A stretch of 64,000 nt of DNA. Origin: Anderseniella sp. (GTDB taxonomy: Bacteria > Pseudomonadota > Alphaproteobacteria > Rhizobiales > Aestuariivirgaceae). A program made the position numbers and the translations under genes. The stretch is taken from NCBI GenBank assembly GCA_028289645.1, contig JANQOK010000015.1:62001-126000 (forward strand), written 5' to 3'. The notes under the pieces are model-generated. The model was not told where the DNA came from. It did no database searches and worked only from the letters and a program-made list of their open reading frames with translations. Each line of letters opens with the position of its first letter. Positions within the stretch are counted from its first letter, which is position 1. Below, one piece after another: positions 1-64,000 of the stretch.

Positions 1-4
1 TGCT

Positions 5-817
5 ATGAACAACCCGCTTGAGATCAAACGCGTGTCGCCCCTGAAGATGATGGCTCCGCTTATCGTCTTTTTGTGCATCGCCCTGGCCTGGAGTGTCTAC
101 TGGTACATTGCTTTGGGAGCTGCCCAGCAGCGACTGGCGGAATTGGAGTCCGACCACCTCGCGCTGAAATGCAATGAACGCAGCTGGGGTGGTTATCCGT
201 TCCGTATCCATTTCGACTGTGCCGGCATGTCCACCGAACTCGCCGGCGGCAATCTGCAGGCCGACAAGCTGCGCCTGATCGGCCAGGCATGGAACCCAAA
301 CCACATCATTGGCGCGCTGTTTGGCCCGGTGAACCTGGACAATGTCAGGATTTCCGGCGATCCGATCCGTTTTTCCTACCGTGTCGAGGACGGCAACCTG
401 GCGCTTGCTTCCCTGCTGGCTGAAAACCAGACACTCGCCCTCGCCAATAAGAAACAGCTCCAGATCAGCAAGGCGGAATCCCATCTGCGTCCGGCGTCGG
501 ATACGCAGCGCCTCGACCTGATGGCCACCCTGTCAGGCCTGTCCACCGAGACAGCACAGCTTGAAAACTTTGTGGTCACCGGCACCCTCGCCAGCGAAAT
601 ACCCACAGAGGGAAGTCTCGATCTCCTGTCGGAGCCTTCCAATTACCTCGATGCCATATGGATCGTGCAATACCTGGGCGACCTGGGTGATGCTGAAATG
701 AATGCCGCCCGGGCGGTGATCAACCCGCTGCTCAAGGCCAACGACAACAAGCTGCCCATCCAGCTTAAGGGCCGGACCTGGTACTGGGGACCGTTCGCGG
801 TCGCCGGCTCAGACTAG
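5..817 (+). CDS. DUF2125 family protein
   Basis: A 270-residue protein with one N-terminal hydrophobic segment (about residues 15-36), which is probably a signal anchor, followed by a soluble domain of the DUF2125 type found in alphaproteobacteria. The C-terminal region has the conserved-looking stretch QLKGRTWYWGPFAV. The biochemical role is unknown; the domain probably faces the periplasm. The stop lies 4 nt from the convergent tyrA stop, and this gene order next to tyrA and hisC is familiar from Hyphomicrobiales. The ATG is the first codon available in the window, and the upstream ribosome-binding region is cut off by the window edge, so a slightly earlier start cannot be excluded. Confidence 0.75.
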   Translation: MNNPLEIKRVSPLKMMAPLIVFLCIALAWSVYWYIALGAAQQRLAELESDHLALKCNERSWGGYPFRIHFDCAGMSTELAGGNLQADKLRLIGQAWNPNHIIGALFGPVNLDNVRISGDPIRFSYRVEDGNLALASLLAENQTLALANKKQLQISKAESHLRPASDTQRLDLMATLSGLSTETAQLENFVVTGTLASEIPTEGSLDLLSEPSNYLDAIWIVQYLGDLGDAEMNAARAVINPLLKANDNKLPIQLKGRTWYWGPFAVAGSD

Positions 818-820
818 AAA

Positions 821-1774
821 TTAGTCCCTGCCGTCAGCGGGAGCAGTAGTCTCGCTGTGCTGCGATCCACGGCCGAAATCCGGTTCGTCGGTGTCCTGGC
901 CCGCTTCGATAATACGCTGGCGAATGCCGCGCGCGCGCGTGAACGTGTCGAACAGCATGTCACCATCGCCCCAACGGATGGCTCGCTGCAGCGCCGACAT
1001 GTCTTCCGAAAACCTGCCCAGCAGTTCCAGCACCGCCTGCTTGTTGTTCAGGTAGACATCGCGCCACATGGTCGGGTCGGAAGCGGCAAGGCGGGTAAAA
1101 TCCCGAAACCCGCCGGCGGAATACTTGATGACCTCCTGCTGCGTCACCTCTTCGAGGTCTGCCGCCGTCGTGACGATGTTGAACGCAATCAGTTGTGGCA
1201 GGTGGGACGTAATGCTCAACACCCGGTCATGATGGTCGGCGTCCATTATATCGACATTGGACCCGCACGCCTTCCAGAACGCCGTCAACCGCGCTGTGAC
1301 ATCCGCATCGGTTCCGCCCAGCGGCGTCAGGATGCACCAGCGGTTTTCAAACAGAGAGGCAAAGCCGGAATCCGGACCGGAATACTCGGTGCCGGCAATC
1401 GGATGCCCGGGCACAAAATGGACATTGCCAGGAATATGCGGTGACACCTCGCGGATGACCGCCGACTTGACTGACCCCACATCGGTTACAATCGCTCCAG
1501 GTTTCAGCGCTTTGCTTATTGCCTCCGCCACCGGCCCGCACGCCCCGACCGGAACGCACAGCACGACAAGGTCCGCATCGCGTACCGCGTCCGCAGCATG
1601 TTCATGCATGGTATCAGCCAGGCCCAGTTCCATGGCCCGCTCACGGGTTGCGGCGGACCGGGCATGGCCTGATATCGACGTGGCCAGTTTTTCCCGCCGC
1701 ATGACGTGCGACAGCGACGAGCCGATCAGGCCCAATCCGATCAGGGCGACTTTCTCAAACGGTGCAAATGCCAT
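821..1774 (-). CDS. tyrA: prephenate/arogenate dehydrogenase
   Basis: NAD(P)-dependent oxidative decarboxylation of prephenate or arogenate in tyrosine synthesis. The N-terminus carries a Rossmann dinucleotide fold (ALIGLGLIGSS, about residues 10-20), followed by the GHPIAGTEYSG motif typical of the prephenate dehydrogenase family. I place the start at the ATG at 1774 because it lies 5 nt downstream of the hisC stop and directly precedes the Rossmann strand; an upstream ATG at 1825 would add 17 residues inside hisC. It is the third gene of a leftward operon with chorismate mutase and hisC. Whether the substrate is prephenate or arogenate cannot be decided from sequence alone. Confidence 0.92.
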   Translation of the reverse strand: MAFAPFEKVALIGLGLIGSSLSHVMRREKLATSISGHARSAATRERAMELGLADTMHEHAADAVRDADLVVLCVPVGACGPVAEAISKALKPGAIVTDVGSVKSAVIREVSPHIPGNVHFVPGHPIAGTEYSGPDSGFASLFENRWCILTPLGGTDADVTARLTAFWKACGSNVDIMDADHHDRVLSITSHLPQLIAFNIVTTAADLEEVTQQEVIKYSAGGFRDFTRLAASDPTMWRDVYLNNKQAVLELLGRFSEDMSALQRAIRWGDGDMLFDTFTRARGIRQRIIEAGQDTDEPDFGRGSQHSETTAPADGRD

Positions 1775-1779
1775 GCCGG

Positions 1780-2883
1780 TCAGTCCGCCATAAACGATCG
1801 AAGTGTATCGACAAACGCGTTGCACCCGGCCTCATCGCCAATCGACACCCGCAGGGCTCCCGGCAGGCCATAGGCATCCATACGCCGCACAATCACATTG
1901 TTTGAGGCCAGAAAGGCATCCGCCTCCGCAGCCGTTTTGGAGCCGTCCACCGGAAACTGAACCAGCACGAAATTACCGACGCTCGGGATCACCGTCAGGC
2001 CCATCGCCTCAACCGCCGATGTCACTTTCGGCAGCCAGACATCGTTGTGCTCGACCGCCCTGGCCAGGTGCCCGGCATCCTTTATCGCTGCTGCTCCGGC
2101 GGCAATCGCCGGCATGGCCACATTGAACGGCCCGCGAATGCGGTTCAGCACATCCGCCACATTGGCCGGGCAATACGCCCATCCCAGCCGCAATCCTGCC
2201 AGCCCGTAAGCCTTGGAGAACGTCCGCGTCATGACCACGTTCTTCGACGTCGAAACCAGCTCCATCCCGGCTTCGTAATCATTGCGGCGCACATACTCGG
2301 CATAGGCCGCGTCGATCACCAGCAAACAGTCTGCCGGCAGCCCGGCATGCAGCCGCTTGACCTCGTCAAAGGGAATATAGGTCCCGGTCGGATTGTTCGG
2401 GTTGGCCAGAAACACCAGGCGGGTGCGAGGTGTTACCGCATCGAGGATCGCATCCACGTCCGCCGTCAGGTTGCTCTCAGCCACCATGACGGGTGTCGCT
2501 CCGTTGGCCCGGATGACGATCGGGTAGACCAGAAACCCGTGCTCGGTATGAATGGCCTCGTCACCGGGCTGCAGGTAGCCGCTGGCCAGCAACTGCAGCA
2601 GCTCGTCCGACCCGGCGCCACACACGATGTTGGCCGGGTTGATGCCGTGCGCCTCCGCCAAGGCCTCGCGCAATGAGCTCGACGCACCGTCGGGATACAA
2701 GGCCAGGTTCTGCATGCAGTCCGCATAGGCCTGCATGGCCGCCGGACTGGGCCCGAGCGGCGACTCGTTCGACGACAGCTTATGCACCTTGCCCTGGCCC
2801 GAGCCGTCGGATTTTCCCGGTACATAGGCTGCAATGTCCAGAACACCGTCACGCGGTCGCGGCATGTCTTTTGCGTCACTCAT
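1780..2883 (-). CDS. hisC: histidinol-phosphate/aromatic aminotransferase
   Basis: PLP-dependent class I/II aminotransferase of 367 residues. The PLP-binding lysine is in [15 protein letters not shown] (about Lys224), and the [10 protein letters not shown] and NPNNPTGT motifs of the HisC family are present. Its place between chorismate mutase and tyrA suggests that the main substrates here are phenylpyruvate, 4-hydroxyphenylpyruvate or prephenate rather than, or as well as, imidazole-acetol phosphate. The start overlaps the chorismate mutase stop by 4 nt (ATGA), which implies translational coupling. Confidence 0.92.
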
Positions 2884-3683
2884 GGTTTGTTGCCCTCCAC
2901 CGCGCTTGGATATCTGCCGGCAATCTTCAAACCCAGGCCGATATTGCCCTTCAGGCTGACCAGCGGTTGCTCCGCCAGGTCCAGGTATCCGGGAACCGAC
3001 GTCAGGTATACGTCATCGGCCAGCTTCAGATGCCAAATCGGTTTGGGCACGAAGTCGCGCGGCAGCTTGCCGGTGGTCACCAGCAGCGTCTCGTCTTCTC
3101 CCGTCGGCTCACTGGTCGCGTGGCCGAGCACTGCCAGAGACCGTCCCGGCTTGTCGGAACCTGCAGCCAACACCGCGACCACGCGCGCCGGTTTGCTGTC
3201 GTGTGCCTGCTCCAGCACACTCAGCCAGTCGAGCTTCATCGGCACCACCACCAGCCCCTGTTCACCTTCTGCAAGTGACGCGAGCGCTGCCTTCAGCGAC
3301 GTGGCTTTCCTCACCGGCACCAGGGAGGCAAACAGGTCTATGGCCTGTCTGTAACGGTGATCGTTCATCACTTCGGCGATGGTGACGATGCTGACATCCG
3401 CCTGGGCAAGGACAGATGCCGACATCACCGTGCGCCAGATCCGTTCGATGACGGCCAGCGGCACACGGCCCGCCGCCACCTCCACCAGCCGGCGCAGGAT
3501 AACCGCCTCGCGGCCCGGCCGGTACGGCATGGCGCCGCTCACAAGGTCCGCGGTCTTGGCCAGCCGCACTTTTTCGCTGGCAGCAAACCGGGCACACAAC
3601 AGTTCGACGATCTGCTCGTCAATGCTGTCGATCTCCTGCCTGATACCATTCAGCTCAGACGTTTGAATATCCGGTTTTTCCAT
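2880..3683 (-). CDS. chorismate mutase family protein
   Basis: An AroQ-type chorismate mutase domain occupies about residues 8-100 ([19 protein letters not shown] at the N-terminus, then a Lys-rich helix), converting chorismate to prephenate for phenylalanine and tyrosine synthesis. The remaining ~170 residues lack the recognisable motifs of prephenate dehydratase, so this is a chorismate mutase with an additional C-terminal region of unclear role. I chose the ATG at 3683 (MEKPDIQ) over one at 3728 because the downstream start puts the helix at the usual distance from the N-terminus. It is the first gene of the operon with hisC and tyrA. A 270-bp palindromic repeat ends 57 nt upstream and could affect the promoter. 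Confidence 0.85.
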
Positions 3684-3739
3684 GCGGAAAGCTGCCCATG
3701 TGAAGTTGTATCGGAGATATCTCCGCAACGTCGGATGGT

Positions 3740-4017
3740 TCTAGAGCCTTTCAGCCCCAAATGGAAGCGTTTGACCAGTTTTCTGCATTCGCTGGCGAGG
3801 CATGGCTTTCGCGGTGGTCTGGTTGACCACAAGAGAGCCGTAACGATGTCCAGCGGGTGCAGAAAACCGGCCTTCGGTGGACCAAATCAGTCCATCGGCG
3901 TCGTTGCAAAGCTTGCCCGATGCACCACATCGCGCTGCGCTTTGCGCCTAGCCGAGTGAACTGATTTGGTGCCATCAAAAGTTTTCATTTGGGGTTGAAA
4001 GGCTCTAGAGCCTTTCA
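3740..4017. repeat. ~270-bp palindromic element with 29-bp terminal inverted repeats (MITE-like)
   Basis: The left end (3740-3768) and right end (3981-4009) are inverted copies matching at 26 of 29 positions; both ends read TCTAGAGCCTTTCA. A further direct copy of TCTAGAGCCTTTCAG begins at 4004, so a perfect 22-nt palindrome spans 3996-4017. Inside are nested inverted repeats (3777-3799 with 3849-3871; ACCAAATCAGT near 3881 with ACTGATTTGGT near 3959) and the hairpin GTGGTC-N5-GACCAC at 3814-3830. No credible protein is encoded. It behaves like a non-autonomous mobile or repeated palindromic unit between chorismate mutase and the methyltransferase. Mobility is inferred, because only one copy is visible here. 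Confidence 0.7.
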
Positions 4018-4040
4018 GCAAAAAATCAAAGACAAACGCA

Positions 4041-4796
4041 TCAGGTCTGTGACGGGGACCGCACGTTCAGTCCTGCGCGTGCCGGCTGCGGAATAATGTT
4101 TGGCCGCAGTGACGGCACCAGCTGGCGCTTCTGCTTGCCGCCGGTGACCGCATACACCTGCTTGATTGCCTCAACCATGATCAGCCCGGAAAACCCGGGA
4201 CCAATCCATGACCCCATCCGCTCGCACAGGGTGGCACTGCGCACCATGAACCGGCGCTTGCTCGGCGGCATGAACAGCATGGACGTCCACTCAGCCGGTG
4301 AAAACTGCGCATTGCGCAGAAGCGTCGTCAGCTGGCCGCGGGAAAACGGCCTGCCGTGGCCAAACGGCGTGCTGTCGAACCGCGCCCAGAGACCGCGCCG
4401 GTTCGGCACGATAAACACCGCCCGGCCCTGCGGCGCCAGCACCCGCCACAGTTCGCGCAGCATGTCCGGCAATTGGTCGGTCAGTTCCAGCCCGTGCACC
4501 ACCAGCACGAAATCCATGCTGCCGTCAGCCAGCGGCAGACAGGCCTCATCCACCAGCGCGCTGGCGCTGTTGCCCTTGGCCGGCCAGTGCACGACACCCT
4601 GCCGGGCCGGCATCATGGCCATGACGTTGCGCCCCTCGCCGGCCAGGCCATCGAGGTATGGGGTGCAATAGCCAAGCCCCAGTATGCGCGCCCCGTTCAA
4701 ACCGCGCATCCGCGCACGCAGCCGCGACACAATAATGCGGCGCGTTGCATGGCCAAGCCGGCTGGCGTAAAACTCTTTCAGGTCGACAACATCCAT
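4041..4796 (-). CDS. class I SAM-dependent methyltransferase (Methyltransf_11-like)
   Basis: A 251-residue protein with a degenerate SAM-binding glycine motif (ARILGLGYCTPYLDGL), then LPLADGSMDFVLVVHGLE and a motif V/VI region (LRELWRVLAPQGRAVFIVPN) typical of class I methyltransferases. The substrate is unknown. It is divergent from gloB with 44 nt between start codons, so the two promoters share that short spacer; this pairing with gloB is common in alphaproteobacteria. The C-terminal ~30 residues are basic and proline-rich. Confidence 0.75.
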   Translation of the reverse strand: MDVVDLKEFYASRLGHATRRIIVSRLRARMRGLNGARILGLGYCTPYLDGLAGEGRNVMAMMPARQGVVHWPAKGNSASALVDEACLPLADGSMDFVLVVHGLELTDQLPDMLRELWRVLAPQGRAVFIVPNRRGLWARFDSTPFGHGRPFSRGQLTTLLRNAQFSPAEWTSMLFMPPSKRRFMVRSATLCERMGSWIGPGFSGLIMVEAIKQVYAVTGGKQKRQLVPSLRPNIIPQPARAGLNVRSPSQT

Positions 4797-4840
4797 GCCC
4801 TAAACCTAGCCCAAACTCACCCCGTTACAACAGGATCAAC

Positions 4841-5569
4841 ATGTCCAAACTCCAGTACCATCTGTTTCCGGCCCTCAGCGACAATTACGGAGTGCTGATG
4901 CACTGTCCCGAAACCGGGCAGACCGCCTCGATTGATGCGCCGGAAGCCGCTGCCGTTGAAAAAGCCCTGGCCGACACCGGATGGAACCTGACCCATATCC
5001 TGATCACCCACCATCACAATGACCATGTCGGCGGCGTGCTGGAACTCAAGGACAAATGGAACTGCGCGGTCGTCGGCAGCGCTGAGGAGCCAAACTCCCT
5101 GCCAGGGCTGACCGAGACCGTGGTCCCGGGCGGCATCTACGACTTCGCCGGCCATGTCGCGCAGATCATCCATACGCCCGGTCATACGCTCGGCCACATC
5201 ACCTGGCATTTCGCGGACGACGGCGTTGTGTTTGCTGGTGACACGCTGTTCACGCTCGGCTGCGGACGGGTGTTTGAAGGCACCATGGAACAGATGTGGT
5301 CATCCTTGCAGGTGTTCGAGACCATGCCGGCGGACACCATCGTCTACAGCGGCCATGAATATACGGCCGCCAATGCGGAATTCGCGCTCAGCATCGAGCC
5401 GGACAACAAAGCGCTGCGCGCCCGTGCCGAGGAAATTACAAAGATGCGTGCCGAGGGCAAGCCGACGGTGCCGACCACCATCGCCGAGGAGTTGCAGACC
5501 AACCCGTTCCTGCGCGCAGGCTCTGCCGCCCACTTTGCCGAAGTGCGCCGGGCCAAGGACAGTTTCTGA
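4841..5569 (+). CDS. gloB: hydroxyacylglutathione hydrolase (glyoxalase II)
   Basis: A metallo-beta-lactamase-fold enzyme of 242 residues that hydrolyses S-D-lactoylglutathione to D-lactate and glutathione, the second step of methylglyoxal detoxification. The metal-binding motif THHHNDHVGG (His57, His59, Asp61, His62) is intact, with later ligands in HTPGHTLGH, FAGDTLF and YSGHEY. The C-terminal glutathione-binding region ends in FLRAGS-type sequence as in other GloB proteins. I use the ATG at 4841 (MSKLQYHLFPAL); an in-frame ATG at 4745 would lie inside the divergent methyltransferase. Confidence 0.95.
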   Translation: MSKLQYHLFPALSDNYGVLMHCPETGQTASIDAPEAAAVEKALADTGWNLTHILITHHHNDHVGGVLELKDKWNCAVVGSAEEPNSLPGLTETVVPGGIYDFAGHVAQIIHTPGHTLGHITWHFADDGVVFAGDTLFTLGCGRVFEGTMEQMWSSLQVFETMPADTIVYSGHEYTAANAEFALSIEPDNKALRARAEEITKMRAEGKPTVPTTIAEELQTNPFLRAGSAAHFAEVRRAKDSF

Positions 5570-5591
5570 CCGGCCCCAGCCCGGCGCCGGG

Positions 5592-6533
5592 TCAGGCAAC
5601 GACGGCATAGATGAAGGCGGCATAACCCGCCAGGAAAGCAAAGCCGACGCGCTTGCCGAAGCGCTTGACCACGACGGCCAGGAAGAACAGCACCAGCGAA
5701 ACGCCGATCATGACGGGAATGTCGACCTTGAGCATTTCATTGGATACCGGAATCGGTGAAATCACCGCGGTGATCCCGGCGATGCCAAGAATGTTGTAGA
5801 TGTTCGAACCCAGCACGTTGCCCAGTGCGATGTCCGAATGCTTGCGCATGGCAGCAATGATCGCTGTCGCCAGTTCCGGCAACGACGTGCCGATGGCAAC
5901 CAGCGTCAACCCGACAACCTCGTCCGACACCTCGAAGGACTTAGCCACTTCAATTGCATTTTCCACCAGCAGCTTGCCGCCGAATACAACGGCCGCTATG
6001 CCGCAGACCACGAACACCAGATCCAGCCAGACTGATTTTGACGGCGCCGGCAGGTCATCGTCCGGCATCGTCTGTTTCTTGCCGTTCTTCTGCCGGTCGG
6101 AATACAGCAGGAAGCCCATATAGATGATGAGGATGGCGATGAAGATCAGTCCCCAGGTCAGCGACAGCACGCCCGAGTAACACGCCACACCCAGCAAGGA
6201 GGCGGTGAAGATCATGAAGAAGCCGTCCCGGAACACCGCCGCATCGGAACACACCATCGGATAGATCGCCGCTCCGACACCGAGTATGAGCAGAATGTTG
6301 GCAATGTTCGATCCGACCACATTGCCCATGGCGATGCCGGGCGCGCCGGCGAGCGCGGCCTGGATCGAGGCGACCAGTTCCGGCACCGAGGTGCCGAAGC
6401 CGACGATAATGATGCCGACCACCAGGTTTGACAGGCCGAAGCGCAAGGCCAGGGCAGCCGCACCCCGCACCAGAAACTCACCACCTGCCAGCAGCAGAAC
6501 GAACCCCGCCAGCAATCCGAAAAATGTCGTCAT
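5592..6533 (-). CDS. calcium/sodium antiporter, CaCA family (YrbG-like)
   Basis: An inner-membrane cation/Ca2+ exchanger of 313 residues with about ten hydrophobic segments. Both alpha-repeat signatures are present: GFGTSVPELVAS with GNVVGSNIANILL in the N-terminal half, and AIGTSLPELATA with GNVLGSNIYNILG in the C-terminal half. A short charged loop around residues 150-165 (DRQKNGKKQTMPDDD) separates the halves. It probably exchanges Ca2+ for Na+ or H+; the real ion cannot be read from sequence. It is convergent with gloB with about 22 nt between stops. Confidence 0.88.
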   Translation of the reverse strand: MTTFFGLLAGFVLLLAGGEFLVRGAAALALRFGLSNLVVGIIIVGFGTSVPELVASIQAALAGAPGIAMGNVVGSNIANILLILGVGAAIYPMVCSDAAVFRDGFFMIFTASLLGVACYSGVLSLTWGLIFIAILIIYMGFLLYSDRQKNGKKQTMPDDDLPAPSKSVWLDLVFVVCGIAAVVFGGKLLVENAIEVAKSFEVSDEVVGLTLVAIGTSLPELATAIIAAMRKHSDIALGNVLGSNIYNILGIAGITAVISPIPVSNEMLKVDIPVMIGVSLVLFFLAVVVKRFGKRVGFAFLAGYAAFIYAVVA

Positions 6534-6632
6534 GAGCCCCTGCCTGAATTCCCCATAAATCAGAACAACGCGAGGCGCGTGAACGCCGCACGTTGCTCTG
6601 CGTGTTATCTAGGTGACCTGCTGTCGAATTTA

Positions 6633-6660
6633 AAGGGCAGCGAAACAATCCGCTGCCCTT
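6633..6660 (-). terminator. intrinsic terminator after phaB
   Basis: A 10-bp perfect stem (AAGGGCAGCG with CGCTGCCCTT, 8-nt loop) lies 29 nt beyond the phaB stop. On the minus strand it is followed by TTTAAATT. It probably ends the phaA-phaB transcript. Confidence 0.7.
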
Positions 6661-6688
6661 GATCATGGCCGGCAATTTGCGTGGCCGT

Positions 6689-7414
6689 TTACAGCATGTA
6701 CTGGCCGCCATTGGCGGAAATGGTCGAACCGGTGATGAACCCGGCATCATCGCCGACCAGGAACAGCACGCATTTGGCAATTTCTTCGGGCTCTCCCAGC
6801 CGTCCCACCGGAATGTGCGGCAGGATCGCCTTGTCCAGGACATCCTGCGGTATGGCGCGCACCATCTCGGTTCCGATATAGCCGGGGCAAACCGCGTTGA
6901 CGGTAATGCCCTTCTTGGCGCCTTCCTGGGCCAGCGCCTTGACGAAGCCGATATCACCGGCCTTGGCGGCGGAATAGTTTGCCTGGCCCATCTGGCCCTT
7001 CTGGCCGTTGATCGATGAAATACAGACCACCCTGCCGAAGCCGCGCTCGCGCATGCCTTCCCAGACCGGGCGCGTCATGTTGAACAGCGAGTTCAGGTTG
7101 GTGTTGATGACCGCATTCCAGTTTTCCGGTGTCATCTTGTGGAACATGGCATCCCGGGTGATGCCGGCATTGTTGATGAGAATGTCGACCGGACCGAAAT
7201 CGTTCTCGATCTTCTTCAGCGCGGTTTCGCAGGCGCCAAAATCGCCGACGTCCCACTTCATCACTTCAATCCCGGTCTGCGCCTTGAAGTTTGTGGCCGC
7301 TTCATCATTGCCGGCATAACTGGCGATGACCTTGTAACCGGCATCCTTCAGCGCCGTGGCGATAGCCGCACCGATTCCCCGGGTTCCCCCGGTCACGACT
7401 GCAATACGTGACAT
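6689..7414 (-). CDS. phaB: acetoacetyl-CoA reductase
   Basis: A short-chain dehydrogenase of 241 residues that reduces acetoacetyl-CoA to (R)-3-hydroxybutyryl-CoA with NADPH in polyhydroxybutyrate synthesis. It has the cofactor motif TGGTRGIG (residues 8-15), NNAG (81-84), the catalytic Ser near 133 and Tyr147-x3-Lys151, as well as the PhaB-type stretch TRDAMFHKMTPENW. It lies 30 nt downstream of phaA in the same direction, with a GGGAG Shine-Dalgarno about 9 nt from the ATG. Both genes face away from phaR. Confidence 0.94.
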   Translation of the reverse strand: MSRIAVVTGGTRGIGAAIATALKDAGYKVIASYAGNDEAATNFKAQTGIEVMKWDVGDFGACETALKKIENDFGPVDILINNAGITRDAMFHKMTPENWNAVINTNLNSLFNMTRPVWEGMRERGFGRVVCISSINGQKGQMGQANYSAAKAGDIGFVKALAQEGAKKGITVNAVCPGYIGTEMVRAIPQDVLDKAILPHIPVGRLGEPEEIAKCVLFLVGDDAGFITGSTISANGGQYML

Positions 7415-7444
7415 GTAATTCTACTCCCTGTTTTACGATCTGTT

Positions 7445-8632
7445 TCAGTCGCGTTCCACGCACATGGCAACGCCCATGCCACCGCCGATGCACAGTGTGG
7501 CGAGGCCCTTCTTGGCATCGCGCTTCTGCATCTCATGCAGCAGGGTCACGAACACGCGAGCGCCTGATGCGCCGATCGGATGACCGATGGCGATGGCACC
7601 GCCGTTGACGTTTACGATGTCCGGGTTCCAGCCCATGTCCTTGTTCACTGCACAGGCTTGCGCCGCAAACGCCTCGTTGGCTTCCACAAGGTCGAGGTCC
7701 TCGACCTTCCAGCCGGCCTTTTCAAGCGCGGCACGCGATGCCGGGATCGGCCCGGTCCCCATGATGGCCGGGTCAACGCCGACATTTGCCCAAGAGGCGA
7801 TCCGCGCCAGCGGCGTCAGGCCGCGCTTTTTGGCTTCTGCCGCGCTCATCAGGATAACAGCGGCGGCGCCGTCATTGATACCGGACGCGTTGCCGGCCGT
7901 GACCGAGCCTTCCTTGTCAAAGGCCGGGCGCAGTTTGCCCACCGACTCCTTGGTTGTGCCGTGCTTGATGTACTCGTCCTGGTCAACCACGATGTCGCCC
8001 TTGCGGGTCTTGATGGTGACCGGGCAGATTTCATCCGCGAACTTGCCGGCCTTCTGCGCTGCTTCCGCCTTGTTCTGTGACGCTACCGCAAACTCGTCCT
8101 GCTGCTCGCGGGTGATCTGCCATTGCTTGGCGACGTTTTCTGCCGTGGTGCCCATGTGATAGCCGTTGAACGCGTCCCACAGGCCATCCTTGATCATGGT
8201 GTCGATCATCTTGTAGTCGCCCATCTTCACACCGTTGCGAAGATGCTGGCAATGGGGAGCCTGGCTCATGGACTCCTGTCCGCCAGCAGCGATGATATTG
8301 GCATCGCCATTGGCAATCTGCTGCATGCCCAGCGCTACAGCGCGCAGGCCGGAGCCGCACAGCTGGTTCATGCCCCAGGCCGGGCTTTCGACCGGGATAC
8401 CGGCATTGACCGATGCCTGGCGGGCCGGATTCTGACCGGCGCCCGCGGTGAGAATCTGACCCAGGATGACTTCGTCGACATCCTTGCCGTCAAGACCGGC
8501 ACGGTCCATCGCCGCCTTCAGCGCTGCGGTGCCAAGTTCAGATGCCGGCACCTGGCTCAGCGCTCCGTTGAAAGAGCCGACCGGGGTGCGGGCCGCTGAG
8601 ACAACAACAACATCATTATCGGAAGTGGGCAT
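7445..8632 (-). CDS. phaA: acetyl-CoA C-acetyltransferase (beta-ketothiolase)
   Basis: Condenses two acetyl-CoA to acetoacetyl-CoA, the first step of PHB synthesis and the entry to the ethylmalonyl-CoA pathway. The thiolase catalytic residues are all present: nucleophile Cys92 (NQLCGSG), His351 (GHPIGASG) and Cys381 (CIGGGMG). Three in-frame ATGs sit at 8641, 8638 and 8632; AAGAAGG directly abuts the first and is 9 nt from the third, so I choose 8632 (395 residues). It is divergent from phaR across a ~290-bp region with PhaR-like sites. Confidence 0.95.
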
Positions 8633-8701
8633 GGACATCATCCTTCTTAACTACGTAACACATGCATTCAGGGTTGCGACACACTTGCCCTAACGAGACC
8701 C

Positions 8702-8718
8702 ATTGTGCAATGCACAAT
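8702..8718. promoter_or_regulatory. putative PhaR operator, 17-bp palindrome
   Basis: A perfect odd palindrome, ATTGTGCAATGCACAAT, centred at 8710 in the phaA-phaR intergenic region, about 70 nt upstream of the phaA start. It contains the core TGCAATGCA, also seen at 8852 and upstream of ccr at 44826. PhaR proteins are known to bind TGC/GCA-rich sites, so this is a plausible autoregulatory and phaA operator; binding is inferred. Confidence 0.55.
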
Positions 8719-8851
8719 TAGTCGCGGTCCGTGCGGCAAATGAGCCGCCGCCAAGGCCAAGCAAAAATACAGCACACACGATTTACCCCAATCCAGTCAA
8801 TGGAAACTCGTCATCACGTTGCTCGACAAGCGTGCAAAGCCGTGTATATGC

Positions 8852-8860
8852 TGCAATGCA
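8852..8860. promoter_or_regulatory. second putative PhaR site
   Basis: The core TGCAATGCA in the context GCTGCAATGCAAAG lies about 60 nt upstream of the phaR start. It matches the core of the palindrome at 8702-8718, which fits autoregulation of phaR. The flanks are only partly symmetrical. Confidence 0.4.
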
Positions 8861-8920
8861 AAGACGGACTGGAAACAGATCAGGCCGTCCCCGTTATCTC
8901 GAGACCACAGAGTAGCAAAT

Positions 8921-9535
8921 ATGTCCGACGACAAGAGCGACCCGATTGTCATTAAAAAGTACGCAAACAGACGTCTCTACAATACCGCGAGTTCGGCCTA
9001 CGTAACGCTTGATGACCTGTCGCAGATGGTCAAGGACGGCAGTGATTTTGTAGTTCATGACGCCAAGAGCGGTGAAAACATCACCCGCCAGGTCCTGACC
9101 CAGATCATCTTCGAGGAAGAGGCGAAGGGAGAAAACCTGCTGCCGATCGACTTCCTGCGCCAGCTGATCCGCTTCTACGGCGACAGCATGCAGGCGTTCG
9201 TGCCCAGCTACCTGCAGTTTTCGATGGAGCACCTGACCCGCGAGCATGAGCGGCTGCGCGAGGAGATGGTGGGAACCGCAGGCACCGAGATGATAAAGTC
9301 GATGGAAGATCAGGCCCGCAAGAACATGGCCATGTTCCAGGACGCCATGCAGTTGTTCAATCCGTTCGCGGCCATGCAGAATGCAAATGGCGCGGCGCCG
9401 GAGGCAGCCGAAGAACCGGCCAAACCGGAGACACCTGCGGAGCCCGATGCATCGCCCGAAACCGACCTCGACGAACTGCGCAACCAGATTAAGTCAATGC
9501 AGTCCCAGATCGAGAAGCTGGCCGGCAAGGACTAG
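8921..9535 (+). CDS. phaR: polyhydroxyalkanoate synthesis repressor PhaR
   Basis: A 204-residue DNA- and PHB-binding repressor. The N-terminal PhaR domain (IVIKKYANRRLYNTASSAYV, then DLSQMVKDGSDFVVHDAKSGENITRQVLTQII) is unmistakable and is followed by a PHB-accumulation regulatory region. The tail is rich in Ala, Pro and Glu (about residues 150-185) and ends in a short coiled-coil-like helix. I use the ATG at 8921 because the conserved domain starts a few residues later; an upstream in-frame ATG at 8819 would add unrelated sequence. It is divergent from phaA, whose promoter region it probably represses. Confidence 0.95.
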   Translation: MSDDKSDPIVIKKYANRRLYNTASSAYVTLDDLSQMVKDGSDFVVHDAKSGENITRQVLTQIIFEEEAKGENLLPIDFLRQLIRFYGDSMQAFVPSYLQFSMEHLTREHERLREEMVGTAGTEMIKSMEDQARKNMAMFQDAMQLFNPFAAMQNANGAAPEAAEEPAKPETPAEPDASPETDLDELRNQIKSMQSQIEKLAGKD

Positions 9536-9573
9536 CTTTTGATGCGGGCCGGGTTGCAGATGCCTGACCCCGG

Positions 9574-11160
9574 TCAATAGCCGACGGCAAACCCGTCCTT
9601 GCGCGGCTCGGAGCCGGCGCACAGCATACTGGTCTCAGGATCGATGGAGATGATCTGGCCGCCGCCATAGGGCTCTTCCGGACGATGCACCCTATGACCC
9701 AGCGCAGCCAGCCCGTCTGCCACCTGCTGCGGCACACCCTGTTCAAGCCCCAACTGCCCCTCATCATGAAAGGCGCGCGGAAACTCCAGCGCTTCCTGTG
9801 GATCCATGCCGTAGACATAGCGGTTCACCATCATCGCCACATGCCCCATCGGCTGGTAGGCCCCGCCCATGACGCCGAACGACTCGACGATCTTGCCGTT
9901 CTCGCGCACCATGGCCGGAATGATGGTGTGCAGCGGGCGCTTGCCCGGGCCTATGCAATTGGGATGGCCTGGCACCGCTGAGAATCCGGCACCCCGGTTC
10001 TGCAGGATGATACCGGTCTTCGGCGTCACCACGCCGGAGCCGAAGCCGTGAAAAATCGAATTGATGAACGACACCGCCAGGCGGTCCTTGTCGACGATGC
10101 TCAGATAAACCGTATCGGAGCCCGGCAGCGGCACCACCTGTTCAGGTTCGGGGATGGCTCGGTCCATGGAAATTTTCGCCGCCAGCTTGTCGGCCGTTGC
10201 ATCGGATAGAAGCTCATCGACCGGAACCTCGGCAAAATCCTGATCGGCGATGTGACGGTTGCGGATAACCCAGGCCAGGCGGATAGCCTCAATCTCCAGA
10301 TGCCGCCTCTCAACGCTTTCCGGTGCATACTGTGCCAGGTCGAACCGGCTGAGAATATTGAGCGCCACCAGCGCCGTCAGCCCGGTGCCATTGGGAGGAA
10401 TTTCAAGAATTTCCCGGCCCTGGTAGACCGTGCCAATCGGCGTCACCCAGGACGATTTGGTCGCTGCCAGGTCATCCATGGTGATCAGGCTGCCCTTGGC
10501 CTTGAGCGTGGCCACAATGTCTTCGGCCACCTCACCATGGTAGAATCCATCCCGGCCCTTGGCCGCAATCACCTCCAGCGTGTCGGCAAGCGCCGGCTGC
10601 TTCACCAGCTGTCCGGCCGCCGGTGCCTTGCCATCGGGCAGGTAGTGTATGCGGCCACCTTCATCGAGACCGATGAACTCCGCCAGCTCGGCCCAGTCGT
10701 ATGCGGTTCTCGGACCCACCGGATGCCCTTCGCGGGCCAGCCTGACCGCAGGCTGCAACAGGTCGCCCAACGGCCTGGTGCCGAACCTGTCAAGCAATGT
10801 GGCCCAGCCGTCCACCGCGCCGGGCACCGTAATGGCGTGGACATTGTCGGGCGCGATCTCTGACAAACCTGAGGCCTCGAGCCAGTCGGCATCGGCGTGT
10901 GCGCTGGCGCGACCGGATCCGTTGAGCCCCGCCACGTCTCCGTCAGGTGTACCGACCAAGGCAAAGCAGTCGCCACCGATGGCGGTCATCTGCGGCTCGG
11001 TCACACACAGTATGGCGGATGCCGCAATGGCGGCATCCGCCGCATTGCCGCCGGCCCTCAATACATCAATTGCCGCCAGCGATGCCTGCGGTGAAGATGT
11101 GGCGACACAGGCCTCGGCCGCATATATCGCGGACCGCCCGGGAACATGAAAATTTCTCAT
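9574..11160 (-). CDS. gamma-glutamyltransferase family protein
   Basis: An Ntn-hydrolase precursor of 528 residues that should self-cleave before the nucleophilic Thr. Thr350 in PGSDTVYLSIVDKD aligns with the GGT nucleophile, and downstream are NSIFHGFGSG, a Gly-rich oxyanion region (GVMGGAYQPMGH) and the FPRAF segment. There is no signal peptide, so it is likely cytoplasmic, and its shorter, compact form resembles YwrD-type proteins rather than periplasmic GGT. The substrate could be glutathione or another gamma-glutamyl amide. The start at 11160 has an AAAAGG element upstream; an ATG at 11202 has none. Confidence 0.85.
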   Translation of the reverse strand: MRNFHVPGRSAIYAAEACVATSSPQASLAAIDVLRAGGNAADAAIAASAILCVTEPQMTAIGGDCFALVGTPDGDVAGLNGSGRASAHADADWLEASGLSEIAPDNVHAITVPGAVDGWATLLDRFGTRPLGDLLQPAVRLAREGHPVGPRTAYDWAELAEFIGLDEGGRIHYLPDGKAPAAGQLVKQPALADTLEVIAAKGRDGFYHGEVAEDIVATLKAKGSLITMDDLAATKSSWVTPIGTVYQGREILEIPPNGTGLTALVALNILSRFDLAQYAPESVERRHLEIEAIRLAWVIRNRHIADQDFAEVPVDELLSDATADKLAAKISMDRAIPEPEQVVPLPGSDTVYLSIVDKDRLAVSFINSIFHGFGSGVVTPKTGIILQNRGAGFSAVPGHPNCIGPGKRPLHTIIPAMVRENGKIVESFGVMGGAYQPMGHVAMMVNRYVYGMDPQEALEFPRAFHDEGQLGLEQGVPQQVADGLAALGHRVHRPEEPYGGGQIISIDPETSMLCAGSEPRKDGFAVGY

Positions 11161-11368
11161 ATCACGTGCCTTTTCATCATCTATTGGCAGGCCCTGCCTC
11201 ATGGGCGTATTAAAGGGGCTTCAAACTAGGCGTCTCATCGGCATGGTCAAGGCCATTAACAACGGTTTCACGCTCCGGGACACGCTTCAGCCAAGCGCTT
11301 ACATATACAAACAGCCGCAGACTGGCGGTCAACAGCCTTAAAAAGCCGGAATTCAGGAGGACTACCAA

Positions 11369-13048
11369 ATGGCATCGGTGAAATCAGATATCGAGATCGC
11401 CCGCGAAGCGACCATGAAGCCGATCATGGAAATTGGCGCCAAGATCGGCATCAACGATCAGCACCTCATTCCCTACGGTCATACCAAGGCGAAAGTCTCC
11501 GCTGATTTCATCAAGTCTGTGCAGGGCAATGATGACGGCAATCTGATCCTGGTGACCGCCATCAACCCGACACCGGCAGGCGAAGGCAAGACAACCACCA
11601 CCGTCGGCCTGGGTGACGGCCTGAACGCCATCGGCAAAAAGGCCATGATCTGCATCCGCGAAGCCTCGCTCGGCCCCTGCTTCGGCATGAAGGGGGGTGC
11701 TGCCGGTGGCGGTTACGCGCAGGTGGTTCCGATGGAAGACATGAACCTGCACTTTACCGGCGACTTCCACGCCATCACCTCGGCCCACAACCTGCTGTCG
11801 GCCATGCTCGACAACCATGTCTACTGGGGCAACAAGCTCGACATCGACATCCGCCGCGTGTCGTGGCGCCGGGTCATGGACATGAACGACCGCGCTTTGC
11901 GCCAGATCGTGTGCAACCTGGGCGGCGTGGCCAATGGCTTCCCGCGCGAAGCGGGCTTCGACATCACCGTTGCCTCGGAGGTCATGGCGATTTTGTGCCT
12001 GGCCACCGACATAGACGACCTGCAGCGCCGGCTCGGCGACATCATCGTCGCCTACAAGCGCGACCGCTCGCCGGTGTACTGCCGTGACATCAAGGCCGAC
12101 GGCGCCATGACCGTCCTGCTGAAAGATGCCATCCAGCCGAACCTGGTGCAGACCCTGGAAAACAACCCGGCCTTCGTTCACGGTGGCCCGTTCGCCAATA
12201 TCGCCCATGGCTGCAACTCTGTTATGGCAACCACCACCGCCCTGAAGATTGCCGACTATGTGGTGACCGAAGCAGGCTTCGGCGCCGACCTCGGGGCGGA
12301 AAAGTTCTTTGACATCAAGTGCCGCAAGGCCGGCCTCAAGCCGAAAGCCGTCGTGATCGTGGCAACTGTCCGCGCCATGAAAATGAACGGTGGTGTCGCC
12401 AAGAACGACCTCGGCGCGGAAAACGTCGATGCCGTCAAGGCCGGCTGCGCCAACCTTGGCCGTCACATTGAGAACATCAAGAAGTTCGGTGTTCCGGCGG
12501 TTGTCGGCATCAACCATTTCATCACCGACACCGACGCCGAAGTTGCTGCCCTGAGCGAGTTTGTGAAATCCCAGGGCGCCGAAGCGGTTCTGTGCAAGCA
12601 CTGGGCGCATGGCTCGGAAGGTACCAAGGACCTGGCCAACAAGGTGGTGGAGATCATCGAAGGGGGTGAAGCCGACTTCAAGCCGCTGTACTCCGACGAG
12701 CTGAGCCTGTTCGACAAGATGGAAGCCATTGCCAAGGGCATCTACCGCGCCGACGGCGTGGTCGCCGACGCCAAGATCATGAACCAGCTGAAGGCCTGGG
12801 AAGAACAGGGCTACGGCAAGCTACCTGTCTGCATGGCCAAGACCCAGTATTCGTTCACCACCGATCCGAATGCCCGCGGTGCGCCGACCGGCTTCACCCT
12901 GCCGGTGCGTGAAGTGCGCCTGTCGGCCGGTGCCGGCTTCGTGGTTGCCGTGTGCGGTGAGATCATGACCATGCCCGGCCTGCCGTCGGTCCCGGCCGCG
13001 GAATCGATCATGCTCAATGACGACGACCAGATTGAGGGTCTGTTCTGA
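11369..13048 (+). CDS. fhs: formate--tetrahydrofolate ligase
   Basis: An ATP-dependent ligase of 559 residues making 10-formyl-THF from formate and THF. The P-loop [20 protein letters not shown] starts near residue 68, and the signature [23 protein letters not shown] is intact, as is the C-terminal [16 protein letters not shown] motif. A strong Shine-Dalgarno (AGGAGG) lies about 9 nt before the ATG. It is monocistronic, with ~200 nt of upstream intergenic DNA. With the formate dehydrogenase operon at 18-28 kb it balances formate between assimilation and oxidation. Confidence 0.97.
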
Positions 13049-13419
13049 TCCTGATCGGAATCGATCTCTGATAATTCAACAATTCAAAGGGCGCGAAGGG
13101 CCTCAATTCTTCGCGCCATTGCGGTTTCAGATGTGCCGGATCGTGTGGAATCAGCCATGACTGGAAGTCCGGGTTCGCATGGGGAAGGATCCGAGGTGCA
13201 ATTGCGCTTTTTGATACGCGCCGAATTTCTGCTTTGAGCCCAAATTGACTGATGCGCCGACATGGATGAGTGTCTGCCATTGCAGGGCATGATTGAATTT
13301 CCGCTTCGATCGATCATTCTCGCAGAAGGAGAAGCGGACTGTCGATGTCGGTGTTGATTTAACAGTCTCTGATGACGAAGTAAGGTAGAGTTCCCCCATT
13401 GACGAAGTCAGAGAAGTGT
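13049..13419. other. gene-poor spacer after fhs
   Basis: About 370 nt without a credible gene. Its base composition is visibly more AT-rich than fhs. The short reading frames on the minus strand have no recognisable domain, no good ribosome-binding site and no codon-usage bias. I see no clear terminator or promoter. It marks the left edge of an AT-richer cassette that extends to about 15.1 kb. Confidence 0.5.
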
Positions 13420-14022
13420 ATGATCGAACTGCCACCAAGGAAAGGCGTCGCCGTTCGGCTCAAGAGAGGTCAGCGACTGCGTCTCGTGAACACCTTTGGC
13501 GACCAGGTTGTCGATACCTGGGCCGTCATGGCTGCTGATCCAACCGAGTACATGTCGATGGAACATTCCCGACGCACGACGGGGCATCTCCATCCTGAGC
13601 CAGGCGACATACTCTGCAGCAACCGGCGGAGTCCGATGCTCCGAATCAAGGAGGAGCGCTTTGACGGGACGCACGACACAATCGTTGCGTGTTGCGACCA
13701 CTGGCTGTATTCGCACTACGGTTGCGAAGCTGGTCACGCCAATTGCCACGACAACTACCTTTCCGCACTGCGTGACGTCGGCGTTGAAGCGAAGCACGTC
13801 CCCAATCCACTCAACCTTTGGATGAACGTTCCTGTGGTGGGCAACGAGGTCGAGATCACATCACCGCTGGGCAAACCAGGAGACTTCATTGTTTTTTTGG
13901 CAGAGGCGGACGTGTTCGTTGTCTTGTCAGCGTGCCCTATGGATGTGGCGCCTGCCCAGGGCGCGGCGGCGATCAATGGGCCAAATCTAGAGCCGATGCC
14001 CGTCCACTATTGCGTTGAATGA
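13420..14022 (+). CDS. DUF1989 / urea carboxylase-associated family protein
   Basis: A 200-residue protein of the DUF1989 family, often annotated as urea carboxylase-associated. Typical features are the N-terminal KRGQRLRLVNTFGDQVVDTWA, then EHSRRTTGHLHPEPGDILCSNRR and the Cys/His-rich CDHWLYSHYGCEAGHANCHDN, which could bind a metal. No urea carboxylase gene is nearby, so the physiological role is open. I choose the ATG at 13420 (preceded by GAGAAG) over a TTG at 13399. Base composition is lower in GC than the neighbours, and with the next gene it looks acquired. Confidence 0.8.
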   Translation: MIELPPRKGVAVRLKRGQRLRLVNTFGDQVVDTWAVMAADPTEYMSMEHSRRTTGHLHPEPGDILCSNRRSPMLRIKEERFDGTHDTIVACCDHWLYSHYGCEAGHANCHDNYLSALRDVGVEAKHVPNPLNLWMNVPVVGNEVEITSPLGKPGDFIVFLAEADVFVVLSACPMDVAPAQGAAAINGPNLEPMPVHYCVE

Positions 14023-14192
14023 CGGCGCGCTATTGCTCAAACTTTTCGTACGCACGTGAACTTCTCCTTCGAGCCCATATTCACCAATGCTGCACAGCGC
14101 ACCAATGCCGGCTTCGCTGAATTTCTCGTTTGACCTCAACCTTGGTTGAGATTGTACGGTTCAAGCGACCGATAATTGCAAGGGGATCATTA

Positions 14193-15083
14193 ATGAACGT
14201 TTTTGTACTGGGAGGAACAGGAACCATTGGCGGTGCCATTGTTGTCGAACTTGTGAGGCGCTCCCATCACGTTGTCGCGCTGAGCAGGTCACAAACGTCC
14301 GACAAAAAGCTTATGGCGCTTGGGGCCGTACCCCGCAGAGGCGACCTCACAGCCCCAAAAGACTGGGCAGCCTTTGCAGTTTCGTGTGATGCAATCATCC
14401 AAGTCGCAGCGACGTTCGGCGACGATATGGGGGATGTCGATGCAGAAGCGATGTCTGCCATTCTCAACGTGGCAGGGGATCAACCCAAGCCAGTCCGTTT
14501 GATATACACCGGAGGATGTTGGCTATACGGCGAGACAGGGGACGAGGTCGCGACCGAAGAACGGCCTTTTGATCCGCTTCCATCTTTCGCTTGGATGGTT
14601 TCTCATGCTGAAAAGTTGCTCAGAGCGCCAAACCTCATCACGGCAGTCATTCATCCGGCAATGGTATATGATGCGGTGGATGGCGGCGTGTTTCATCGCT
14701 ACATATCCGCAGCGAAAGCCGGTCAACCAATTGAGATTTGGGGAAGTTCCAAGACACGATGGCCACTTGTCGACAGTGCTGATCTCGCGCGCGCCTACTG
14801 CGATCTCATGGAACGGCCGGACCTTGAAGGACATTTCAACGCGGTTGCTGAAGAAGGGGTAGCAGTTGGTGAAATTGTCTCGGCAGTTGTGCGGGCCTAC
14901 GGATCGCAGGTCGAACCAGTGGCAGTAAGCGCGGATGAAGCCATCGCCAAGAATGGCGCTTGGGCAAAGGGTCCGACCATGGATCAACAGATGTCAGGTC
15001 AAAAAATGAGAGCCTCTACTGGCTGGGAGGCGCAAGTCACCGATTACAGGCGGTCTGATGTCTTTAAGACAGCAGTCATTTGA
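14193..15083 (+). CDS. NAD-dependent epimerase/dehydratase family protein
   Basis: An extended short-chain dehydrogenase of 296 residues with the cofactor motif VLGGTGTIGGAIV at residues 4-16. The usual Tyr-x3-Lys catalytic pair is not obvious (YTGGCWLYGETG lies where the active-site Tyr is expected), so the enzyme may be atypical. Substrate unknown. An AGGGGATC element precedes the ATG at 14193; a start at 14130 lacks one. Local GC is about 50% in the lines I counted, well below flanking genes. It is co-oriented with the DUF1989 gene after a 170-nt spacer. Confidence 0.75.
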   Translation: MNVFVLGGTGTIGGAIVVELVRRSHHVVALSRSQTSDKKLMALGAVPRRGDLTAPKDWAAFAVSCDAIIQVAATFGDDMGDVDAEAMSAILNVAGDQPKPVRLIYTGGCWLYGETGDEVATEERPFDPLPSFAWMVSHAEKLLRAPNLITAVIHPAMVYDAVDGGVFHRYISAAKAGQPIEIWGSSKTRWPLVDSADLARAYCDLMERPDLEGHFNAVAEEGVAVGEIVSAVVRAYGSQVEPVAVSADEAIAKNGAWAKGPTMDQQMSGQKMRASTGWEAQVTDYRRSDVFKTAVI

Positions 15084-15166
15084 AGTGAGTGTGCCAAGGT
15101 CCGCTCCGTCCTCATAGCTGACGTCGCACCCTCCAAAGTTTTAAAATCGGAGAGCCGCCAAAATCA

Positions 15167-15742
15167 TCAATTGAACTCATGACCGGCAGCAGATGGAACT
15201 CGATTCTCTGGGTCAGTTCTGGCCGCCAGCGTGCCGCGCACCGGATAGTCGTTCTCGATAACGAATTTCAGCACACCGGCAAGTTCGGCCGCCTTGGCCC
15301 GACCAAACGGCGCGGTCTGCACTGACCAGTGGTACAAGGTGCCGTCAGGCCGCACGATCGCCATGCCGGGTTCCGAAAACACATCAGGCTCAGTATCCTT
15401 GATGGCCGATGACAGGAACAGGCCCCAGGCTTTGACCTGGTCCCTGGTAAGACCGTAGCCCAGTTTCAGTCCCGACACATCCCAGTCGCGCGTGGTCTGC
15501 TCGGCCAGTTCCTTGCTGTTCATGCTCACCGCAACCACGTCGATGCCGAGCGCAGCAAATTCATGAAGTTTGGCCCGGAAGTCGGTCAACTGGCCCTTGC
15601 AGATCGGGCAGTGCAGGCCGCGGTAGAAAATCACGATAGTGAAGTTTTCCGGCGCATCGGCGCTAAGTGTGAACTCTCCGCCGCCCGCCAGCGGTACGCT
15701 CAGGGCCGGTACGGTTTGTCCGGGAACAAGGGTCGAGTGCAT
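15167..15742 (-). CDS. peroxiredoxin-like protein (AhpC/TSA family)
   Basis: A thioredoxin-fold protein of 191 residues. The motif FYRGLHCPICKGQL carries a peroxidatic-position Cys in a CxxC arrangement, as in the peroxiredoxin-like group that includes bacterioferritin-comigratory relatives. It probably reduces peroxides or acts as a thiol oxidoreductase; the reductant is unknown. A GGAGAAG Shine-Dalgarno precedes the ATG. It lies downstream of the flavoprotein gene in the same direction, but a hairpin at 15764-15791 separates the two. Confidence 0.82.
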   Translation of the reverse strand: MHSTLVPGQTVPALSVPLAGGGEFTLSADAPENFTIVIFYRGLHCPICKGQLTDFRAKLHEFAALGIDVVAVSMNSKELAEQTTRDWDVSGLKLGYGLTRDQVKAWGLFLSSAIKDTEPDVFSEPGMAIVRPDGTLYHWSVQTAPFGRAKAAELAGVLKFVIENDYPVRGTLAARTDPENRVPSAAGHEFN

Positions 15743-15763
15743 GAGGCTTCTCCAATAGAAATA

Positions 15764-15791
15764 GGCAGTGTCCGTCTAACTGGACACTGCC
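15764..15791 (-). terminator. intrinsic terminator after the flavoprotein gene
   Basis: Perfect inverted repeat GGCAGTGTCC-N8-GGACACTGCC between the end of the flavoprotein gene (15834) and the start of the peroxiredoxin gene (15742). On the minus strand it is followed by TATTTC, so it probably separates the two transcripts. Confidence 0.6.
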
Positions 15792-15833
15792 CTCAAAACG
15801 ATCAACACACAACCGTGTGAGACGCGCGTGAGC

Positions 15834-18347
15834 CTAGGCTCTCAGACGCTCATTGTCGGCATCGAATGGGCTTTCCGCGATGACTGTCGCCTGGAACAGT
15901 TCGCCAAGGATCTTCACCTGCAGCTTGCTGCCTTCCGCCGCATTGTCCGGCTTGACCATGGCCAGTGCCAGCGACTTGCCGACCCGCCAGCCATAGGAGC
16001 CGGTGGTCACCCGCCCAACCAGCGTGCCCGAGGCATCATAGACCGCTTCCGAACCGCGTGCGTCGCAGTCCTTGATGTCATGCACTTCCATCGTCACATA
16101 GGTCCACTCGTCACCCGCGGCATGGCGTTTGACCAGTTCGTCCCGGCCGATGAAGTCGCCCTTGTTGGGATGCACGAACCGGTCGAGCCCGGATTCATAG
16201 GCCGAATACTCAACCGACAGTTCACGCCCGACCAGGCGGTAGGATTTCTCCACCGCCATGGTGCCCATGGCCCGGATGCCGAACGGCTTGATACCGAACT
16301 CTTCACCTGCCTCCATCACCAGGTCGAAAATCAGGTTCTGCATCTCGATCGGGTGGTGCAGTTCCCAGCCAAGCTCGCCGACAAAGTTGACCCGCAGCGC
16401 ATGGGCCTGGGCGATGCCGACATTGATGAACTTGCCGGTCAGCCACTTGAAGCTGTCATTGGACAGGTCGGTGTCGGTCAGTTTCTGCAGCACGTCGCGG
16501 GACTTAGGACCTGCCAGCACCAGGACGCCCATCTGCGTCGTTATCTTCTGCAGGTCGACACCGGTGTCGGGCCTCAGCTTGGTCAGGTAGTCCCAGTCGT
16601 GGCGTTCATAGGCGCCGGGTCCAACCAGGTAGAAGTCGTTTTCAGCGCGCTTGTACACCGTGAACTCGGAGCGCACACCGCCCAGCTTGGTGAGCAGGTG
16701 GCACAGGCCGACCCGGCCGATGGCCTTCGGTATCCGGTTGGCCAGTATCGAATCCAGCCATTCGGCAGCTTTCGGTCCGGTCACTTCATACTTGGCGAAA
16801 GCCGACATATCCAGCAGGCCACAATTCTCCGTGACGTTCTTCACTTCATTGCCAACATGCTCGAAATAGTTGGAGCGCCGGAACGACCACAGTTCCTTGA
16901 CCTTTTCACCCGGTTTCGCCGGGGCATGATTTTCCCTGGTGATCACGTCGGGACGCTCTATTTCATCAGGCTCGAACCCGTAATCGGCGCTGGGTGCAAA
17001 CCAGTTCGGGCGCTCCCAGCCATAGACCGAACCGAACACCGCGCCGAGCGCCTTCATCCGGTCATAGCATGGCGACGTCTTGAGCGGACGCGCGTCCCAG
17101 CGTTCCTCGTCCGGGTAATGCGGCGTGAACACATTGCGGTAGGCTTCTTCGTTCTTGCACTTCAGGTAGCCGCGCGAAGCGTACGGGCCAAACCGGCGCG
17201 GGTCGATGCCGAGCATGTCGATCGAGCTTTCTCCCTCGACGATCCACTCGGCCAGCTGCCAGCCGGCGCCGCCGGCCGCCGTGACACCGAACGAGTGGCC
17301 CTCGTTGAGCCACAGGTTCTTCCTGCCCCACGCCGGACCGATGATCGGCGAACCGTCCGGCGTATAGCAGATCGCGCCATTGTAGACCTTCTTGATGCCC
17401 ACTTCACCAAACGCCGGCACCCGATGAAAGGCGCTTTCGATGTGTGGCGCGATACGGTCCAGGTCCTCCTGGAACAGTTCGTACTCAGCATCTTCGTCCG
17501 GGCCGTCCACATAGCATACCGGTGCGCCGGGCTCATACGGGCCGAGGATCAACCCGCCTGCCTCCTCGCGCATGTACCAGGCAGAGTCCGCATCGCGCAG
17601 GACGCCCATTTCCGGCAGGCCGTCGGCCTGGCGCTGCTTGATCTCCGGATGGGCCTCGGTGACGATATACTGATGCTCGACCGGGATGACGGGAATGTCC
17701 AGGCCCAGCATGTCGCCGGTCTGGCGCACGAAATTGCCGGTTGCCGTAACAAGGTGCTCACAGGTGATGTCGCCCTTGTCGGTTTTCACCAGCCACTCGT
17801 CATTGGCCTTCTGCTCGATGGCAATCACGCGGGTGTTGCGGTAGATCTCCGCGCCGTTGTCGCGCGCGCCCTTGGCCATGGCCTGGGTCAGGTCAGCCGG
17901 CTGCACATAGCCGTCGGTGGGATGCTGGATTGCGCCATACAGGCCGTCGGTGTTGCACAGGGGCCAGATCTCCTTGACCTGTTCCGGTGTCAGCAGGTTG
18001 ACGTGCACGCCGATGGTTTCGGCCACCCCGGCATAATACATAAACTCGTCCCAGCGATCCTGGGTCTGGGCCAGACGGATGTTCGATACCTGACGCAGGC
18101 CGACATGCTGGCCGGTTTCCTCCTCGAGCCTGGAATACAGGTCAAGCGAGTATTGGTGCACCTTGCCGACCGAATACGACATGTTGAACAGCGGCAGCAG
18201 GCCCGCCGCATGCCATGTCGAGCCTGATGTCAGCTCGTTGCGCTCGACCAGCACCACATCCGACCAGCCTTTCTTGGTCAGTGCGTAAAGCGTGCCGACG
18301 CCAACGACACCGCCACCAACAACAACTACACGTGCATGCGACTTCAT
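15834..18347 (-). CDS. FAD-dependent oxidoreductase with GcvT domain (sarcosine/dimethylglycine dehydrogenase family)
   Basis: An 837-residue two-domain enzyme. The N-terminal DAO-type flavoprotein domain begins with VVVVGGGVVGVGTLYAL (FAD ADP-binding motif) and TSGSTWHAAGLL, where a His could attach FAD covalently as in dimethylglycine dehydrogenase. From about residue 430 a GcvT-like folate-binding domain follows (LLDMSAFAKYEVTGPKA, then GELGWELHHP). The family oxidatively demethylates N-methylated glycines or betaine-derived amines and passes the C1 unit to THF; the exact substrate is not determinable. The start at 18347 has a GGAGGG element 7 nt upstream. It may feed C1 units to the Fhs and formate dehydrogenase systems nearby. 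Confidence 0.88.
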   Translation of the reverse strand: MKSHARVVVVGGGVVGVGTLYALTKKGWSDVVLVERNELTSGSTWHAAGLLPLFNMSYSVGKVHQYSLDLYSRLEEETGQHVGLRQVSNIRLAQTQDRWDEFMYYAGVAETIGVHVNLLTPEQVKEIWPLCNTDGLYGAIQHPTDGYVQPADLTQAMAKGARDNGAEIYRNTRVIAIEQKANDEWLVKTDKGDITCEHLVTATGNFVRQTGDMLGLDIPVIPVEHQYIVTEAHPEIKQRQADGLPEMGVLRDADSAWYMREEAGGLILGPYEPGAPVCYVDGPDEDAEYELFQEDLDRIAPHIESAFHRVPAFGEVGIKKVYNGAICYTPDGSPIIGPAWGRKNLWLNEGHSFGVTAAGGAGWQLAEWIVEGESSIDMLGIDPRRFGPYASRGYLKCKNEEAYRNVFTPHYPDEERWDARPLKTSPCYDRMKALGAVFGSVYGWERPNWFAPSADYGFEPDEIERPDVITRENHAPAKPGEKVKELWSFRRSNYFEHVGNEVKNVTENCGLLDMSAFAKYEVTGPKAAEWLDSILANRIPKAIGRVGLCHLLTKLGGVRSEFTVYKRAENDFYLVGPGAYERHDWDYLTKLRPDTGVDLQKITTQMGVLVLAGPKSRDVLQKLTDTDLSNDSFKWLTGKFINVGIAQAHALRVNFVGELGWELHHPIEMQNLIFDLVMEAGEEFGIKPFGIRAMGTMAVEKSYRLVGRELSVEYSAYESGLDRFVHPNKGDFIGRDELVKRHAAGDEWTYVTMEVHDIKDCDARGSEAVYDASGTLVGRVTTGSYGWRVGKSLALAMVKPDNAAEGSKLQVKILGELFQATVIAESPFDADNERLRA

Positions 18348-18464
18348 AATCAGCCCTCCGGGGTCCGAGCGATAACCTTCTGCCTGTGAACCATAGTGAA
18401 AACAGCTCAACACGTGTGAAGTCAAACGACCGGGCAGTGCAGAATTACGACACGTGAGGCTGTC

Positions 18465-19076
18465 TCAGACAGGCACATCAAGCGAGCGCAGATCGCATCT
18501 CAGCCGGTCCGGACTGACGAATTGCAGCGCATGCCAGCCCGCTTCACGCGCTGCACTGACATTCGCAGCCACATCATCAATGAACACGGTTGCCCCGGGA
18601 ACAAGGTCGAATGCAGCCGTGTGATGTTCGAAAATCTCCGGCTCGGGCTTCAACAGGCCGACTTTGCCGGACACCGTCATGCCCCGAAACAACCTGAAGA
18701 AATCGAAGCGCTCTGAGGCGTCGTCAAAGGTCTCGCCGTTGAAATTGGTCAGGGCCGTTACATCGAAACCCGCAGCCGTCAGGGTCTTGAGCATACCGAC
18801 ACTGTCGGCAATCGCCTCCGGCACCATATCATGCCAGCGCTCCCGGAATGACCGGATCAGGGTTTCCCGGTCCGGGTGTCGTGCAACCAGCGCCGCTTCA
18901 CCCGGCGCCCAGGCCTGAACCCGGTCCTGTGCCGTAATCCAGTCCCGCGAGCAGACATCGCGCAGAAACGCCTGCCTCTGGTCCCGGTCCGGTATCAGAT
19001 CGAGATAGGCCAGCTCTGGATCGAAATTCAAAAGTACGTTGCCGATATCAAAGACGATGTGCCGGATTCCCATCAT
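18465..19076 (-). CDS. HAD family hydrolase
   Basis: A HAD-superfamily phosphatase-like protein of 203 residues. Motif I is FDIGNVLLNFD (nucleophile Asp near residue 9; the usual second Asp is Asn, as in the YihX-type subgroup), motif II is ALTNFN, motif III is KPEPEIF and motif IV is FIDDVAAN. The substrate is unknown, probably a small phosphomonoester. It overlaps moeA by 4 nt (ATGA) and is the last gene of the formate dehydrogenase/molybdenum-cofactor gene set. Confidence 0.85.
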   Translation of the reverse strand: MMGIRHIVFDIGNVLLNFDPELAYLDLIPDRDQRQAFLRDVCSRDWITAQDRVQAWAPGEAALVARHPDRETLIRSFRERWHDMVPEAIADSVGMLKTLTAAGFDVTALTNFNGETFDDASERFDFFRLFRGMTVSGKVGLLKPEPEIFEHHTAAFDLVPGATVFIDDVAANVSAAREAGWHALQFVSPDRLRCDLRSLDVPV

Positions 19077-20335
19077 GTCATCCCGAACTCACTGAACGGG
19101 ATGAAATCGAGCAAATCGCCTTCGCCGACCGATGCCGCGTCTTCCGGCACTTCAATGAGCCCGGTTGCCTGCCGCAGGCCGGATATCAGGCCGGAGCCGT
19201 CGCGCTGAAACTTCTGCAACACCGGCCGCTCACCGGAATTGTCCACCCAGCCGCGCCAGAACTCGCGCCGGTCGGTCTTCTTCTTGGCAATCGCAAAACC
19301 CACCGGCAACGGATAGCGCTGCGGCTTGCGCCAGGCGGCTCCCTGCAGGCGCGCCAGCATCGGTTGTGCATACAAAAGAAAAGTCACAAAGGCCGCCACC
19401 GGGTTGCCCGGCAGTCCGAAGAAGACCGTATCGCCAATCTGTCCCATGGCCAGGGGCCTGCCGGGTTTCACCGCCAACTGCCAGGCGTGGAGCGTACCCA
19501 GAGATTGTATCGTCTCGACCACAAAATCCGCTTCACCGCGGCTTGCGCCGCCGGTTGTCAGAATGACGTCGCATTCATGCGCCGCGGTTCGCACCACCCG
19601 ATCGACCCGCACCCGGTCATCGGGAATGACGCCATAGTCCACCGGCTCGGCGCCAACCGTATTCAACAGCCCGCGCAACAGATGATGATTGCTGTCATAA
19701 ACCTGGCCATCGCCCAGCAGGATGCCCGGCCGCACGATCTCGTCCCCGGTAGAGATCAGCGCCACCTTGAGGCGGGAAAACACCTTGACGCTGCCGGCCC
19801 CACCCGACGCGATGGCGGCTACGTCCTGCGGCCGCAACCGCTGGCCCGGTTGCAGCATCACCTCGCCCTGCCTGACGTCCTCACCGGCCAGGCGCGTGTT
19901 GGCACCGGCCTTCAAACCCTTGGGAACCGTGAGCCTGGTACCTTTGACTGTCGCATCCTCCTGCATCAGGCAGGTGTCGGCACCTTCAGGCATGACGGCG
20001 CCGGTGAAGATACGCGCCGCCTCGCCTTTTCTCAGGGGCCGTTCCGGCGCATGGCCTGCCGCAATGCGCACGACCACCTTGAACGATGTATCGGCATCGG
20101 CTTTCAAGGCCTTGCCTGCAAAGGCGTAACCGTCCACCGCCGCATTGTCGAATGCGGGGACATCTTTCGGCGCCGCATACTGTTCAGCCAGCACCCGTCC
20201 ATGGGCCTTTGACAGGGGCACAGTTTCTACATCTGCAACCGGTGACATGCGCTCCAGAATGAGCGCGACCGCATCATCGTGGCGCATCCGGTCCTTGTCG
20301 TGCAGAAAACAGTCATCGAGCAGTTTGCGGGACAT
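19073..20335 (-). CDS. moeA: molybdopterin molybdotransferase
   Basis: MoeA inserts molybdate (or tungstate) into adenylylated molybdopterin. The 420-residue protein has the MoeA N-terminal domain (SKAHGRVLAEQYAAPKDVPAFDNAAVDGYAF), a central MoCF-biosynthesis domain (STGDEIV, VYDSNHHLL, TTGGASRGEADF) and a C-terminal beta-barrel domain. I use the ATG at 20335, 4 nt after the mobB stop; a longer frame to 20458 would run through mobB. It is coupled to mobB upstream and to the HAD gene downstream. Confidence 0.94.
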   Translation of the reverse strand: MSRKLLDDCFLHDKDRMRHDDAVALILERMSPVADVETVPLSKAHGRVLAEQYAAPKDVPAFDNAAVDGYAFAGKALKADADTSFKVVVRIAAGHAPERPLRKGEAARIFTGAVMPEGADTCLMQEDATVKGTRLTVPKGLKAGANTRLAGEDVRQGEVMLQPGQRLRPQDVAAIASGGAGSVKVFSRLKVALISTGDEIVRPGILLGDGQVYDSNHHLLRGLLNTVGAEPVDYGVIPDDRVRVDRVVRTAAHECDVILTTGGASRGEADFVVETIQSLGTLHAWQLAVKPGRPLAMGQIGDTVFFGLPGNPVAAFVTFLLYAQPMLARLQGAAWRKPQRYPLPVGFAIAKKKTDRREFWRGWVDNSGERPVLQKFQRDGSGLISGLRQATGLIEVPEDAASVGEGDLLDFIPFSEFGMT

Positions 20336-20339
20336 GTCC

Positions 20340-20852
20340 TCACGGTACCTCGACCAGACCCGTACGCCCACAGATAAAATCGGCAAGTGCAAAAATATCG
20401 TCACGATCGTAGACCGGAACCGGACAGTCGCTGACCTCGCCATTGGCGGCAACGGCAACGATAGTCTGGTCTTCGTCGCTCAGTTTCGGGTTGTCATTGT
20501 CCAGATTGCGCACCTCGATCTTGTCATGACCATCGCGCTTGTAGCCTTCCACGATCACCAGGTCGCACGGATCCAGTTTTGCCAGCATGTCGTCGAGCGA
20601 CGGTTCCGGATCATCCCGCAGTTCGGAGATCACCGCCCAGCGATGCCGCGAAACCACCGCCACTTGCGCTGCACCCGCCGACCGGTGACGAAAGCTGTCG
20701 CGGCCCTCGTGATCGATGTCGAAGGAATGGTGGGCGTGCTTGATCGTCGACACCCGGTAACCGCGGCCGGTGAGCTCGGCCACCAGTTTTTCCACCAGCG
20801 TGGTCTTGCCGGCGTTCTTGAACCCGGCCACTCCGATAACCCGCTGTGTCAT
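20340..20852 (-). CDS. mobB: molybdopterin-guanine dinucleotide biosynthesis adaptor MobB
   Basis: A P-loop GTPase of 170 residues. The Walker A motif GVAGFKNAGKTTLVEKL starts near residue 6, and DPCDLVIVEGYKRDGHDKIEV matches the MobB family. It helps MobA convert Mo-molybdopterin to its guanine dinucleotide form used by formate dehydrogenase. It overlaps mobA by 4 nt (ATGA) and is followed at 4 nt by moeA. Confidence 0.93.
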   Translation of the reverse strand: MTQRVIGVAGFKNAGKTTLVEKLVAELTGRGYRVSTIKHAHHSFDIDHEGRDSFRHRSAGAAQVAVVSRHRWAVISELRDDPEPSLDDMLAKLDPCDLVIVEGYKRDGHDKIEVRNLDNDNPKLSDEDQTIVAVAANGEVSDCPVPVYDRDDIFALADFICGRTGLVEVP

Positions 20853-21475
20853 GCCGCCAGCTCTTTCGCAATACGTTCGGCTTCCGGCACATCATCGGGC
20901 CGGTTAACGTTGAAAAACGGATCAAAGCCGCTGGCCGTGAACTCCACCGCAACCAGCTTGTGCCGCGCCGTCCACACATCGACCTTGCGGATGTCCTCGT
21001 CCACCAGGGCCGACTGCAGATCATCCTTCAGCCGCACCGGCCACAGGCCGAAGACCGGATGATGGCGTCCGGCAGAGGCCGCGCACGCCATGTCCGCTTG
21101 CTGGTCGTCGATTGCCGCCAACAGCCGGCTGACAAAATCGGTTGGGAAAAACGGTGTATCGGTTGCCGCCGTCGCCACCCAGTCGGCGTCGGGAGCGTGT
21201 TCCGCCGCCCACGACAACCCGGCCAGCACCCCGGCCAGCGGCCCGGCAAACCCGTCGACTGTATCCGGCATGACCGGCAGGCCATAGGCGGCAAAGCGGT
21301 CCGGATCGCCGTTTGCATTGAGTATCAGTGAGCCGACCTGTGCCCCGAACCGGTCAATGACGTGATCAAGAACCGGGCGCCCGGCCAGGTCGATCAGGCC
21401 CTTGTCGCCGCCACCCATGCGCCGGGCAAGGCCGCCGGCAAGTATGCAACCAACGACTTTAGGACCAGAAACCAT
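20849..21475 (-). CDS. mobA: molybdenum cofactor guanylyltransferase
   Basis: Transfers GMP from GTP to molybdopterin. The nucleotide-binding motif GCILAGGLARRMGGGDKGL lies at residues 9-27, followed by DTPFFPTDFV. The start ATG at 21475 is unusual: its first codons (MVSGP) lie inside the left arm of a 271-bp inverted-repeat element, so the current N-terminus was set by that insertion. An upstream in-frame ATG at 21517 would extend further into the element. No convincing Shine-Dalgarno is visible. It is the downstream neighbour of fdhD across the element. Confidence 0.9.
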   Translation of the reverse strand: MVSGPKVVGCILAGGLARRMGGGDKGLIDLAGRPVLDHVIDRFGAQVGSLILNANGDPDRFAAYGLPVMPDTVDGFAGPLAGVLAGLSWAAEHAPDADWVATAATDTPFFPTDFVSRLLAAIDDQQADMACAASAGRHHPVFGLWPVRLKDDLQSALVDEDIRKVDVWTARHKLVAVEFTASGFDPFFNVNRPDDVPEAERIAKELAA

Positions 21476-21729
21476 TAATCTTATCCATTCTGCGGGAGAA
21501 TATTTTGCGTCTGACAAGGCGAAAGGGCGCAGGAAACCTGACGGTTTTCAAGGCCTTTCAACGCAGTCAGGGGCAAAATAGACCCCGCCCTTCGGGTTTG
21601 AAGGAAAACACCCGCCTGAAGGCGAAAAATGCTCGACAAGGCACAAAGCCTTGCCTTGCGCTGTTTCACCGTCATTCGAATGTTTTCCTTCAAACAGAAT
21701 TGCATAAGATTAATGGTTTCTGGTCCTAA
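21459..21729. repeat. 271-bp inverted-repeat element between fdhD and mobA (MITE-like)
   Basis: Perfect 26-bp terminal inverted repeats occur at 21459-21484 and 21704-21729, with a looser continuation inward (CATTCTG on the left, CAATTCTG on the right in mirror). Internal structure includes a perfect 15-bp inverted pair (21596-21610 with 21681-21695) and a small hairpin AAGGC-N5-GCCTT at 21639-21653. The arms carry outward-facing ATG GTT TCT GGT CCT. The left one is the mobA start, and the right outer edge provides the TAG stop of fdhD. No transposase is encoded. It looks like a non-autonomous element that inserted precisely at a gene boundary. Confidence 0.75.
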
Positions 21730-22616
21730 TCACCAGCCGCCCCCTTGCGCTGGTGCTTGCGGTCCTCGTCCTCGACCTGGGACACATCGGCATCGAACTC
21801 GATGCGCTCCGCACCTGACAGCGCCAGGAAGCGTTTGCCGCGGGCCCGGCCGATCACCGTCATGCCTACCTGGCGGGCCAGATCGACACCCCAGGCGGTA
21901 AACCCGGAACGCGACACCAGGATAGGGATGCGCATGGCGGCGCACTTGAGGATCATTTCGGAGGTCAGCCTGCCTGTGGTGTAGAAAATCTTATCGTCCG
22001 GAGACACCTTGTTGAGGAACATCCAGCCGGCAATCTTGTCAACGGCATTGTGCCGGCCGACGTCTTCCAAGTAGACCAGCGGCGTATCGCCCTGGCACAG
22101 CACGCAACCATGAATGGCGCCTGCCTTCAGATACAGCGACGGGGCAGTATTGATCTTCCGGGTCAGCGCATAAAGCCACGATGTCCTGATGCGCGCATCC
22201 GCCGACAGGCGGATGGTCTCGAAATTCTCCATCATGTCCCCGAACACCGTGCCCTGCGCACAGCCGGAAGTGCGGGTTTTCTTCTTCATTTTCTCTTCGA
22301 AGTTGGTCTCGCGCACCGTGCGCACAACAATCACTTCCAGCTCATCATCGTAATCGATGCCGGTGATCTCGTCGTCGGGCTGCAGCATGCCCTGATTCAG
22401 CAGATAGCCCACCGCCAGCCAGTCGGGATGATCGCCGATGGTCATCGACGTGACGATCTCCTGGGCATTGAGATAAATCGTCAGCGGGCGTTCGTGGACC
22501 ACATGAGTATCGGTTTCCGCGCCGCTCTGATCGATACCGGTCACCGCGCGCGACAGGCGCTCATCGTCCGGGTCGGGCACGATGGCAAATTCCGATATGT
22601 CGCGCGGCGTGTTCAT
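21726..22616 (-). CDS. fdhD: formate dehydrogenase accessory sulfurtransferase
   Basis: FdhD passes sulfur from a cysteine desulfurase to the molybdenum or tungsten cofactor of formate dehydrogenase. The 296-residue protein has the family segments ERPLTIYLNAQEIVTSM, YLLNQGM and EDVGRHNAVDKIAGW. The mobile-loop motif that is normally CxxC appears as SGCAQGT with one Cys (Cys119); a different CxxC occurs at Cys171-Cys174. The start overlaps the MOSC gene by 4 nt. The TAG stop is supplied by the adjoining inverted-repeat element, and the last ~15 residues are charged and may be altered by it. Confidence 0.9.
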   Translation of the reverse strand: MNTPRDISEFAIVPDPDDERLSRAVTGIDQSGAETDTHVVHERPLTIYLNAQEIVTSMTIGDHPDWLAVGYLLNQGMLQPDDEITGIDYDDELEVIVVRTVRETNFEEKMKKKTRTSGCAQGTVFGDMMENFETIRLSADARIRTSWLYALTRKINTAPSLYLKAGAIHGCVLCQGDTPLVYLEDVGRHNAVDKIAGWMFLNKVSPDDKIFYTTGRLTSEMILKCAAMRIPILVSRSGFTAWGVDLARQVGMTVIGRARGKRFLALSGAERIEFDADVSQVEDEDRKHQRKGAAGD

Positions 22617-23194
22617 GCGTGAGCGTAGATCCGTTGCGGCGGAATGTGCAGCACGATGTCATCGCCCACCGCGATGCGTCCCTCGCGTTCCACCCAGGCC
22701 ACCAGACCACGCTTGTTGCGTGCCAGTTTCGGAAACGCCATGCCCTGGTCCGGATGATGCTTCTCGATAACATCGCCCACATAGCGACACGGCGCGTTTT
22801 CACCGTCGACAACCAGTGTTGCGCCGGACGAGAACATCATGCGCGTTGACGGCGGCAGAAATGTCAGGTCGGGAATGCCCGAGGTCACAAGGTTCGCACC
22901 GACCCACTCCGGTTTCAGTTCCGGAATTCCGAGCAGGCCGGCCACTTCGCGCAACTGTTCCACCGACAGAATGGACACCTGGCGCGTATTGGCCACCGGC
23001 GTACCGCGCTTGTACTGGGCCAGCATGCGACTGTCCGACTCGTAGCCGCGGCCAGCATGGCAGTCGCCGACAATGCCGTCAAACACCAGGTCCATCCGGT
23101 TGACATGGGCCTTTTCAAGCCCGGCCTCACGATCCGGACTGGACAGCAGTGCCGTCACCCTGCCCACCAGTTTCGATTTCTCAAGTACTGCCAT
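22613..23194 (-). CDS. MOSC domain-containing protein
   Basis: A 193-residue MOSC (molybdenum cofactor sulfurase C-terminal) domain protein. The stretch VDGENAPCRYVGD contains the family's conserved Cys, and RNKRGLVAWVEREGRIAVGDDI is typical of the domain's end. It probably binds molybdenum-cofactor or sulfur-carrier intermediates. It sits between the formate dehydrogenase alpha gene and fdhD, overlapping fdhD by 4 nt, which fits a role in maturing the cofactor of this enzyme. Confidence 0.85.
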   Translation of the reverse strand: MAVLEKSKLVGRVTALLSSPDREAGLEKAHVNRMDLVFDGIVGDCHAGRGYESDSRMLAQYKRGTPVANTRQVSILSVEQLREVAGLLGIPELKPEWVGANLVTSGIPDLTFLPPSTRMMFSSGATLVVDGENAPCRYVGDVIEKHHPDQGMAFPKLARNKRGLVAWVEREGRIAVGDDIVLHIPPQRIYAHA

Positions 23195-23282
23195 GGTATG
23201 CCCTTTTTAGAGCGAGATGTGATTCCGGGCCTGTGTATAGCACCTTAACCGGCGAGCGAAACCGTCATCGCGGACATGGCAG

Positions 23283-26072
23283 CTACTCGGCTGCCACGCT
23301 CTGCCGGCTTCCGGCCGGTTCCACCCGGGCGGCGCAGAACTTGAACTCCGGAATTTTTCCGTACGGATCAAGCGAGGCATTGGTCAGCAGGTTCGCGGCC
23401 GCCTCGACAAAGGCAAACGGGATGAAGATGGCCCCGATCGGCACCTGTTCGTCCTGCCGCACCATGATCTCCACTTCGCCCCGACGGGTGGTGACACGCA
23501 CCTTATCGCCGGCCTCGATGCCGAGCTTCGCAATGTCTGTCGCGTTCATCTGAACCACTGGCTCCGGGTTCACCGCGTCGAGCACGAACGACCGTCGGGT
23601 CATGGCGCCGGTATGCCAGTGTTCAAGCTGGCGGCCGGTGGACAGAATGAACGGATAATCTGCATCCGGCGTCTCGTCCGGCGGCAATACCTTGGCCGGC
23701 ACCATCTTTCCGAGCCCGCTCGCCGTCGGGAAGCGGTCGGAGAACACGATATCCTGGCCCGGATGATCAGGCGCAGGACATGGGTAGGCAACCACGTCTT
23801 CACTGATCAGCCGGTCCCAGGTGATATTGTCCAGGGACGGCATGGCCAGCTTCATCTCGGCGAACACGTCGGCCGGGCTGTCATAGCTCCAGTCCAGTCC
23901 AAGCCGGCTGGCGAGATCGCAGGTTATGGCCCAGTCCTCGCGCGCCTCGCCTGGTGCCTGCAGCGCCTTGCGGCCCATCTGTACCTGCCGGTTGGTGTTC
24001 GACACAGTGCCGTTCTTCTCCGGCCATGCAGATGCCGGCAGGATCACATCGGCAAACATCGCCGTTTCGGTGAGGAAGATGTCCTGCACCACCAGGTGAT
24101 CAAGCTTGGCCAGTGCGGCGCGGGCATGGTTGACGTCCGGATCGGACATGGCCGGGTTCTCGCCCAGAATGTACATGCCGTTGATCGTGCCTTCGTGGAT
24201 GGCGTGCACGATTTCCACCACGGTCAGGCCAGGTTCCGGATCCAGCTTCGTATCCCACAGCTTTTCGAATTTTGTCAGGTTTTCAGGCTCACCGACCTTC
24301 GTATAGTCCGGAAACACCATCGGGATCAGGCCGGCATCGGAGGCGCCCTGCACATTGTTCTGGCCACGCAGCGGATGCAGGCCGGTGCCGGCACGGCCGG
24401 TCTGGCCGCACATCAGCGCAAGTGAAATCAGGCAGCGGGCATTGTCGGTGCCATGGGTGTGCTGCGACACGCCCATGCCCCAGAAGATGATCGCCGCATT
24501 GGCCTTGGCGTATTTGCGCGCCACCGTGCGGATTTCATCGGCCGCGATGCCGCAAATGTCTTCCATGTCTTCCGGCTTGTAGTCAGCCAGGTGGTCCTTC
24601 AGCTTGTCGAAGCCTTCAGCGTGGGCCTGGATGTACTGTTCGTCATACAGGCCTTCTTCCACGATCACGTTCATCATGGCGTTGAGCAGGGACACGTCGG
24701 CACCGTTCTTGAACTGCAGCATGTGGCTGGCATAGCGCTTCATGGCGGTGCCGCGCGGATCCATGATGATCAGCTCGGCGCCGCGCTGCGCCGCCTGCTT
24801 GAAGTAGGTGGCGGCGACCGGGTGGTTCTCGGTCGGGTTGGCACCGATGACCACGATGACGTCGGAATCCCGGACCGCGGTAAACGGCGCCGTCACGGCA
24901 CCGGAGCCGATTGTTTCCATCAGCGCTGCTACGGACGATGCGTGGCAGAGCCTGGTGCAGTGATCGACATTGTTGGAGCCGAAGCCGACCCGCACCAGCT
25001 TCTGGAACAGGTAGGCTTCCTCATTGGAGCACTTTGCCGAGCCAAACCCGGCCAGCGCCTTGGGACCATTGGCGTCGCGAATGCTCTTGAGGCCGTTGGC
25101 GGCCACATCCAGGGCTTCGTCCCAGCTCGCCTCGCGGAAATGGGTCATCGGGTTGGCCGGATCGACATTCAGCCCCTTGGGCAGGCCTTCCTTGCGGATC
25201 AGCGGCTTGGTCAGCCGCTCCGGCGACGTGATGTAGTCGAAACCGAAACGGCCCTTTACGCACAGCCGGTTTTCGTTGGCCGGTCCGCCTTTGCCTTCAA
25301 CGAAGGCGATATGGTCCTGGCCGGTCTCTTCATCTTTACGGATATTGTAGGTGATCTGGCAGCCGACACCGCAATACGGGCACACGCTTTCAACCTGGCG
25401 GTCTGCCTTGCGGCTGCCGCGGCCCTTGTCATCAACAATGGTGGCCGGCATCAGCGCGCCGGTCGGGCATGCCTGAACACATTCGCCGCACGCGACACAG
25501 GTCGATGCGCCCATGGGATCGTCGAAATCAAACACTACTTTTTCATGCGGGCCCCGGAACGCCATGCCGATCACGTCATTGACCTGCACTTCCCGGCAGG
25601 CGCGAACACACAGGTTACAGTGAATGCAGGCATCAAGGTTAACCGCCATGGCCGGATGCGACACGTCCGGCGCGGGCGACGTGTCGCGCGGAAAACGAGA
25701 TACATCCACCTCCATCGCGTCAGCCCATTTCAGGAAGGAAGACTGGTCGTCATGGGCGTCTTCCCGCTCGGGCTGATCTGCCATCAGGAGCTCGATCACC
25801 ATTTTGCGGGCGTTAGATGAGCGTTCGTTCTGCGAATTGACGACCATGCCTTCCGACGGAGACCGCACGCATGACGCGGCCAGAACCCGCTCGCCCTCGA
25901 TCTCGACCATGCAGGCCCGGCAATTGCCGTCTGCGCGATAACCCGGCGCATCTTTCCAGCACAGGTGCGGAATGGTGGTGCCCTCGCGCTTGGCCACCTG
26001 CCAGATGGTTTCGCCTTCCCGGGCCTCGACTTCGCGTCCGTCGAGAGTGAACTTGATTGTGCCAGCGGACAT
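23283..26072 (-). CDS. fdhA: NAD-dependent formate dehydrogenase, alpha (catalytic) subunit
   Basis: A 929-residue Mo/W-bis-MGD subunit oxidising formate to CO2. Domains in order: N-terminal [2Fe-2S] domain (Cys38, Cys51, Cys54, Cys68); two ferredoxin-type [4Fe-4S] clusters (CIHCNLCVRAC at 149-159 and CVACGECVQAC at 192-202); a further [4Fe-4S] site (CPYCGVGC at 231-238 plus Cys271); then the bis-MGD domain. The metal-ligand residue is Cys376 (RLCHASS), so no selenocysteine is needed. The start at 26072 overlaps the fdsGB stop by 1 nt (TGATG); an upstream frame to 26264 is inside that gene. The two-gene form resembles Methylorubrum FDH1. Confidence 0.95.
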   Translation of the reverse strand: MSAGTIKFTLDGREVEAREGETIWQVAKREGTTIPHLCWKDAPGYRADGNCRACMVEIEGERVLAASCVRSPSEGMVVNSQNERSSNARKMVIELLMADQPEREDAHDDQSSFLKWADAMEVDVSRFPRDTSPAPDVSHPAMAVNLDACIHCNLCVRACREVQVNDVIGMAFRGPHEKVVFDFDDPMGASTCVACGECVQACPTGALMPATIVDDKGRGSRKADRQVESVCPYCGVGCQITYNIRKDEETGQDHIAFVEGKGGPANENRLCVKGRFGFDYITSPERLTKPLIRKEGLPKGLNVDPANPMTHFREASWDEALDVAANGLKSIRDANGPKALAGFGSAKCSNEEAYLFQKLVRVGFGSNNVDHCTRLCHASSVAALMETIGSGAVTAPFTAVRDSDVIVVIGANPTENHPVAATYFKQAAQRGAELIIMDPRGTAMKRYASHMLQFKNGADVSLLNAMMNVIVEEGLYDEQYIQAHAEGFDKLKDHLADYKPEDMEDICGIAADEIRTVARKYAKANAAIIFWGMGVSQHTHGTDNARCLISLALMCGQTGRAGTGLHPLRGQNNVQGASDAGLIPMVFPDYTKVGEPENLTKFEKLWDTKLDPEPGLTVVEIVHAIHEGTINGMYILGENPAMSDPDVNHARAALAKLDHLVVQDIFLTETAMFADVILPASAWPEKNGTVSNTNRQVQMGRKALQAPGEAREDWAITCDLASRLGLDWSYDSPADVFAEMKLAMPSLDNITWDRLISEDVVAYPCPAPDHPGQDIVFSDRFPTASGLGKMVPAKVLPPDETPDADYPFILSTGRQLEHWHTGAMTRRSFVLDAVNPEPVVQMNATDIAKLGIEAGDKVRVTTRRGEVEIMVRQDEQVPIGAIFIPFAFVEAAANLLTNASLDPYGKIPEFKFCAARVEPAGSRQSVAAE

Positions 26073-27784
26073 CAGGAAACGTCCTCCTTGAAGTGCGTCA
26101 TCACGGTACGTATCGGGTTCGGTGCCGCCTGTCCCAGGCCGCAGATCGATGCATCGGCCATGGCGGTCGTCAATTCGCCCAACAGGGCTTCGTCCCACGG
26201 GCCTTCCTGCATCAGTTTGACAGCCTTTTCGCATCCCACCCGGCAGGGGGTGCACTGGCCGCACGATTCATCTTCAAAGAATTTCAGCAGGTTGACGGCC
26301 GCATCACGCATGGAGTCCTTTTCCGACATCACCACGATCGCGTGCGAGCCGACGAAACATCCAAGCTCGGCCAGTTCACCGCCAAAGTCCAATGGCACAT
26401 CGCCCTTCGACGCCGGCAGGATACCGCCTGATGCGCCGCCGGGCAGGTATCCCTTGAACGTGTGCCCGTCGGCCATGCCGCCACACATCTCGATCAGCTC
26501 GTTGACCGACGCCCCGGCTGGTGCCAGCACGACGCCGGGGTTTTTCACGCGCCCGGACACCGAGTACGATCTCGGCCCCTTGTGGCCGTCCTTGCCCTGC
26601 TCGGCGAACCAGTCCGCGCCATTCTCCAGGATGCTTGGCATCCAGTAGACCGTCTCGATATTGTGCACCAGTGTCGGCCGGTCGAACAACCCGACCTGTG
26701 CAACATAAGGCGGCCGGTGCCGCGGCAGGCCACGCTTGCCTTCGATGGACTCGATCATCGCGCTTTCTTCGCCGCAGATATATGCGCCCGCGCCGCGGCG
26801 CACGTGTACGTATCCTGCCGGCACGATGCCGTCGTCTTCCAGCTTGCTGACCTCATCTTTTAGAAGTTGCACCACGGCCGGGTATTCGTCGCGCATGTAG
26901 ATATAGGCGGCAGATGCATCCACCCCCCAGGCTGCAATCAGCATGCCTTCCAGAAACTGATGCGGCCGGGTGTGCAGGTAATGGCGGTCCTTGAACGTGC
27001 CCGGTTCGCCCTCGTCGCCATTGATGCACAGATAGCGCGGACCGCTGCCGGCGCGGACGAACTTCCATTTCTGGCCAGACGGGAAGCCGGCGCCGCCGAG
27101 CCCTTTCAGGCCGGCTTCAAGTAAAGTGTCGATCACCTGTTCAGGTGTCTGCGATCCGCCGCGCAGTGCGCTCAACTGGCCGTAGCCGCCTTCCGCCTTG
27201 TAGTCTTCCAGGGACTGGTAGGCCGGCATGTCCGGCCTGACGGACTTGTCCCTGGCCATGATGGTCAGCTTGTCGACACTTACATCGCCGACATAGTTGT
27301 GTCCCACCGCAGCCGCCGGCGCCACATCGCACAGGCCCATGCACGGCGCGTGCACGACGCGCACATTGTCGGGCGCATTGTCGCCGAGAGCCCTGATGAT
27401 GTCCTGCGCACCCGCCATTTCGCAGGACAACGAGTCACACACGCGGATGGTGATCTCTGCCGGCGCGGTTTCGCCTTCCTTCACTACATCGAAGTGATGA
27501 TAGAAGGTTGCCACCTCGTAGACTTCGGCCATCGGCAGCCGCATGGCGTTTGCCAGTGCCGCCAGATGCGCAGCAGACAGATGTCCCCATTTGTCCTGAA
27601 CCATGTGCAGGTATTCGATCAGCATGTCGCGCTTGAGCGGCTGCTGCGGCTCCAGCAGTTCGGTGATCTCGCCGACGGCGACAACGTCCAGCTGGCGGCC
27701 TTTCGGAAACGCCCTGCCCTTGCCCTTGCCGCCACGGCCGGGCCGGATCGGCTTGAAACCATCGCTGCCTGCGTGCTTGTTCAT
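26072..27784 (-). CDS. formate dehydrogenase beta subunit, NuoE-NuoF fusion
   Basis: A 570-residue diaphorase subunit passing electrons to NAD+. About residues 40-190 are NuoE-like with a [2Fe-2S] Cys set (CDSLSCEMAG, HAPCMGLCD). Residues ~220-560 are NuoF-like with the FMN/NAD motif GLGGAGFPSGQKW, NGDEGEPGTFKDR and the [4Fe-4S] motif ESCGQCTPCRVGCE. Separate FdsG and FdsB genes are more common; a fused subunit of this length matches FDH1 of Methylorubrum extorquens, a tungsten enzyme. It is first in the leftward operon and divergent from a TusA-like gene. Metal preference (Mo or W) cannot be decided from the sequence. Confidence 0.93.
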   Translation of the reverse strand: MNKHAGSDGFKPIRPGRGGKGKGRAFPKGRQLDVVAVGEITELLEPQQPLKRDMLIEYLHMVQDKWGHLSAAHLAALANAMRLPMAEVYEVATFYHHFDVVKEGETAPAEITIRVCDSLSCEMAGAQDIIRALGDNAPDNVRVVHAPCMGLCDVAPAAAVGHNYVGDVSVDKLTIMARDKSVRPDMPAYQSLEDYKAEGGYGQLSALRGGSQTPEQVIDTLLEAGLKGLGGAGFPSGQKWKFVRAGSGPRYLCINGDEGEPGTFKDRHYLHTRPHQFLEGMLIAAWGVDASAAYIYMRDEYPAVVQLLKDEVSKLEDDGIVPAGYVHVRRGAGAYICGEESAMIESIEGKRGLPRHRPPYVAQVGLFDRPTLVHNIETVYWMPSILENGADWFAEQGKDGHKGPRSYSVSGRVKNPGVVLAPAGASVNELIEMCGGMADGHTFKGYLPGGASGGILPASKGDVPLDFGGELAELGCFVGSHAIVVMSEKDSMRDAAVNLLKFFEDESCGQCTPCRVGCEKAVKLMQEGPWDEALLGELTTAMADASICGLGQAAPNPIRTVMTHFKEDVS

Positions 27785-27970
27785 GTTCGCCCATACCTTA
27801 TGCGAAATGTTGCTGGACCAGAACCGCGCTGCCGGTTACACCGCCATTATGCCGGTCTGTGTGCCTAAATCGGGCAGCGCTTCGAACCGTGGCGTTGACT
27901 GCACAGCGCTCTGGCACTGATCAATTCTGTCAGTCAGAAATAAATGTTATACCTGAAGGTGTCCAGTTTA

Positions 27971-28210
27971 ATGCATGACTTCGATCATGAAATTGACGTA
28001 ACAGGGCTGCAGTGCCCGTTGCCAGTGCTCAAGGCCCGGAAACGTCTCATGTCTCTCAACTATGGAGAATCATTGAGAATTTTGGCGACGGATCCGGCCG
28101 CCTCCATCGATTTTCCGCACTACTGTGCCGAGAGCGGCAACGAACTGGTCAGTCAGCATGAGGAAGCCGGAGTCCTGATTTTTATCATCAGGAAAACTCA
28201 TGCCAAGTGA
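27971..28210 (+). CDS. TusA-family sulfur carrier protein
   Basis: A 79-residue protein with the TusA/SirA signature LQCPLPVLKARKRL; Cys15 would carry the persulfide. I choose the ATG at 27971 since it places the Cys at the usual distance from the N-terminus; a longer frame starts at 27944. It lies at the promoter end of the formate dehydrogenase operon, in the opposite direction. TusA-type carriers move sulfur from cysteine desulfurases toward tRNA thiolation or molybdenum-cofactor synthesis, so a link to FdhD here is plausible but inferred. Confidence 0.88.
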   Translation: MHDFDHEIDVTGLQCPLPVLKARKRLMSLNYGESLRILATDPAASIDFPHYCAESGNELVSQHEEAGVLIFIIRKTHAK

Positions 28211-28260
28211 GCTTTCTGAATTATTCAGCGCTCATACCGGCGCTCTGAAATAGTTGCGTT

Positions 28261-28608
28261 TCAGGGTGCCAGAGCCTTCTGCACATCCGTTGTAAACCCG
28301 ACCAGCACGTCACTGCCGGTGACAAATACCGGCCGTTTGATCAGGGCGGGATGGCTTGTCATCAGCCTGATGGCACTGCCCTCGTCGACGTCTTCCCTGT
28401 CCGGCGCAGGCAATCCGCGCCACGTCGTGCCACGCCGGTTGAGCAGGGTTTCCCAACCTGCCTTTACGGCCCAGCCTGCAATCGCCTCGTCATCGAGGTT
28501 CGCCTTGCGAATGTCGTGAAACCGGTGCTCAATCCCTTGCTCATCCAGCCACTTGCGCGCCTTGCGGCAGGTATCGCAATTGTTCAGCCCGTAAACCTCA
28601 ATCATCAT
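28261..28608 (-). CDS. ArsC/Spx-family protein (YffB-like)
   Basis: A 115-residue thioredoxin-fold protein. NCDTCRKARKWLDEQ near the N-terminus has the Cys11-x2-Cys14 pair of the ArsC/Spx family, and RPVFVTG near the end matches the conserved RP motif. The YffB group probably uses glutathione; true arsenate reduction is unproven and there are no other ars genes. It overlaps the upstream GTPase gene by 4 nt. Confidence 0.82.
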   Translation of the reverse strand: MMIEVYGLNNCDTCRKARKWLDEQGIEHRFHDIRKANLDDEAIAGWAVKAGWETLLNRRGTTWRGLPAPDREDVDEGSAIRLMTSHPALIKRPVFVTGSDVLVGFTTDVQKALAP

Positions 28609-29789
28609 CTACCTCTGCGTAAAGACAGTGTGTCATCGGAAAACGCCTCGGCACCGCCGGTGATCGGATCCGTAAATGCTTTCAGAAGCCCGTCCAGTTC
28701 ATCGCGGCGGATATCCCGGGTGATGAACACCAGCCTGGTGCGGTGATCCGCATCCGGCCAGCGCTCAAGCCGCTCCGGCGGATGCATGACATGCTGAACC
28801 CCGTGTACAACCACCGGCCTGGACTCGTCGTCTGCCAGCTTGACGATGCCCTTCATGCGCAACAGGTTGGGTCCGTGATAGCTCTGCAGCAGTTCCAGGA
28901 ACAGCTCGAACTGCATTGTTCCGATCGCCTTGTCGGTGGCAATGGAGAACGAGCTTATGTGCTCGTCATGCCGATTAACATCATGGGTATGGGCGTGGTC
29001 GTGCGAATGAACATGGACTGCTTCGCGCGCATGGGTGCCTGAGGCTTCGGCTGCCGTGCGCCGTGACCGGCGCCGACCGGCCCGTTCAGGCGCCTCAAAG
29101 GCGTCGGCACCCAGCCAGCGCCGGACCTGGTCGGGCCGGGCCCCGCCATCCGCCGCAGCCACGTCGAACAGCCTCCCGGCCGATGCTTCATTGTTGTGCG
29201 TGGCAAGAATCCGCGCAGCCGGCGCCAGTTTTCGCAGGCGCGCGATAACAGCATGCAGGGCGTCCTCCCCATCGCTGCCTGACAGCAGGTCCGCCTTCGA
29301 CAATACCAGCTTGTCGGCAACGGCAACCTGTCTGACCGCCTCATCGTGCTGATCAAGTGTCGACGGTCCGTTTACCGCATCAACCACGGTGACAACTCCC
29401 TCCAGCCGGTAGCGCTGCAGAAGCTCAGCATGTGACATCAGGGTCTGCAGAACCGGGGCGGGATCGGCAAGTCCGGTGGTTTCGATAATGACCCGGTCAA
29501 ACGCCTTGATGGTGCCGGCATCACGCCGCGCTATCAAATCAGCAAGCGTATCGACCAGATCACCGCGAATAGTGCAGCACAGGCAGCCCGACGACATTTC
29601 GAACACGTTGCCGTCGGCCGTTTCGACAAGCAGGTGATCCAGGCCGATCTCACCAAACTCGTTGATGATCACAGCCGCATTGGAAAGGGCCGGGTCTTTC
29701 AGCAATCGGTTCAGCAGGGTGGTTTTACCGGCACCCAGAAAGCCTGTGAGAACCGAAACCGGAATTGGTGGAGATGACGTCATTATCAT
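28605..29789 (-). CDS. CobW/COG0523 family GTP-binding metallochaperone
   Basis: A G3E-family GTPase of 394 residues. The P-loop TGFLGAGKTTLL starts near residue 15; the metal-binding CxCC motif (SGCLCC, Cys69, Cys71, Cys72) and SKADLL are present. A His-rich linker (VHVHSHDHAHTHDVNRHDEH) separates the GTPase and CobW C-terminal domains, suggesting zinc or cobalt handling. No Zur site or cobalamin operon is visible nearby, so the metal is unknown. Starts at 29789 and 29783 are both possible and neither has a strong ribosome-binding site; an ATG at 29825 is less likely. Confidence 0.85.
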   Translation of the reverse strand: MIMTSSPPIPVSVLTGFLGAGKTTLLNRLLKDPALSNAAVIINEFGEIGLDHLLVETADGNVFEMSSGCLCCTIRGDLVDTLADLIARRDAGTIKAFDRVIIETTGLADPAPVLQTLMSHAELLQRYRLEGVVTVVDAVNGPSTLDQHDEAVRQVAVADKLVLSKADLLSGSDGEDALHAVIARLRKLAPAARILATHNNEASAGRLFDVAAADGGARPDQVRRWLGADAFEAPERAGRRRSRRTAAEASGTHAREAVHVHSHDHAHTHDVNRHDEHISSFSIATDKAIGTMQFELFLELLQSYHGPNLLRMKGIVKLADDESRPVVVHGVQHVMHPPERLERWPDADHRTRLVFITRDIRRDELDGLLKAFTDPITGGAEAFSDDTLSLRRGR

Positions 29790-29892
29790 GAACTCGTTTG
29801 CTGGAAAGGTCTGTTGCGGTGGCATAGACTATCGCGCCCGCAACAGAACAGGCAATGCCGGCAGCGCTTTCAGCGTCGTGCTCGGCGTAGCC

Positions 29893-31146
29893 TCACTTGT
29901 CGGTAGCCGGTTCGCGGTTTTTGCGGCGCTTCTTCTTCCTGACCTTCTTGCCACCCTTGGCCTTCTCGCGTCCGGACAGGCTGGCAAAGGACGCAAACAC
30001 TGATGGTGTCACAACCTCGCATTTGCCACCGGCTCCCTGAACCTGCTGGCACAATGACTGGCTGGTGCTCTTCGAGATATTATACGTCACCGGCACGAAG
30101 TCCTTTGTGAACGGAATCCGCACCACACCGCTTCCGGCCTTTCTGAACGCATTTACCTTGACCGCCTGAATGCCGTTTATGACCGCTTCGGCCTCAGCCG
30201 CACTCTTGAACTTGCCGAAGGTGGCACCCCAGCCGGAAAACTTGTCGGCACTCACCATCCGCAGGCCCGTGCCGCCACACACCCGCTTGCGCAGGTTCGG
30301 CGGCGTGCCGGCTTCATTCTGCAGCGCCGTTATCGAGGTGGTCGCCGGGTAGCCGGCAGCAGTCTCCATGACCACTTTCGCCTTATGCGCCCGCGCTCTG
30401 CCGCTGCGGGTGCCGAACACCACACCGACGACCAGCCGGCCGTTCACCTTGGCGGTGGCCACCAGATTGAATCCGGACGGGCATATAAAGCCGGTCTTCA
30501 TGCCGTCGGCCTTGTCCCAGATACGCAACAGGTAATTGCGGTTGCGAAGCCTTTTCTTGCCGAGCTTGAAATGTGGAGCCGAATAGTACTTGCGCGCCTC
30601 AGGATATTTGTTCAGCAGCGCATAGGACAGGATCGCCATGTCCCTGGCGGTGGTGTACTGGCGCTTGTCGTAAAGCCCGTGCGGATTGACGAAATGCGAC
30701 CCGGTCATGCCAAGCTCGCGGGCCGTGGCGTTCATCAGCCGGGCGAAATTCTCCTGCGAGCCGGCGACAATTTCCGCCAGCAGGGCCGCCATGTCGTTGG
30801 CCGAATAGATCAGCAACGCCTTCAGCGCCAGATCGACCGACACTTCCTTGCCGGGCCTGAAGCCGATCTTGCTGGGCGGTGGAGCTGACGATGTCTTGGT
30901 GACGGTGCCCTTGGTTTTCGTCGTGATCTTGCCCTGCTCGATGGCCTGGAACACGATGTAGGCAGTCATCAGTTTGGTCAGGGAAGCGGGGAACCACGGT
31001 TTGCCAGCATCCTTGGCAACCATGACCTTGCCGGTCTTGCCGTCATAGACCACAACCGGATTTGCGGAAGCCGCCGTCAGGCTGGCCATGAGCATCAATC
31101 CGGCTGCAAGCAAAACCCGGATCGTGAGTGTAAGTGAAGCTGCCAA
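29893..31146 (-). CDS. D-alanyl-D-alanine carboxypeptidase, serine-type (PBP5/6-like)
   Basis: A periplasmic DD-carboxypeptidase of 417 residues, trimming peptidoglycan stem peptides. It has an N-terminal signal peptide (about 1-28, ending ASA), then the SxxK motif SLTK (Ser55-Lys58), SxN as SAN (115-117) and KTG (218-220). The region after about residue 285 resembles a SPOR-like domain (FGKFKSAAEAEAVINGIQAVKV), which may target septal peptidoglycan. The extreme C-terminus is very basic (KVRKKKRRKNRE) and replaces the usual amphipathic membrane anchor. Confidence 0.9.
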   Translation of the reverse strand: MAASLTLTIRVLLAAGLMLMASLTAASANPVVVYDGKTGKVMVAKDAGKPWFPASLTKLMTAYIVFQAIEQGKITTKTKGTVTKTSSAPPPSKIGFRPGKEVSVDLALKALLIYSANDMAALLAEIVAGSQENFARLMNATARELGMTGSHFVNPHGLYDKRQYTTARDMAILSYALLNKYPEARKYYSAPHFKLGKKRLRNRNYLLRIWDKADGMKTGFICPSGFNLVATAKVNGRLVVGVVFGTRSGRARAHKAKVVMETAAGYPATTSITALQNEAGTPPNLRKRVCGGTGLRMVSADKFSGWGATFGKFKSAAEAEAVINGIQAVKVNAFRKAGSGVVRIPFTKDFVPVTYNISKSTSQSLCQQVQGAGGKCEVVTPSVFASFASLSGREKAKGGKKVRKKKRRKNREPATDK

Positions 31147-31232
31147 AACATGTACCTGTAAACTCGCCGTGCCCCCGGATTGATTATGCCTAACACCTCG
31201 ATAGCGGGCGGATCAATGGGGCAATTCGCCAG

Positions 31233-31480
31233 CCTGACATTTGTTGTACGGCGCAAGCAGCACGCTGGGGAGAACCCGCACCCACATCACAGTCAACGCC
31301 GTCATCGCAAAGGCGGCACTGCAACCGGAAACAAGGCTGCGAATACACCAAACACCAAATGTCTCGTCGGAAAGGCATCGTATGTCGCCCATGCCACAGC
31401 CATCACTTGATTTGTGTTGGGCAGCGAATTGGCGATCAGGCTGGCGCGCCCGCCACAACTCAAATACCGGGCAAAACCGC
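31233..31480. repeat. direct repeat copy 1 (~248 bp)
   Basis: Left copy of a long direct repeat; the right copy is at 32811-33059 in the same orientation. By hand alignment I count about 21 differences over 249 columns (about 92% identity), including one single-base gap, with the most divergent patch near 31340-31360. Both begin CCTGACATTTGTTG and end near CAAATACCGGGCAA. It has no credible gene; small reading frames on both strands are not conserved between copies, because the one-base gap shifts them. Confidence 0.85.
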
Positions 31481-31845
31481 TGGCGCAAAAACATCACTCA
31501 GTCGCCTACTTAACGAAGCAATGTCCATAACCGTATTGTGATAACACTGATCCGCCGAGCCATGGGGATACCCTTGGCACCATTTACAAACAGGCAGATC
31601 GCAGCGAGCAAATCGGTGAAGTCCAGTTTGCGCCTGCCGAAGATGGTGCCTAATATAACCCTGAACTGGTGATAACATATCCGGCAGAAACAAGTGAGAA
31701 GACCAAGTATCTGACCTTCCGAAAGCAGAACTAAAACGCCGTAAGGTAACTTATGCACAGCTAGTGGACAAATTGGCGGCTATAAGCGTTGAGGTGTGCA
31801 ATACAAATTGGGTATAGGTAAATTCTCCGCGGCGTTCATGGTGCA
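31481..31845. other. AT-rich spacer inside the direct-repeat interval
   Basis: About 365 nt between repeat copy 1 and the unknown membrane protein gene. It is AT-rich compared with the chromosome. Short reading frames on the minus strand have no recognisable domain. The region presumably holds the promoter of the 31846 gene, but I cannot point to a convincing promoter. Confidence 0.4.
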
Positions 31846-32757
31846 ATGTCTTACAGCCCTTGGAAATACATCACAGCGATTATGGGGTTAGTTCTGTTTG
31901 CCACGTTAGGGCAAGCCCAAGAAAAAGCTCGCGATGAACAAGGGCAAGCAACCATTCAGCAACGACCAGTCCAAACGCTTCCTATTCCACTTCCAGTTGA
32001 TGTTATCGAGGATGAGGCCAAAGCCGAGGCCCGCAAGCGCAGCGAAGCCGAATCACGCCAACGGGAGATAGAAGCCCTTGCTGCCCAGCAAGGTATGAAC
32101 ACGGCCACGCAAGACATGCGGGACTATGCGCTCTATTCCACAGTACTTGTTGGTATCGGCACGTTTCTCTTGATGGCTACTTTGGGCCTTACTTGGATGG
32201 CTAATCGTGCTGCGCAGGCCGCCGTAAAGGTAACCAAAGAGTCTTCCGAGAGACAATTGCGAGCTTATGTCTATCCGCCCCTCATCAATCACCAAAAAAT
32301 CTATCTGGATGGTAATTTGGCGGCTTGGGAGTTTTCGATTCCTTGGAAAAATTCCGGTTATACGCCAGCCATTAACACCATTTCTTTCTTCAATCTGGCG
32401 GTTGTTCGTGGTGATGAGCCTGAAGGCTTTGATTTTCCAGATACGGAAGATGCTGAATACAATAAGTCTCTTGTCGCACCATTTTCGGAAATGGTGGGGG
32501 GCGGGGTCAGTGTTAGTGTTGCAGACATGCATGACGTCGCTAATGAGACGTCTTCTATTCTGATTTGGGCATGGATCGACTACGATGATGTATTTCCAAA
32601 GACGCCAAGACGCCGGACAGAGATCGCTTTTAAGGTGACTGTCAGGGGCAATCCAGACGATGAGAGTTGTCAGATCAATTGTGTCGCGGACTCTAGGTTC
32701 TTGGGGATGGACGACAGTTGCAGCCGCAAGCCCAAACCATACGAACACTACCTTTAG
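31846..32757 (+). CDS. hypothetical membrane-anchored protein in direct-repeat interval
   Basis: A 303-residue protein I cannot assign to a characterised family. It has a likely signal peptide (residues 1-24, ending GQAQ), a charged helical region that may form a coiled coil (about 55-82, EDEAKAEARKRSEAE), a transmembrane helix (about 95-118) and a C-terminal domain of ~180 residues starting at ERQLRAYVYPP. A stretch like RQLRAYV after a helix is common in uncharacterised rhizobial and phage-associated proteins. Three Cys residues fall in the last 35 residues. Local GC is about 45% in the lines I counted, well below the chromosome. It is the only gene between the two direct repeats, which suggests acquisition. 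Confidence 0.65.
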   Translation: MSYSPWKYITAIMGLVLFATLGQAQEKARDEQGQATIQQRPVQTLPIPLPVDVIEDEAKAEARKRSEAESRQREIEALAAQQGMNTATQDMRDYALYSTVLVGIGTFLLMATLGLTWMANRAAQAAVKVTKESSERQLRAYVYPPLINHQKIYLDGNLAAWEFSIPWKNSGYTPAINTISFFNLAVVRGDEPEGFDFPDTEDAEYNKSLVAPFSEMVGGGVSVSVADMHDVANETSSILIWAWIDYDDVFPKTPRRRTEIAFKVTVRGNPDDESCQINCVADSRFLGMDDSCSRKPKPYEHYL

Positions 32758-32810
32758 CAGTGCCTTAGTCTCGCCGCCCTCGCAGTAGATGACGCGTTTG
32801 CTAGATAATC

Positions 32811-33059
32811 CCTGACATTTGTTGCACGGCTCAAGCAGCACGCTGGGGAGAACCCGCACCGACATGACAGTCAACGCCGTCATCGCAAAGGCCGGCACTG
32901 CAGCCGGAAACAAGGCTGCGAACCCACAAAGAACCTAATGTCTCGTCGGAAAGGCATCGTATGTCGCCTATGCCAAAGCCATCACTTGATTTGTGTTGGG
33001 CGGTGAATTGACGATCAGGCTGGTGCACCCGCCACAACTCAAATACCGGGCAAGATCGC
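32811..33059. repeat. direct repeat copy 2 (~249 bp)
   Basis: Right copy of the repeat at 31233-31480, same orientation and about 92% identical by hand alignment. Shared blocks include the sequence around GTCTCGTCGGAAAGGCATCG and the run ending CAACTCAAATACCGGGCAA. Between the copies lie about 1,330 bp with a single gene. Confidence 0.85.
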
Positions 33060-33370
33060 CGAACGGCTGCCTAGTAAAAACACCGGATAGGGACCGGTAA
33101 TTCCAGTTGTCTGATCAGCCATCTGACCACTGCCGCCGGACTTAGCCCCCAAGGGCACAGCGAAGCATCAAGCATAGGGTCAGGAGCCGACAAATTTGGC
33201 TCGTGGATAACGTTACATCATTGCATGAATGCAGATTTCCGGTAACCTTTCCCGATGAGTTGTTGCGGCAACGGGGTAAGCCGTTCCGGTCAGTCGCCTG
33301 AAGAACCCTTCGCGGCAATTGTCCGGAACCCGATCTGTGCGCAGATCGGCACTCTGTTGGAGAACTGTTT
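33060..33370. other. intergenic region upstream of glycosyltransferase
   Basis: About 310 nt without a gene. It contains a perfect hairpin at 33330-33349 (CCGATCTG-TGCG-CAGATCGG) only 21 nt before the glycosyltransferase start, which could affect its expression. I see no other clear signal. Confidence 0.45.
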
Positions 33371-34549
33371 GTGTTACGAAGTTGGTTTGCAGCGCCGCAA
33401 AAGCTTCACATAGCCTTGATCGGCCATCTGTCAGGCCAGTATCTGGCCGGAGCCGAACGCAGCTTCCTCGACATCCTGGCGGCGATTGATCAGGACCAGT
33501 ACCAGATCACGTGCATCATTCCGAAATCCAATCCGGACTACGAAGACGCCATTCGGGAACATACGGATCAAGTGTCGGTTCTCGAGTATGGTTGGTGGTC
33601 GGCCAATCCATCCAGTGACGAAGAGACGATCAAGAAATTTGAGGTTATGTTCAGGCAGCGGCAGATTGACCTGGTCCACGTGAACACGATCACACTCCTG
33701 AATCCACTTATTGCTGCCCGCAATCTTGGTATCCCCTCAATTTTGCATGCACGTGAACTGATATCGGACGACAGCATCCTCGCCGGGAAACTGGGATGCA
33801 GCGGCACCGAGATCATTGAACGCCTACAAACCGAGGCAACCGCGATTGTCGCCAATTCAGATACGACGCTGCGCATGTTCAAAGGAAACGACCCCGCCTA
33901 CCGGCTGTACAACTGCGTCAATGTCGACAAGTTCAATATCGGCAACCCGATTGCGCAAGAGGACCTGAAAGTCGGAATTGTCAGCAGCAACCACCCCAAA
34001 AAGGGGATTGAGCATTTTGTTTCCGCCGCGGTCATGGCCAGTCAGAGAAATCTCCCGATAAGTTTTTCCGTTTTCGGACAGAAAAACGAGAGCATCGAGA
34101 AACTTCAGCACTATGTCACCTCTCAACCATCGGCTGTAAAACTGTCGTTTGAAGGCTATGTTGATGATCCGCTGGACGCCATAAGACAGGTGAATGTGAT
34201 TGCTTCGTTCTCGAACATTCCTGAGTCTTTCGGACGAACATTGATCGAAGGCATGGCGGCGCGCAGACCTATTGTCGCCTTTGATCGCGGCGCGGTTGGT
34301 GAGATCGTCCGCGACGGTGTAGACGGCTTTGTCATATCCCCGGGTGACATTGAGCACGTGTTACGGGTGCTGAACAAACTGGCAAACAATCCCGCCATGG
34401 TGACCGAAATGGGCGAGGCGGGCCGTCAAAGGGTAAAGAGCCTTTTTTCAACCAGCCAATACACAGTCGGCTTGAATTCCATCTACAGGGAGATTCTCGC
34501 GGGCAACAAGCGCCGCAGTCTTTGGCGGAGGTTCAGCTTCGGTCGATGA
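33371..34549 (+). CDS. glycosyltransferase family 4 protein
   Basis: A GT-B-fold glycosyltransferase of 392 residues. The N-terminal domain has HLSGQYLAGAERSFLDIL, a GT4-type acceptor-side loop; the C-terminal GT1/GT4 domain has PESFGRTLIEGMAARRPIVAFDRGAVGEIVRDG, including the EGMA and downstream Glu typical of nucleotide-sugar binding. It probably adds a sugar to a cell-surface polysaccharide or lipid; no other polysaccharide genes are nearby. The start is GTG at 33371 with TTGGAG about 9 nt upstream. Its last 67 nt overlap the convergent beta-propeller gene. Composition is slightly AT-richer than the chromosome. Confidence 0.85.
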   Translation: MLRSWFAAPQKLHIALIGHLSGQYLAGAERSFLDILAAIDQDQYQITCIIPKSNPDYEDAIREHTDQVSVLEYGWWSANPSSDEETIKKFEVMFRQRQIDLVHVNTITLLNPLIAARNLGIPSILHARELISDDSILAGKLGCSGTEIIERLQTEATAIVANSDTTLRMFKGNDPAYRLYNCVNVDKFNIGNPIAQEDLKVGIVSSNHPKKGIEHFVSAAVMASQRNLPISFSVFGQKNESIEKLQHYVTSQPSAVKLSFEGYVDDPLDAIRQVNVIASFSNIPESFGRTLIEGMAARRPIVAFDRGAVGEIVRDGVDGFVISPGDIEHVLRVLNKLANNPAMVTEMGEAGRQRVKSLFSTSQYTVGLNSIYREILAGNKRRSLWRRFSFGR

Positions 34550-35517
34550 GAGTCCACCTTGAAGATGCGAATGGTATCATCGCCATAATTTGCAACTGCA
34601 GCCAGTCGGCCGTCAGGATCGACAGCAACCGAGTGTGGAAAACTCAGGTCAGTCGAAAACGTATCTTGGAATTCAATCGCATGGCTGGCAGGGTCAAGTG
34701 AGAAACTGTACAGGCTGTCGGTTCCTTGATCTGCGCAAAGAAGCATGAACCTGTCGCTGCCTGGTGTCCTGCAGACCGCACATGATTCCAGCGCGATCGT
34801 GATCTTGTTGCTGTCATGCCAGACGGAAACAGGCTCAGGATCAACAGTTCCGCTTGCCAGGTCACAGACATGCAGACAAAGCATGCCACCAGCAATTTCA
34901 GATGCATCTCTCCTGGCATTGGGACCATAGGCAATAACCACCAGATTGGTGTCGCCCACGAAGCGGGCATCTTTTGGTTTCAACGGAGCCAGCCTGTTGT
35001 CAAACCGGCAAACGCATTCACCGCCGGCCGTTTTCACCACTTCTACATATCCAGGTTCGCCAACATTGGTAATCATCAGATAATGGCCGTCCGGCGAAAA
35101 ATCGGCGCCGTGAAAACCCGTGCCGCGCCTCAACATGTCTACCTTGCCGGGTTTCAAGTCAGAATGGTGGATCGATTGCACGGAAACACCGTGTCTTTCG
35201 GACTGAGAATGAGTAATCGCCACCTGCCCGCCGCTTCGGGAAATGGCGACATTTTCCGGATAGAAGATCGCATCTGTATGCTCGTGCAAGAGCTTCAGCG
35301 CGACACCGGGCGCATCCATTTGCTCCTCAACCGAGTAGACTCTCAGGTGACAGCCGAACAGATTGACGACGGCGAGATGGTTGTTGTCGATCCAGCTCAA
35401 GCCGGAGCAAGTAGCCATCCTGGAACGCCCGCCAATAACGAAAGGCACCAGATCCTGACGCTCCGTCTGATCGAGAACCGATGCTTCGGATCTATGAACT
35501 AGTATTGGTTTCTGCAT
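34483..35517 (-). CDS. beta-propeller (YncE/lactonase-like) repeat protein
   Basis: A 344-residue protein with repeating strands of the WD40/YVTN type: GLSWIDNNHLAVVN, FYPENVAISRSGGQVAIT, GADFSPDGHYLMITN, SFPHSVAVDPDGRLAAVANYGDDTIRIF. No signal peptide is evident. It probably forms a six- or seven-bladed propeller that binds a ligand or protein partner; an enzymatic role is not shown. The C-terminus is basic (LRQRLRRLLPARISL). Its 3' end overlaps the 3' end of the convergent glycosyltransferase gene by 67 nt, which suggests that the pair travelled together. Confidence 0.7.
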   Translation of the reverse strand: MQKPILVHRSEASVLDQTERQDLVPFVIGGRSRMATCSGLSWIDNNHLAVVNLFGCHLRVYSVEEQMDAPGVALKLLHEHTDAIFYPENVAISRSGGQVAITHSQSERHGVSVQSIHHSDLKPGKVDMLRRGTGFHGADFSPDGHYLMITNVGEPGYVEVVKTAGGECVCRFDNRLAPLKPKDARFVGDTNLVVIAYGPNARRDASEIAGGMLCLHVCDLASGTVDPEPVSVWHDSNKITIALESCAVCRTPGSDRFMLLCADQGTDSLYSFSLDPASHAIEFQDTFSTDLSFPHSVAVDPDGRLAAVANYGDDTIRIFKVDSHRPKLNLRQRLRRLLPARISL

Positions 35518-35816
35518 AGTGCGGTTCGGTTGCGGCCACTGTCGGAACGGATGGTTTCAATTGATGTTTTCCATAAGACGCCACTATCGATAGCTACGCT
35601 ATGCTACTTCCTCCGTGAGCGGAAGAGATTTTCTGATTGGCCGCTCCCGGCGGGTTCTGCTTGATGGACCGGCGATCGGTTGGGGCCAGTCTAGTCGGTT
35701 TTCAGCCATGTGGAAGCAGCTTTCCTGCCAATTCCACATTGCGTCGAATTCTCCGCTGTACGCAAAACCGGAACGGTCCGCACAGGCGTGAAAGTCAGCA
35801 ACGTCATCGGAAAACT
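35518..35816. other. intergenic region between propeller gene and tRNA-Leu
   Basis: About 300 nt without a gene. There is an inverted repeat ATGTGGAA-N16-TTCCACAT at 35708-35739 beyond the 3' end of the tRNA, possibly a weak terminator or processing structure. No direct copy of the tRNA 3' end (attachment site) is visible here or upstream to 31 kb. Confidence 0.4.
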
Positions 35817-35903
35817 TGGTGCCCCCAGCCGGACTCGAACCGGCACGCCCTCACGGACAACAGATTTTGAGTCTATCGCGTCTACCAGTTCCGCCACAGG
35901 GGC
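35817..35903 (-). tRNA. tRNA-Leu (anticodon CAA)
   Basis: Class II tRNA of 87 nt including an encoded CCA. The acceptor stem pairs GCCCCTG with TGGGGGC (two G-U wobbles); the anticodon stem-loop is ATAGA-CTCAAAA-TCTGT, giving CAA, followed by a long variable arm typical of Leu and GGTTCGAGTCC in the T arm. The 5' end is at 35903. The gene borders the accessory stretch at 31.2-35.5 kb, but no attachment-site duplication was found. Confidence 0.93.
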
Positions 35904-35918
35904 CTCAAATCGAGCCGG

Positions 35919-35946
35919 ATAATAGGCAAGAGCCATCACCCGTCAA
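35919..35946 (-). promoter_or_regulatory. sigma70-type promoter of tRNA-Leu
   Basis: On the minus strand, TTGACG (35946-35941), a 16-nt spacer and TATTAT (35924-35919). The expected transcription start is near 35912, about 9 nt before the tRNA 5' end. Confidence 0.6.
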
Positions 35947-36043
35947 CATCAAACATCGACGTGATCAAAATGAGTCATAACCACGGCAGTCAATTCACAA
36001 GTTCGATGGACAAATCGCAGCGCCCGGCGTATTGCCTTCGCCC

Positions 36044-36625
36044 ATGCTGAGAAATCTCTACGATTGGATGATGAGACTTGCCGGCCACCGCCATGCGCAG
36101 TGGTATCTGTCAGTGGTCTCGTTCATTGAAAGCTCGGTTTTCCCGGTTCCGCCGGACGCCATGCTGGTTCCCATGACACTGGCAAAGCCGGCCCATGCCT
36201 GGCGCTATGCGACCATGTGCACCATCGCTTCGGTGCTCGGCGGTCTGATGGGATACTATATCGGGTACGCCCTGTTCGACACCGTCGGCCAGTGGATACT
36301 GACCGTGTATAATCTCGAGGACAAATTCTTTGATTTTCAGCAGAAGTTCAATGAATGGGGTTTGCCGATCGTGTTCTTCGCAGGTTTGACACCGTTTCCA
36401 TACAAGGTCGTGACCCTGATGAGCGGTGTCACCGAAATGGCCCTGCCGACATTTATTGCAGCGTCCGTGGTCTCCCGTGGCATGCGGTTCTATCTGGTCT
36501 GCGGCCTGCTGTACTGGCTCGGCGAACCGATGCGGGAGTTTATTGAAAAATATCTGGGCTGGCTGACCCTGGCCGCAGGCATCGCCCTTGTCGGCGGATT
36601 TGCCGCCGTCAAGTTCCTGTTGTGA
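36044..36625 (+). CDS. YqaA-family membrane protein (VTT/SNARE-associated domain)
   Basis: A 193-residue inner-membrane protein of the YqaA group, related to DedA. FIESSVFPVPPDAMLVPM and FFAGLTPFPYKVVTLMSGV are the paired re-entrant-loop motifs of the VTT domain, with about four to five hydrophobic segments. DedA-type proteins act in lipid flipping and envelope homeostasis; the specific role of YqaA is unknown. I prefer the ATG at 36044 over a TTG at 36032. It is followed 20 nt later by dsbB in the same direction. Confidence 0.85.
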   Translation: MLRNLYDWMMRLAGHRHAQWYLSVVSFIESSVFPVPPDAMLVPMTLAKPAHAWRYATMCTIASVLGGLMGYYIGYALFDTVGQWILTVYNLEDKFFDFQQKFNEWGLPIVFFAGLTPFPYKVVTLMSGVTEMALPTFIAASVVSRGMRFYLVCGLLYWLGEPMREFIEKYLGWLTLAAGIALVGGFAAVKFLL

Positions 36626-36645
36626 ACAGATTGAGGAGGCCTTAG

Positions 36646-37152
36646 GTGACCGGGACCAAATCTGTACAGGAGCTGGCGCTCAACGCTTTCCTGATCGCAC
36701 TTGCGACCATAACTGCCGCCTGGACGTTCGAAATTGTCGGCGGCTACAAGCCCTGCCCGTTGTGCCTGCAACAGCGCTGGGCCTACTATTTTTCCCTGCC
36801 GGTGCTCGGGCTGATCTGGCTGCGAATGGTAACATTGAAAGCGGATCTCGACGTGGTGCGCTGGGGCCTCATAGCGGTGACCATTGCCATGGCGATCAAC
36901 GCCGGCATGGGGTTTTATCATTCCGGGGTTGAATGGGGCTGGTTCGAGGGACCATCCGCATGCTCTGCCGGCGCCGGCCTGTCCGGCGGCCTGCCGGATC
37001 TCAGCAAGGCCACCGTGATCAACTGTTCGGAGGTGCAATGGCGCATGCTTGGCTTGTCGTTTGCAGGCTGGAACATGGTCATTTCCGCCGTTATTGCCGC
37101 AATAGCAGCGCTCGGCGTCAAACGGACATATACCAAGGTCGCCGATCTCTGA
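36646..37152 (+). CDS. dsbB: disulfide bond formation protein B
   Basis: An inner-membrane quinone-linked oxidase of 168 residues that reoxidises DsbA. It has four hydrophobic segments, the first Cys pair in KPCPLCLQQRWAYY (Cys37, Cys40) and a second periplasmic pair at Cys106 and Cys127. The start is GTG at 36646 with AGGAGG about 6 nt upstream. It probably shares a transcript with the VTT-domain gene. Confidence 0.9.
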   Translation: MTGTKSVQELALNAFLIALATITAAWTFEIVGGYKPCPLCLQQRWAYYFSLPVLGLIWLRMVTLKADLDVVRWGLIAVTIAMAINAGMGFYHSGVEWGWFEGPSACSAGAGLSGGLPDLSKATVINCSEVQWRMLGLSFAGWNMVISAVIAAIAALGVKRTYTKVADL

Positions 37153-37160
37153 CTTTGCTG

Positions 37161-37721
37161 TTACGGATCCAGTTCCGTGTCCCAGTAGAGGTAGTCCTGC
37201 CAGCTTTCATGCAGGTAGTTGGGCGGGAAATGCCGGCCGTTGGCATGCAGTTGATGCACCGTCGGCTTGATCGGATGGGTCGCCGGGTGCATACCGCAGT
37301 CCTTGGCCATCTTGTTTGCCTTGCGCAAATTGCACGGGCTGCAGGCCGTCACCACATTGTCCCAGGTTGTCTGCCCGCCCTTTGAACGCGGCACCAGATG
37401 GTCAAACGTCAGATCCTCCGGGCAACCGCAATACTGGCACATGAACTTGTCACGCAGGAATACATTGAAGCGGGTGAACGCCGGATAGCGCGCCGGCTTC
37501 ACATAGGTTTTCAGGGACACCACCGAGGGCAGCCGCACCTCGAAACTGGGCGAACGCACCACCGTGTCATACTCCGATACGATGTGCACGCGCTCCAGAA
37601 ACACCGCCTTGACCACATCCTGCCAGCCCCACAGCGACAGCGGATAATAACTCAGCGGTCGGTAGTCGGCGTTCAACACAAGGGCCGGGCAACTGTCCGG
37701 CGCAACATTCGGATGCAGCAC
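37161..37721 (-). CDS. HNH endonuclease family protein
   Basis: A 186-residue protein common in alphaproteobacteria. The N-terminal half has VLNADYRPLSYYPLSLWGWQD; the HNH domain has two zinc CxxC pairs (MCQYCG at Cys95/Cys98 and ACSPC at Cys127/Cys130) around TFDHLVPRSKGG with the catalytic His108. I choose the GTG at 37721 because GGAAGGA lies about 6 nt upstream and the protein then has the usual ~185-residue length; a TTG at 37820 would add 33 atypical residues. The biological role is unknown; there is no partner restriction gene. Confidence 0.85.
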   Translation of the reverse strand: MLHPNVAPDSCPALVLNADYRPLSYYPLSLWGWQDVVKAVFLERVHIVSEYDTVVRSPSFEVRLPSVVSLKTYVKPARYPAFTRFNVFLRDKFMCQYCGCPEDLTFDHLVPRSKGGQTTWDNVVTACSPCNLRKANKMAKDCGMHPATHPIKPTVHQLHANGRHFPPNYLHESWQDYLYWDTELDP

Positions 37722-37846
37722 GTCCTGTCCTTCCAGGTTTGTTGCAACACATGCAGGCAACGATTCGTATCTACTATATCTTGTGCGACGAGCGTGTGAA
37801 GGGTGCAAATTTGTCGCCAAAAACCGCTCTGGAGCTCAGTTTGCCG

Positions 37847-38497
37847 TCAGATTCCAACTTCACGCTGGCGATCGCTCGCATAAAGCCCCCACAGATAGCA
37901 CGCCGCGACAGCGCGCCAGGGCCGCCAGCGCTCGCCGTGAGCATCCATGTCCGGGATCGACGGTACATCAGCAAGTTGTTCAAAAAGCTGCACGCCCGCC
38001 CGCACAGCAAGATCACCGGCAGGCCAGGCATCACAACGGCCAAGGCAGGTGACCAGGTAGATGTCCGCGGTCCATTGGCCGACACCGCGCAGTTGTTTGA
38101 GTTCGGCCGCAGCTGCGTCATTGTCGAGGGCGGCCAGCCGTTCGAAATTGAAAGCGCCTTCATGTTCGGCCTGCGCGGCACTGATGATCGCAGTTGCCTT
38201 GGCGCGGGTCAGGCCGTAACCGGCCAGTTCGGACACAGCCATCCGGCTGATGCGGTCTGCATCGAACGGCGCCAGCGCGGGCTCAACCCGTGCCCAGATC
38301 GAGTTTGCGGCTTTTGTGGAAATCAGCTGCCCCACTACAATGTGGGCCAGGCCGGCCAGACCGCCTTCCCGCCTGCGCAATCTCGGCAGGCCGTTTTGCT
38401 CATGCAGGGTGCGAAACCGCGGGTCAATCTCGAACAGGGCTTCCGCTCCGGCCGCAAGGTCATCTACCGTATTGATTGTATGCCCATGTTCGCTCAT
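37847..38497 (-). CDS. DNA-3-methyladenine glycosylase II (AlkA-type)
   Basis: A 216-residue HhH-GPD superfamily glycosylase that removes alkylated bases. The helix-hairpin-helix is LKQLRGVGQWTADIYLV, followed by AGDLAVRAGV with the catalytic Asp. FEIDPRFRTLHEQ and HIVVGQLIS resemble the bacterial AlkA core without the N-terminal domain of E. coli AlkA. I use the ATG at 38497, divergent from gluQ with 44 nt between; the longer frame to 38686 lies within gluQ. Confidence 0.87.
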   Translation of the reverse strand: MSEHGHTINTVDDLAAGAEALFEIDPRFRTLHEQNGLPRLRRREGGLAGLAHIVVGQLISTKAANSIWARVEPALAPFDADRISRMAVSELAGYGLTRAKATAIISAAQAEHEGAFNFERLAALDNDAAAAELKQLRGVGQWTADIYLVTCLGRCDAWPAGDLAVRAGVQLFEQLADVPSIPDMDAHGERWRPWRAVAACYLWGLYASDRQREVGI

Positions 38498-38541
38498 GAA
38501 AGCCAATATAGGATCAGATGCATAGGGATGATAGTTGACTA

Positions 38542-39390
38542 ATGGCAGGACCGGTTTTTCGCTTTGCCCCCAGCCCCAACGGCAGGCTGCATCTGGGCCA
38601 TGCCTATTCAGCGCTGTTTTCGGCGCAGCAGGCAAAGTCTCACAAGGCCCGGTTCCTGTTGCGCATTGAAGACATTGACCGGGCACGGTGCAAGCCGGAG
38701 TTCGCCGAGCAGGCCCTGGCCGACCTGAAGTGGCTTGGCCTGGACTGGCCGCAGCCGGTGCGCCACCAGTCCCGGCACATGCACGAGTACACCATTGTCA
38801 TTGACCGGCTCGAACGGCTGGGCCTGCTGTATCCGTGTTTCTGTACCCGGGCCAAACTGTCAAACGTGTCAGGCCCGAAGGATCCCGACGGCACAACCGT
38901 CTATCCCGGCTATTGCCGGCTGATGACGAAAATGGAACGCCATCGGCGCATGACGGCCGGCGAACCGTTCGCGCTGCGCCTCGACATGGCAAAAGCCATT
39001 GTCGCCGCGGGACCGGACTTGAGTTTCTATGAAGCCGGGTGCGGCCCGGACGGCGAAACCGGCGTCGTTGCCTGTACACCACAGGTCTGGGGTGATGTCA
39101 TACTGGCCCGCAAGGACATTGCAACAAGTTACCACGTGGCCGTTGTCCATGATGATGCAGTTCAGCAGATCACCCATGTCACCCGCGGCATCGACCTGTT
39201 CCACGCCACCTCCATTCACCGGGTTCTGCAGTCCATTCTGGAGCTGCCGGTGCCGATCTACATGCATCATAAGTTGATACCCGATGAGACCGGACGCAAG
39301 CTGTCCAAGAGCGCCGGCGACCGATCGCTTGCGGCCCTGCGCGACGACGGCGTCACCCCGGGCATGATCCGTGAACAGTTCGGGTTCTAG
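38542..39390 (+). CDS. gluQ: glutamyl-Q tRNA(Asp) synthetase
   Basis: A 282-residue truncated relative of glutamyl-tRNA synthetase that attaches glutamate to queuosine in tRNA-Asp. It has the class I motifs HLGH (17-20) and KLSKS (253-257) and lacks the anticodon-binding domain. The CFC and YPGYC residues match the zinc site of GluQ. Its TAG stop overlaps the convergent transporter stop (CTAG at 39387-39390). Confidence 0.93.
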   Translation: MAGPVFRFAPSPNGRLHLGHAYSALFSAQQAKSHKARFLLRIEDIDRARCKPEFAEQALADLKWLGLDWPQPVRHQSRHMHEYTIVIDRLERLGLLYPCFCTRAKLSNVSGPKDPDGTTVYPGYCRLMTKMERHRRMTAGEPFALRLDMAKAIVAAGPDLSFYEAGCGPDGETGVVACTPQVWGDVILARKDIATSYHVAVVHDDAVQQITHVTRGIDLFHATSIHRVLQSILELPVPIYMHHKLIPDETGRKLSKSAGDRSLAALRDDGVTPGMIREQFGF

Positions 39391-40316
39391 AGTGGCAGCA
39401 ACGCCAGCACGGCACTCAACGTGATGATGGACAACGCAGTTCCCGCCGCTACACTGGCCGACAGGGCCGCTTCCGCCGCTCCATGGCGTTCGGCAAATAT
39501 ATAGGCATTGGCTCCGGTCGGCAGCGCCGCAAACAGCACCACGATGCCGGCCTCGACGGCGGTCAGATCAAAAACCCCGAACGCCAGCACGGCCGCGATT
39601 GCCGGCATCGCGGCAAGCTTGAGCAGCATCAGCACACCGGCCGCAAGCCCGCTGCCCGCCAGGCCGAAACGCGCCAGTGACAGGCCGAGCGCAAACAATG
39701 CCGCCGGCACTGCCGCCTGGGCCAGCATGGCAACAACTTTCTCCGCCATGGGATTGAGCCCCAGACCGGTCAGATTCCACAAGCTTCCCGCCAGCAGGGC
39801 GAGCACAATCGGATTGGTGAATAGGTCCTTCAGCAAGGTCCGCAACAGGGCTGACAGCCCCTGGCGTTCCGTGTGCGAACCCCATTGCGCAAGCAAGGTG
39901 GCGGCAAACCACTGTACCGGCAGGTGAATGGAAATGATCAGCGCCATGGGCAGAAGTGCGTCGGAGCCATAATAGGCAACCCCCAGCGGCAGGCCCAGCA
40001 TCACCGTGTTGCCGAACCCCGCGCCAAGTGCGGCTGACGCGCCGCCGGCTCCTGCAAGCCCGCTCACCAGCCGCGAGGCCGCAATCGCCAGCATCCATAC
40101 AACTGCCACCGCGGCAAAAAACGCACTCCACAAGCCCCACGGCGGACTGGCAGGGATGCCGAGCGAGACCATGGCCTTGAACAGCATGGCCGGGATCGCA
40201 AAGGTGAACACGAATGTCGACAGGCCGCGCGCGGAGCCCTCAACAAAGAACCCCAAGCGTCCGGCGCCAAATCCCAGCACAATCAAGGCGAACACCGGCA
40301 CCACAGTTGTAATCAC
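39387..40316 (-). CDS. AEC family auxin/malonate-type efflux transporter
   Basis: A 309-residue membrane protein with about ten hydrophobic segments of the auxin efflux carrier family: FALIVLGFGAGRLGFF at the N-terminus and FAALPTGANAYIFAERHG near the end are typical. The substrate is probably a carboxylate such as malonate, but cannot be told from sequence. I use the GTG at 40316, at the start of the first membrane segment; the longer frame to 40544 would overlap the divergent methyltransferase. The ribosome-binding site is weak. Confidence 0.85.
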   Translation of the reverse strand: MITTVVPVFALIVLGFGAGRLGFFVEGSARGLSTFVFTFAIPAMLFKAMVSLGIPASPPWGLWSAFFAAVAVVWMLAIAASRLVSGLAGAGGASAALGAGFGNTVMLGLPLGVAYYGSDALLPMALIISIHLPVQWFAATLLAQWGSHTERQGLSALLRTLLKDLFTNPIVLALLAGSLWNLTGLGLNPMAEKVVAMLAQAAVPAALFALGLSLARFGLAGSGLAAGVLMLLKLAAMPAIAAVLAFGVFDLTAVEAGIVVLFAALPTGANAYIFAERHGAAEAALSASVAAGTALSIITLSAVLALLPL

Positions 40317-40381
40317 ACTTTGCAAACCGGCCCCTGCCCGTTGAATGTTGTCTCTGCATCCAGTTTGGATACACTGACGCG

Positions 40382-41041
40382 ATGGCAAGCTCCAACAGAA
40401 TACCGTCCAATGTCGATGCCAAATCCGCGCAGCTGCTCGAGCGTGCCTATCAGTTGTCTGGCGACGCCGATACCCGCGATCTCTATCGCGACTGGGCCGA
40501 AACCTATGACAGGACCATGCTGGACGGATTGGGATATCTGTCACCCCGACTGGTAGGCGCGTTGCTGGCCGACCATGTGGCAGACAAATCCGGCCCGGTG
40601 CTGGACGTCGGTGCCGGTACCGGTTTGGCGGGGCAGGAGCTTGCAGGCCTCGGCTTCACAACAATCGACGCCATAGACTATTCTGCAGACATGCTCGCCG
40701 TGGCGGCGCAACGCAACATTTACCGGCACCTGGTCGAGGCAGACCTCACCCGGCCGCTGGAGTTTCCCGACGCGGCTTATGCAGCGGCTGTATGCACCGG
40801 CACGTTCACCCATGGCCATGTCGGTCCATCGTGCCTGACAGAACTGTTTCGCATTATCGCACCCGGCGGGCTGTTTGCATTTTCGATCAATGCAGGCGTC
40901 TGGGCGGACGCCGGTTTTGAGGCTGAACTGCGACGTCTCGAGCAGGCCGGAACGGCCCGGCTGCTGATGCGCCGGGCCGGTGTCAACTACGAGACATCGT
41001 CCGGCAACGACTCATGGCTCAACCTGTATGAACGGCAGTAG
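40382..41041 (+). CDS. class I SAM-dependent methyltransferase, tandem copy 1
   Basis: A 219-residue methyltransferase. SAM motif I is VLDVGAGTGLAG (about residue 75), followed by IDAIDYSADMLAVA, a motif II/III acidic pair and IIAPGGLFAFS. It is a clear paralogue of the next gene: both share DLYRDWAETYDRTML-like N-termini, YRHLVEADL and GTFTHGHVGP. Substrate unknown. Its last 14 nt overlap the start of copy 2. Confidence 0.82.
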   Translation: MASSNRIPSNVDAKSAQLLERAYQLSGDADTRDLYRDWAETYDRTMLDGLGYLSPRLVGALLADHVADKSGPVLDVGAGTGLAGQELAGLGFTTIDAIDYSADMLAVAAQRNIYRHLVEADLTRPLEFPDAAYAAAVCTGTFTHGHVGPSCLTELFRIIAPGGLFAFSINAGVWADAGFEAELRRLEQAGTARLLMRRAGVNYETSSGNDSWLNLYERQ

Positions 41042-41654
41042 CGATAACGCCCGCCGCAACCTCAAGCGCGCCAGGGCAATCAGCGGCAGCAATGAGGCCC
41101 GGACGGTTTATGCCGAGTGGGCAGCCAGCTATGACCGCGATGTGTTTTCCACCCTGAAGGTCACCGGCACCGACACCATTGCGGACCTGCTTCACGAACA
41201 CTCGGCAGACCCTGAAAGCACCCGGGTGCTTGATGCCGGGTGCGGCACCGGCGCGGTTGCCGCCCGGCTGAAGATGCACGGATTCACCTGTATCGATGGC
41301 ATCGACCTGTCTCCGGACATGCTGAAGATTGCACATTCAAAAAGACTGTACCGGCACCTGACCGAAGCAGATCTGAATCAGCCGTTTGACATGCCGGACA
41401 GCCCCTATCCCGCCATTGTCAGCGCCGGCACCTTCACCACGGGCCATGTCGGCGCCAACGGATTTCACAACCTGTTTGCGCACCTGAAAAATGACGGTCT
41501 GATGGCCTGTGTTGTTGCCAATCCGGTCTGGCAGGGCGACCGGTTCAACAGGTTGATTGATGACCTTCCGGCAAGCGTGCTGGTCAACCGCGTTGAGGCC
41601 ACGATGCAAGACGGTGAGCCGGACGCACACATGCTGGTTTTGCGCAGGAACTGA
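41028..41654 (+). CDS. class I SAM-dependent methyltransferase, tandem copy 2
   Basis: A 208-residue methyltransferase with motif I VLDAGCGTGAVA, GIDLSPDMLKIA, YRHLTEADL and GTFTTGHVGANG. It is paralogous to copy 1 and overlaps it by 14 nt, so translation is likely coupled. The duplication is old, since the copies differ throughout. I choose the ATG at 41028 because it keeps only a short overlap; an upstream ATG at 40980 would add residues out of family pattern. It is convergent with the GNAT gene. Confidence 0.82.
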   Translation: MNGSSDNARRNLKRARAISGSNEARTVYAEWAASYDRDVFSTLKVTGTDTIADLLHEHSADPESTRVLDAGCGTGAVAARLKMHGFTCIDGIDLSPDMLKIAHSKRLYRHLTEADLNQPFDMPDSPYPAIVSAGTFTTGHVGANGFHNLFAHLKNDGLMACVVANPVWQGDRFNRLIDDLPASVLVNRVEATMQDGEPDAHMLVLRRN

Positions 41655-41658
41655 ATTT

Positions 41659-42114
41659 CTACAACTTCAGTTTGTAGCCGACATGACTGGCGACAAACCC
41701 CAGCCGGTCATAAAACCGATGCGCATCTCCGCGGGTCTTGTCGGAAGTCAGCTGCACCAGGCTGCAGCCGCGTGAGCGGCTTTCCTGGATGGCGAACTCG
41801 AACATGCGCTGGCCCAGCCCGCTGCCGCGATGTGAGGCCGCGACCCGCACCGCCTCGATCTGACAGCGCCAGGCCCCCTTGCGGCTGACACCGGCAATGA
41901 ACGTGAGCTGCATGGTTGCTGCAATCACTTCGCCTTCCTGGGCCACGACCAGAAACTGGTTCGGATCACGGTCCAGCGCATCGAACGCGGAAATGTAGGC
42001 TTCATCCAGCGGCAGGCGGGCATCTTCCCGGCCATGCCCGAGTCCGTCGTCAGCCAGCAATGCCACAATGGCCGGAAGGTCTTCCTTGCAGGCTCTGCGC
42101 AACTGTACGTCCAT
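41659..42114 (-). CDS. GNAT family N-acetyltransferase
   Basis: A 151-residue GCN5-related acetyltransferase. The acetyl-CoA binding motif is VRVAASHRGSGLGQRMFEFAI (R/Q-x-x-G-x-G/A form), with LTSDKTRGDAHRFYDRLGF near the C-terminus. The substrate is unknown. The stop lies 4 nt from the convergent methyltransferase stop, and the gene is 46 nt upstream of ecm's stop in the same direction. Confidence 0.85.
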   Translation of the reverse strand: MDVQLRRACKEDLPAIVALLADDGLGHGREDARLPLDEAYISAFDALDRDPNQFLVVAQEGEVIAATMQLTFIAGVSRKGAWRCQIEAVRVAASHRGSGLGQRMFEFAIQESRSRGCSLVQLTSDKTRGDAHRFYDRLGFVASHVGYKLKL

Positions 42115-42160
42115 TACCGCTTCCTCATTGCGCGACGATGCGGTCCAACATCGTTTCGCT

Positions 42161-44152
42161 CTAGGCCGCAGCGTCGTCCAGGCGGCCGTCTATCTCTTTC
42201 ACGATTTCACCCATGATCCCGGTCATGCGGAAATCCTTCGGCGTGTAAACCTTGGCCACGCCCATCTGTTTCAGCACATTGGCATCCTCTTCCGGAATGA
42301 TGCCGCCCACAACCACCGGCACCTTGTCCATGCCTGCAGTGCGCATCCGGTTCATCACGTCACGCACCAGCGGCACGTGACTGCCGGACAGGATGGACAG
42401 GCCAACCACGTGTACCTGCTGCTCGATCGCCGCCGACACGATTTCTTCCGGGGTCAGGCGAATGCCTTCATAGACAACTTCCATTCCCACTTCACCGGCC
42501 CGTACTGCAATCTGCTCGGCACCGTTTGAGTGCCCGTCCAGACCGGGCTTGCCGACCAGAAACTTGACCGGCACACCCAGCCGTTCCGACAGGGCGGCCA
42601 CCTGTTCGCGTACTGTGTCCGCGTTTTCAGGTGCCGCCAGGGTGACGACCGTGCCGACCCCGGTGGGGGCACGATACTCCCCGAACACGTCACGCAGGGT
42701 CTGCCCCCACTCACCTGTGGTGACGCCGACTTTCGCACACGCGATTGACGGATCCATGATGTTGCTGCCGTTGCGGGCCGCCGCTTCAAGATCCGACAGG
42801 GCCGCCTCGACGTCTGCTGCATTGCGCTGCTTGCGCCATTGCTTCAGGCGCTCAACCTGTTCCTGTTCCACGTGTTCAGGCACCGTCAGGATGCTGTCGC
42901 CGTCGCCGCCCGACAGTGGTGACGGCTCGCTGGTCTCGTAGGCATTGACGCCCACCACCGTCTCGCGGCCTTCCTCGATTGCCTTGATACGCGCCGAATT
43001 GGACTTGACCAGTTCGGCCTTCATATAGCCGCTGTCCACCGCTGCCACCGCACCGCCCATCTCCTCGATGACCGCCAGTTCCTTCAGTGCCGCCGACTTG
43101 AGTGCTTCGACCTTGGCACCGACAACTTCCGATCCGTCAAAAATGTCGCCGTTTTCAAGCAGGTCGGTTTCAAACGCCATGATCTGCTGCATGCGCAGGG
43201 ACCATTGCTGATCCCAGGCCCGCGGCAGTCCAAGCGCCTCGTTCCATGCCGGCAACTGCACGGCGCGGGCGCGGGCATTCTTGGACAGCACCACGGCCAG
43301 CATTTCGATCAGGATTCGGTAGACGTTGTTTTCAGGCTGCTGTTCGGTCAACCCGAGCGAATTTACCTGGACGCCATACCGGAACCGGCGCAGCTTTTCG
43401 TCTTCAACACCGTAACGGTTCCGGCAGATGTCATCCCACAACTCGGTGAAGGCCCGCATTTTGGACAGCTCGGTGATGAACTTGATACCTGCGTTCACGA
43501 AGAAGCTGATGCGGCCCACGATCATCGGGAAGTGTTCTTCTGGCACCTGCCCTGACGCTTTGACGCCATCCAGAACCGCAATCGCGGTCGCCAGCGCAAA
43601 AGCCAGCTCCTGGGCCGACGTAGCGCCTGCTTCCTGCAGGTGGTACGAACACACATTCATCGGGTTCCACTTCGGGCACGCGGTTCGCGACCAGGTGATC
43701 GTGTCCGTGATCAGCCGCATCGAAGGCTGTGGCGGAAAAACGTAGGTGCCACGCGACAGGTATTCCTTGATGATGTCGTTCTGCGTCGTGCCGGTCAGGC
43801 TCGCCCTAGCGGCTCCCTGTTCTTCGGCAACGGCAACATACAGCGCCAGCAGCCAGGCCGCAGTGGCGTTGATAGTCATCGACGTGTTCATCCGCTCCAG
43901 CGGGATGTCCTGAAACAGGGTGCGCATGTCGCCTATGTGCGACACCGGAACTCCGACCTTGCCGACCTCGCCACGTGCCAGCAGATGATCGCTGTCATAG
44001 CCGGTCTGGGTCGGCAGGTCGAAGGCCACAGACAGGCCGGTCTGGCCCTTGTCGAGGTTGCGCCGGTAAAGCTCGTTGCTGGCCTTGGCGGTGGAATGCC
44101 CGGCATAGGTGCGGAAAATCCAAGGGCGGTCACGATTTATCTGGTCATTCAT
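42161..44152 (-). CDS. ecm: ethylmalonyl-CoA mutase
   Basis: A coenzyme B12-dependent mutase of 663 residues converting (2R)-ethylmalonyl-CoA to (2S)-methylsuccinyl-CoA. The N-terminal mutase domain begins RDRPWIFRTYAGHSTAKASNELYRRNL and has SMTINATAAWLLALY; the C-terminal B12 domain has GLDGHSNGAEQI with the cobalt-ligand motif DxHxxG at Asp539-Gly544. The family alternative is methylmalonyl-CoA mutase, but the single-chain length and the neighbouring ccr and mcd genes favour Ecm (MeaA type). A TGCAGCACTTGCA sequence lies about 60-70 nt upstream. Confidence 0.93.
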   Translation of the reverse strand: MNDQINRDRPWIFRTYAGHSTAKASNELYRRNLDKGQTGLSVAFDLPTQTGYDSDHLLARGEVGKVGVPVSHIGDMRTLFQDIPLERMNTSMTINATAAWLLALYVAVAEEQGAARASLTGTTQNDIIKEYLSRGTYVFPPQPSMRLITDTITWSRTACPKWNPMNVCSYHLQEAGATSAQELAFALATAIAVLDGVKASGQVPEEHFPMIVGRISFFVNAGIKFITELSKMRAFTELWDDICRNRYGVEDEKLRRFRYGVQVNSLGLTEQQPENNVYRILIEMLAVVLSKNARARAVQLPAWNEALGLPRAWDQQWSLRMQQIMAFETDLLENGDIFDGSEVVGAKVEALKSAALKELAVIEEMGGAVAAVDSGYMKAELVKSNSARIKAIEEGRETVVGVNAYETSEPSPLSGGDGDSILTVPEHVEQEQVERLKQWRKQRNAADVEAALSDLEAAARNGSNIMDPSIACAKVGVTTGEWGQTLRDVFGEYRAPTGVGTVVTLAAPENADTVREQVAALSERLGVPVKFLVGKPGLDGHSNGAEQIAVRAGEVGMEVVYEGIRLTPEEIVSAAIEQQVHVVGLSILSGSHVPLVRDVMNRMRTAGMDKVPVVVGGIIPEEDANVLKQMGVAKVYTPKDFRMTGIMGEIVKEIDGRLDDAAA

Positions 44153-44377
44153 CGAATTGCTGATCCGGTTGCTTGTTGTCTCACGGGGCTGGCGTTGAAA
44201 TCACAACGCCTGCAGCACTTGCATACCAAGGAAAACAAATATCAGGCGATTGCCGATAATCGAAGCATGAACTCTATTGCAGCGCAACCAGACTTTAGGA
44301 TTTGTCGGGACAGCCAGCAGCCATCGCCGCGACAAATCGTGACAATTTCGCGATGATTACCAGTTTGGAATTGATGC

Positions 44378-44716
44378 CTAGTCGGCAGAGTTGCGGTAGT
44401 AGGCCAGCAACATCATGGCCACAACCGCCATGCCGATATTGGCGGCGACTGCGATCATCACCATGCTGTCAATACCCGGAATGTGATAGCTGCGAGCGAA
44501 CATATTGGCGACGTAAGCGCCGGCAAACAGCCCGGTGAAATTCATTATCGTATTGAAAAGAGAGCTAAATTTCAAATACGAGTTGATGATGGTGGTACCG
44601 GCCAGGCACATCGCGCAGACGATCAGAAGCGGCGTTGTGCCAAGTTCGGCGTTAGCGAACGGCAGATAAGAACCCCAGTTAATGCTAATGCCCAGAAGGC
44701 TCAGAAAGTCGTTCAT
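44378..44716 (-). CDS. small hydrophobic membrane protein
   Basis: A 112-residue protein with three or four hydrophobic helices (for example LLIVCAMCLAGTTIINSYL and MIAVAANIGMAVVAMMLLAYY). I do not recognise a family. I choose the ATG at 44716 (MNDFLSLL), about 8 nt after an AGG element; a TTG at 44743 is also possible. It sits between ecm and ccr within the ethylmalonyl-CoA block, pointing away from ccr. Confidence 0.6.
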   Translation of the reverse strand: MNDFLSLLGISINWGSYLPFANAELGTTPLLIVCAMCLAGTTIINSYLKFSSLFNTIMNFTGLFAGAYVANMFARSYHIPGIDSMVMIAVAANIGMAVVAMMLLAYYRNSAD

Positions 44717-44820
44717 GCCAGTAGCCTGATACAGTCGTGCCAAAGATGAACTTGGGATACTAGGCCATCGAGGTTGCCATTAGGTAAACAGATAATGGAC
44801 AATTTGAATTAGATAAATTC

Positions 44821-44837
44821 TTTGTTGCAATGCAGCA
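44821..44837. promoter_or_regulatory. putative PhaR-type site upstream of ccr
   Basis: TTGTTGCAATGCAGCA contains the same core TGCAATGCA (44826-44834) as the two sites in the phaA-phaR region and lies about 49 nt upstream of the ccr start. It is largely symmetrical (GCTGC/GTTGC arms). A link of PhaR to ccr is inferred from the shared core and from the reported role of PhaR in acetyl-CoA flux in methylotrophs. Confidence 0.45.
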
Positions 44838-44882
44838 TTATCTGCCCGATGCTATGCCGGAAATTTATGCAGGAGATCAATC

Positions 44883-46184
44883 ATGGGTGTATCAGCAGTT
44901 CGCGACACAGCAGAACCGGCAGCAAACTCCGGCGCTGCGCGCAAAGACCTTTATGAGATCGGTGAAATTCCGCCGCTCGGACATGTGCCCAAGGAAATGT
45001 ATGCCTGGACCATCCGCCAGGAACGCCATGGTGAACCGGACACCGCCATGCAGGTCGAGGTGGTGCCGACATGGGAGATTGATTCCGACGAAGTGCTTGT
45101 TCTGGTGATGGCCGCCGGCGTGAACTACAACGGTGTATGGGCGTCACTCGGCATTCCGCTGTCACCGATAGACGGTCACAAGAACCCTTACCACATCGCC
45201 GGCTCCGATGCGTCAGGCATCGTCTGGGCCGTTGGCCGCAAGGTGACACGCTGGAAGGTCGGCGACGAGGTGGTCATTCACTGCAACCAGGACGCCGGTG
45301 ACGATGAAGAGTGCAATGGCGGCGATCCGATGTTCTCGACCTCGCAGCGCATCTGGGGCTATGAGACCCCGGACGGGTCGTTCGCGCAGTTCTGCCGCGC
45401 CCAGGCGCGCCAGCTCATGCCGCGGCCGCAGCACCTGACATGGGAGGAAGGCGCCTGTTATACCCTGACGCTGGCCACCGCCTATCGCATGCTGTTCGGC
45501 CACCGGCCCCATACACTGAAACCCGGCCAGAACGTGCTGGTCTGGGGCGCATCAGGCGGCCTCGGCTCGATGGCCGTCCAGTTGATCGCCACCTCCGGCG
45601 CCAATGCCATCGGTGTCATTTCTGAAGACGACAAGACGGATTTCGTTCTGGGCCTCGGCGCCAAGGGCGTCATCAACCGCAAGAAGTTCGACTGCTGGGG
45701 ACAGTTGCCGACCGTCGGCACGCCCGAATACAACACATGGGCCAAGGCGGCACGTGAGTTCGGCAAGGCGATCTGGGACATCACCGGCAAGGGCAACAAT
45801 GTCGACATGGTGTTCGAGCATCCCGGCGAGGCAACCTTCCCGGTCTCCACTCTCGTCTGCAAGCGTGGCGGCATGGTGGTGTTCTGTGCCGGCACCACCG
45901 GCTACAACATCACCATGGATGCACGTTATGTCTGGATGCATCAGAAACGGATCCAGGGATCCCACTTCGCTCACCTGATGCAGGCCAGCCAGGCCAACCG
46001 CCTGGTCATCAACCGCCGCATCGACCCGTGCATGTCGGAAGTCTATGACTGGAATGACATCCCCAAGGGTCACATGCGCATGCGCGAGAACAAGCACCTG
46101 CCCGGCAACATGGCCGTGCTGGTCAATGCACCGACCACCGGACTGCGCACCTTTGAGGACGTCCTCGAAGCCTGTGGCAACTAA
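44883..46184 (+). CDS. ccr: crotonyl-CoA carboxylase/reductase
   Basis: A 433-residue medium-chain reductase that reductively carboxylates crotonyl-CoA to (2S)-ethylmalonyl-CoA with NADPH and CO2, the key step of the ethylmalonyl-CoA pathway. The family segments FSTSQRIWGYETPDGSFAQF and VWGASGGLGSMAVQL (NADPH Rossmann) are present, as is the Ccr-specific segment GCWGQLP-like before the C-terminal lobe. GCAGGAGATC lies before the ATG. It is divergent from the small membrane protein and ecm. It marks the carbon route from acetyl-CoA without a glyoxylate shunt. Confidence 0.95.
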   Translation: MGVSAVRDTAEPAANSGAARKDLYEIGEIPPLGHVPKEMYAWTIRQERHGEPDTAMQVEVVPTWEIDSDEVLVLVMAAGVNYNGVWASLGIPLSPIDGHKNPYHIAGSDASGIVWAVGRKVTRWKVGDEVVIHCNQDAGDDEECNGGDPMFSTSQRIWGYETPDGSFAQFCRAQARQLMPRPQHLTWEEGACYTLTLATAYRMLFGHRPHTLKPGQNVLVWGASGGLGSMAVQLIATSGANAIGVISEDDKTDFVLGLGAKGVINRKKFDCWGQLPTVGTPEYNTWAKAAREFGKAIWDITGKGNNVDMVFEHPGEATFPVSTLVCKRGGMVVFCAGTTGYNITMDARYVWMHQKRIQGSHFAHLMQASQANRLVINRRIDPCMSEVYDWNDIPKGHMRMRENKHLPGNMAVLVNAPTTGLRTFEDVLEACGN

Positions 46185-46202
46185 AGCATGACCACAATAC
46201 AG

Positions 46203-46229
46203 GCGCCTGGATCAAACTGATCCAGGCGC
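46203..46229. terminator. bidirectional intrinsic terminator between ccr and DUF533 gene
   Basis: A 12-bp perfect stem with 3-nt loop (GCGCCTGGATCA-AAC-TGATCCAGGCGC) lies between the convergent stops of ccr and the DUF533 gene. There is little T tract on either strand, so its efficiency is uncertain. Confidence 0.6.
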
Positions 46230-46248
46230 TCACGTCATTGCACTGCCG

Positions 46249-46983
46249 TCAGGCGGTGAGCTTTTCAACCTCTGCTTCGATGTTCGTCTTCAGCTCCGGC
46301 GCCAGTTTCAGGCGGGCCGACAGCATTGCCAGATAGGCCTGCTCGGCCGGGTCATCCGGGTCGATGGCCAGGCACGATGCGGCATAGAGTTCAACCGCCT
46401 GTTCAGTGTTGTCGGCCAGCGAGACGATGGCATCGATGTCCAGCGGCTTGCGCAGTTCGTCCATCAGGAAGGCTTTTTCCTCCATGCCCAGTCCGGCCTC
46501 GTCGAACTTGCTGAAAATGCGCTTCTGTTCTTCGGCATCAATGTGCCCGTCGGCCTTGGCCGCGGCAATCATTGCCTGAATGATCTTCACGCCGAGCGCG
46601 TTGCGCTCCTCGCCAGGCGCAGGCAGGAAGGCGGTGCCTTCGGCTTCCGGCGTCACGTTCTTCATGGGAGCTTGCGGGGCAGGACCTGCCGGCGCCGGAC
46701 CGGCACCGGGTCCACCTGCCTTGGAAGCCTGCCAGTCGCTGTATGCCTTGTAAGCAAGCCCGCCCAATACCGCCACGCCGCCAATCTTGGCCGCCTTGCC
46801 GGCCATCTTACGGCCTTTCTTGGTGCCCAGCAGCAAACCGGCCAGCCCGCCGGCGGCCAGCCCGCCGCCAAATCCCTTGAACGTGTCAGGAATCCCGCCG
46901 CCGGAACGCGGTTGCGCGTCACCGCCCTGGTTCTGGGCATTTGACCCCATGAATTGATCAAGAAGTTTTTGCGGATCGAACAT
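46249..46983 (-). CDS. DUF533/TerB-like inner-membrane protein
   Basis: A 244-residue protein. The N-terminal ~110 residues are Gly/Ala-rich (GFGGGLAAGGLAGLLLGTKKGRKMAGKAAKIGGVAVLGGLAYKAY) and may insert in the membrane; a Pro/Ala linker follows; the C-terminal domain resembles TerB (AKADGHIDAEEQKRIFSKF, acidic Asp/Glu ligands). This fits the YebE/DUF533 family of unknown role, sometimes linked to envelope stress. I use the ATG at 46983 (MFDPQKLL); a longer frame from 47064 is unlikely. Confidence 0.82.
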   Translation of the reverse strand: MFDPQKLLDQFMGSNAQNQGGDAQPRSGGGIPDTFKGFGGGLAAGGLAGLLLGTKKGRKMAGKAAKIGGVAVLGGLAYKAYSDWQASKAGGPGAGPAPAGPAPQAPMKNVTPEAEGTAFLPAPGEERNALGVKIIQAMIAAAKADGHIDAEEQKRIFSKFDEAGLGMEEKAFLMDELRKPLDIDAIVSLADNTEQAVELYAASCLAIDPDDPAEQAYLAMLSARLKLAPELKTNIEAEVEKLTA

Positions 46984-47149
46984 TTTTGCGGGCCTTTCGT
47001 GCCAAACGGTAGATATCTGAGCTCTATTGGTAGATGGAATGTGAAACGCGTAAGACAAGTGCACGGGCCAAAAAACTTTGCTTTTGCCCCGGGAAACAGG
47101 CTAGGGCGTGTTGGCAGTCTTCAAACCCGGCAACCCCCGCCCGACCTCC

Positions 47150-48061
47150 ATGACACCACCCAGCCAGCAAACCAGCCAAACCACCCCCGGTGGCGCGCCT
47201 TCATGGCTCGGCCTGATCCCGGCCATCTTCGTCCTGTTCTGGGCCACCGGGTTTATCGGATCGCGACTGTCGGCACCCTACGCGGAACCGTTCAGCTTCC
47301 TGTCGATCCGGTTTGCCATCGTTGCCGTGCTGCTGGCGGGAGCCGCCGTGATCATGCGGGCATCGTGGCCGGACAGGCGCACCACACTGCAGTGCCTGGT
47401 TACCGGTGCGCTGATCCATGGCGGTTATCTGGGTTTTGTCTTCTGGTCGATCTGGAAAGGCATGCCGGCAGGCGTCTCGGCCCTGATCGTCGGCCTGCAG
47501 CCGCTGATGACGGCGGTGCTGGCGGGAGTGATGCTGTCAGAACGGATCTCCGCGCGCCACTGGAGCGGCCTGTTTATCGGGTTGGCCGGCGTCGGGTTGG
47601 TGGTATGGCCCAAGTTCACACTCGACGCTGCCGGCATCACGCCGCTGACCGTGGGAGCCAATGTTTTGGCCATGCTGTCGATCACGCTTGGATCCATCTA
47701 TCAGAAGCGTTTCATGGCCGATGTCGATCTCAGGACCGGCAATGCGTGGCAGTTTGCCGGCGCCGCCGCGGTCACCGGGATTGTTGCCCTGGCCGCTGAA
47801 AGCTATCAGATCACCTGGAACGGGTCGGTGATATTCGCCATGGTGTGGCTCGTCTTCGTCCTGTCCATCGGGGCGATTTCCATGCTGTACATCATGATCA
47901 GGCACGGTGAGATCTCGCGCGTGACAACCCTGTTCTATCTGGTGCCGGGAGTCACCGCGGTGATTGCCTGGCTGATGTTTGATGAACGCCTGTTGCCGGT
48001 CCAGATCGCCGGCATGGTCGTGTGCGCAGGTGCCGTCATGCTGGCTACCCGGAAGCCGTGA
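47150..48061 (+). CDS. EamA/DMT-family transporter
   Basis: A 303-residue drug/metabolite-type exporter with ten hydrophobic helices in two EamA repeats (FVLFWATGFIGSRL at the start; LVPGVTAVIAWLMFDERLLPVQIAGMVVCAGAVML at the end). The substrate is unknown, possibly an amino acid or metabolite. I choose the ATG at 47150 over a GTG at 47108. It is followed after ~100 nt by mcd in the same direction, but no functional link is apparent. Confidence 0.85.
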   Translation: MTPPSQQTSQTTPGGAPSWLGLIPAIFVLFWATGFIGSRLSAPYAEPFSFLSIRFAIVAVLLAGAAVIMRASWPDRRTTLQCLVTGALIHGGYLGFVFWSIWKGMPAGVSALIVGLQPLMTAVLAGVMLSERISARHWSGLFIGLAGVGLVVWPKFTLDAAGITPLTVGANVLAMLSITLGSIYQKRFMADVDLRTGNAWQFAGAAAVTGIVALAAESYQITWNGSVIFAMVWLVFVLSIGAISMLYIMIRHGEISRVTTLFYLVPGVTAVIAWLMFDERLLPVQIAGMVVCAGAVMLATRKP

Positions 48062-48163
48062 CTCTGGTTATATTGCACCGCAGCAATTCGCGGCTATACT
48101 GATGCCGCAAACAAACCGCAACAATGGGTCGCCGCAGCAACCGGCAACTCCAGAGGAATTCCG

Positions 48164-49852
48164 ATGAGCCTAGCTGAAGACATTCGCCCAGCAGCCCCCG
48201 TCCTGCCAGACCTCAGCGACATGATGGCTGCAGCTGTTGGTGAAGTGGATACATTGTTCAACCGTGCACGTGCCAATCTGGCCGAACGGGTGACGACCGA
48301 CGGGCGGGTTTCTTCTGCCGCTGTGGAACTCGAACAGCACGCTGTGCACGGTCTGGCATGGCTGGCGACATATGCCGAGACGCTGCGCAACATCAGCAAC
48401 TGGCATGATGCGCTGGCCGGCGAAGGCCGCCTGACGGAGCTTGAACAGCTGATTGCCCAGCTTGTGTTCGGCGAATACCTCAACCACATCGCCGGTGGCA
48501 TTCCGATGAACGGACAGGAATTCATCCGCCTGCACGAACTGGGCATTGCGTCATCCGCATCGGCAAAACTGCATGACGGGCCGTGCGGCGAGTTGCTGCA
48601 GTCAGGATCCAACCCTGCCAGCCGTGCCCGTCTGGTCGAACTGATGATCGACAGCCGTGCCAATCTCACCATCGGTGATTGCGGCCTTGACGGCATGCTT
48701 GATGAAATGCGCTCCCAGATGAACCGTTTCATCGAGGAGAATGTCGCCCCCCATGCCCATGACTGGCATTGCAACAATGACTATGTGCCGCTTGACATCA
48801 TCGGCAAGCTTGCCGATCTTGGCGTGTTTGCTCTCACGCTTCCGGAACAGTATGGCGGCATGGGACTGGGCAAGGAGTCCATGTGCGTGGTGTCGGAAGA
48901 GCTGTCCCGCGGCTGGATCGCCATCGGTTCGCTGGGTACCAGGCCTGAAATCGCCGCCGAGCTGATCATTGCCGGCGGCACCGACGCCCAGAAGGAAAAG
49001 TGGCTGCCGGCCATCGCTTCCGGCGAGGTCTTGCCGACCGCCGTCTTCACCGAGCCCAACACCGGGTCCGACCTGGCGTCCCTGCGCACCCGCGCCGTCA
49101 GGGATGGCGACGTCTACAAGGTCACCGGCAACAAGACCTGGATCACCCATCCGGTGCGCGCCGACGTGATGACGCTGCTGGTCCGCACCAATCCGGACGA
49201 ACCCGGCTACAAGGGCCTGTCGATGCTGCTGGCCGAGAAGCCGCGCGGCACCGATGCCGACCCGTTCCCGGCCGACGGCATGTCCGGCGGGGAGATTGAA
49301 GTGCTCGGATATCGCGGCATGAAGGAGTATGAAATCCGGTTTGAAGACTTTCAGGTCAAGGCGGAAAACCTGCTCGGCGGCGAAGAGGGCCAGGGCTTCA
49401 AGCAACTCATGCAGACATTTGAGTCAGCCCGCATCCAGACCGCTGCCCGCGCCATCGGCGTTGCTCAGAACGCCCTTGATCTGGGCCTGCAGTACGCCAC
49501 CGACCGGGTGCAGTTTGGCCAGCCCATCGTGTCGTTTCCCCGCATTGCCGACAAGCTGGCCCTGATGGCGGCTGAAATCATGGCGGCCCGTCAGCTGTGC
49601 TATTTCTCGGCCCGGGAAAAGGACGCCGACCGGCGCTGCGACGTGGAAGCCGGCATGGCCAAGCTGTTGGGCGCGCGCGTTGCATGGACATGCGCAGACA
49701 ACGCGCTCCAGATACACGGCGGCAATGGATTCGCGCTGGAATACCAGATCAGCCGTGTGCTGTGCGATGCCAGGATTCTCAACATTTTTGAAGGCGCCGG
49801 CGAAATCCAGGCCCAGGTCATTGCCCGCCGACTGCTGGAGCAGGGTAACTGA
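48164..49852 (+). CDS. mcd: (2S)-methylsuccinyl-CoA dehydrogenase
   Basis: An FAD-dependent acyl-CoA dehydrogenase of 562 residues, converting methylsuccinyl-CoA to mesaconyl-CoA in the ethylmalonyl-CoA pathway. The catalytic core runs from about residue 180 (LADLGVFALTLPEQYGGMGLGK, then FTEPNTGSDLASLRTRA and GNKTWITHP) to IFEGAGEIQAQVI. The ~170-residue N-terminal extension, longer than in ordinary acyl-CoA dehydrogenases, is characteristic of Mcd. Its position a few genes from ccr and ecm agrees. Another acyl-CoA dehydrogenase substrate is the main alternative. Confidence 0.9.
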   Translation: MSLAEDIRPAAPVLPDLSDMMAAAVGEVDTLFNRARANLAERVTTDGRVSSAAVELEQHAVHGLAWLATYAETLRNISNWHDALAGEGRLTELEQLIAQLVFGEYLNHIAGGIPMNGQEFIRLHELGIASSASAKLHDGPCGELLQSGSNPASRARLVELMIDSRANLTIGDCGLDGMLDEMRSQMNRFIEENVAPHAHDWHCNNDYVPLDIIGKLADLGVFALTLPEQYGGMGLGKESMCVVSEELSRGWIAIGSLGTRPEIAAELIIAGGTDAQKEKWLPAIASGEVLPTAVFTEPNTGSDLASLRTRAVRDGDVYKVTGNKTWITHPVRADVMTLLVRTNPDEPGYKGLSMLLAEKPRGTDADPFPADGMSGGEIEVLGYRGMKEYEIRFEDFQVKAENLLGGEEGQGFKQLMQTFESARIQTAARAIGVAQNALDLGLQYATDRVQFGQPIVSFPRIADKLALMAAEIMAARQLCYFSAREKDADRRCDVEAGMAKLLGARVAWTCADNALQIHGGNGFALEYQISRVLCDARILNIFEGAGEIQAQVIARRLLEQGN

Positions 49853-49858
49853 TCTGAC

Positions 49859-50749
49859 ATGGCGGCACGGACAATTCTCATTACCGGATGTTCGTCCGGC
49901 ATCGGATACACCTGCGCTCTAGGCATGCAGCAGCGTGGCTGGCGGGTTATCGCCACCGCGCGCAAGCCGGATGACATTGCGATGCTCAAGTCCAACGGCC
50001 TGGAGACACTTGCGCTTGACTACGCCGATGCAAAGTCAATCTCAGCCTGCGCCGATCGCACGTTGGGCCTGTGTGACGGTAAACTTGATGCCTTGTTCAA
50101 CAATGGCGCCTACGGTCAGCCTGGCCTGGTTGAGGATCTGAGCGTCAAGGTCCTGCGCGACCAGTTCGAAGCCAATTTTTTTGGCTGGCACGATCTGACT
50201 ACCCGCCTTATTCCAGCCATGCGGGACCGCGGCTCTGGGCGCATTGTGCAGTGCTCCTCGGTGCTTGGCATCATCGCCGCACCCTATCGGGGTGCCTACA
50301 ACGCCTCAAAGTTCGCCCTGGAAGGGCTCACTGACACGCTGCGGCTGGAACTGCACGGATCCGGCGTCCGGGTCAGCAGCATTCAGCCCGGCCCGATCCG
50401 CTCGCGGTTCACACAGCACGCTCTTGCGGCCCTGAAGGCCAATGTCGACATGGCCGCTTCCCGCCACCAGGAACTGTACCGGAAACGCCTGGCGGAACTG
50501 TCCGCCGTGGCCGGCAGCGAACCGGCCCCGCTGGAAACGCCGGAAGGGTCCCGCAAGACCACCGGCAATGGCTTGTGGCCGCAATACCGGCTCGGCCCTG
50601 ACGCGGTGCTCGACTGCCTTGTACATGCGACGGAAAGTGCCAACCCCAAGCCGCATTATCATGTTACCTATACCACCAGGATGGCGGCGTTGGCGCGCCG
50701 TGTTCTACCTGACCGCTGGCAGGAAAAACTGGCTCTCAGGTCATCGTAA
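49859..50749 (+). CDS. SDR family oxidoreductase
   Basis: A classical short-chain dehydrogenase of 296 residues. Cofactor motif ITGCSSGIGY (residues ~8-17), NNGAYG, catalytic Ser in VQCSSVLG and YNASK (Tyr-x3-Lys). A ~40-residue C-terminal tail is longer than in most SDRs. Substrate unknown; it starts 6 nt after mcd, so co-transcription is likely. Confidence 0.83.
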   Translation: MAARTILITGCSSGIGYTCALGMQQRGWRVIATARKPDDIAMLKSNGLETLALDYADAKSISACADRTLGLCDGKLDALFNNGAYGQPGLVEDLSVKVLRDQFEANFFGWHDLTTRLIPAMRDRGSGRIVQCSSVLGIIAAPYRGAYNASKFALEGLTDTLRLELHGSGVRVSSIQPGPIRSRFTQHALAALKANVDMAASRHQELYRKRLAELSAVAGSEPAPLETPEGSRKTTGNGLWPQYRLGPDAVLDCLVHATESANPKPHYHVTYTTRMAALARRVLPDRWQEKLALRSS

Positions 50750-50823
50750 ACCAAGGGTCTGTCCCTTCAATCTGGCGCTCCGGATGCACGCTGAAGTGCG
50801 GCGCGAGCAAGCCGCGAGGCATT

Positions 50824-51012
50824 ATGTCGTTTGTCGATTATCTGGTTCCGATTTCCGTATTTGCAGTCGCCGTCGTTCTTGGTTTGGGGCTGATCAACAT
50901 GATGCGTGGCGGTGACAGCAACACATCACAAAAGCTGATGCGCGCCCGGGTGCTGCTGCAGTTCGTGGCGGTCATCGTCATCATGGGCGTGATCTACGTC
51001 ACCGGAAGATAG
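50824..51012 (+). CDS. HIG1-domain twin-transmembrane protein
   Basis: A 62-residue protein with two transmembrane helices (about 5-25 and 41-58) and a connecting loop (MRGGDSNTSQKLMRARVLLQF) of the HIG1 type. In alphaproteobacteria such proteins are associated with respiratory supercomplexes or terminal oxidases and with hypoxia; the exact partner here is unknown. The ATG at 50824 follows a weak ribosome-binding site. Confidence 0.78.
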   Translation: MSFVDYLVPISVFAVAVVLGLGLINMMRGGDSNTSQKLMRARVLLQFVAVIVIMGVIYVTGR

Positions 51013-51022
51013 GTGTTCCTGT

Positions 51023-51808
51023 CTACCGCGGTGCCATGCGCAGGGCGCCGTCAAGCCTGATGCATTCGCCGTTCAGCATGTCATTGTCGACGATGGCAAG
51101 TGCCAGCTTTGCATACTCCGACGGATCTCCCAGCCGTGCCGGAAACGGCACATTGGCGGCAAGGGCAGCACGCACCTCTTCCGGCAGACCGGCAACCATC
51201 GGGGTGTGGAACAGTCCCGGCATGATGGTGCAGCACCTGACGCCATCGCGCATCAGATCTCGCGCGACCGGCAGCGTCAGGCCGATAACACCTCCCTTGG
51301 AGGCGGCATAGGCAACCTGACCGATCTGCCCGTCAGTGCCAGCGATCGATGCTGTGTTGATGATCACGCCGCGCCCGCCGTCGTCGGTTACCGGATTGCT
51401 GGCGATCATGCCGGCGGCACACTTGGAAATCATGTTGAATGTGCCGACAAGATTGACCGCGATGGTTTTCTGAAAACTGGCCAGTGCGTGAAACTTCGGT
51501 TCGCCGGTGGTCTTGTCGATGGCCGCGGTTTTCTCACCAATTGCAATGCCCGCGCAATTGACCAGCACCCGTTCCTGGCCATGGGCGGCGCGGGCTTTCT
51601 CCAGCCCCGCACTGACACTGTCATCCAAGGTCACGTCCGCATTCACGAAAACACCTGAGATCTCGGCTGCGACCTGCTCACCGCGCTCCCTGTTCATATC
51701 GAACACCGAAACCTTCGCGCCTGCTGCAGCCAGCGCCCGGGCCGTGGCCTCGCCAAGTCCCGATGCGCCGCCGGTCACGACTGCCGCCATGCCATCATCA
51801 ATTTTCAT
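51023..51808 (-). CDS. SDR family dehydrogenase (3-hydroxyacyl-CoA dehydrogenase type 2-like)
   Basis: A 261-residue SDR with the cofactor motif VVTGGASGLGEATARAL, catalytic Ser in NTASIAG and Tyr-x3-Lys in VAYAASKGG. The pattern resembles 3-hydroxy-2-methylbutyryl-CoA or 3-hydroxyacyl-CoA dehydrogenases (HSD17B10-like) and would oxidise a short-chain hydroxyacyl-CoA with NAD+. GGAGG lies 6 nt before the ATG at 51808. A longer frame to 52042 overlaps the divergent DUF1232 gene. Confidence 0.88.
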   Translation of the reverse strand: MKIDDGMAAVVTGGASGLGEATARALAAAGAKVSVFDMNRERGEQVAAEISGVFVNADVTLDDSVSAGLEKARAAHGQERVLVNCAGIAIGEKTAAIDKTTGEPKFHALASFQKTIAVNLVGTFNMISKCAAGMIASNPVTDDGGRGVIINTASIAGTDGQIGQVAYAASKGGVIGLTLPVARDLMRDGVRCCTIMPGLFHTPMVAGLPEEVRAALAANVPFPARLGDPSEYAKLALAIVDNDMLNGECIRLDGALRMAPR

Positions 51809-51926
51809 TCCGCCTCCTTCCCGAAATTCAGGGCCTGCACGTGCTGCAAACCCCGCAACTTGTAACTCAACCTGACAGTTTCCATATTGGAGTAAGTATC
51901 CAGTTTCAACACCGGGGGCGTAAATC

Positions 51927-52328
51927 ATGGCAAGCCAGCAGCAATATCCCGATCTCGACAGCGATGACATCATCATGCCGGGGACTGTTGACCGCAATGA
52001 AGAGACTGTCCGCAAGGGCTTCTGGTCCAAGCTGAAACGCAATCTGGCCCGGGTGCCGATGGCTGATCAGGTCGTGGCCGCCTACTATGCCGCATTTGAC
52101 CCCGCAACCCCGTTCCGCACCAAAGCCATGCTGCTCGCCGCACTGGCCTATTTCATCATGCCGGTCGACGTGGTTCCCGACTTCATTCTGGGTCTTGGGT
52201 TTACAGATGACATGACGGTTCTGCTCACAGCCTTCGGCCTGATCCGGTCACACGTGACCGAAGACCATCTTGAACGCGCCAAAGAGACAGTTGAAAGACT
52301 GCGCGCGGAAGCGAAGCAGGCGGAATAG
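51927..52328 (+). CDS. DUF1232 (YkvA-family) protein
   Basis: A 133-residue protein with a YkvA/DUF1232 domain (TKAMLLAALAYFIMPVDVVPDFILGLGFTDDMTVLLTA), probably one short membrane-associated hairpin. The function is unknown. It is divergent from the SDR gene with about 118 nt between. Confidence 0.85.
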   Translation: MASQQQYPDLDSDDIIMPGTVDRNEETVRKGFWSKLKRNLARVPMADQVVAAYYAAFDPATPFRTKAMLLAALAYFIMPVDVVPDFILGLGFTDDMTVLLTAFGLIRSHVTEDHLERAKETVERLRAEAKQAE

Positions 52329-52379
52329 TGCGGCGATCCGGAGTTGGCGCGGGACTATACACTCCCGCCATGCCCTGGT

Positions 52380-52466
52380 CGTCATTCCCGTGAAAACGGG
52401 AATCCAATCCACGCCCGCAGTATGTGCTCTTACCGGCAGTGGATCCCCGCTTTCGCGAGGATGACG
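52380..52466. repeat. REP-type pair (BIME-like) inverted hairpins
   Basis: Two related hairpin units in opposite orientation: left unit 52380-52412 contains TTCCCGTGAAAACGGGAA, and right unit 52439-52466 reads GGATCCCCGCTTTCGCGAGGATGAC. The outer ends (GTCATTCC and GGATGAC) pair as an inverted repeat. This is the widespread alphaproteobacterial repeat that translates as HSRENGNP. It lies between the DUF1232 and GcvT-family genes, where stops converge. Confidence 0.7.
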
Positions 52467-52502
52467 TTGCAGCAAGGGCATCAATCACATTGCTGTTGCC
52501 GG

Positions 52503-53600
52503 TCAGCTCTGGTGGGTTCGCTGTTTCTGCGGATCGTGGACCGGCATCGCAACCACGGTAGCGGTCGTGTCGATGTCACCACCCTTCACTCGTAGTTTTG
52601 TTCCGGGCCGGGCCACACCTAGCGATACGTGCGCCAGTGCCAATGACTGGCCCAGCCGGTGCGAAAAGCACGGGCTGTTGACAATGCCGACGGTTGCGCC
52701 TTCTGCAGACAGTTCTTCTCCTCCATTGGCCATGTCGTCATGATCAATCACCAGGCAAACATTGTTGACCTTCTCGTGACCCTTGGCGGCCGCCAGTGCC
52801 TCGCATCCGCGATAGCCGGTCTTTGACTTGCTGACGGTGAAGCCCAGGCCGACTTCATAGGGCGTATGGTCGGTGGTCATGTCGTAGCCGTAAAACAGCA
52901 GTCCGGCCTCGATGCGCAGTTTGTCGAGAGCCGTGAACGAACACGGCATCACGCCCGCGTCCACCAGCCGGTCCCAGATATCTCCGATGCTGGCCGCTTC
53001 GGCGAATATCTCGTACCCACGCTCACCGGAATAGCCGGTGCGTGAAATCCGGCACGGATGACCAAACAGCTCTGTGGCCTGGTGCTGGAAGTAAGCCAGG
53101 TCTGCCAGTTCCGAACTGCTGTGGGCATTCAGTATGGCCAGGGAGTCCGGTCCCTGCACCGACAGGTCATGCAGGTCGTCGGTAAACTGGACCGTAACCG
53201 ATTTGCCGGCCGCCGAGGCTTCCAGCAGCGCCATCGTGTCACCGGAACCGTGCACGATCATCCACTCGTCGCCGCCATTGTTGTAGACAATGGCATCATC
53301 GGCCATGGTGCCTGCCTCGGTGAGCACCGAGAGATACGCAGCCGCGCCCTCTTCAATGCGGCCTATGTCGCGGGTGGTGAGATGGTTGAGCACCGCCTGC
53401 GCGTCCGGCCCTGAAACCATGACCTTTTTCAGCGGCGACATGTCGAACATGCCGGCGCGTTCGCGCACCGCGTCATGCTCGTCATTGGGATCAGTTGTGT
53501 AGGTCCACGCAGTGCCCATGCCGTTCCAGTCTTCAAGGCCTGATCCGAGTGCAGAGTGGCGGGACGCGAGAGCCGAGGTGCGGCTGAGTTCTTCAGTCAT
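52503..53600 (-). CDS. GcvT-family aminomethyltransferase/demethylase
   Basis: A 365-residue GcvT (aminomethyltransferase) family protein: FDMSPLKKVMVSGPDAQAVLNHL, SVQGPDSLAIL, ISRTGYSGERGYEIFAEA and LRIEAGLLFYGYDMT are the conserved stretches. The folate-binding Asp/Glu region is present, so it probably transfers a one-carbon unit to THF. No P-, H- or L-protein of the glycine cleavage system is nearby, so it could be a demethylase for a methylated sulfur or nitrogen compound (DmdA-like). GGAGG is 6 nt before the ATG at 53600. It is divergent from a LysR regulator. Confidence 0.82.
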   Translation of the reverse strand: MTEELSRTSALASRHSALGSGLEDWNGMGTAWTYTTDPNDEHDAVRERAGMFDMSPLKKVMVSGPDAQAVLNHLTTRDIGRIEEGAAAYLSVLTEAGTMADDAIVYNNGGDEWMIVHGSGDTMALLEASAAGKSVTVQFTDDLHDLSVQGPDSLAILNAHSSSELADLAYFQHQATELFGHPCRISRTGYSGERGYEIFAEAASIGDIWDRLVDAGVMPCSFTALDKLRIEAGLLFYGYDMTTDHTPYEVGLGFTVSKSKTGYRGCEALAAAKGHEKVNNVCLVIDHDDMANGGEELSAEGATVGIVNSPCFSHRLGQSLALAHVSLGVARPGTKLRVKGGDIDTTATVVAMPVHDPQKQRTHQS

Positions 53601-53781
53601 AATGGCCTCCGATACGGTTTGGTCCGCCGGGACTGGTCCGGCCTGATGGCGTATAACTATACTGATCTCAAAACCCGATGTGATCCGGGGAGACAGCACA
53701 GATTGGCACTCTCTGCGTAAAAAACCCCTCTGAAAATCGAATAGTTTTGCACCAAGCGACCAACAGAATTATACGGTAGAA

Positions 53782-54648
53782 ATGAGGTTCCGGTATTTTG
53801 ACAATTTGCGTGTGTTCGCCATCGTGGCACGGCATGAAAGCTTCTCGTCTGCAGCCGAAGAGCTGCACCTGACCAAGGGTGCCGTCAGCCACCAGATCAG
53901 GCTGCTGGAGGCCGAGTTGCAGTTTGACCTGTTCAAGCGGCTGCCGCGCGGCATTTCGCTGACGCCGAAAGGCGAAGAGCTTGTGGCCGCCATCAGGCCG
54001 GCATTTGCAGGCCTGGAACGAAAAATCGACGAGTTGCGGTTGTCACAATCGCGTACATTGACCATCGGCGTAACGACCTATTTTGCCTCGCGCTGGCTGT
54101 CTCCCAGGCTGATGGATTTCATGCGCGCCCATCCGGATGTTCGCCTGCGCGTGCAGCCGATGATCGATCTCCTTAACCTGGACACCCAGGGCGTAGACCT
54201 TGCCATCCGCTGGGGCAACGGCACCTGGAGCGACGTTGAAACCGAACGGTTGTTCGGCTGCCCGGCCTGGCCTTGCGGCGACGCCTCGGCCCTCGATCAG
54301 GTCCGGAAACTGGGGTTGGAAACAGCCTTTGAAAACTTCACTCTGCTGCGCGACCGGGAAGACAGTACCGCCTGGTCACAATGGTTCCAGGTCGCAGGCC
54401 TGACTTACATGAGCCGCGCAGACACACTGATCATTCCCGATCCCAATGTCCGCGTGCAGGCAGTCATCGACGGTCAGGGTGTGGCGCTCAATGATATGCT
54501 CGTGGATAGCGAGCTTCGCGCCGGCAGCCTTCATCGGCTGGCCGACGCCGAGCTGGCCGACTTCGGCTACCATCTCGCCTACCCGCCCGACGCCATGGCC
54601 AATCCGGATGTGAAGGCCTTCGCTGGTTGGCTGAAACAGGTGGTCTGA
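53782..54648 (+). CDS. LysR-family transcriptional regulator
   Basis: A 288-residue LysR regulator with an N-terminal winged helix-turn-helix (NLRVFAIVARHESFSSAAEELHLTKGAVSHQIRLLEAEL) and a C-terminal ligand-binding domain with GcvA-like features (TYFASRWLSPRLMDFMRAHPDVRLRVQP). It is divergent from the GcvT-family gene and probably regulates it across the ~180-nt shared spacer. The ligand is unknown. Confidence 0.88.
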   Translation: MRFRYFDNLRVFAIVARHESFSSAAEELHLTKGAVSHQIRLLEAELQFDLFKRLPRGISLTPKGEELVAAIRPAFAGLERKIDELRLSQSRTLTIGVTTYFASRWLSPRLMDFMRAHPDVRLRVQPMIDLLNLDTQGVDLAIRWGNGTWSDVETERLFGCPAWPCGDASALDQVRKLGLETAFENFTLLRDREDSTAWSQWFQVAGLTYMSRADTLIIPDPNVRVQAVIDGQGVALNDMLVDSELRAGSLHRLADAELADFGYHLAYPPDAMANPDVKAFAGWLKQVV

Positions 54649-54701
54649 ACAACGCAGACTCATTCCATATCACTGTTCCGAACTGACAACCGTGCGTCGC
54701 C

Positions 54702-55676
54702 TCAAGGCGTCACGATAACCTTGCCGCGCACTTCGCGCCGCGCTATGGCCAGCAGCGCATCGCTGGTCTCTTCCAGCGGGTAAACCTTGTGGATGTGTGG
54801 CTTGACTTTTCCGTCGACGACCCAGTCCAGAAGCTGGGTCATGTTTGCCCGGTGCCGTTCCGGCTCGCGCACCAGATGGTCACCCCAGAACACGCCGACG
54901 ATCTGGCAGCCCTTGAGCAGGGCGAGGTTGAGCGGGATTTTCGGAATGCCGCCCCCCGCGAAACCCACAACCAGGAAGCGCCCTTTCCAGCCGATGGCCC
55001 GCAATGCCGGTTCGGCCAGGTCCGCGCCGACCGGATCATAGATCACGTCGACGCCCTTGCCATCAGTCAGTTCCTTCAGGCGAGTTTTCAGATCTTCATC
55101 AGAATAGTTCAAGGTGGCATCGGCGCCCAGCTTGCGGCAGAACTCAAGCTTGTCGTCGGACGAGGCACACGCGATCACCCTGGCGCCCATGGCCTTGCCG
55201 ATCTCGACCGCCGCCTGTCCGACACCGCCTGACGCGCCCAGCACGGCAAGTGTCTCGCCCGGCTGCATGTCGGCACGATCCTTCAGCGCATGCAACGAAG
55301 TGCCATAAGTCACGATAAGGCCGGCGGCGGTGACAAAGTCGAGCCCGTCCGGCATGGCAATGACCGCATCCCGCGAAATGGCGATCTCCGCCCGCACACC
55401 GCCCCAAACGGAATAGGCCATGACCCTGTCGCCAGGCTTAACCCCCTCGACACCGTCGCCTACCGACTTCACCTCGCCGGCAATTTCGGCTCCCGGAGAG
55501 AACGGCAGTTCGGGTTTGAACTGGTACTTGTTCTGGATAATCAGCGTGTCAAAAAAATTCAGGCCGGCCGCCTTGACCGTAACGACAACCTCGCCGGGAC
55601 CGGCTACGGGGCTTTCGATATCGGCCACTTCAAGGGTTTCCGGGCCTCCAAATTGCGTACACAGAACAGCTTTCAT
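54702..55676 (-). CDS. NADPH:quinone oxidoreductase, medium-chain type
   Basis: A 324-residue zinc-independent medium-chain reductase. The cofactor Rossmann motif is LAVLGASGGVGQAAVEI, and the N-terminal GroES fold has SPGAEIAGEVKSVGDGV. Members reduce quinones or other enones with NADPH. Substrate unproven. The ATG at 55676 begins MKAVLCTQFGGPETL. Confidence 0.9.
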   Translation of the reverse strand: MKAVLCTQFGGPETLEVADIESPVAGPGEVVVTVKAAGLNFFDTLIIQNKYQFKPELPFSPGAEIAGEVKSVGDGVEGVKPGDRVMAYSVWGGVRAEIAISRDAVIAMPDGLDFVTAAGLIVTYGTSLHALKDRADMQPGETLAVLGASGGVGQAAVEIGKAMGARVIACASSDDKLEFCRKLGADATLNYSDEDLKTRLKELTDGKGVDVIYDPVGADLAEPALRAIGWKGRFLVVGFAGGGIPKIPLNLALLKGCQIVGVFWGDHLVREPERHRANMTQLLDWVVDGKVKPHIHKVYPLEETSDALLAIARREVRGKVIVTP

Positions 55677-55885
55677 CGGGTCTCTCTCGTGGTGTGTTGG
55701 TCGCGGTGCGTCACATTACAATTACATCGCCGGATACCGGCCGCCAAATTACTGTCCAAATTGCCAAGCAGTTGTGAAGTCATTGACGGTCAGTGCTGGA
55801 AATTTCCAAAATTTGCATTTAGGTTACGGCAGGTTGTGCGCAGTTCGTCAAGCGGCGAGAACGGACGACGAGGCATTTCGAATTC

Positions 55886-56425
55886 ATGAAGGTAGACATG
55901 TTGCAGAGCAGTATTTTTAGAAGTTCCACCACGCTGGCCATCTCCGGTGTTGTGTGCAGCCTTATGCTAACGCCGGCGCTTGCCGAAGATCCCAAGTTCA
56001 TTGAGGAGTTCAATGACTGGTCTGCCTATTCCTACAAGGCCGGCGGCGGCCAGGTGTGCTATGTAGTGTCGCAGCCCAAGGATTCAGAACCGAAAAATGT
56101 CCGGCGCGACAAGGTGTTTTTCCTGGTCCAGCATCGCCCCAAGGACAAGGTCAGGTCCGAGGTGTCGACCATCATAGGCTACAAGTTCAAGTCCGGCAGC
56201 ATGGCGAAGGTTGATATTGACGGCAACGAGCTGACCCTGTTCACAAATGGCGACGGCGCCTGGGCTGAATCCGGGGCGGTTGACCGCAAGATCGTGGCCG
56301 CCATGAAAGCCGGCAAGACCATGGTCGTGACCGGCACCTCATCACGCGGCACCGTCACCACCGACCGCTATTCCCTGTCCGGCATCACCGCTGCCATGGG
56401 CAAGATCGACAGCATCTGCAAATAG
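55886..56425 (+). CDS. invasion-associated locus B (IalB) family protein
   Basis: A 179-residue exported protein. A signal peptide is likely (hydrophobic stretch TTLAISGVVCSLMLTPALA, cleaved before EDPKF). The mature part has WSAYSYKAGGGQVCYVVSQPKDSEP and two widely spaced Cys that may form a disulfide, typical of the IalB family, whose function in free-living alphaproteobacteria is unclear. Starts at 55886 and 55898 both fit. Confidence 0.8.
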   Translation: MKVDMLQSSIFRSSTTLAISGVVCSLMLTPALAEDPKFIEEFNDWSAYSYKAGGGQVCYVVSQPKDSEPKNVRRDKVFFLVQHRPKDKVRSEVSTIIGYKFKSGSMAKVDIDGNELTLFTNGDGAWAESGAVDRKIVAAMKAGKTMVVTGTSSRGTVTTDRYSLSGITAAMGKIDSICK

Positions 56426-56539
56426 ACTGATCGCTTTCAGGGCCTGCTGCAACTTTACAGGTTCGGTTGAGCCAGGGTTGCTTTTGCATGTATTGCAGGG
56501 TCTCGCGCCGTCGTCCGGTATGTGCTATTGACCCGCGCC

Positions 56540-57757
56540 ATGAGCATATCGCTGGACATAGATCATCGCGCCACAAACACCGCGCCTGGCAATGCACCTG
56601 CCATCGGGCAGCCCGTGCGCAAATCCCTCATTGGCCTCACTCAGCAAGATCTGATTGAGGCATTGTCGGAAACTTCAATTCCCGAAAAACAGCGTCGCAT
56701 GCGGGCATCCCAGTTGTGGAACTGGCTCTATGTCCGCGGTGCCAGTGATTTCGCCGACATGACCAGCATTTCCAAGCAGTTGCGCAGCGACCTGGCGGAT
56801 CAGTTCGACATCTCGAGGCTGGAGATCGTCACCGAGCAGATATCAAGCGACGGCACCCGCAAATGGCTGCTGCGGCTGCCTGCCGACGAGCTCGGCCGTC
56901 GTCACGAGGTCGAGACCGTCTACATTCCCGAAGAAGACCGCGGCACCTTGTGCATTTCCAGCCAGGTCGGCTGCACCCTGACCTGCACGTTCTGCCACAC
57001 CGGCACCCAGACTCTGGTCCGGAATCTGACCGCCGGCGAGATCGCCGGGCAGGTACTTGTGGCCCGCGATCGTCTCGGTGAATGGCCACACCTTATCGAG
57101 CATGCTGAGAATGCGCCGGCCAGCGGACGCTTCATCACCAATGTTGTGCTGATGGGAATGGGAGAGCCGCTGTACAATTTCGACAATGTACGCGACGCGG
57201 TTGATGTCATTTCCCACGGCGATGGACTGTCGGTGTCCAAGCGCAGGATTACCCTGTCCACTTCCGGGGTTGTGCCGGAAATCGTTCGCGCCGGTGAAGA
57301 GATCGGCACCATGCTGGCAATTTCGCTGCATGGCACAACAGACCAGATCCGCAATGAGCTGGTCCCGCTCAACAAGAAGTATCCGATCAGCGAGTTGCTC
57401 GGCGCCTGCCGCAACTATCCCGGCCTGTCCAACGCCAGACGAATTACCTTTGAGTATGTGATGATCAAGGGGGTCAATGACACGGCTGAAGATGCACGCC
57501 GGCTGGTTCAGCTGTTGAAAGGCATCCCGGCCAAGGTCAACCTGATCCCGTTCAATCCGTGGCCCGGGACAGATTACGAATGTTCCGACTGGGATCAGAT
57601 TGAGGTGTTCTCCCGCATCGTCCTCAAGGCCGGTTATGCGAGCCCGGTACGCACACCACGCGGACGCGATATTCTCGCCGCCTGCGGCCAGCTCAAATCT
57701 GCCTCCAAGCGCCTCAGAAAAACCGAGCGCGACGCACTCAAGGCTGTAGCCGGCTAG
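56540..57757 (+). CDS. rlmN: 23S rRNA/tRNA (adenine-C2)-methyltransferase
   Basis: A radical-SAM enzyme of 405 residues methylating 23S rRNA A2503 and tRNA A37. The cluster motif CxxxCxxC is Cys145, Cys149 and Cys152 ([12 protein letters not shown]), and the C-terminal Cys382 (LAACGQL) is the second Cys used in the ping-pong mechanism. I choose the ATG at 56540; a GTG at 56522 adds six residues. It is convergent with the isomerase gene. Confidence 0.95.
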
Positions 57758-57763
57758 CATACA

Positions 57764-58369
57764 CTATCGCCGCCGCATGACCCACTCGATCGCCTGCTCC
57801 AACCGGTCGTCGCCCCAGAACAGCTCACCATCCGGGGTGATGAACGTGGGAGCGCCGAAGATACCTTTGCGTTCGGCTTCCGCTCCGCGCTCGACAAGCG
57901 CTTTCTTGTTCTTGACCGTTACGGCGCGTCTCAGCCAGGCGGCCGGGTTGTCGACAAGCCCGTCGAGCACATTAAGGACGGTCCGCTTGTCGGAGATATC
58001 CTGGCCTAGGCCGAATTCGGTGTGAAACACCTGCCTGCAAAACGCCGGCATCCAGTCTTCATCGCGTCCGGCCATGGCAACCCTGGTGGCAAGCAAGCTA
58101 TGTTGCGGAAATTCTTCCGGCCGGCTGAAACGGAGATTGTGGCGTTTACACAACCGTTCGACGTCCCGCCACATATACCTGCCCTTGAGCGGATACAGAT
58201 TGAACGGTGACGTCGGCCAGTCATGCTTCTTGAACACCGGCCCCAGCAGAAACGGCATCCAGCGGACATTGATGCCGGCCGAGTTCATCCAGTCTTCGAG
58301 CCGCCCGGCCGATACATAGGCGTACGGGCTGGCGAAGTCGAACCAGAACTCCAGTTCAGAAGAGGTCAT
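57764..58369 (-). CDS. 2-hydroxychromene-2-carboxylate isomerase family (DsbA-like kappa GST)
   Basis: A 201-residue DsbA-fold protein of the kappa-GST/NahD type: EFWFDFASPYAYV with the active Ser, LGPVFKKHDWPTSPFN, and FGAPTFITPDGELFWGDDRLEQAIEWV. It probably acts with glutathione. True naphthalene-pathway function is not implied, as no degradation genes are nearby. Confidence 0.85.
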   Translation of the reverse strand: MTSSELEFWFDFASPYAYVSAGRLEDWMNSAGINVRWMPFLLGPVFKKHDWPTSPFNLYPLKGRYMWRDVERLCKRHNLRFSRPEEFPQHSLLATRVAMAGRDEDWMPAFCRQVFHTEFGLGQDISDKRTVLNVLDGLVDNPAAWLRRAVTVKNKKALVERGAEAERKGIFGAPTFITPDGELFWGDDRLEQAIEWVMRRR

Positions 58370-58497
58370 GAGATTGCGCCTCGGCTAAGCATATCCTGCG
58401 CACGCGTTCGCAACGTTCGCAAACGGGGACATGCGAGAACGAAAGACCACAGCGAGATATGTTGGATCGGACTCCATACCGATCACGATACAAACAT

Positions 58498-58526
58498 AAA
58501 GGCAGCTCTGGAACAGAGCTGCCTTT
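58498..58526 (-). terminator. intrinsic terminator after the L,D-transpeptidase gene
   Basis: A perfect 13-bp stem with GAA loop (AAAGGCAGCTCTG-GAA-CAGAGCTGCCTTT) lies 34 nt beyond the L,D-transpeptidase stop. On the minus strand the stem ends in CTGCCTTTATG. Confidence 0.75.
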
Positions 58527-58559
58527 GCAATGTTTTCAACCGGTCATGGAACCTGCCAA

Positions 58560-59177
58560 CTAGCTGACGATCACTTTGGCGCCGATCTTGACACGGTTGT
58601 GCAGGTCGATGACCTCTTCGTTCAGCATCCGAATGCATCCCGAAGACTGGGCGGTCCCGATGCTGGCCGGGGCATTGGTGCCGTGAATCCGATACAACGT
58701 GTCCCGGCCACCCTGGTACAGATACAGGGCCCGCGCACCGAGCGGATTGTTCGGGCCGCCTTCCATGCGCGCAGGCAAGGTGCGTCCGTACTGCTTCTTT
58801 TCGCGCTCGATCATCTCTTTCGGCGGGTGCCATGCGGGCCATTCGGCTTTGCGCGCAATGCGGGCTGAACCCGACCATGTAAAGCCTCGGCGGCCAACAC
58901 CGACACCGTACTCTATGGCCTTGTTGTCAGCCAGTACGAAGTACAGCTTGCGTTTGCGGGTGCTGACAATAATTGTGCCTGGCTTTTCGTTGGTCTTGTA
59001 GCTGATAGTCTGCTTGCCACGATACCTGCTGCGGCCGAAGAAGCTTCCGCCGGTTGTACTGCGGCGTCCGCCATTGTTGTTGAAGTTGAAGTGTGTCCGG
59101 CTTTCAGCAAGAGCGCCGGTCGTTGTGGCGGCCAGGGCGGCCAGGCTCGATAAGAATAAGCGGCGATCCATTTTCAT
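58560..59177 (-). CDS. L,D-transpeptidase (YkuD domain)
   Basis: A 205-residue exported enzyme forming 3-3 peptidoglycan cross-links or attaching outer-membrane proteins. The signal peptide carries a twin-arginine-like sequence (MDRRLFLSSLAALAAT). The YkuD active site is intact: His165 (YRIHGTN) and Cys181 in SSGCIRM. The start at 59177 has AGGAG upstream; an ATG six nt downstream is also possible. The gene is monocistronic with a strong terminator. Confidence 0.9.
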   Translation of the reverse strand: MKMDRRLFLSSLAALAATTTGALAESRTHFNFNNNGGRRSTTGGSFFGRSRYRGKQTISYKTNEKPGTIIVSTRKRKLYFVLADNKAIEYGVGVGRRGFTWSGSARIARKAEWPAWHPPKEMIEREKKQYGRTLPARMEGGPNNPLGARALYLYQGGRDTLYRIHGTNAPASIGTAQSSGCIRMLNEEVIDLHNRVKIGAKVIVS

Positions 59178-59271
59178 GGTCTCCTGTATGCATGTTCGTT
59201 TGAACAGTGATTCGATTGGGGAACACTCTACAATTGCCAGAGTGTCGATACAAAGGGTCAGGCAGCAGTTT

Positions 59272-59649
59272 TCAAAGCAAAAAACGGCCTAGAACTGCCA
59301 ATCGCTCGCGCACATTGGGAGCCACAAGTTGGGGTGAAAAATCCGTTTCGACCTGATGTGACAGGTATGGAAGGGTAATGACAAGCTGGGCCTTTAACCG
59401 TCCCCAGTCGTCACCGCCGGACCAGGCAGTGCCGGACCGCAGCACCGCCGTGCTTTCTTCAATCCGGGCACTCATGCATATGCCGGAGCACGCAGAATCG
59501 CGGTCTTCGTTCACCGCGCTTTCGTCAGATATGCTGATCGAGATATCCGACGCAACGGCCGCATCAACCAGAAGCCCCAGGCACGGCTTCGCGATCACTG
59601 CAATCAGCAGCGCCGCAACCAACATGCGTGACAAAAGGCCTCTATGCAT
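59272..59649 (-). CDS. hypothetical exported protein
   Basis: A 125-residue protein with a likely signal peptide (MHRGLLSRMLVAALLIAVIA, about residues 1-35). I recognise no domain. Two Cys lie near SACSGICMSA, and the C-terminus is LGRFLL. I prefer the ATG at 59649, preceded by GGAG about 10 nt away; a longer frame starts at 59802. Low certainty that it is a real gene. Confidence 0.5.
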   Translation of the reverse strand: MHRGLLSRMLVAALLIAVIAKPCLGLLVDAAVASDISISISDESAVNEDRDSACSGICMSARIEESTAVLRSGTAWSGGDDWGRLKAQLVITLPYLSHQVETDFSPQLVAPNVRERLAVLGRFLL

Positions 59650-59821
59650 GTGAGAAAAACTCCTCAACGTCCCGCCGCGTAATATTCCCGAATTTGCCAT
59701 GCAAATCAACAGTTCGTGGATCACCAGAACGTGAACGGCAGCCGGCGGCCGGCTTCGCACCAGGTTACCAAACCGCCCGCAGTCACGATCGTTCCGTGCC
59801 ATCCGAGCAACTGAAAACCGG

Positions 59822-61771
59822 TTACTTCCGGTTTTGCCGGTTTTCGATCAGATCGTCGACCACCGCAGGTTCTGCCAATGTGGAGGTGTCGCCCAGGCTT
59901 GAGAAATCGTCTTCGGCTATCTTGCGCAGGATTCGCCGCATGATCTTGCCGGACCTGGTCTTCGGCAAACCGGGCGAGAACTGAATCTTGTCCGGTGATG
60001 CAATCGGGCCGATTTCGCTGCGCACATGGCCGACGAGCTGTTTTTTCAGGTCGTCGGACGGCGACTGCCCTGCCATCAGCGTGACGTAGCAATAGATGCC
60101 CTGACCCTTGATATCATGCGGATAGCCGACGACCGCGGCCTCGGAAACCGCGTCATGGGCTACCAGCGCCGATTCAACTTCCGCTGTGCCCATGCGGTGG
60201 CCGGACACGTTGATCACGTCATCCACACGGCCGGTGATCCAGTAGTATCCGTCCTTGTCGCGCCGGCACCCGTCGCCGGTAAAATACTTGCCCTTGTAGG
60301 TGGAAAAGTAGGTCTGAATGAAACGCTTGTGATCGCCGTAGATCGTACGCATCTGACCGGGCCAGGAATCGGTCAGGCACAGATTGCCGTCGGTCACGCC
60401 CTCAAGCACGGCTCCTTCGTTGTCGACCAACTGCGGCTGCACGCCGAAGAATGGCCGCGTCGCCGACCCCGGTTTCAGATTGGTTGCGCCGGCCAGCGGC
60501 GTAATCATGATGCCGCCGGTTTCCGTCTGCCACCAGGTATCCACGATCGGGCATTTTTTCTTGCCGACGATGTTGTAGTACCATTCCCAGGCTTCCGGGT
60601 TGATCGGTTCACCCACCGATCCGAGCAGCCGAAGGTCCTTCAGTGATGCGCGATTCACATAGTCGTCACCGGCACCCATCAGGGCGCGAATAGCGGTTGG
60701 CGCAGTGTAAAAGATATTGACCTTGTGCTTGTCGCAAATGTCCCAGAACCGGCCGGCGTCTGGATAGGTCGGCACACCTTCAAACATCAGGGAAATCGCG
60801 CCATTGGCCAGCGGCCCGTAAACCACGTAGCTGTGTCCGGTCACCCAGCCGATGTCTGCGGTGCACCAGTACACCTCGTCCTTGTGGTAATCGAACACGT
60901 ACTCATGGGTCATCGATGCCCACACCAGGTAGCCGCCGGTCGTGTGCAGCACGCCTTTTGGTGTGCCGGTGGATCCGGATGTGTACAGTATGAACAGCGG
61001 ATCTTCCGCCTTCATTTTTTCCGGCGGACACACCGGCTTGGCAGCCACCATCGCCGAGTGGTACCAGACGTCGCGGCCCTCGACCCATCCGATCTTGCCG
61101 CCGGTGCGGCGCACGACCAGCACTTTCTTGACCTTGAAGCCGGCCTTGGTGGAAATTGCGATGGCCTTGTCGGTGTTGGCTTTCAGCGGGATCGGCCTGC
61201 CGCCGCGCAAGCCTTCATCGGCGGTGATGACGAAGTTCGACTTGCAGTCGACGATCCTGCCTGCCAGAGCATCGGGAGAAAACCCGGCAAACACAATCGA
61301 ATGAATCGCCCCGATGCGCGCGCAGGCGAGTATGGCATAAGCCGCCTCCGGGATCATCGGCATGTAGATGGTGACGCGATCACCCTTCTTCACGCCGTTG
61401 GCCTTCATCACATTGGACAGCCGGCATACCTGCTCATAGAGCTCGTTGTAGGTGATCTTCTTGTCGTCAAACGGATTGTCACCCTCCCAGATGATGGCTG
61501 TCTGGGTGCCGCGCTTTTTCAGGTGACGGTCAATGCAGTTGTAGCACACATTGGTCACGCCATCTTCGAACCATTTGATCGATACATTGCCGGAGTAATT
61601 GGTGTTCTTGACTTTCTTGTAGGGCTTGAACCAGTCAATGCGCTTGCCATGCTTGCCCCAGAACTTGTCGGGGTCCTTGACCGACTGCTTGTACATTTTC
61701 AGGTAGCCGTCATTGTCGATGAGGGCATTCTTCTTCCAGGCGGCCTGGACTTTGTATGTTTTTCCTGACAT
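59822..61771 (-). CDS. acs: acetyl-CoA synthetase
   Basis: An AMP-forming acetate-CoA ligase of 649 residues. It has the adenylate motif [24 protein letters not shown] and the catalytic Lys609 in [10 protein letters not shown], a site commonly regulated by acetylation. It supplies acetyl-CoA to PHB synthesis and the ethylmalonyl-CoA pathway. I use the ATG at 61771 (MSGKTYKVQ); a longer frame begins at 61792. Confidence 0.95.
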
Positions 61772-61889
61772 CAGCACTATTCTCCCTACCAAGTCATATG
61801 CATGCGCGAAATTTTGCGCATTATGCGAACTAGCTTGCCCGAGGGCAATGCGTCTTCCGTTCTAGATGAAACTCGACTTTTGACCGGTG

Positions 61890-62543
61890 TCAGGCAAGCC
61901 GCCAGACCTGGCTGTCCTTGATCTCGGCATCCTCCAGATCACGGGTGACCGGCACCTGGTACGACGCACACGAAACCAGCCTGTCGCGCGGCAGGTACGA
62001 TCTGCCGGGATCGCCTATCAGGACGTCCGTTCCCTGTTCGCCCGCCTTTTCCAGCCAGGCCATAAGCCTGTCTGCCACGGGCTTTTCGTAAAACAGGTCA
62101 CCGACCAGAACGACCTCAACATCCGGCGGAGATGTGTCCAGCAGGTCTTCACCGCATGCCGCGACATCGACCTTGTTGACCCCGGCATTGATGCGAACCG
62201 CTGCCAGTGCAAAATCATCTATGTCAGCAGCCAAGACACATGCCGCTCCCGCCCTGCGCGCCGCTATCGCGACCAGGCCCGAGCCCGCCGCGAGGTCCAG
62301 CACAGTCCTGCCGGCTACGGCTACAGGGTTGTCGAGAATGTAGCGGGCAAGCGCCTGACCGCCCGCCCAGGCAAATGCCCAGAACGGCGGCGGCAGCCCC
62401 ATCTCGCCCAGCTCTTCTTCCGTTTTCTGCCACAACGGCACAGCTTCATGGGCAATATGCAGAGAGATCTCCGGCACCAGCGGTACCGGCATCAACCGTG
62501 TGTTGCGGACAATGAAGTCCTGCCGGTCGACGACACCGCTCAC
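61890..62543 (-). CDS. class I methyltransferase, ETF-beta lysine methyltransferase-like
   Basis: A 217-residue protein. SAM motif I is VLDLAAGSGLVAIAA, followed by AADIDDFALAAVRINA and a VLVGDLFYEKP stretch; the pattern FWAFAWAGGQALARYI is typical of the ETFBKMT-like protein-lysine methyltransferases found in alphaproteobacteria. A role in modifying electron-transfer flavoprotein is inferred. The GTG at 62543 overlaps the EVE-gene stop by 4 nt (GTGA), which implies coupling; an ATG at 62594 lies inside that gene. Confidence 0.78.
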   Translation of the reverse strand: MSGVVDRQDFIVRNTRLMPVPLVPEISLHIAHEAVPLWQKTEEELGEMGLPPPFWAFAWAGGQALARYILDNPVAVAGRTVLDLAAGSGLVAIAARRAGAACVLAADIDDFALAAVRINAGVNKVDVAACGEDLLDTSPPDVEVVLVGDLFYEKPVADRLMAWLEKAGEQGTDVLIGDPGRSYLPRDRLVSCASYQVPVTRDLEDAEIKDSQVWRLA

Positions 62544-62974
62544 TTGCTGAGGGGCGGTGATGTCAGTCCGCCCATGCGGCACACTTCCAGCCATTCGTCC
62601 AGAAGCACCGGCTGCACCGACAGGCGCATTGATGTGACCAGGGACATCTTTTCAAGCTTGGGATTGGCTTTCACGTCAGCCAGCGAGACCGGGTTCGGCA
62701 TATCCATGACGGCCTTGACATCCACACATTCCCAGCGCTCGTCATCGGTGGTGGAATCCGGATGTATGAGTGCACAAACCTCACAGATCCCCACCACGTT
62801 CAGGCCCTCATTGGAGTGGTAGAAAAAGCCCAGATCGCCCAACTGCATGGCCCGCATGTTATTGCGTGCCTGGTAGTTTCGAATGCCGTCCCACTCTTCA
62901 CCTGCTTCGCCCTTTTCCTTCAGCATGTCCCATGAGAATTTGTACGGTTCGGATTTGAACAACCAGTAGGCCAT
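62540..62974 (-). CDS. EVE-domain protein
   Basis: A 144-residue protein of the EVE (PUA-like) fold: YWLFKSEPYKFSWDMLKEKG, EEWDGIRNYQARNNMRAMQLGDLGFFYHS and ALIHPDSTTDDERWECVDVKA. EVE domains bind modified bases in DNA or RNA; function here unknown. It lies 18 nt downstream of gpsA and overlaps the methyltransferase gene by 4 nt. Confidence 0.9.
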   Translation of the reverse strand: MAYWLFKSEPYKFSWDMLKEKGEAGEEWDGIRNYQARNNMRAMQLGDLGFFYHSNEGLNVVGICEVCALIHPDSTTDDERWECVDVKAVMDMPNPVSLADVKANPKLEKMSLVTSMRLSVQPVLLDEWLEVCRMGGLTSPPLSK

Positions 62975-62992
62975 GATCCCTCTTTTCAGTTT

Positions 62993-63997
62993 CTAGTCAT
63001 GCTCGGGCCGCAACGGGCGCGACATGAGTTGTGCTATTTCATCGTCCACATTTGCGCCGTCGGTTACAATCCTTGCAACAGCTTGGCAAACCGGCATTTC
63101 AATATCGTTGGCAGCCGCCAGGGCACACACCACACCAGCGGTATGAACACCTTCCGATACCGCGCTTCGCGAGGCAAGGACAGCTTCAAGTTGCGCTCCT
63201 TTGCCAAGCTCGACGCCGAGCGAAAAATTTCGCGACTGGGTGCTTGAGCAAGTCAGCACCAGGTCGCCCAGCCCCGACAGGCCGAAAAGAGTTTCAGGTT
63301 GCGCGCCGAGTGCGCCTGAAAGCCGACGCAGTTCTGCAAATGACCGGGCCAGAAGGGCTGCCTGCGCAGAGGCGCCCAGGCCCTTGCCGGCACAGATGCC
63401 GACAGCTATCGCCAGCACGTTTTTCACCGCCCCGCCGATTTGCACGCCTTTGAGATCCTCCGACACATAGATCCGGAATGACCGGGTGCTGAGTGCATGC
63501 GCAATGGCCGAGGCCTGCCGCCCGTTGTCACCCGCCAGAGTGATGGCCGTCGGAAGGCCGGCGACCACATCGGCTGCAAAACTGGGCCCTGACAGTACCA
63601 GCGGCCGCAGGCCCGAGCACTCGGCAACCACATCGGTCAGAAACTTGTTGCTGTCACGCTCCAGGCCCTTCGCTGTAACGATCAGCGGCACTTTCTGGTC
63701 GATGTGGCTGCTCAACTCCGTGACGACCTGGCGCGTTGCCTGGGCCGGCGTTGCCAGGATCACCAGGTCACTGCCTGCTGCATCGGACATGTTGGCCGTT
63801 ACCTGCAAACCGTCCGGCAGCTTGTGACCCGGCAGGTACTTTTCATTCTCCCTGTGCGCAGCAATCGCCTCAGCCAGAGCGCCGGACCGGCACCACAATG
63901 TAGTTTTCAGGCCGGCGCGCACGCACATGGTTGCCAGCGCGGTTCCCCATGCACCGGCGCCGATCACACAGGCCGTGGAAATGCCGCTTGCACTCAT
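62993..63997 (-). CDS. gpsA: NAD(P)+-dependent glycerol-3-phosphate dehydrogenase
   Basis: A 334-residue enzyme reducing dihydroxyacetone phosphate to glycerol-3-phosphate for phospholipid synthesis. The cofactor motif VIGAGAWGTALATM begins near residue 11; LSGPSFAADVVAGLPTAIT, the catalytic-Lys region GGAVKNVLAIAVGI and LSGLGDLVLTCSS match GpsA. The start is 3 nt from the right edge of the window, so upstream signals are not visible. It leads the EVE and methyltransferase genes. Confidence 0.94.
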   Translation of the reverse strand: MSASGISTACVIGAGAWGTALATMCVRAGLKTTLWCRSGALAEAIAAHRENEKYLPGHKLPDGLQVTANMSDAAGSDLVILATPAQATRQVVTELSSHIDQKVPLIVTAKGLERDSNKFLTDVVAECSGLRPLVLSGPSFAADVVAGLPTAITLAGDNGRQASAIAHALSTRSFRIYVSEDLKGVQIGGAVKNVLAIAVGICAGKGLGASAQAALLARSFAELRRLSGALGAQPETLFGLSGLGDLVLTCSSTQSRNFSLGVELGKGAQLEAVLASRSAVSEGVHTAGVVCALAAANDIEMPVCQAVARIVTDGANVDDEIAQLMSRPLRPEHD

Positions 63998-64000
63998 GCC

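Follow-up and report, generated by a model that had tools for sequence, protein, structure and literature searches.

An inverted-repeat element between fdhD and mobA in Anderseniella that preserves a stop codon and probably provides a start codon

The fdhD-mobA junction

The window, a stretch of 64,000 nucleotides from Anderseniella sp., carries on its minus strand a gene set in which Pfam identified a MOSC-domain gene, fdhD, mobA and mobB, with NCBIfam in agreement for fdhD and mobA. An inverted-repeat element is located between fdhD and mobA, with the features listed below (the minus strand is taken as sense for the element).

20849..21475, minus strand: mobA with its putative element-borne start (matches to NTP_transf_3 and TIGR02665)
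21459..21487: left arm, bearing a Shine-Dalgarno-like GGA and an ATG that read outward on the minus strand
21460..21461: left TA target duplication (mobA side), one of the 2 TA copies that bracket the element
21462..21726, minus strand taken as sense: body of the miniature inverted-repeat element (MITE), 265 bp between the TA copies, member of a multi-copy family
21473..21475, minus strand: ATG read as the mobA start (MVSGPKVVGC...), in the place of the GTG/ATG starts of relatives
21492..21588: left internal hairpin, from folding and covariation
21596..21695: right internal hairpin, from folding and covariation, the core of covariance model R1 (21589-21700)
21701..21729: right arm, bearing the base that re-forms the fdhD stop
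21726..21728, minus strand: fdhD stop TAG, with T and A from the target and G from the element
21727..21728: right TA target duplication (fdhD side), the other of the 2 bracketing copies
21726..22616, minus strand: fdhD (FdhD-NarQ match), which ends inside the right arm with TAG

The terminal inverted repeat spans 29 nt (arms 21459-21487 and 21701-21729) and is 97% complementary, and its outer 26 nt are perfect, as had been stated in the original prediction. Position and frame also bear out that the right arm contains the TAG that ends fdhD, and the left arm the ATG and first codons (MVSGP) of mobA, whose frame exits the arm as ATG GTT TCT GGT CCT AAA GTC. An ATG in the same outward frame (ATG GTT TCT GGT CCT) is present in both arms, again as predicted. 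Both arms of this copy deviate identically from the family consensus (AGGACCAGAAACC for AGGGTCAGGACCC), which looks like the result of copying between the arms. No transposase gene was found in the element (about 270 bp), which agrees with the earlier reading of the sequence; the frames of at least 80 amino acids that touch it are mobA, the end of fdhD and one frame that exits antisense to fdhD.

We compared the junction to relatives that lack the element, a check for which the original prediction had called. In all five congeners compared, the element is absent and fdhD and mobA overlap directly, with mobA starting as GTGAATAAG, GTGACTAAC, ATGAATGAT, ATGACGGTTAGG and ATGACTGAG. The fdhD gene ends with TAA in the first two of these (GTGAATAAG, GTGACTAAC), where the uninterrupted junction contains a single TA, and with TGA, TAG and TGA, within a few bases, in the other three. 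The flanks in the window correspond to GTGAT-TA-AAGTC with the TA present twice, which indicates that the element was inserted into the TA of the fdhD stop codon, inside the gene overlap. The stop before insertion would thus have been a TAA at the target TA, of which the element altered only the third base (TAA to TAG). The claim that the element supplies the fdhD stop is accordingly correct in that the TAG is located in the arm but not in that a new codon was gained, as the inferred TAA at the same TA merely became TAG. The old GTG start of mobA was cut off by the insertion and persists beside the right edge, on the far side of the element. Judged by these features, the element at the fdhD-mobA junction is one copy of a dispersed, transposase-less MITE, inserted into a gene overlap with duplication of the target TA.

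Distribution of the element family and a candidate transposase

The genome from which the window was taken contains five full or nearly full copies, including the copy in the window, to which the other four are 92-94% identical. Three more pieces are located at contig ends; two of them share 109 nt and probably represent a single copy that was split in the assembly. The ends of contigs C2, C5 and C6 in this assembly (G000) fall inside copies of the element. Within the genus, copies were identified in five of the six genomes, the exception being G003. The search with the arms, proposed earlier as a test, thus recovered many copies, a number of them with left ends fused in frame to different genes.

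Anderseniella is placed in the Parvibaculaceae, Hyphomicrobiales. Matches were obtained in 11 of the 60 genomes of the family sample (five of the genus and six others), with short pieces only in G019 and G052. One other genus (G006, G015) contains full-length relatives at about 70-75% identity, and G014 contains more diverged ones. A covariance model built from the right hairpin matched 25 of the 199 genomes and 20 of the 100 genera in the order sample, the genome of the window included (E 1e-4), and a single genome besides that of the window among the 289 of the class sample (E 1e-6). No copies were found on plasmids in searches with three different queries. Copies with clear edges at the level of the order are mostly 265-273 bp long and have TAGG ends.

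Most copies are located at Y-TA-R sites, and both ends begin with TAGG. Comparison with empty sites demonstrates the TA duplication at fdhD-mobA and at two other loci (L011, L026); at a fourth locus (L055) one of the two TA copies is now CA, and the flanks of most other copies agree. The features of MITEs are thus all present: terminal inverted repeats, short length without a transposase, dispersal to non-orthologous sites together with empty sites, and target-site duplication. By these sequence characters, the elements are a MITE family that is new to the literature searched, with an unusual and strongly kept fold.

Several deviating copies were observed. A piece in another genus (L146; G014:C288) shares 92% identity with the copy in the window, over positions 85-270 of the latter, as compared to only about 69% for the other copies there, and represents either a recent transfer or contamination. 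Four shorter relatives in G006 and G014 (L162, L163, L167, L168) match the left half of the element only. A high-copy subfamily in G096 and G199 (L213, L214, L217, L228-L230, L234, L235) has ends like TAGGTCATGAACTCAT, in which an in-arm stop closes the ATG frame, so that no start can be donated from that ATG.

A pattern search with the arm identified an 848-bp IS5-family element in G002 that has the terminal sequence of the MITE, with the ends TAGGGTCCGGACCCAATAA and TAGGGTCCGGACTCATTA. It encodes a two-frame IS5-type transposase, the second frame of which scored 148 bits against NF033580 (transpos_IS5_3), while the first scored 109, with a cut-off of 110. Similar elements with nearly the same ends were found at C-TA-G sites on two alphaproteobacterial plasmids. 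IS5-family elements of the NF033580 type thus share with the MITE their ends, which begin with TAGGGTCCGGAC and are located at C-TA-G sites, but they are about 848 bp long and contain a transposase, whereas the MITE has none and has only the ends in common with them. Neither a DUF4096-type transposase nor a homolog of the G002 transposase (E 1e-10) was found in the genome of the window, and the six genus genomes contain one such element (G002) and one partial DUF4096 match (G003). Since a matching transposase is absent from the genome of the window, the link between the MITE and the IS5 family rests on the shared ends and the TA targeting, and the element may be immobile in that genome.

Stop and start codons at the edges of the copies

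The first loci gathered contained 47 distinct copies, of which 44 were aligned (alignment A2), with L043 and L118 (cut) and L072 (diverged) left out. The relation to neighboring genes was analyzed for 53 copies from Anderseniella and its family, obtained from 57 by removal of L047, L051 and L106 (same insertion as L004) and L160 (cut). An assessment of genes that run into an edge was possible at 49 right and 51 left edges. The gene calls relied on the length of the frame together with a codon score above 0.1, criteria set once, after the pattern had been noticed, with a codon table trained on the genome of the window only. Two of the copies (L164, L165) have a common flank and may be one locus.

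Among the coding frames that run into the right edge, 14 of 15 do so in the frame of the TAG (p about 2e-6 against an expectation of 1/3), and the TAG is intact in 12 of these 14 cases and mutated in two. The frames that run into the left edge are distributed 3, 1 and 1. Because both ends begin with TAGG, a stop codon that is hit at its TA is kept as TAG.

A total of 26 coding frames leave the left edge, 15 in the frame of the ATG and 5 and 6 in the other two (binomial p 0.009 for frame), as compared to only three that leave the right edge (1, 2 and 0 by frame; p 8e-6 for the bias between sides). The products of the in-frame genes are unlike one another and include, in addition to MobA, an ABC permease, Sua5, a beta-lactamase-fold enzyme, an Asp/Asn hydroxylase, a FixG-like protein, an ABC ATPase, two aminotransferases, a BrkB-like protein, an inositol phosphatase, an AMP-binding enzyme and a semialdehyde dehydrogenase. 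Of the 14 in-frame products scanned besides MobA, 12 matched Pfam families and two had no Pfam match. Read outward, the left end is GGA-N8-ATG followed by four codons and part of a fifth, so that a gene parted from its own start can gain an in-frame ATG. GGA is a weak Shine-Dalgarno core. It is present at one end only, since the ends differ at a conserved position (TGGA at the left end in 50 of 53 copies, TGCA at the right end in 47 of 53), a difference that fits a one-sided use of the left end as start donor. Although the same-frame ATG is present in both arms, in this lineage it is the left end that serves as start donor. The left ATG is intact in 14 of the 15 in-frame copies, as compared to 26 of the 38 others (p 0.08), which is weak evidence for selection on the ATG itself.

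At three of the four loci that could be compared with empty sites, the native start was lost, namely at fdhD-mobA, at a gene for an AMP-binding enzyme (L011) and at a gene of the Sua5/YrdC type (L055). At L011, the target was ATGGC-TA-ATCAC and the native ATG was cut off; the same site in G002 contains a 65-bp, internally deleted remnant of the element in which both the TAG and the in-frame ATG are retained. At L055, insertion at codons 5-6 changed MSHVT-K to MGPDP-K. At the fourth locus (L026, a class III aminotransferase), the native Shine-Dalgarno sequence and ATG remain downstream, and the arm ATG is not needed. Native-looking ATGs are also located within a few bases of the edge at L054 and L104, among others, and an in-frame arm ATG alone is hence no proof that a gene depends on it.

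Two further observations concern the neighboring genes. The copies at L004, L047, L051 and L106 are one insertion common to four species, at which an ABC permease gene starts at the arm ATG, and, in the three copies with enough flank, the arm TAG closes the upstream gene. A second MITE in frame with a mobA start (MGPGPKVVGC) was found at a contig end (L033; G001:C42), flanked on the opposite side by an unrelated gene, and was left out of the start count because the flank was too short. This may be a contaminant strain, a rearrangement or a misjoin; G001 is 7% contaminated.

In the order sample, 60 of the covariance-model matches listed were taken, of which 56 had both edges and 51, from other families, were used. 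Insertion in the stop frame was observed for 16 of 21 frames, balanced in orientation (8 right, 8 left). Only 4 of 13 left-edge frames are in the ATG frame, as expected by chance. By these counts, start donation does not characterize the superfamily as a whole but is confined to the Anderseniella lineage and close relatives. The proposal that the element supplies the mobA start thus gained support from the many copies, several of which have left ends in frame with different genes, but does not extend to the order. Taken as a whole, the idea of a start- and stop-supplying element was mostly right about the start, for this lineage, and had to be corrected for the stop.

The fold, its possible origins and the meaning of the family

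The predicted fold consists of a terminal stem and two long hairpins. The folded strands are 12.9 and 13.4 SD below shuffles, each for a single strand of the element, and this result, together with the further copies in the same genome, argues that the inverted-repeat structure is not due to chance. In an alignment of 27 family copies (A3, including the diverged or cut L071, L072 and L160), 104 pairs are common to the predictions for both strands, with 92.2% of the cells paired and two-sided changes at 58 of the 104 pairs, as compared to 17-29 pairs in slid controls. In an alignment of 32 copies (A5; 27 order-sample and 5 family copies), 93.5% of the cells are paired and 83 of 101 pairs have two-sided, compensatory changes, with 31-43% and 38-44 pairs in slid controls. 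The paired percentages are inflated, because the alignments scored had also served to derive the structure, which does not by itself explain the two-sided changes. In the order alignment, G-U and A-C departures occur in similar numbers (GU 95 and AC 87 cells), so that nothing points to selection on one RNA strand. A strand-specific RNA signal was likewise absent from the covariation of the family alignment (GU 84 and AC 65 cells). Either the DNA fold is selected, or the arms are homogenized by template switching, or both. Mean conservation is similar for paired (0.78) and unpaired (0.76) columns, but conservation reaches 90% or more in 23 unpaired columns of the order alignment, which favors some selection. 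Strict upkeep of the fold after insertion was not seen at the insertion shared by four species (L004), where 11 of 20 changed pair-cells are broken, as compared to 40% on average when sets of four other copies are drawn at random. At this insertion, the element is nevertheless better conserved (89-96% identity) than its flanks (82-93%) in five of the six pairs, and the value for the sixth pair lies between those of its two flanks.

We consider it very probable, on the strength of the sequence comparisons, that the element is a non-autonomous DNA transposon (MITE) of a Hyphomicrobiales family that preserves the stop into which it inserts and whose left end can give a start. It would be moved in trans by an IS5-family transposase, its copies would survive in tight operons mainly with the left end toward the downstream gene, and translation of mobA would start at the ATG of the arm. 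The fold, equal on both DNA strands, is probably kept for mobility or for harmless persistence, and arm-to-arm copying during replication may aid its upkeep. In the full RNA, the arm ATG would lie within a 25-bp stem, and initiation there should be hindered. More speculatively, the closed terminal stem might set the fdhD stop beside the mobA start in the mRNA and thereby keep them coupled. A stronger version, in which the element is a translation-junction cassette adapted to sit unnoticed between operon genes of Anderseniella and relatives, with the stop re-formed and the body bringing it beside its own ribosome site and start so that coupling survives a 270-nt insertion, seems to us rather doubtful; if true, a fold kept at the DNA level across the order would add a structural requirement that is new for MITEs moved by DDE transposases.

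It is possible, if somewhat questionable, that this is an ordinary MITE in a gene junction, with stop and start as by-products of TA targeting and a chance ATG in the arm, filtered by survival and without adaptation of the element. The ATG is after all present in both arms, and its retention is not significantly higher in the in-frame copies (p 0.08); outside the family insertion in the stop frame occurs without orientation bias (16 of 21 frames) and in-frame starts at chance level. Against this, mostly one end donates starts within the family (26 frames vs. 3), the TGGA is kept at the start-donor end alone, and the deleted remnant retains its in-frame ATG. A similar question concerns the covariation, which could be mainly mutational, with template switching copying arm onto arm and no selection on the fold. 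We rate this somewhat below an even call: both arms of the copy in the window depart jointly from the consensus, no strand is preferred, and template switching is described, in excerpts of a published study, as able to create and maintain hairpins (PMC8794818). Against this, certain unpaired columns show conservation of 90% or more across the order, and the two ends still differ by TGGA vs. TGCA, a kind of mismatch that copying between the arms would remove.

That the element is transcribed as a regulator, with an RNA fold that attenuates or terminates transcription between fdhD and mobA or is cut there by RNase III, is unlikely. The fold is very stable, and three terminator-like matches (stems with T runs) were found at two places on the sense strand, vs. 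0.6 expected; pneumococcal repeats are also said, in the excerpted source, to be likely to affect co-transcribed genes (PMC3049150). The compensatory changes, however, show no preference for pairs possible only in the sense RNA (GU 95, AC 87), and no Rfam match reached the gathering score, the five matches at a permissive threshold all being far below the cut-offs. No sigma-70-like promoter was found. It is highly improbable that the element is skipped by the ribosome or by RNA processing and that mobA still starts at the old GTG; this codon does still adjoin the right edge, and the fold is compact, but the arm ATGs that stand in frame with several genes, and in the deleted remnant, would then be unnecessary.

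We also compared the window MITE to known repeats, as described in excerpts of the respective papers. Three copies of MITEAba12 in Acinetobacter could supply the first four residues (MQQS) of the neighboring gene (PMC6382973). This is likewise a non-autonomous inverted-repeat element with start fusion, but it is 113 bp long, has a weak predicted fold and three fusions, and no paired stop and start pattern is described in the excerpts (PMC6382973). BOX repeats in Streptococcus pneumoniae encode the stop codon of 36 annotated genes and resemble the window MITE as folded repeats that supply stops, but they are modular and belong to another host, and no systematic start donation to conserved genes is described in the excerpts (PMC3049150). 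The RU repeats of enterobacteria and the Correia elements are MITE-like and fused to reading frames, but by internal open frames, whereas the window MITE bears its stop and start at its ends (PMC2759123, PMC2229807). QMITE1 and QMITE2 of Coxiella are MITEs with very stable predicted folds, and one QMITE2 forms the end of a protein; they belong to another host, are likened to the window MITE by description rather than by sequence, and neither start donation nor compensatory changes are described in the excerpts (PMC5896051). BOX, RUP, RIME and Correia repeats were considered by their descriptions. In the literature searched, which covered few subscription papers, we found no account of this element family and no family that systematically joins both end functions, and the same search returned no paper combining Anderseniella and MITE.

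The supply of stops by repeats, and of starts by a few of their copies, was thus already known, and here one family appears to do both, at unrelated genes, mostly in one orientation and with empty sites at four loci for comparison. This suggests a way for mobile DNA to enter closely packed operons with both reading frames apparently intact and, for enzymes such as MobA and Sua5, would alter the actual N-terminus. The family also lends itself to a clean test between selection on the fold of a MITE and its origin as a by-product of template switching.
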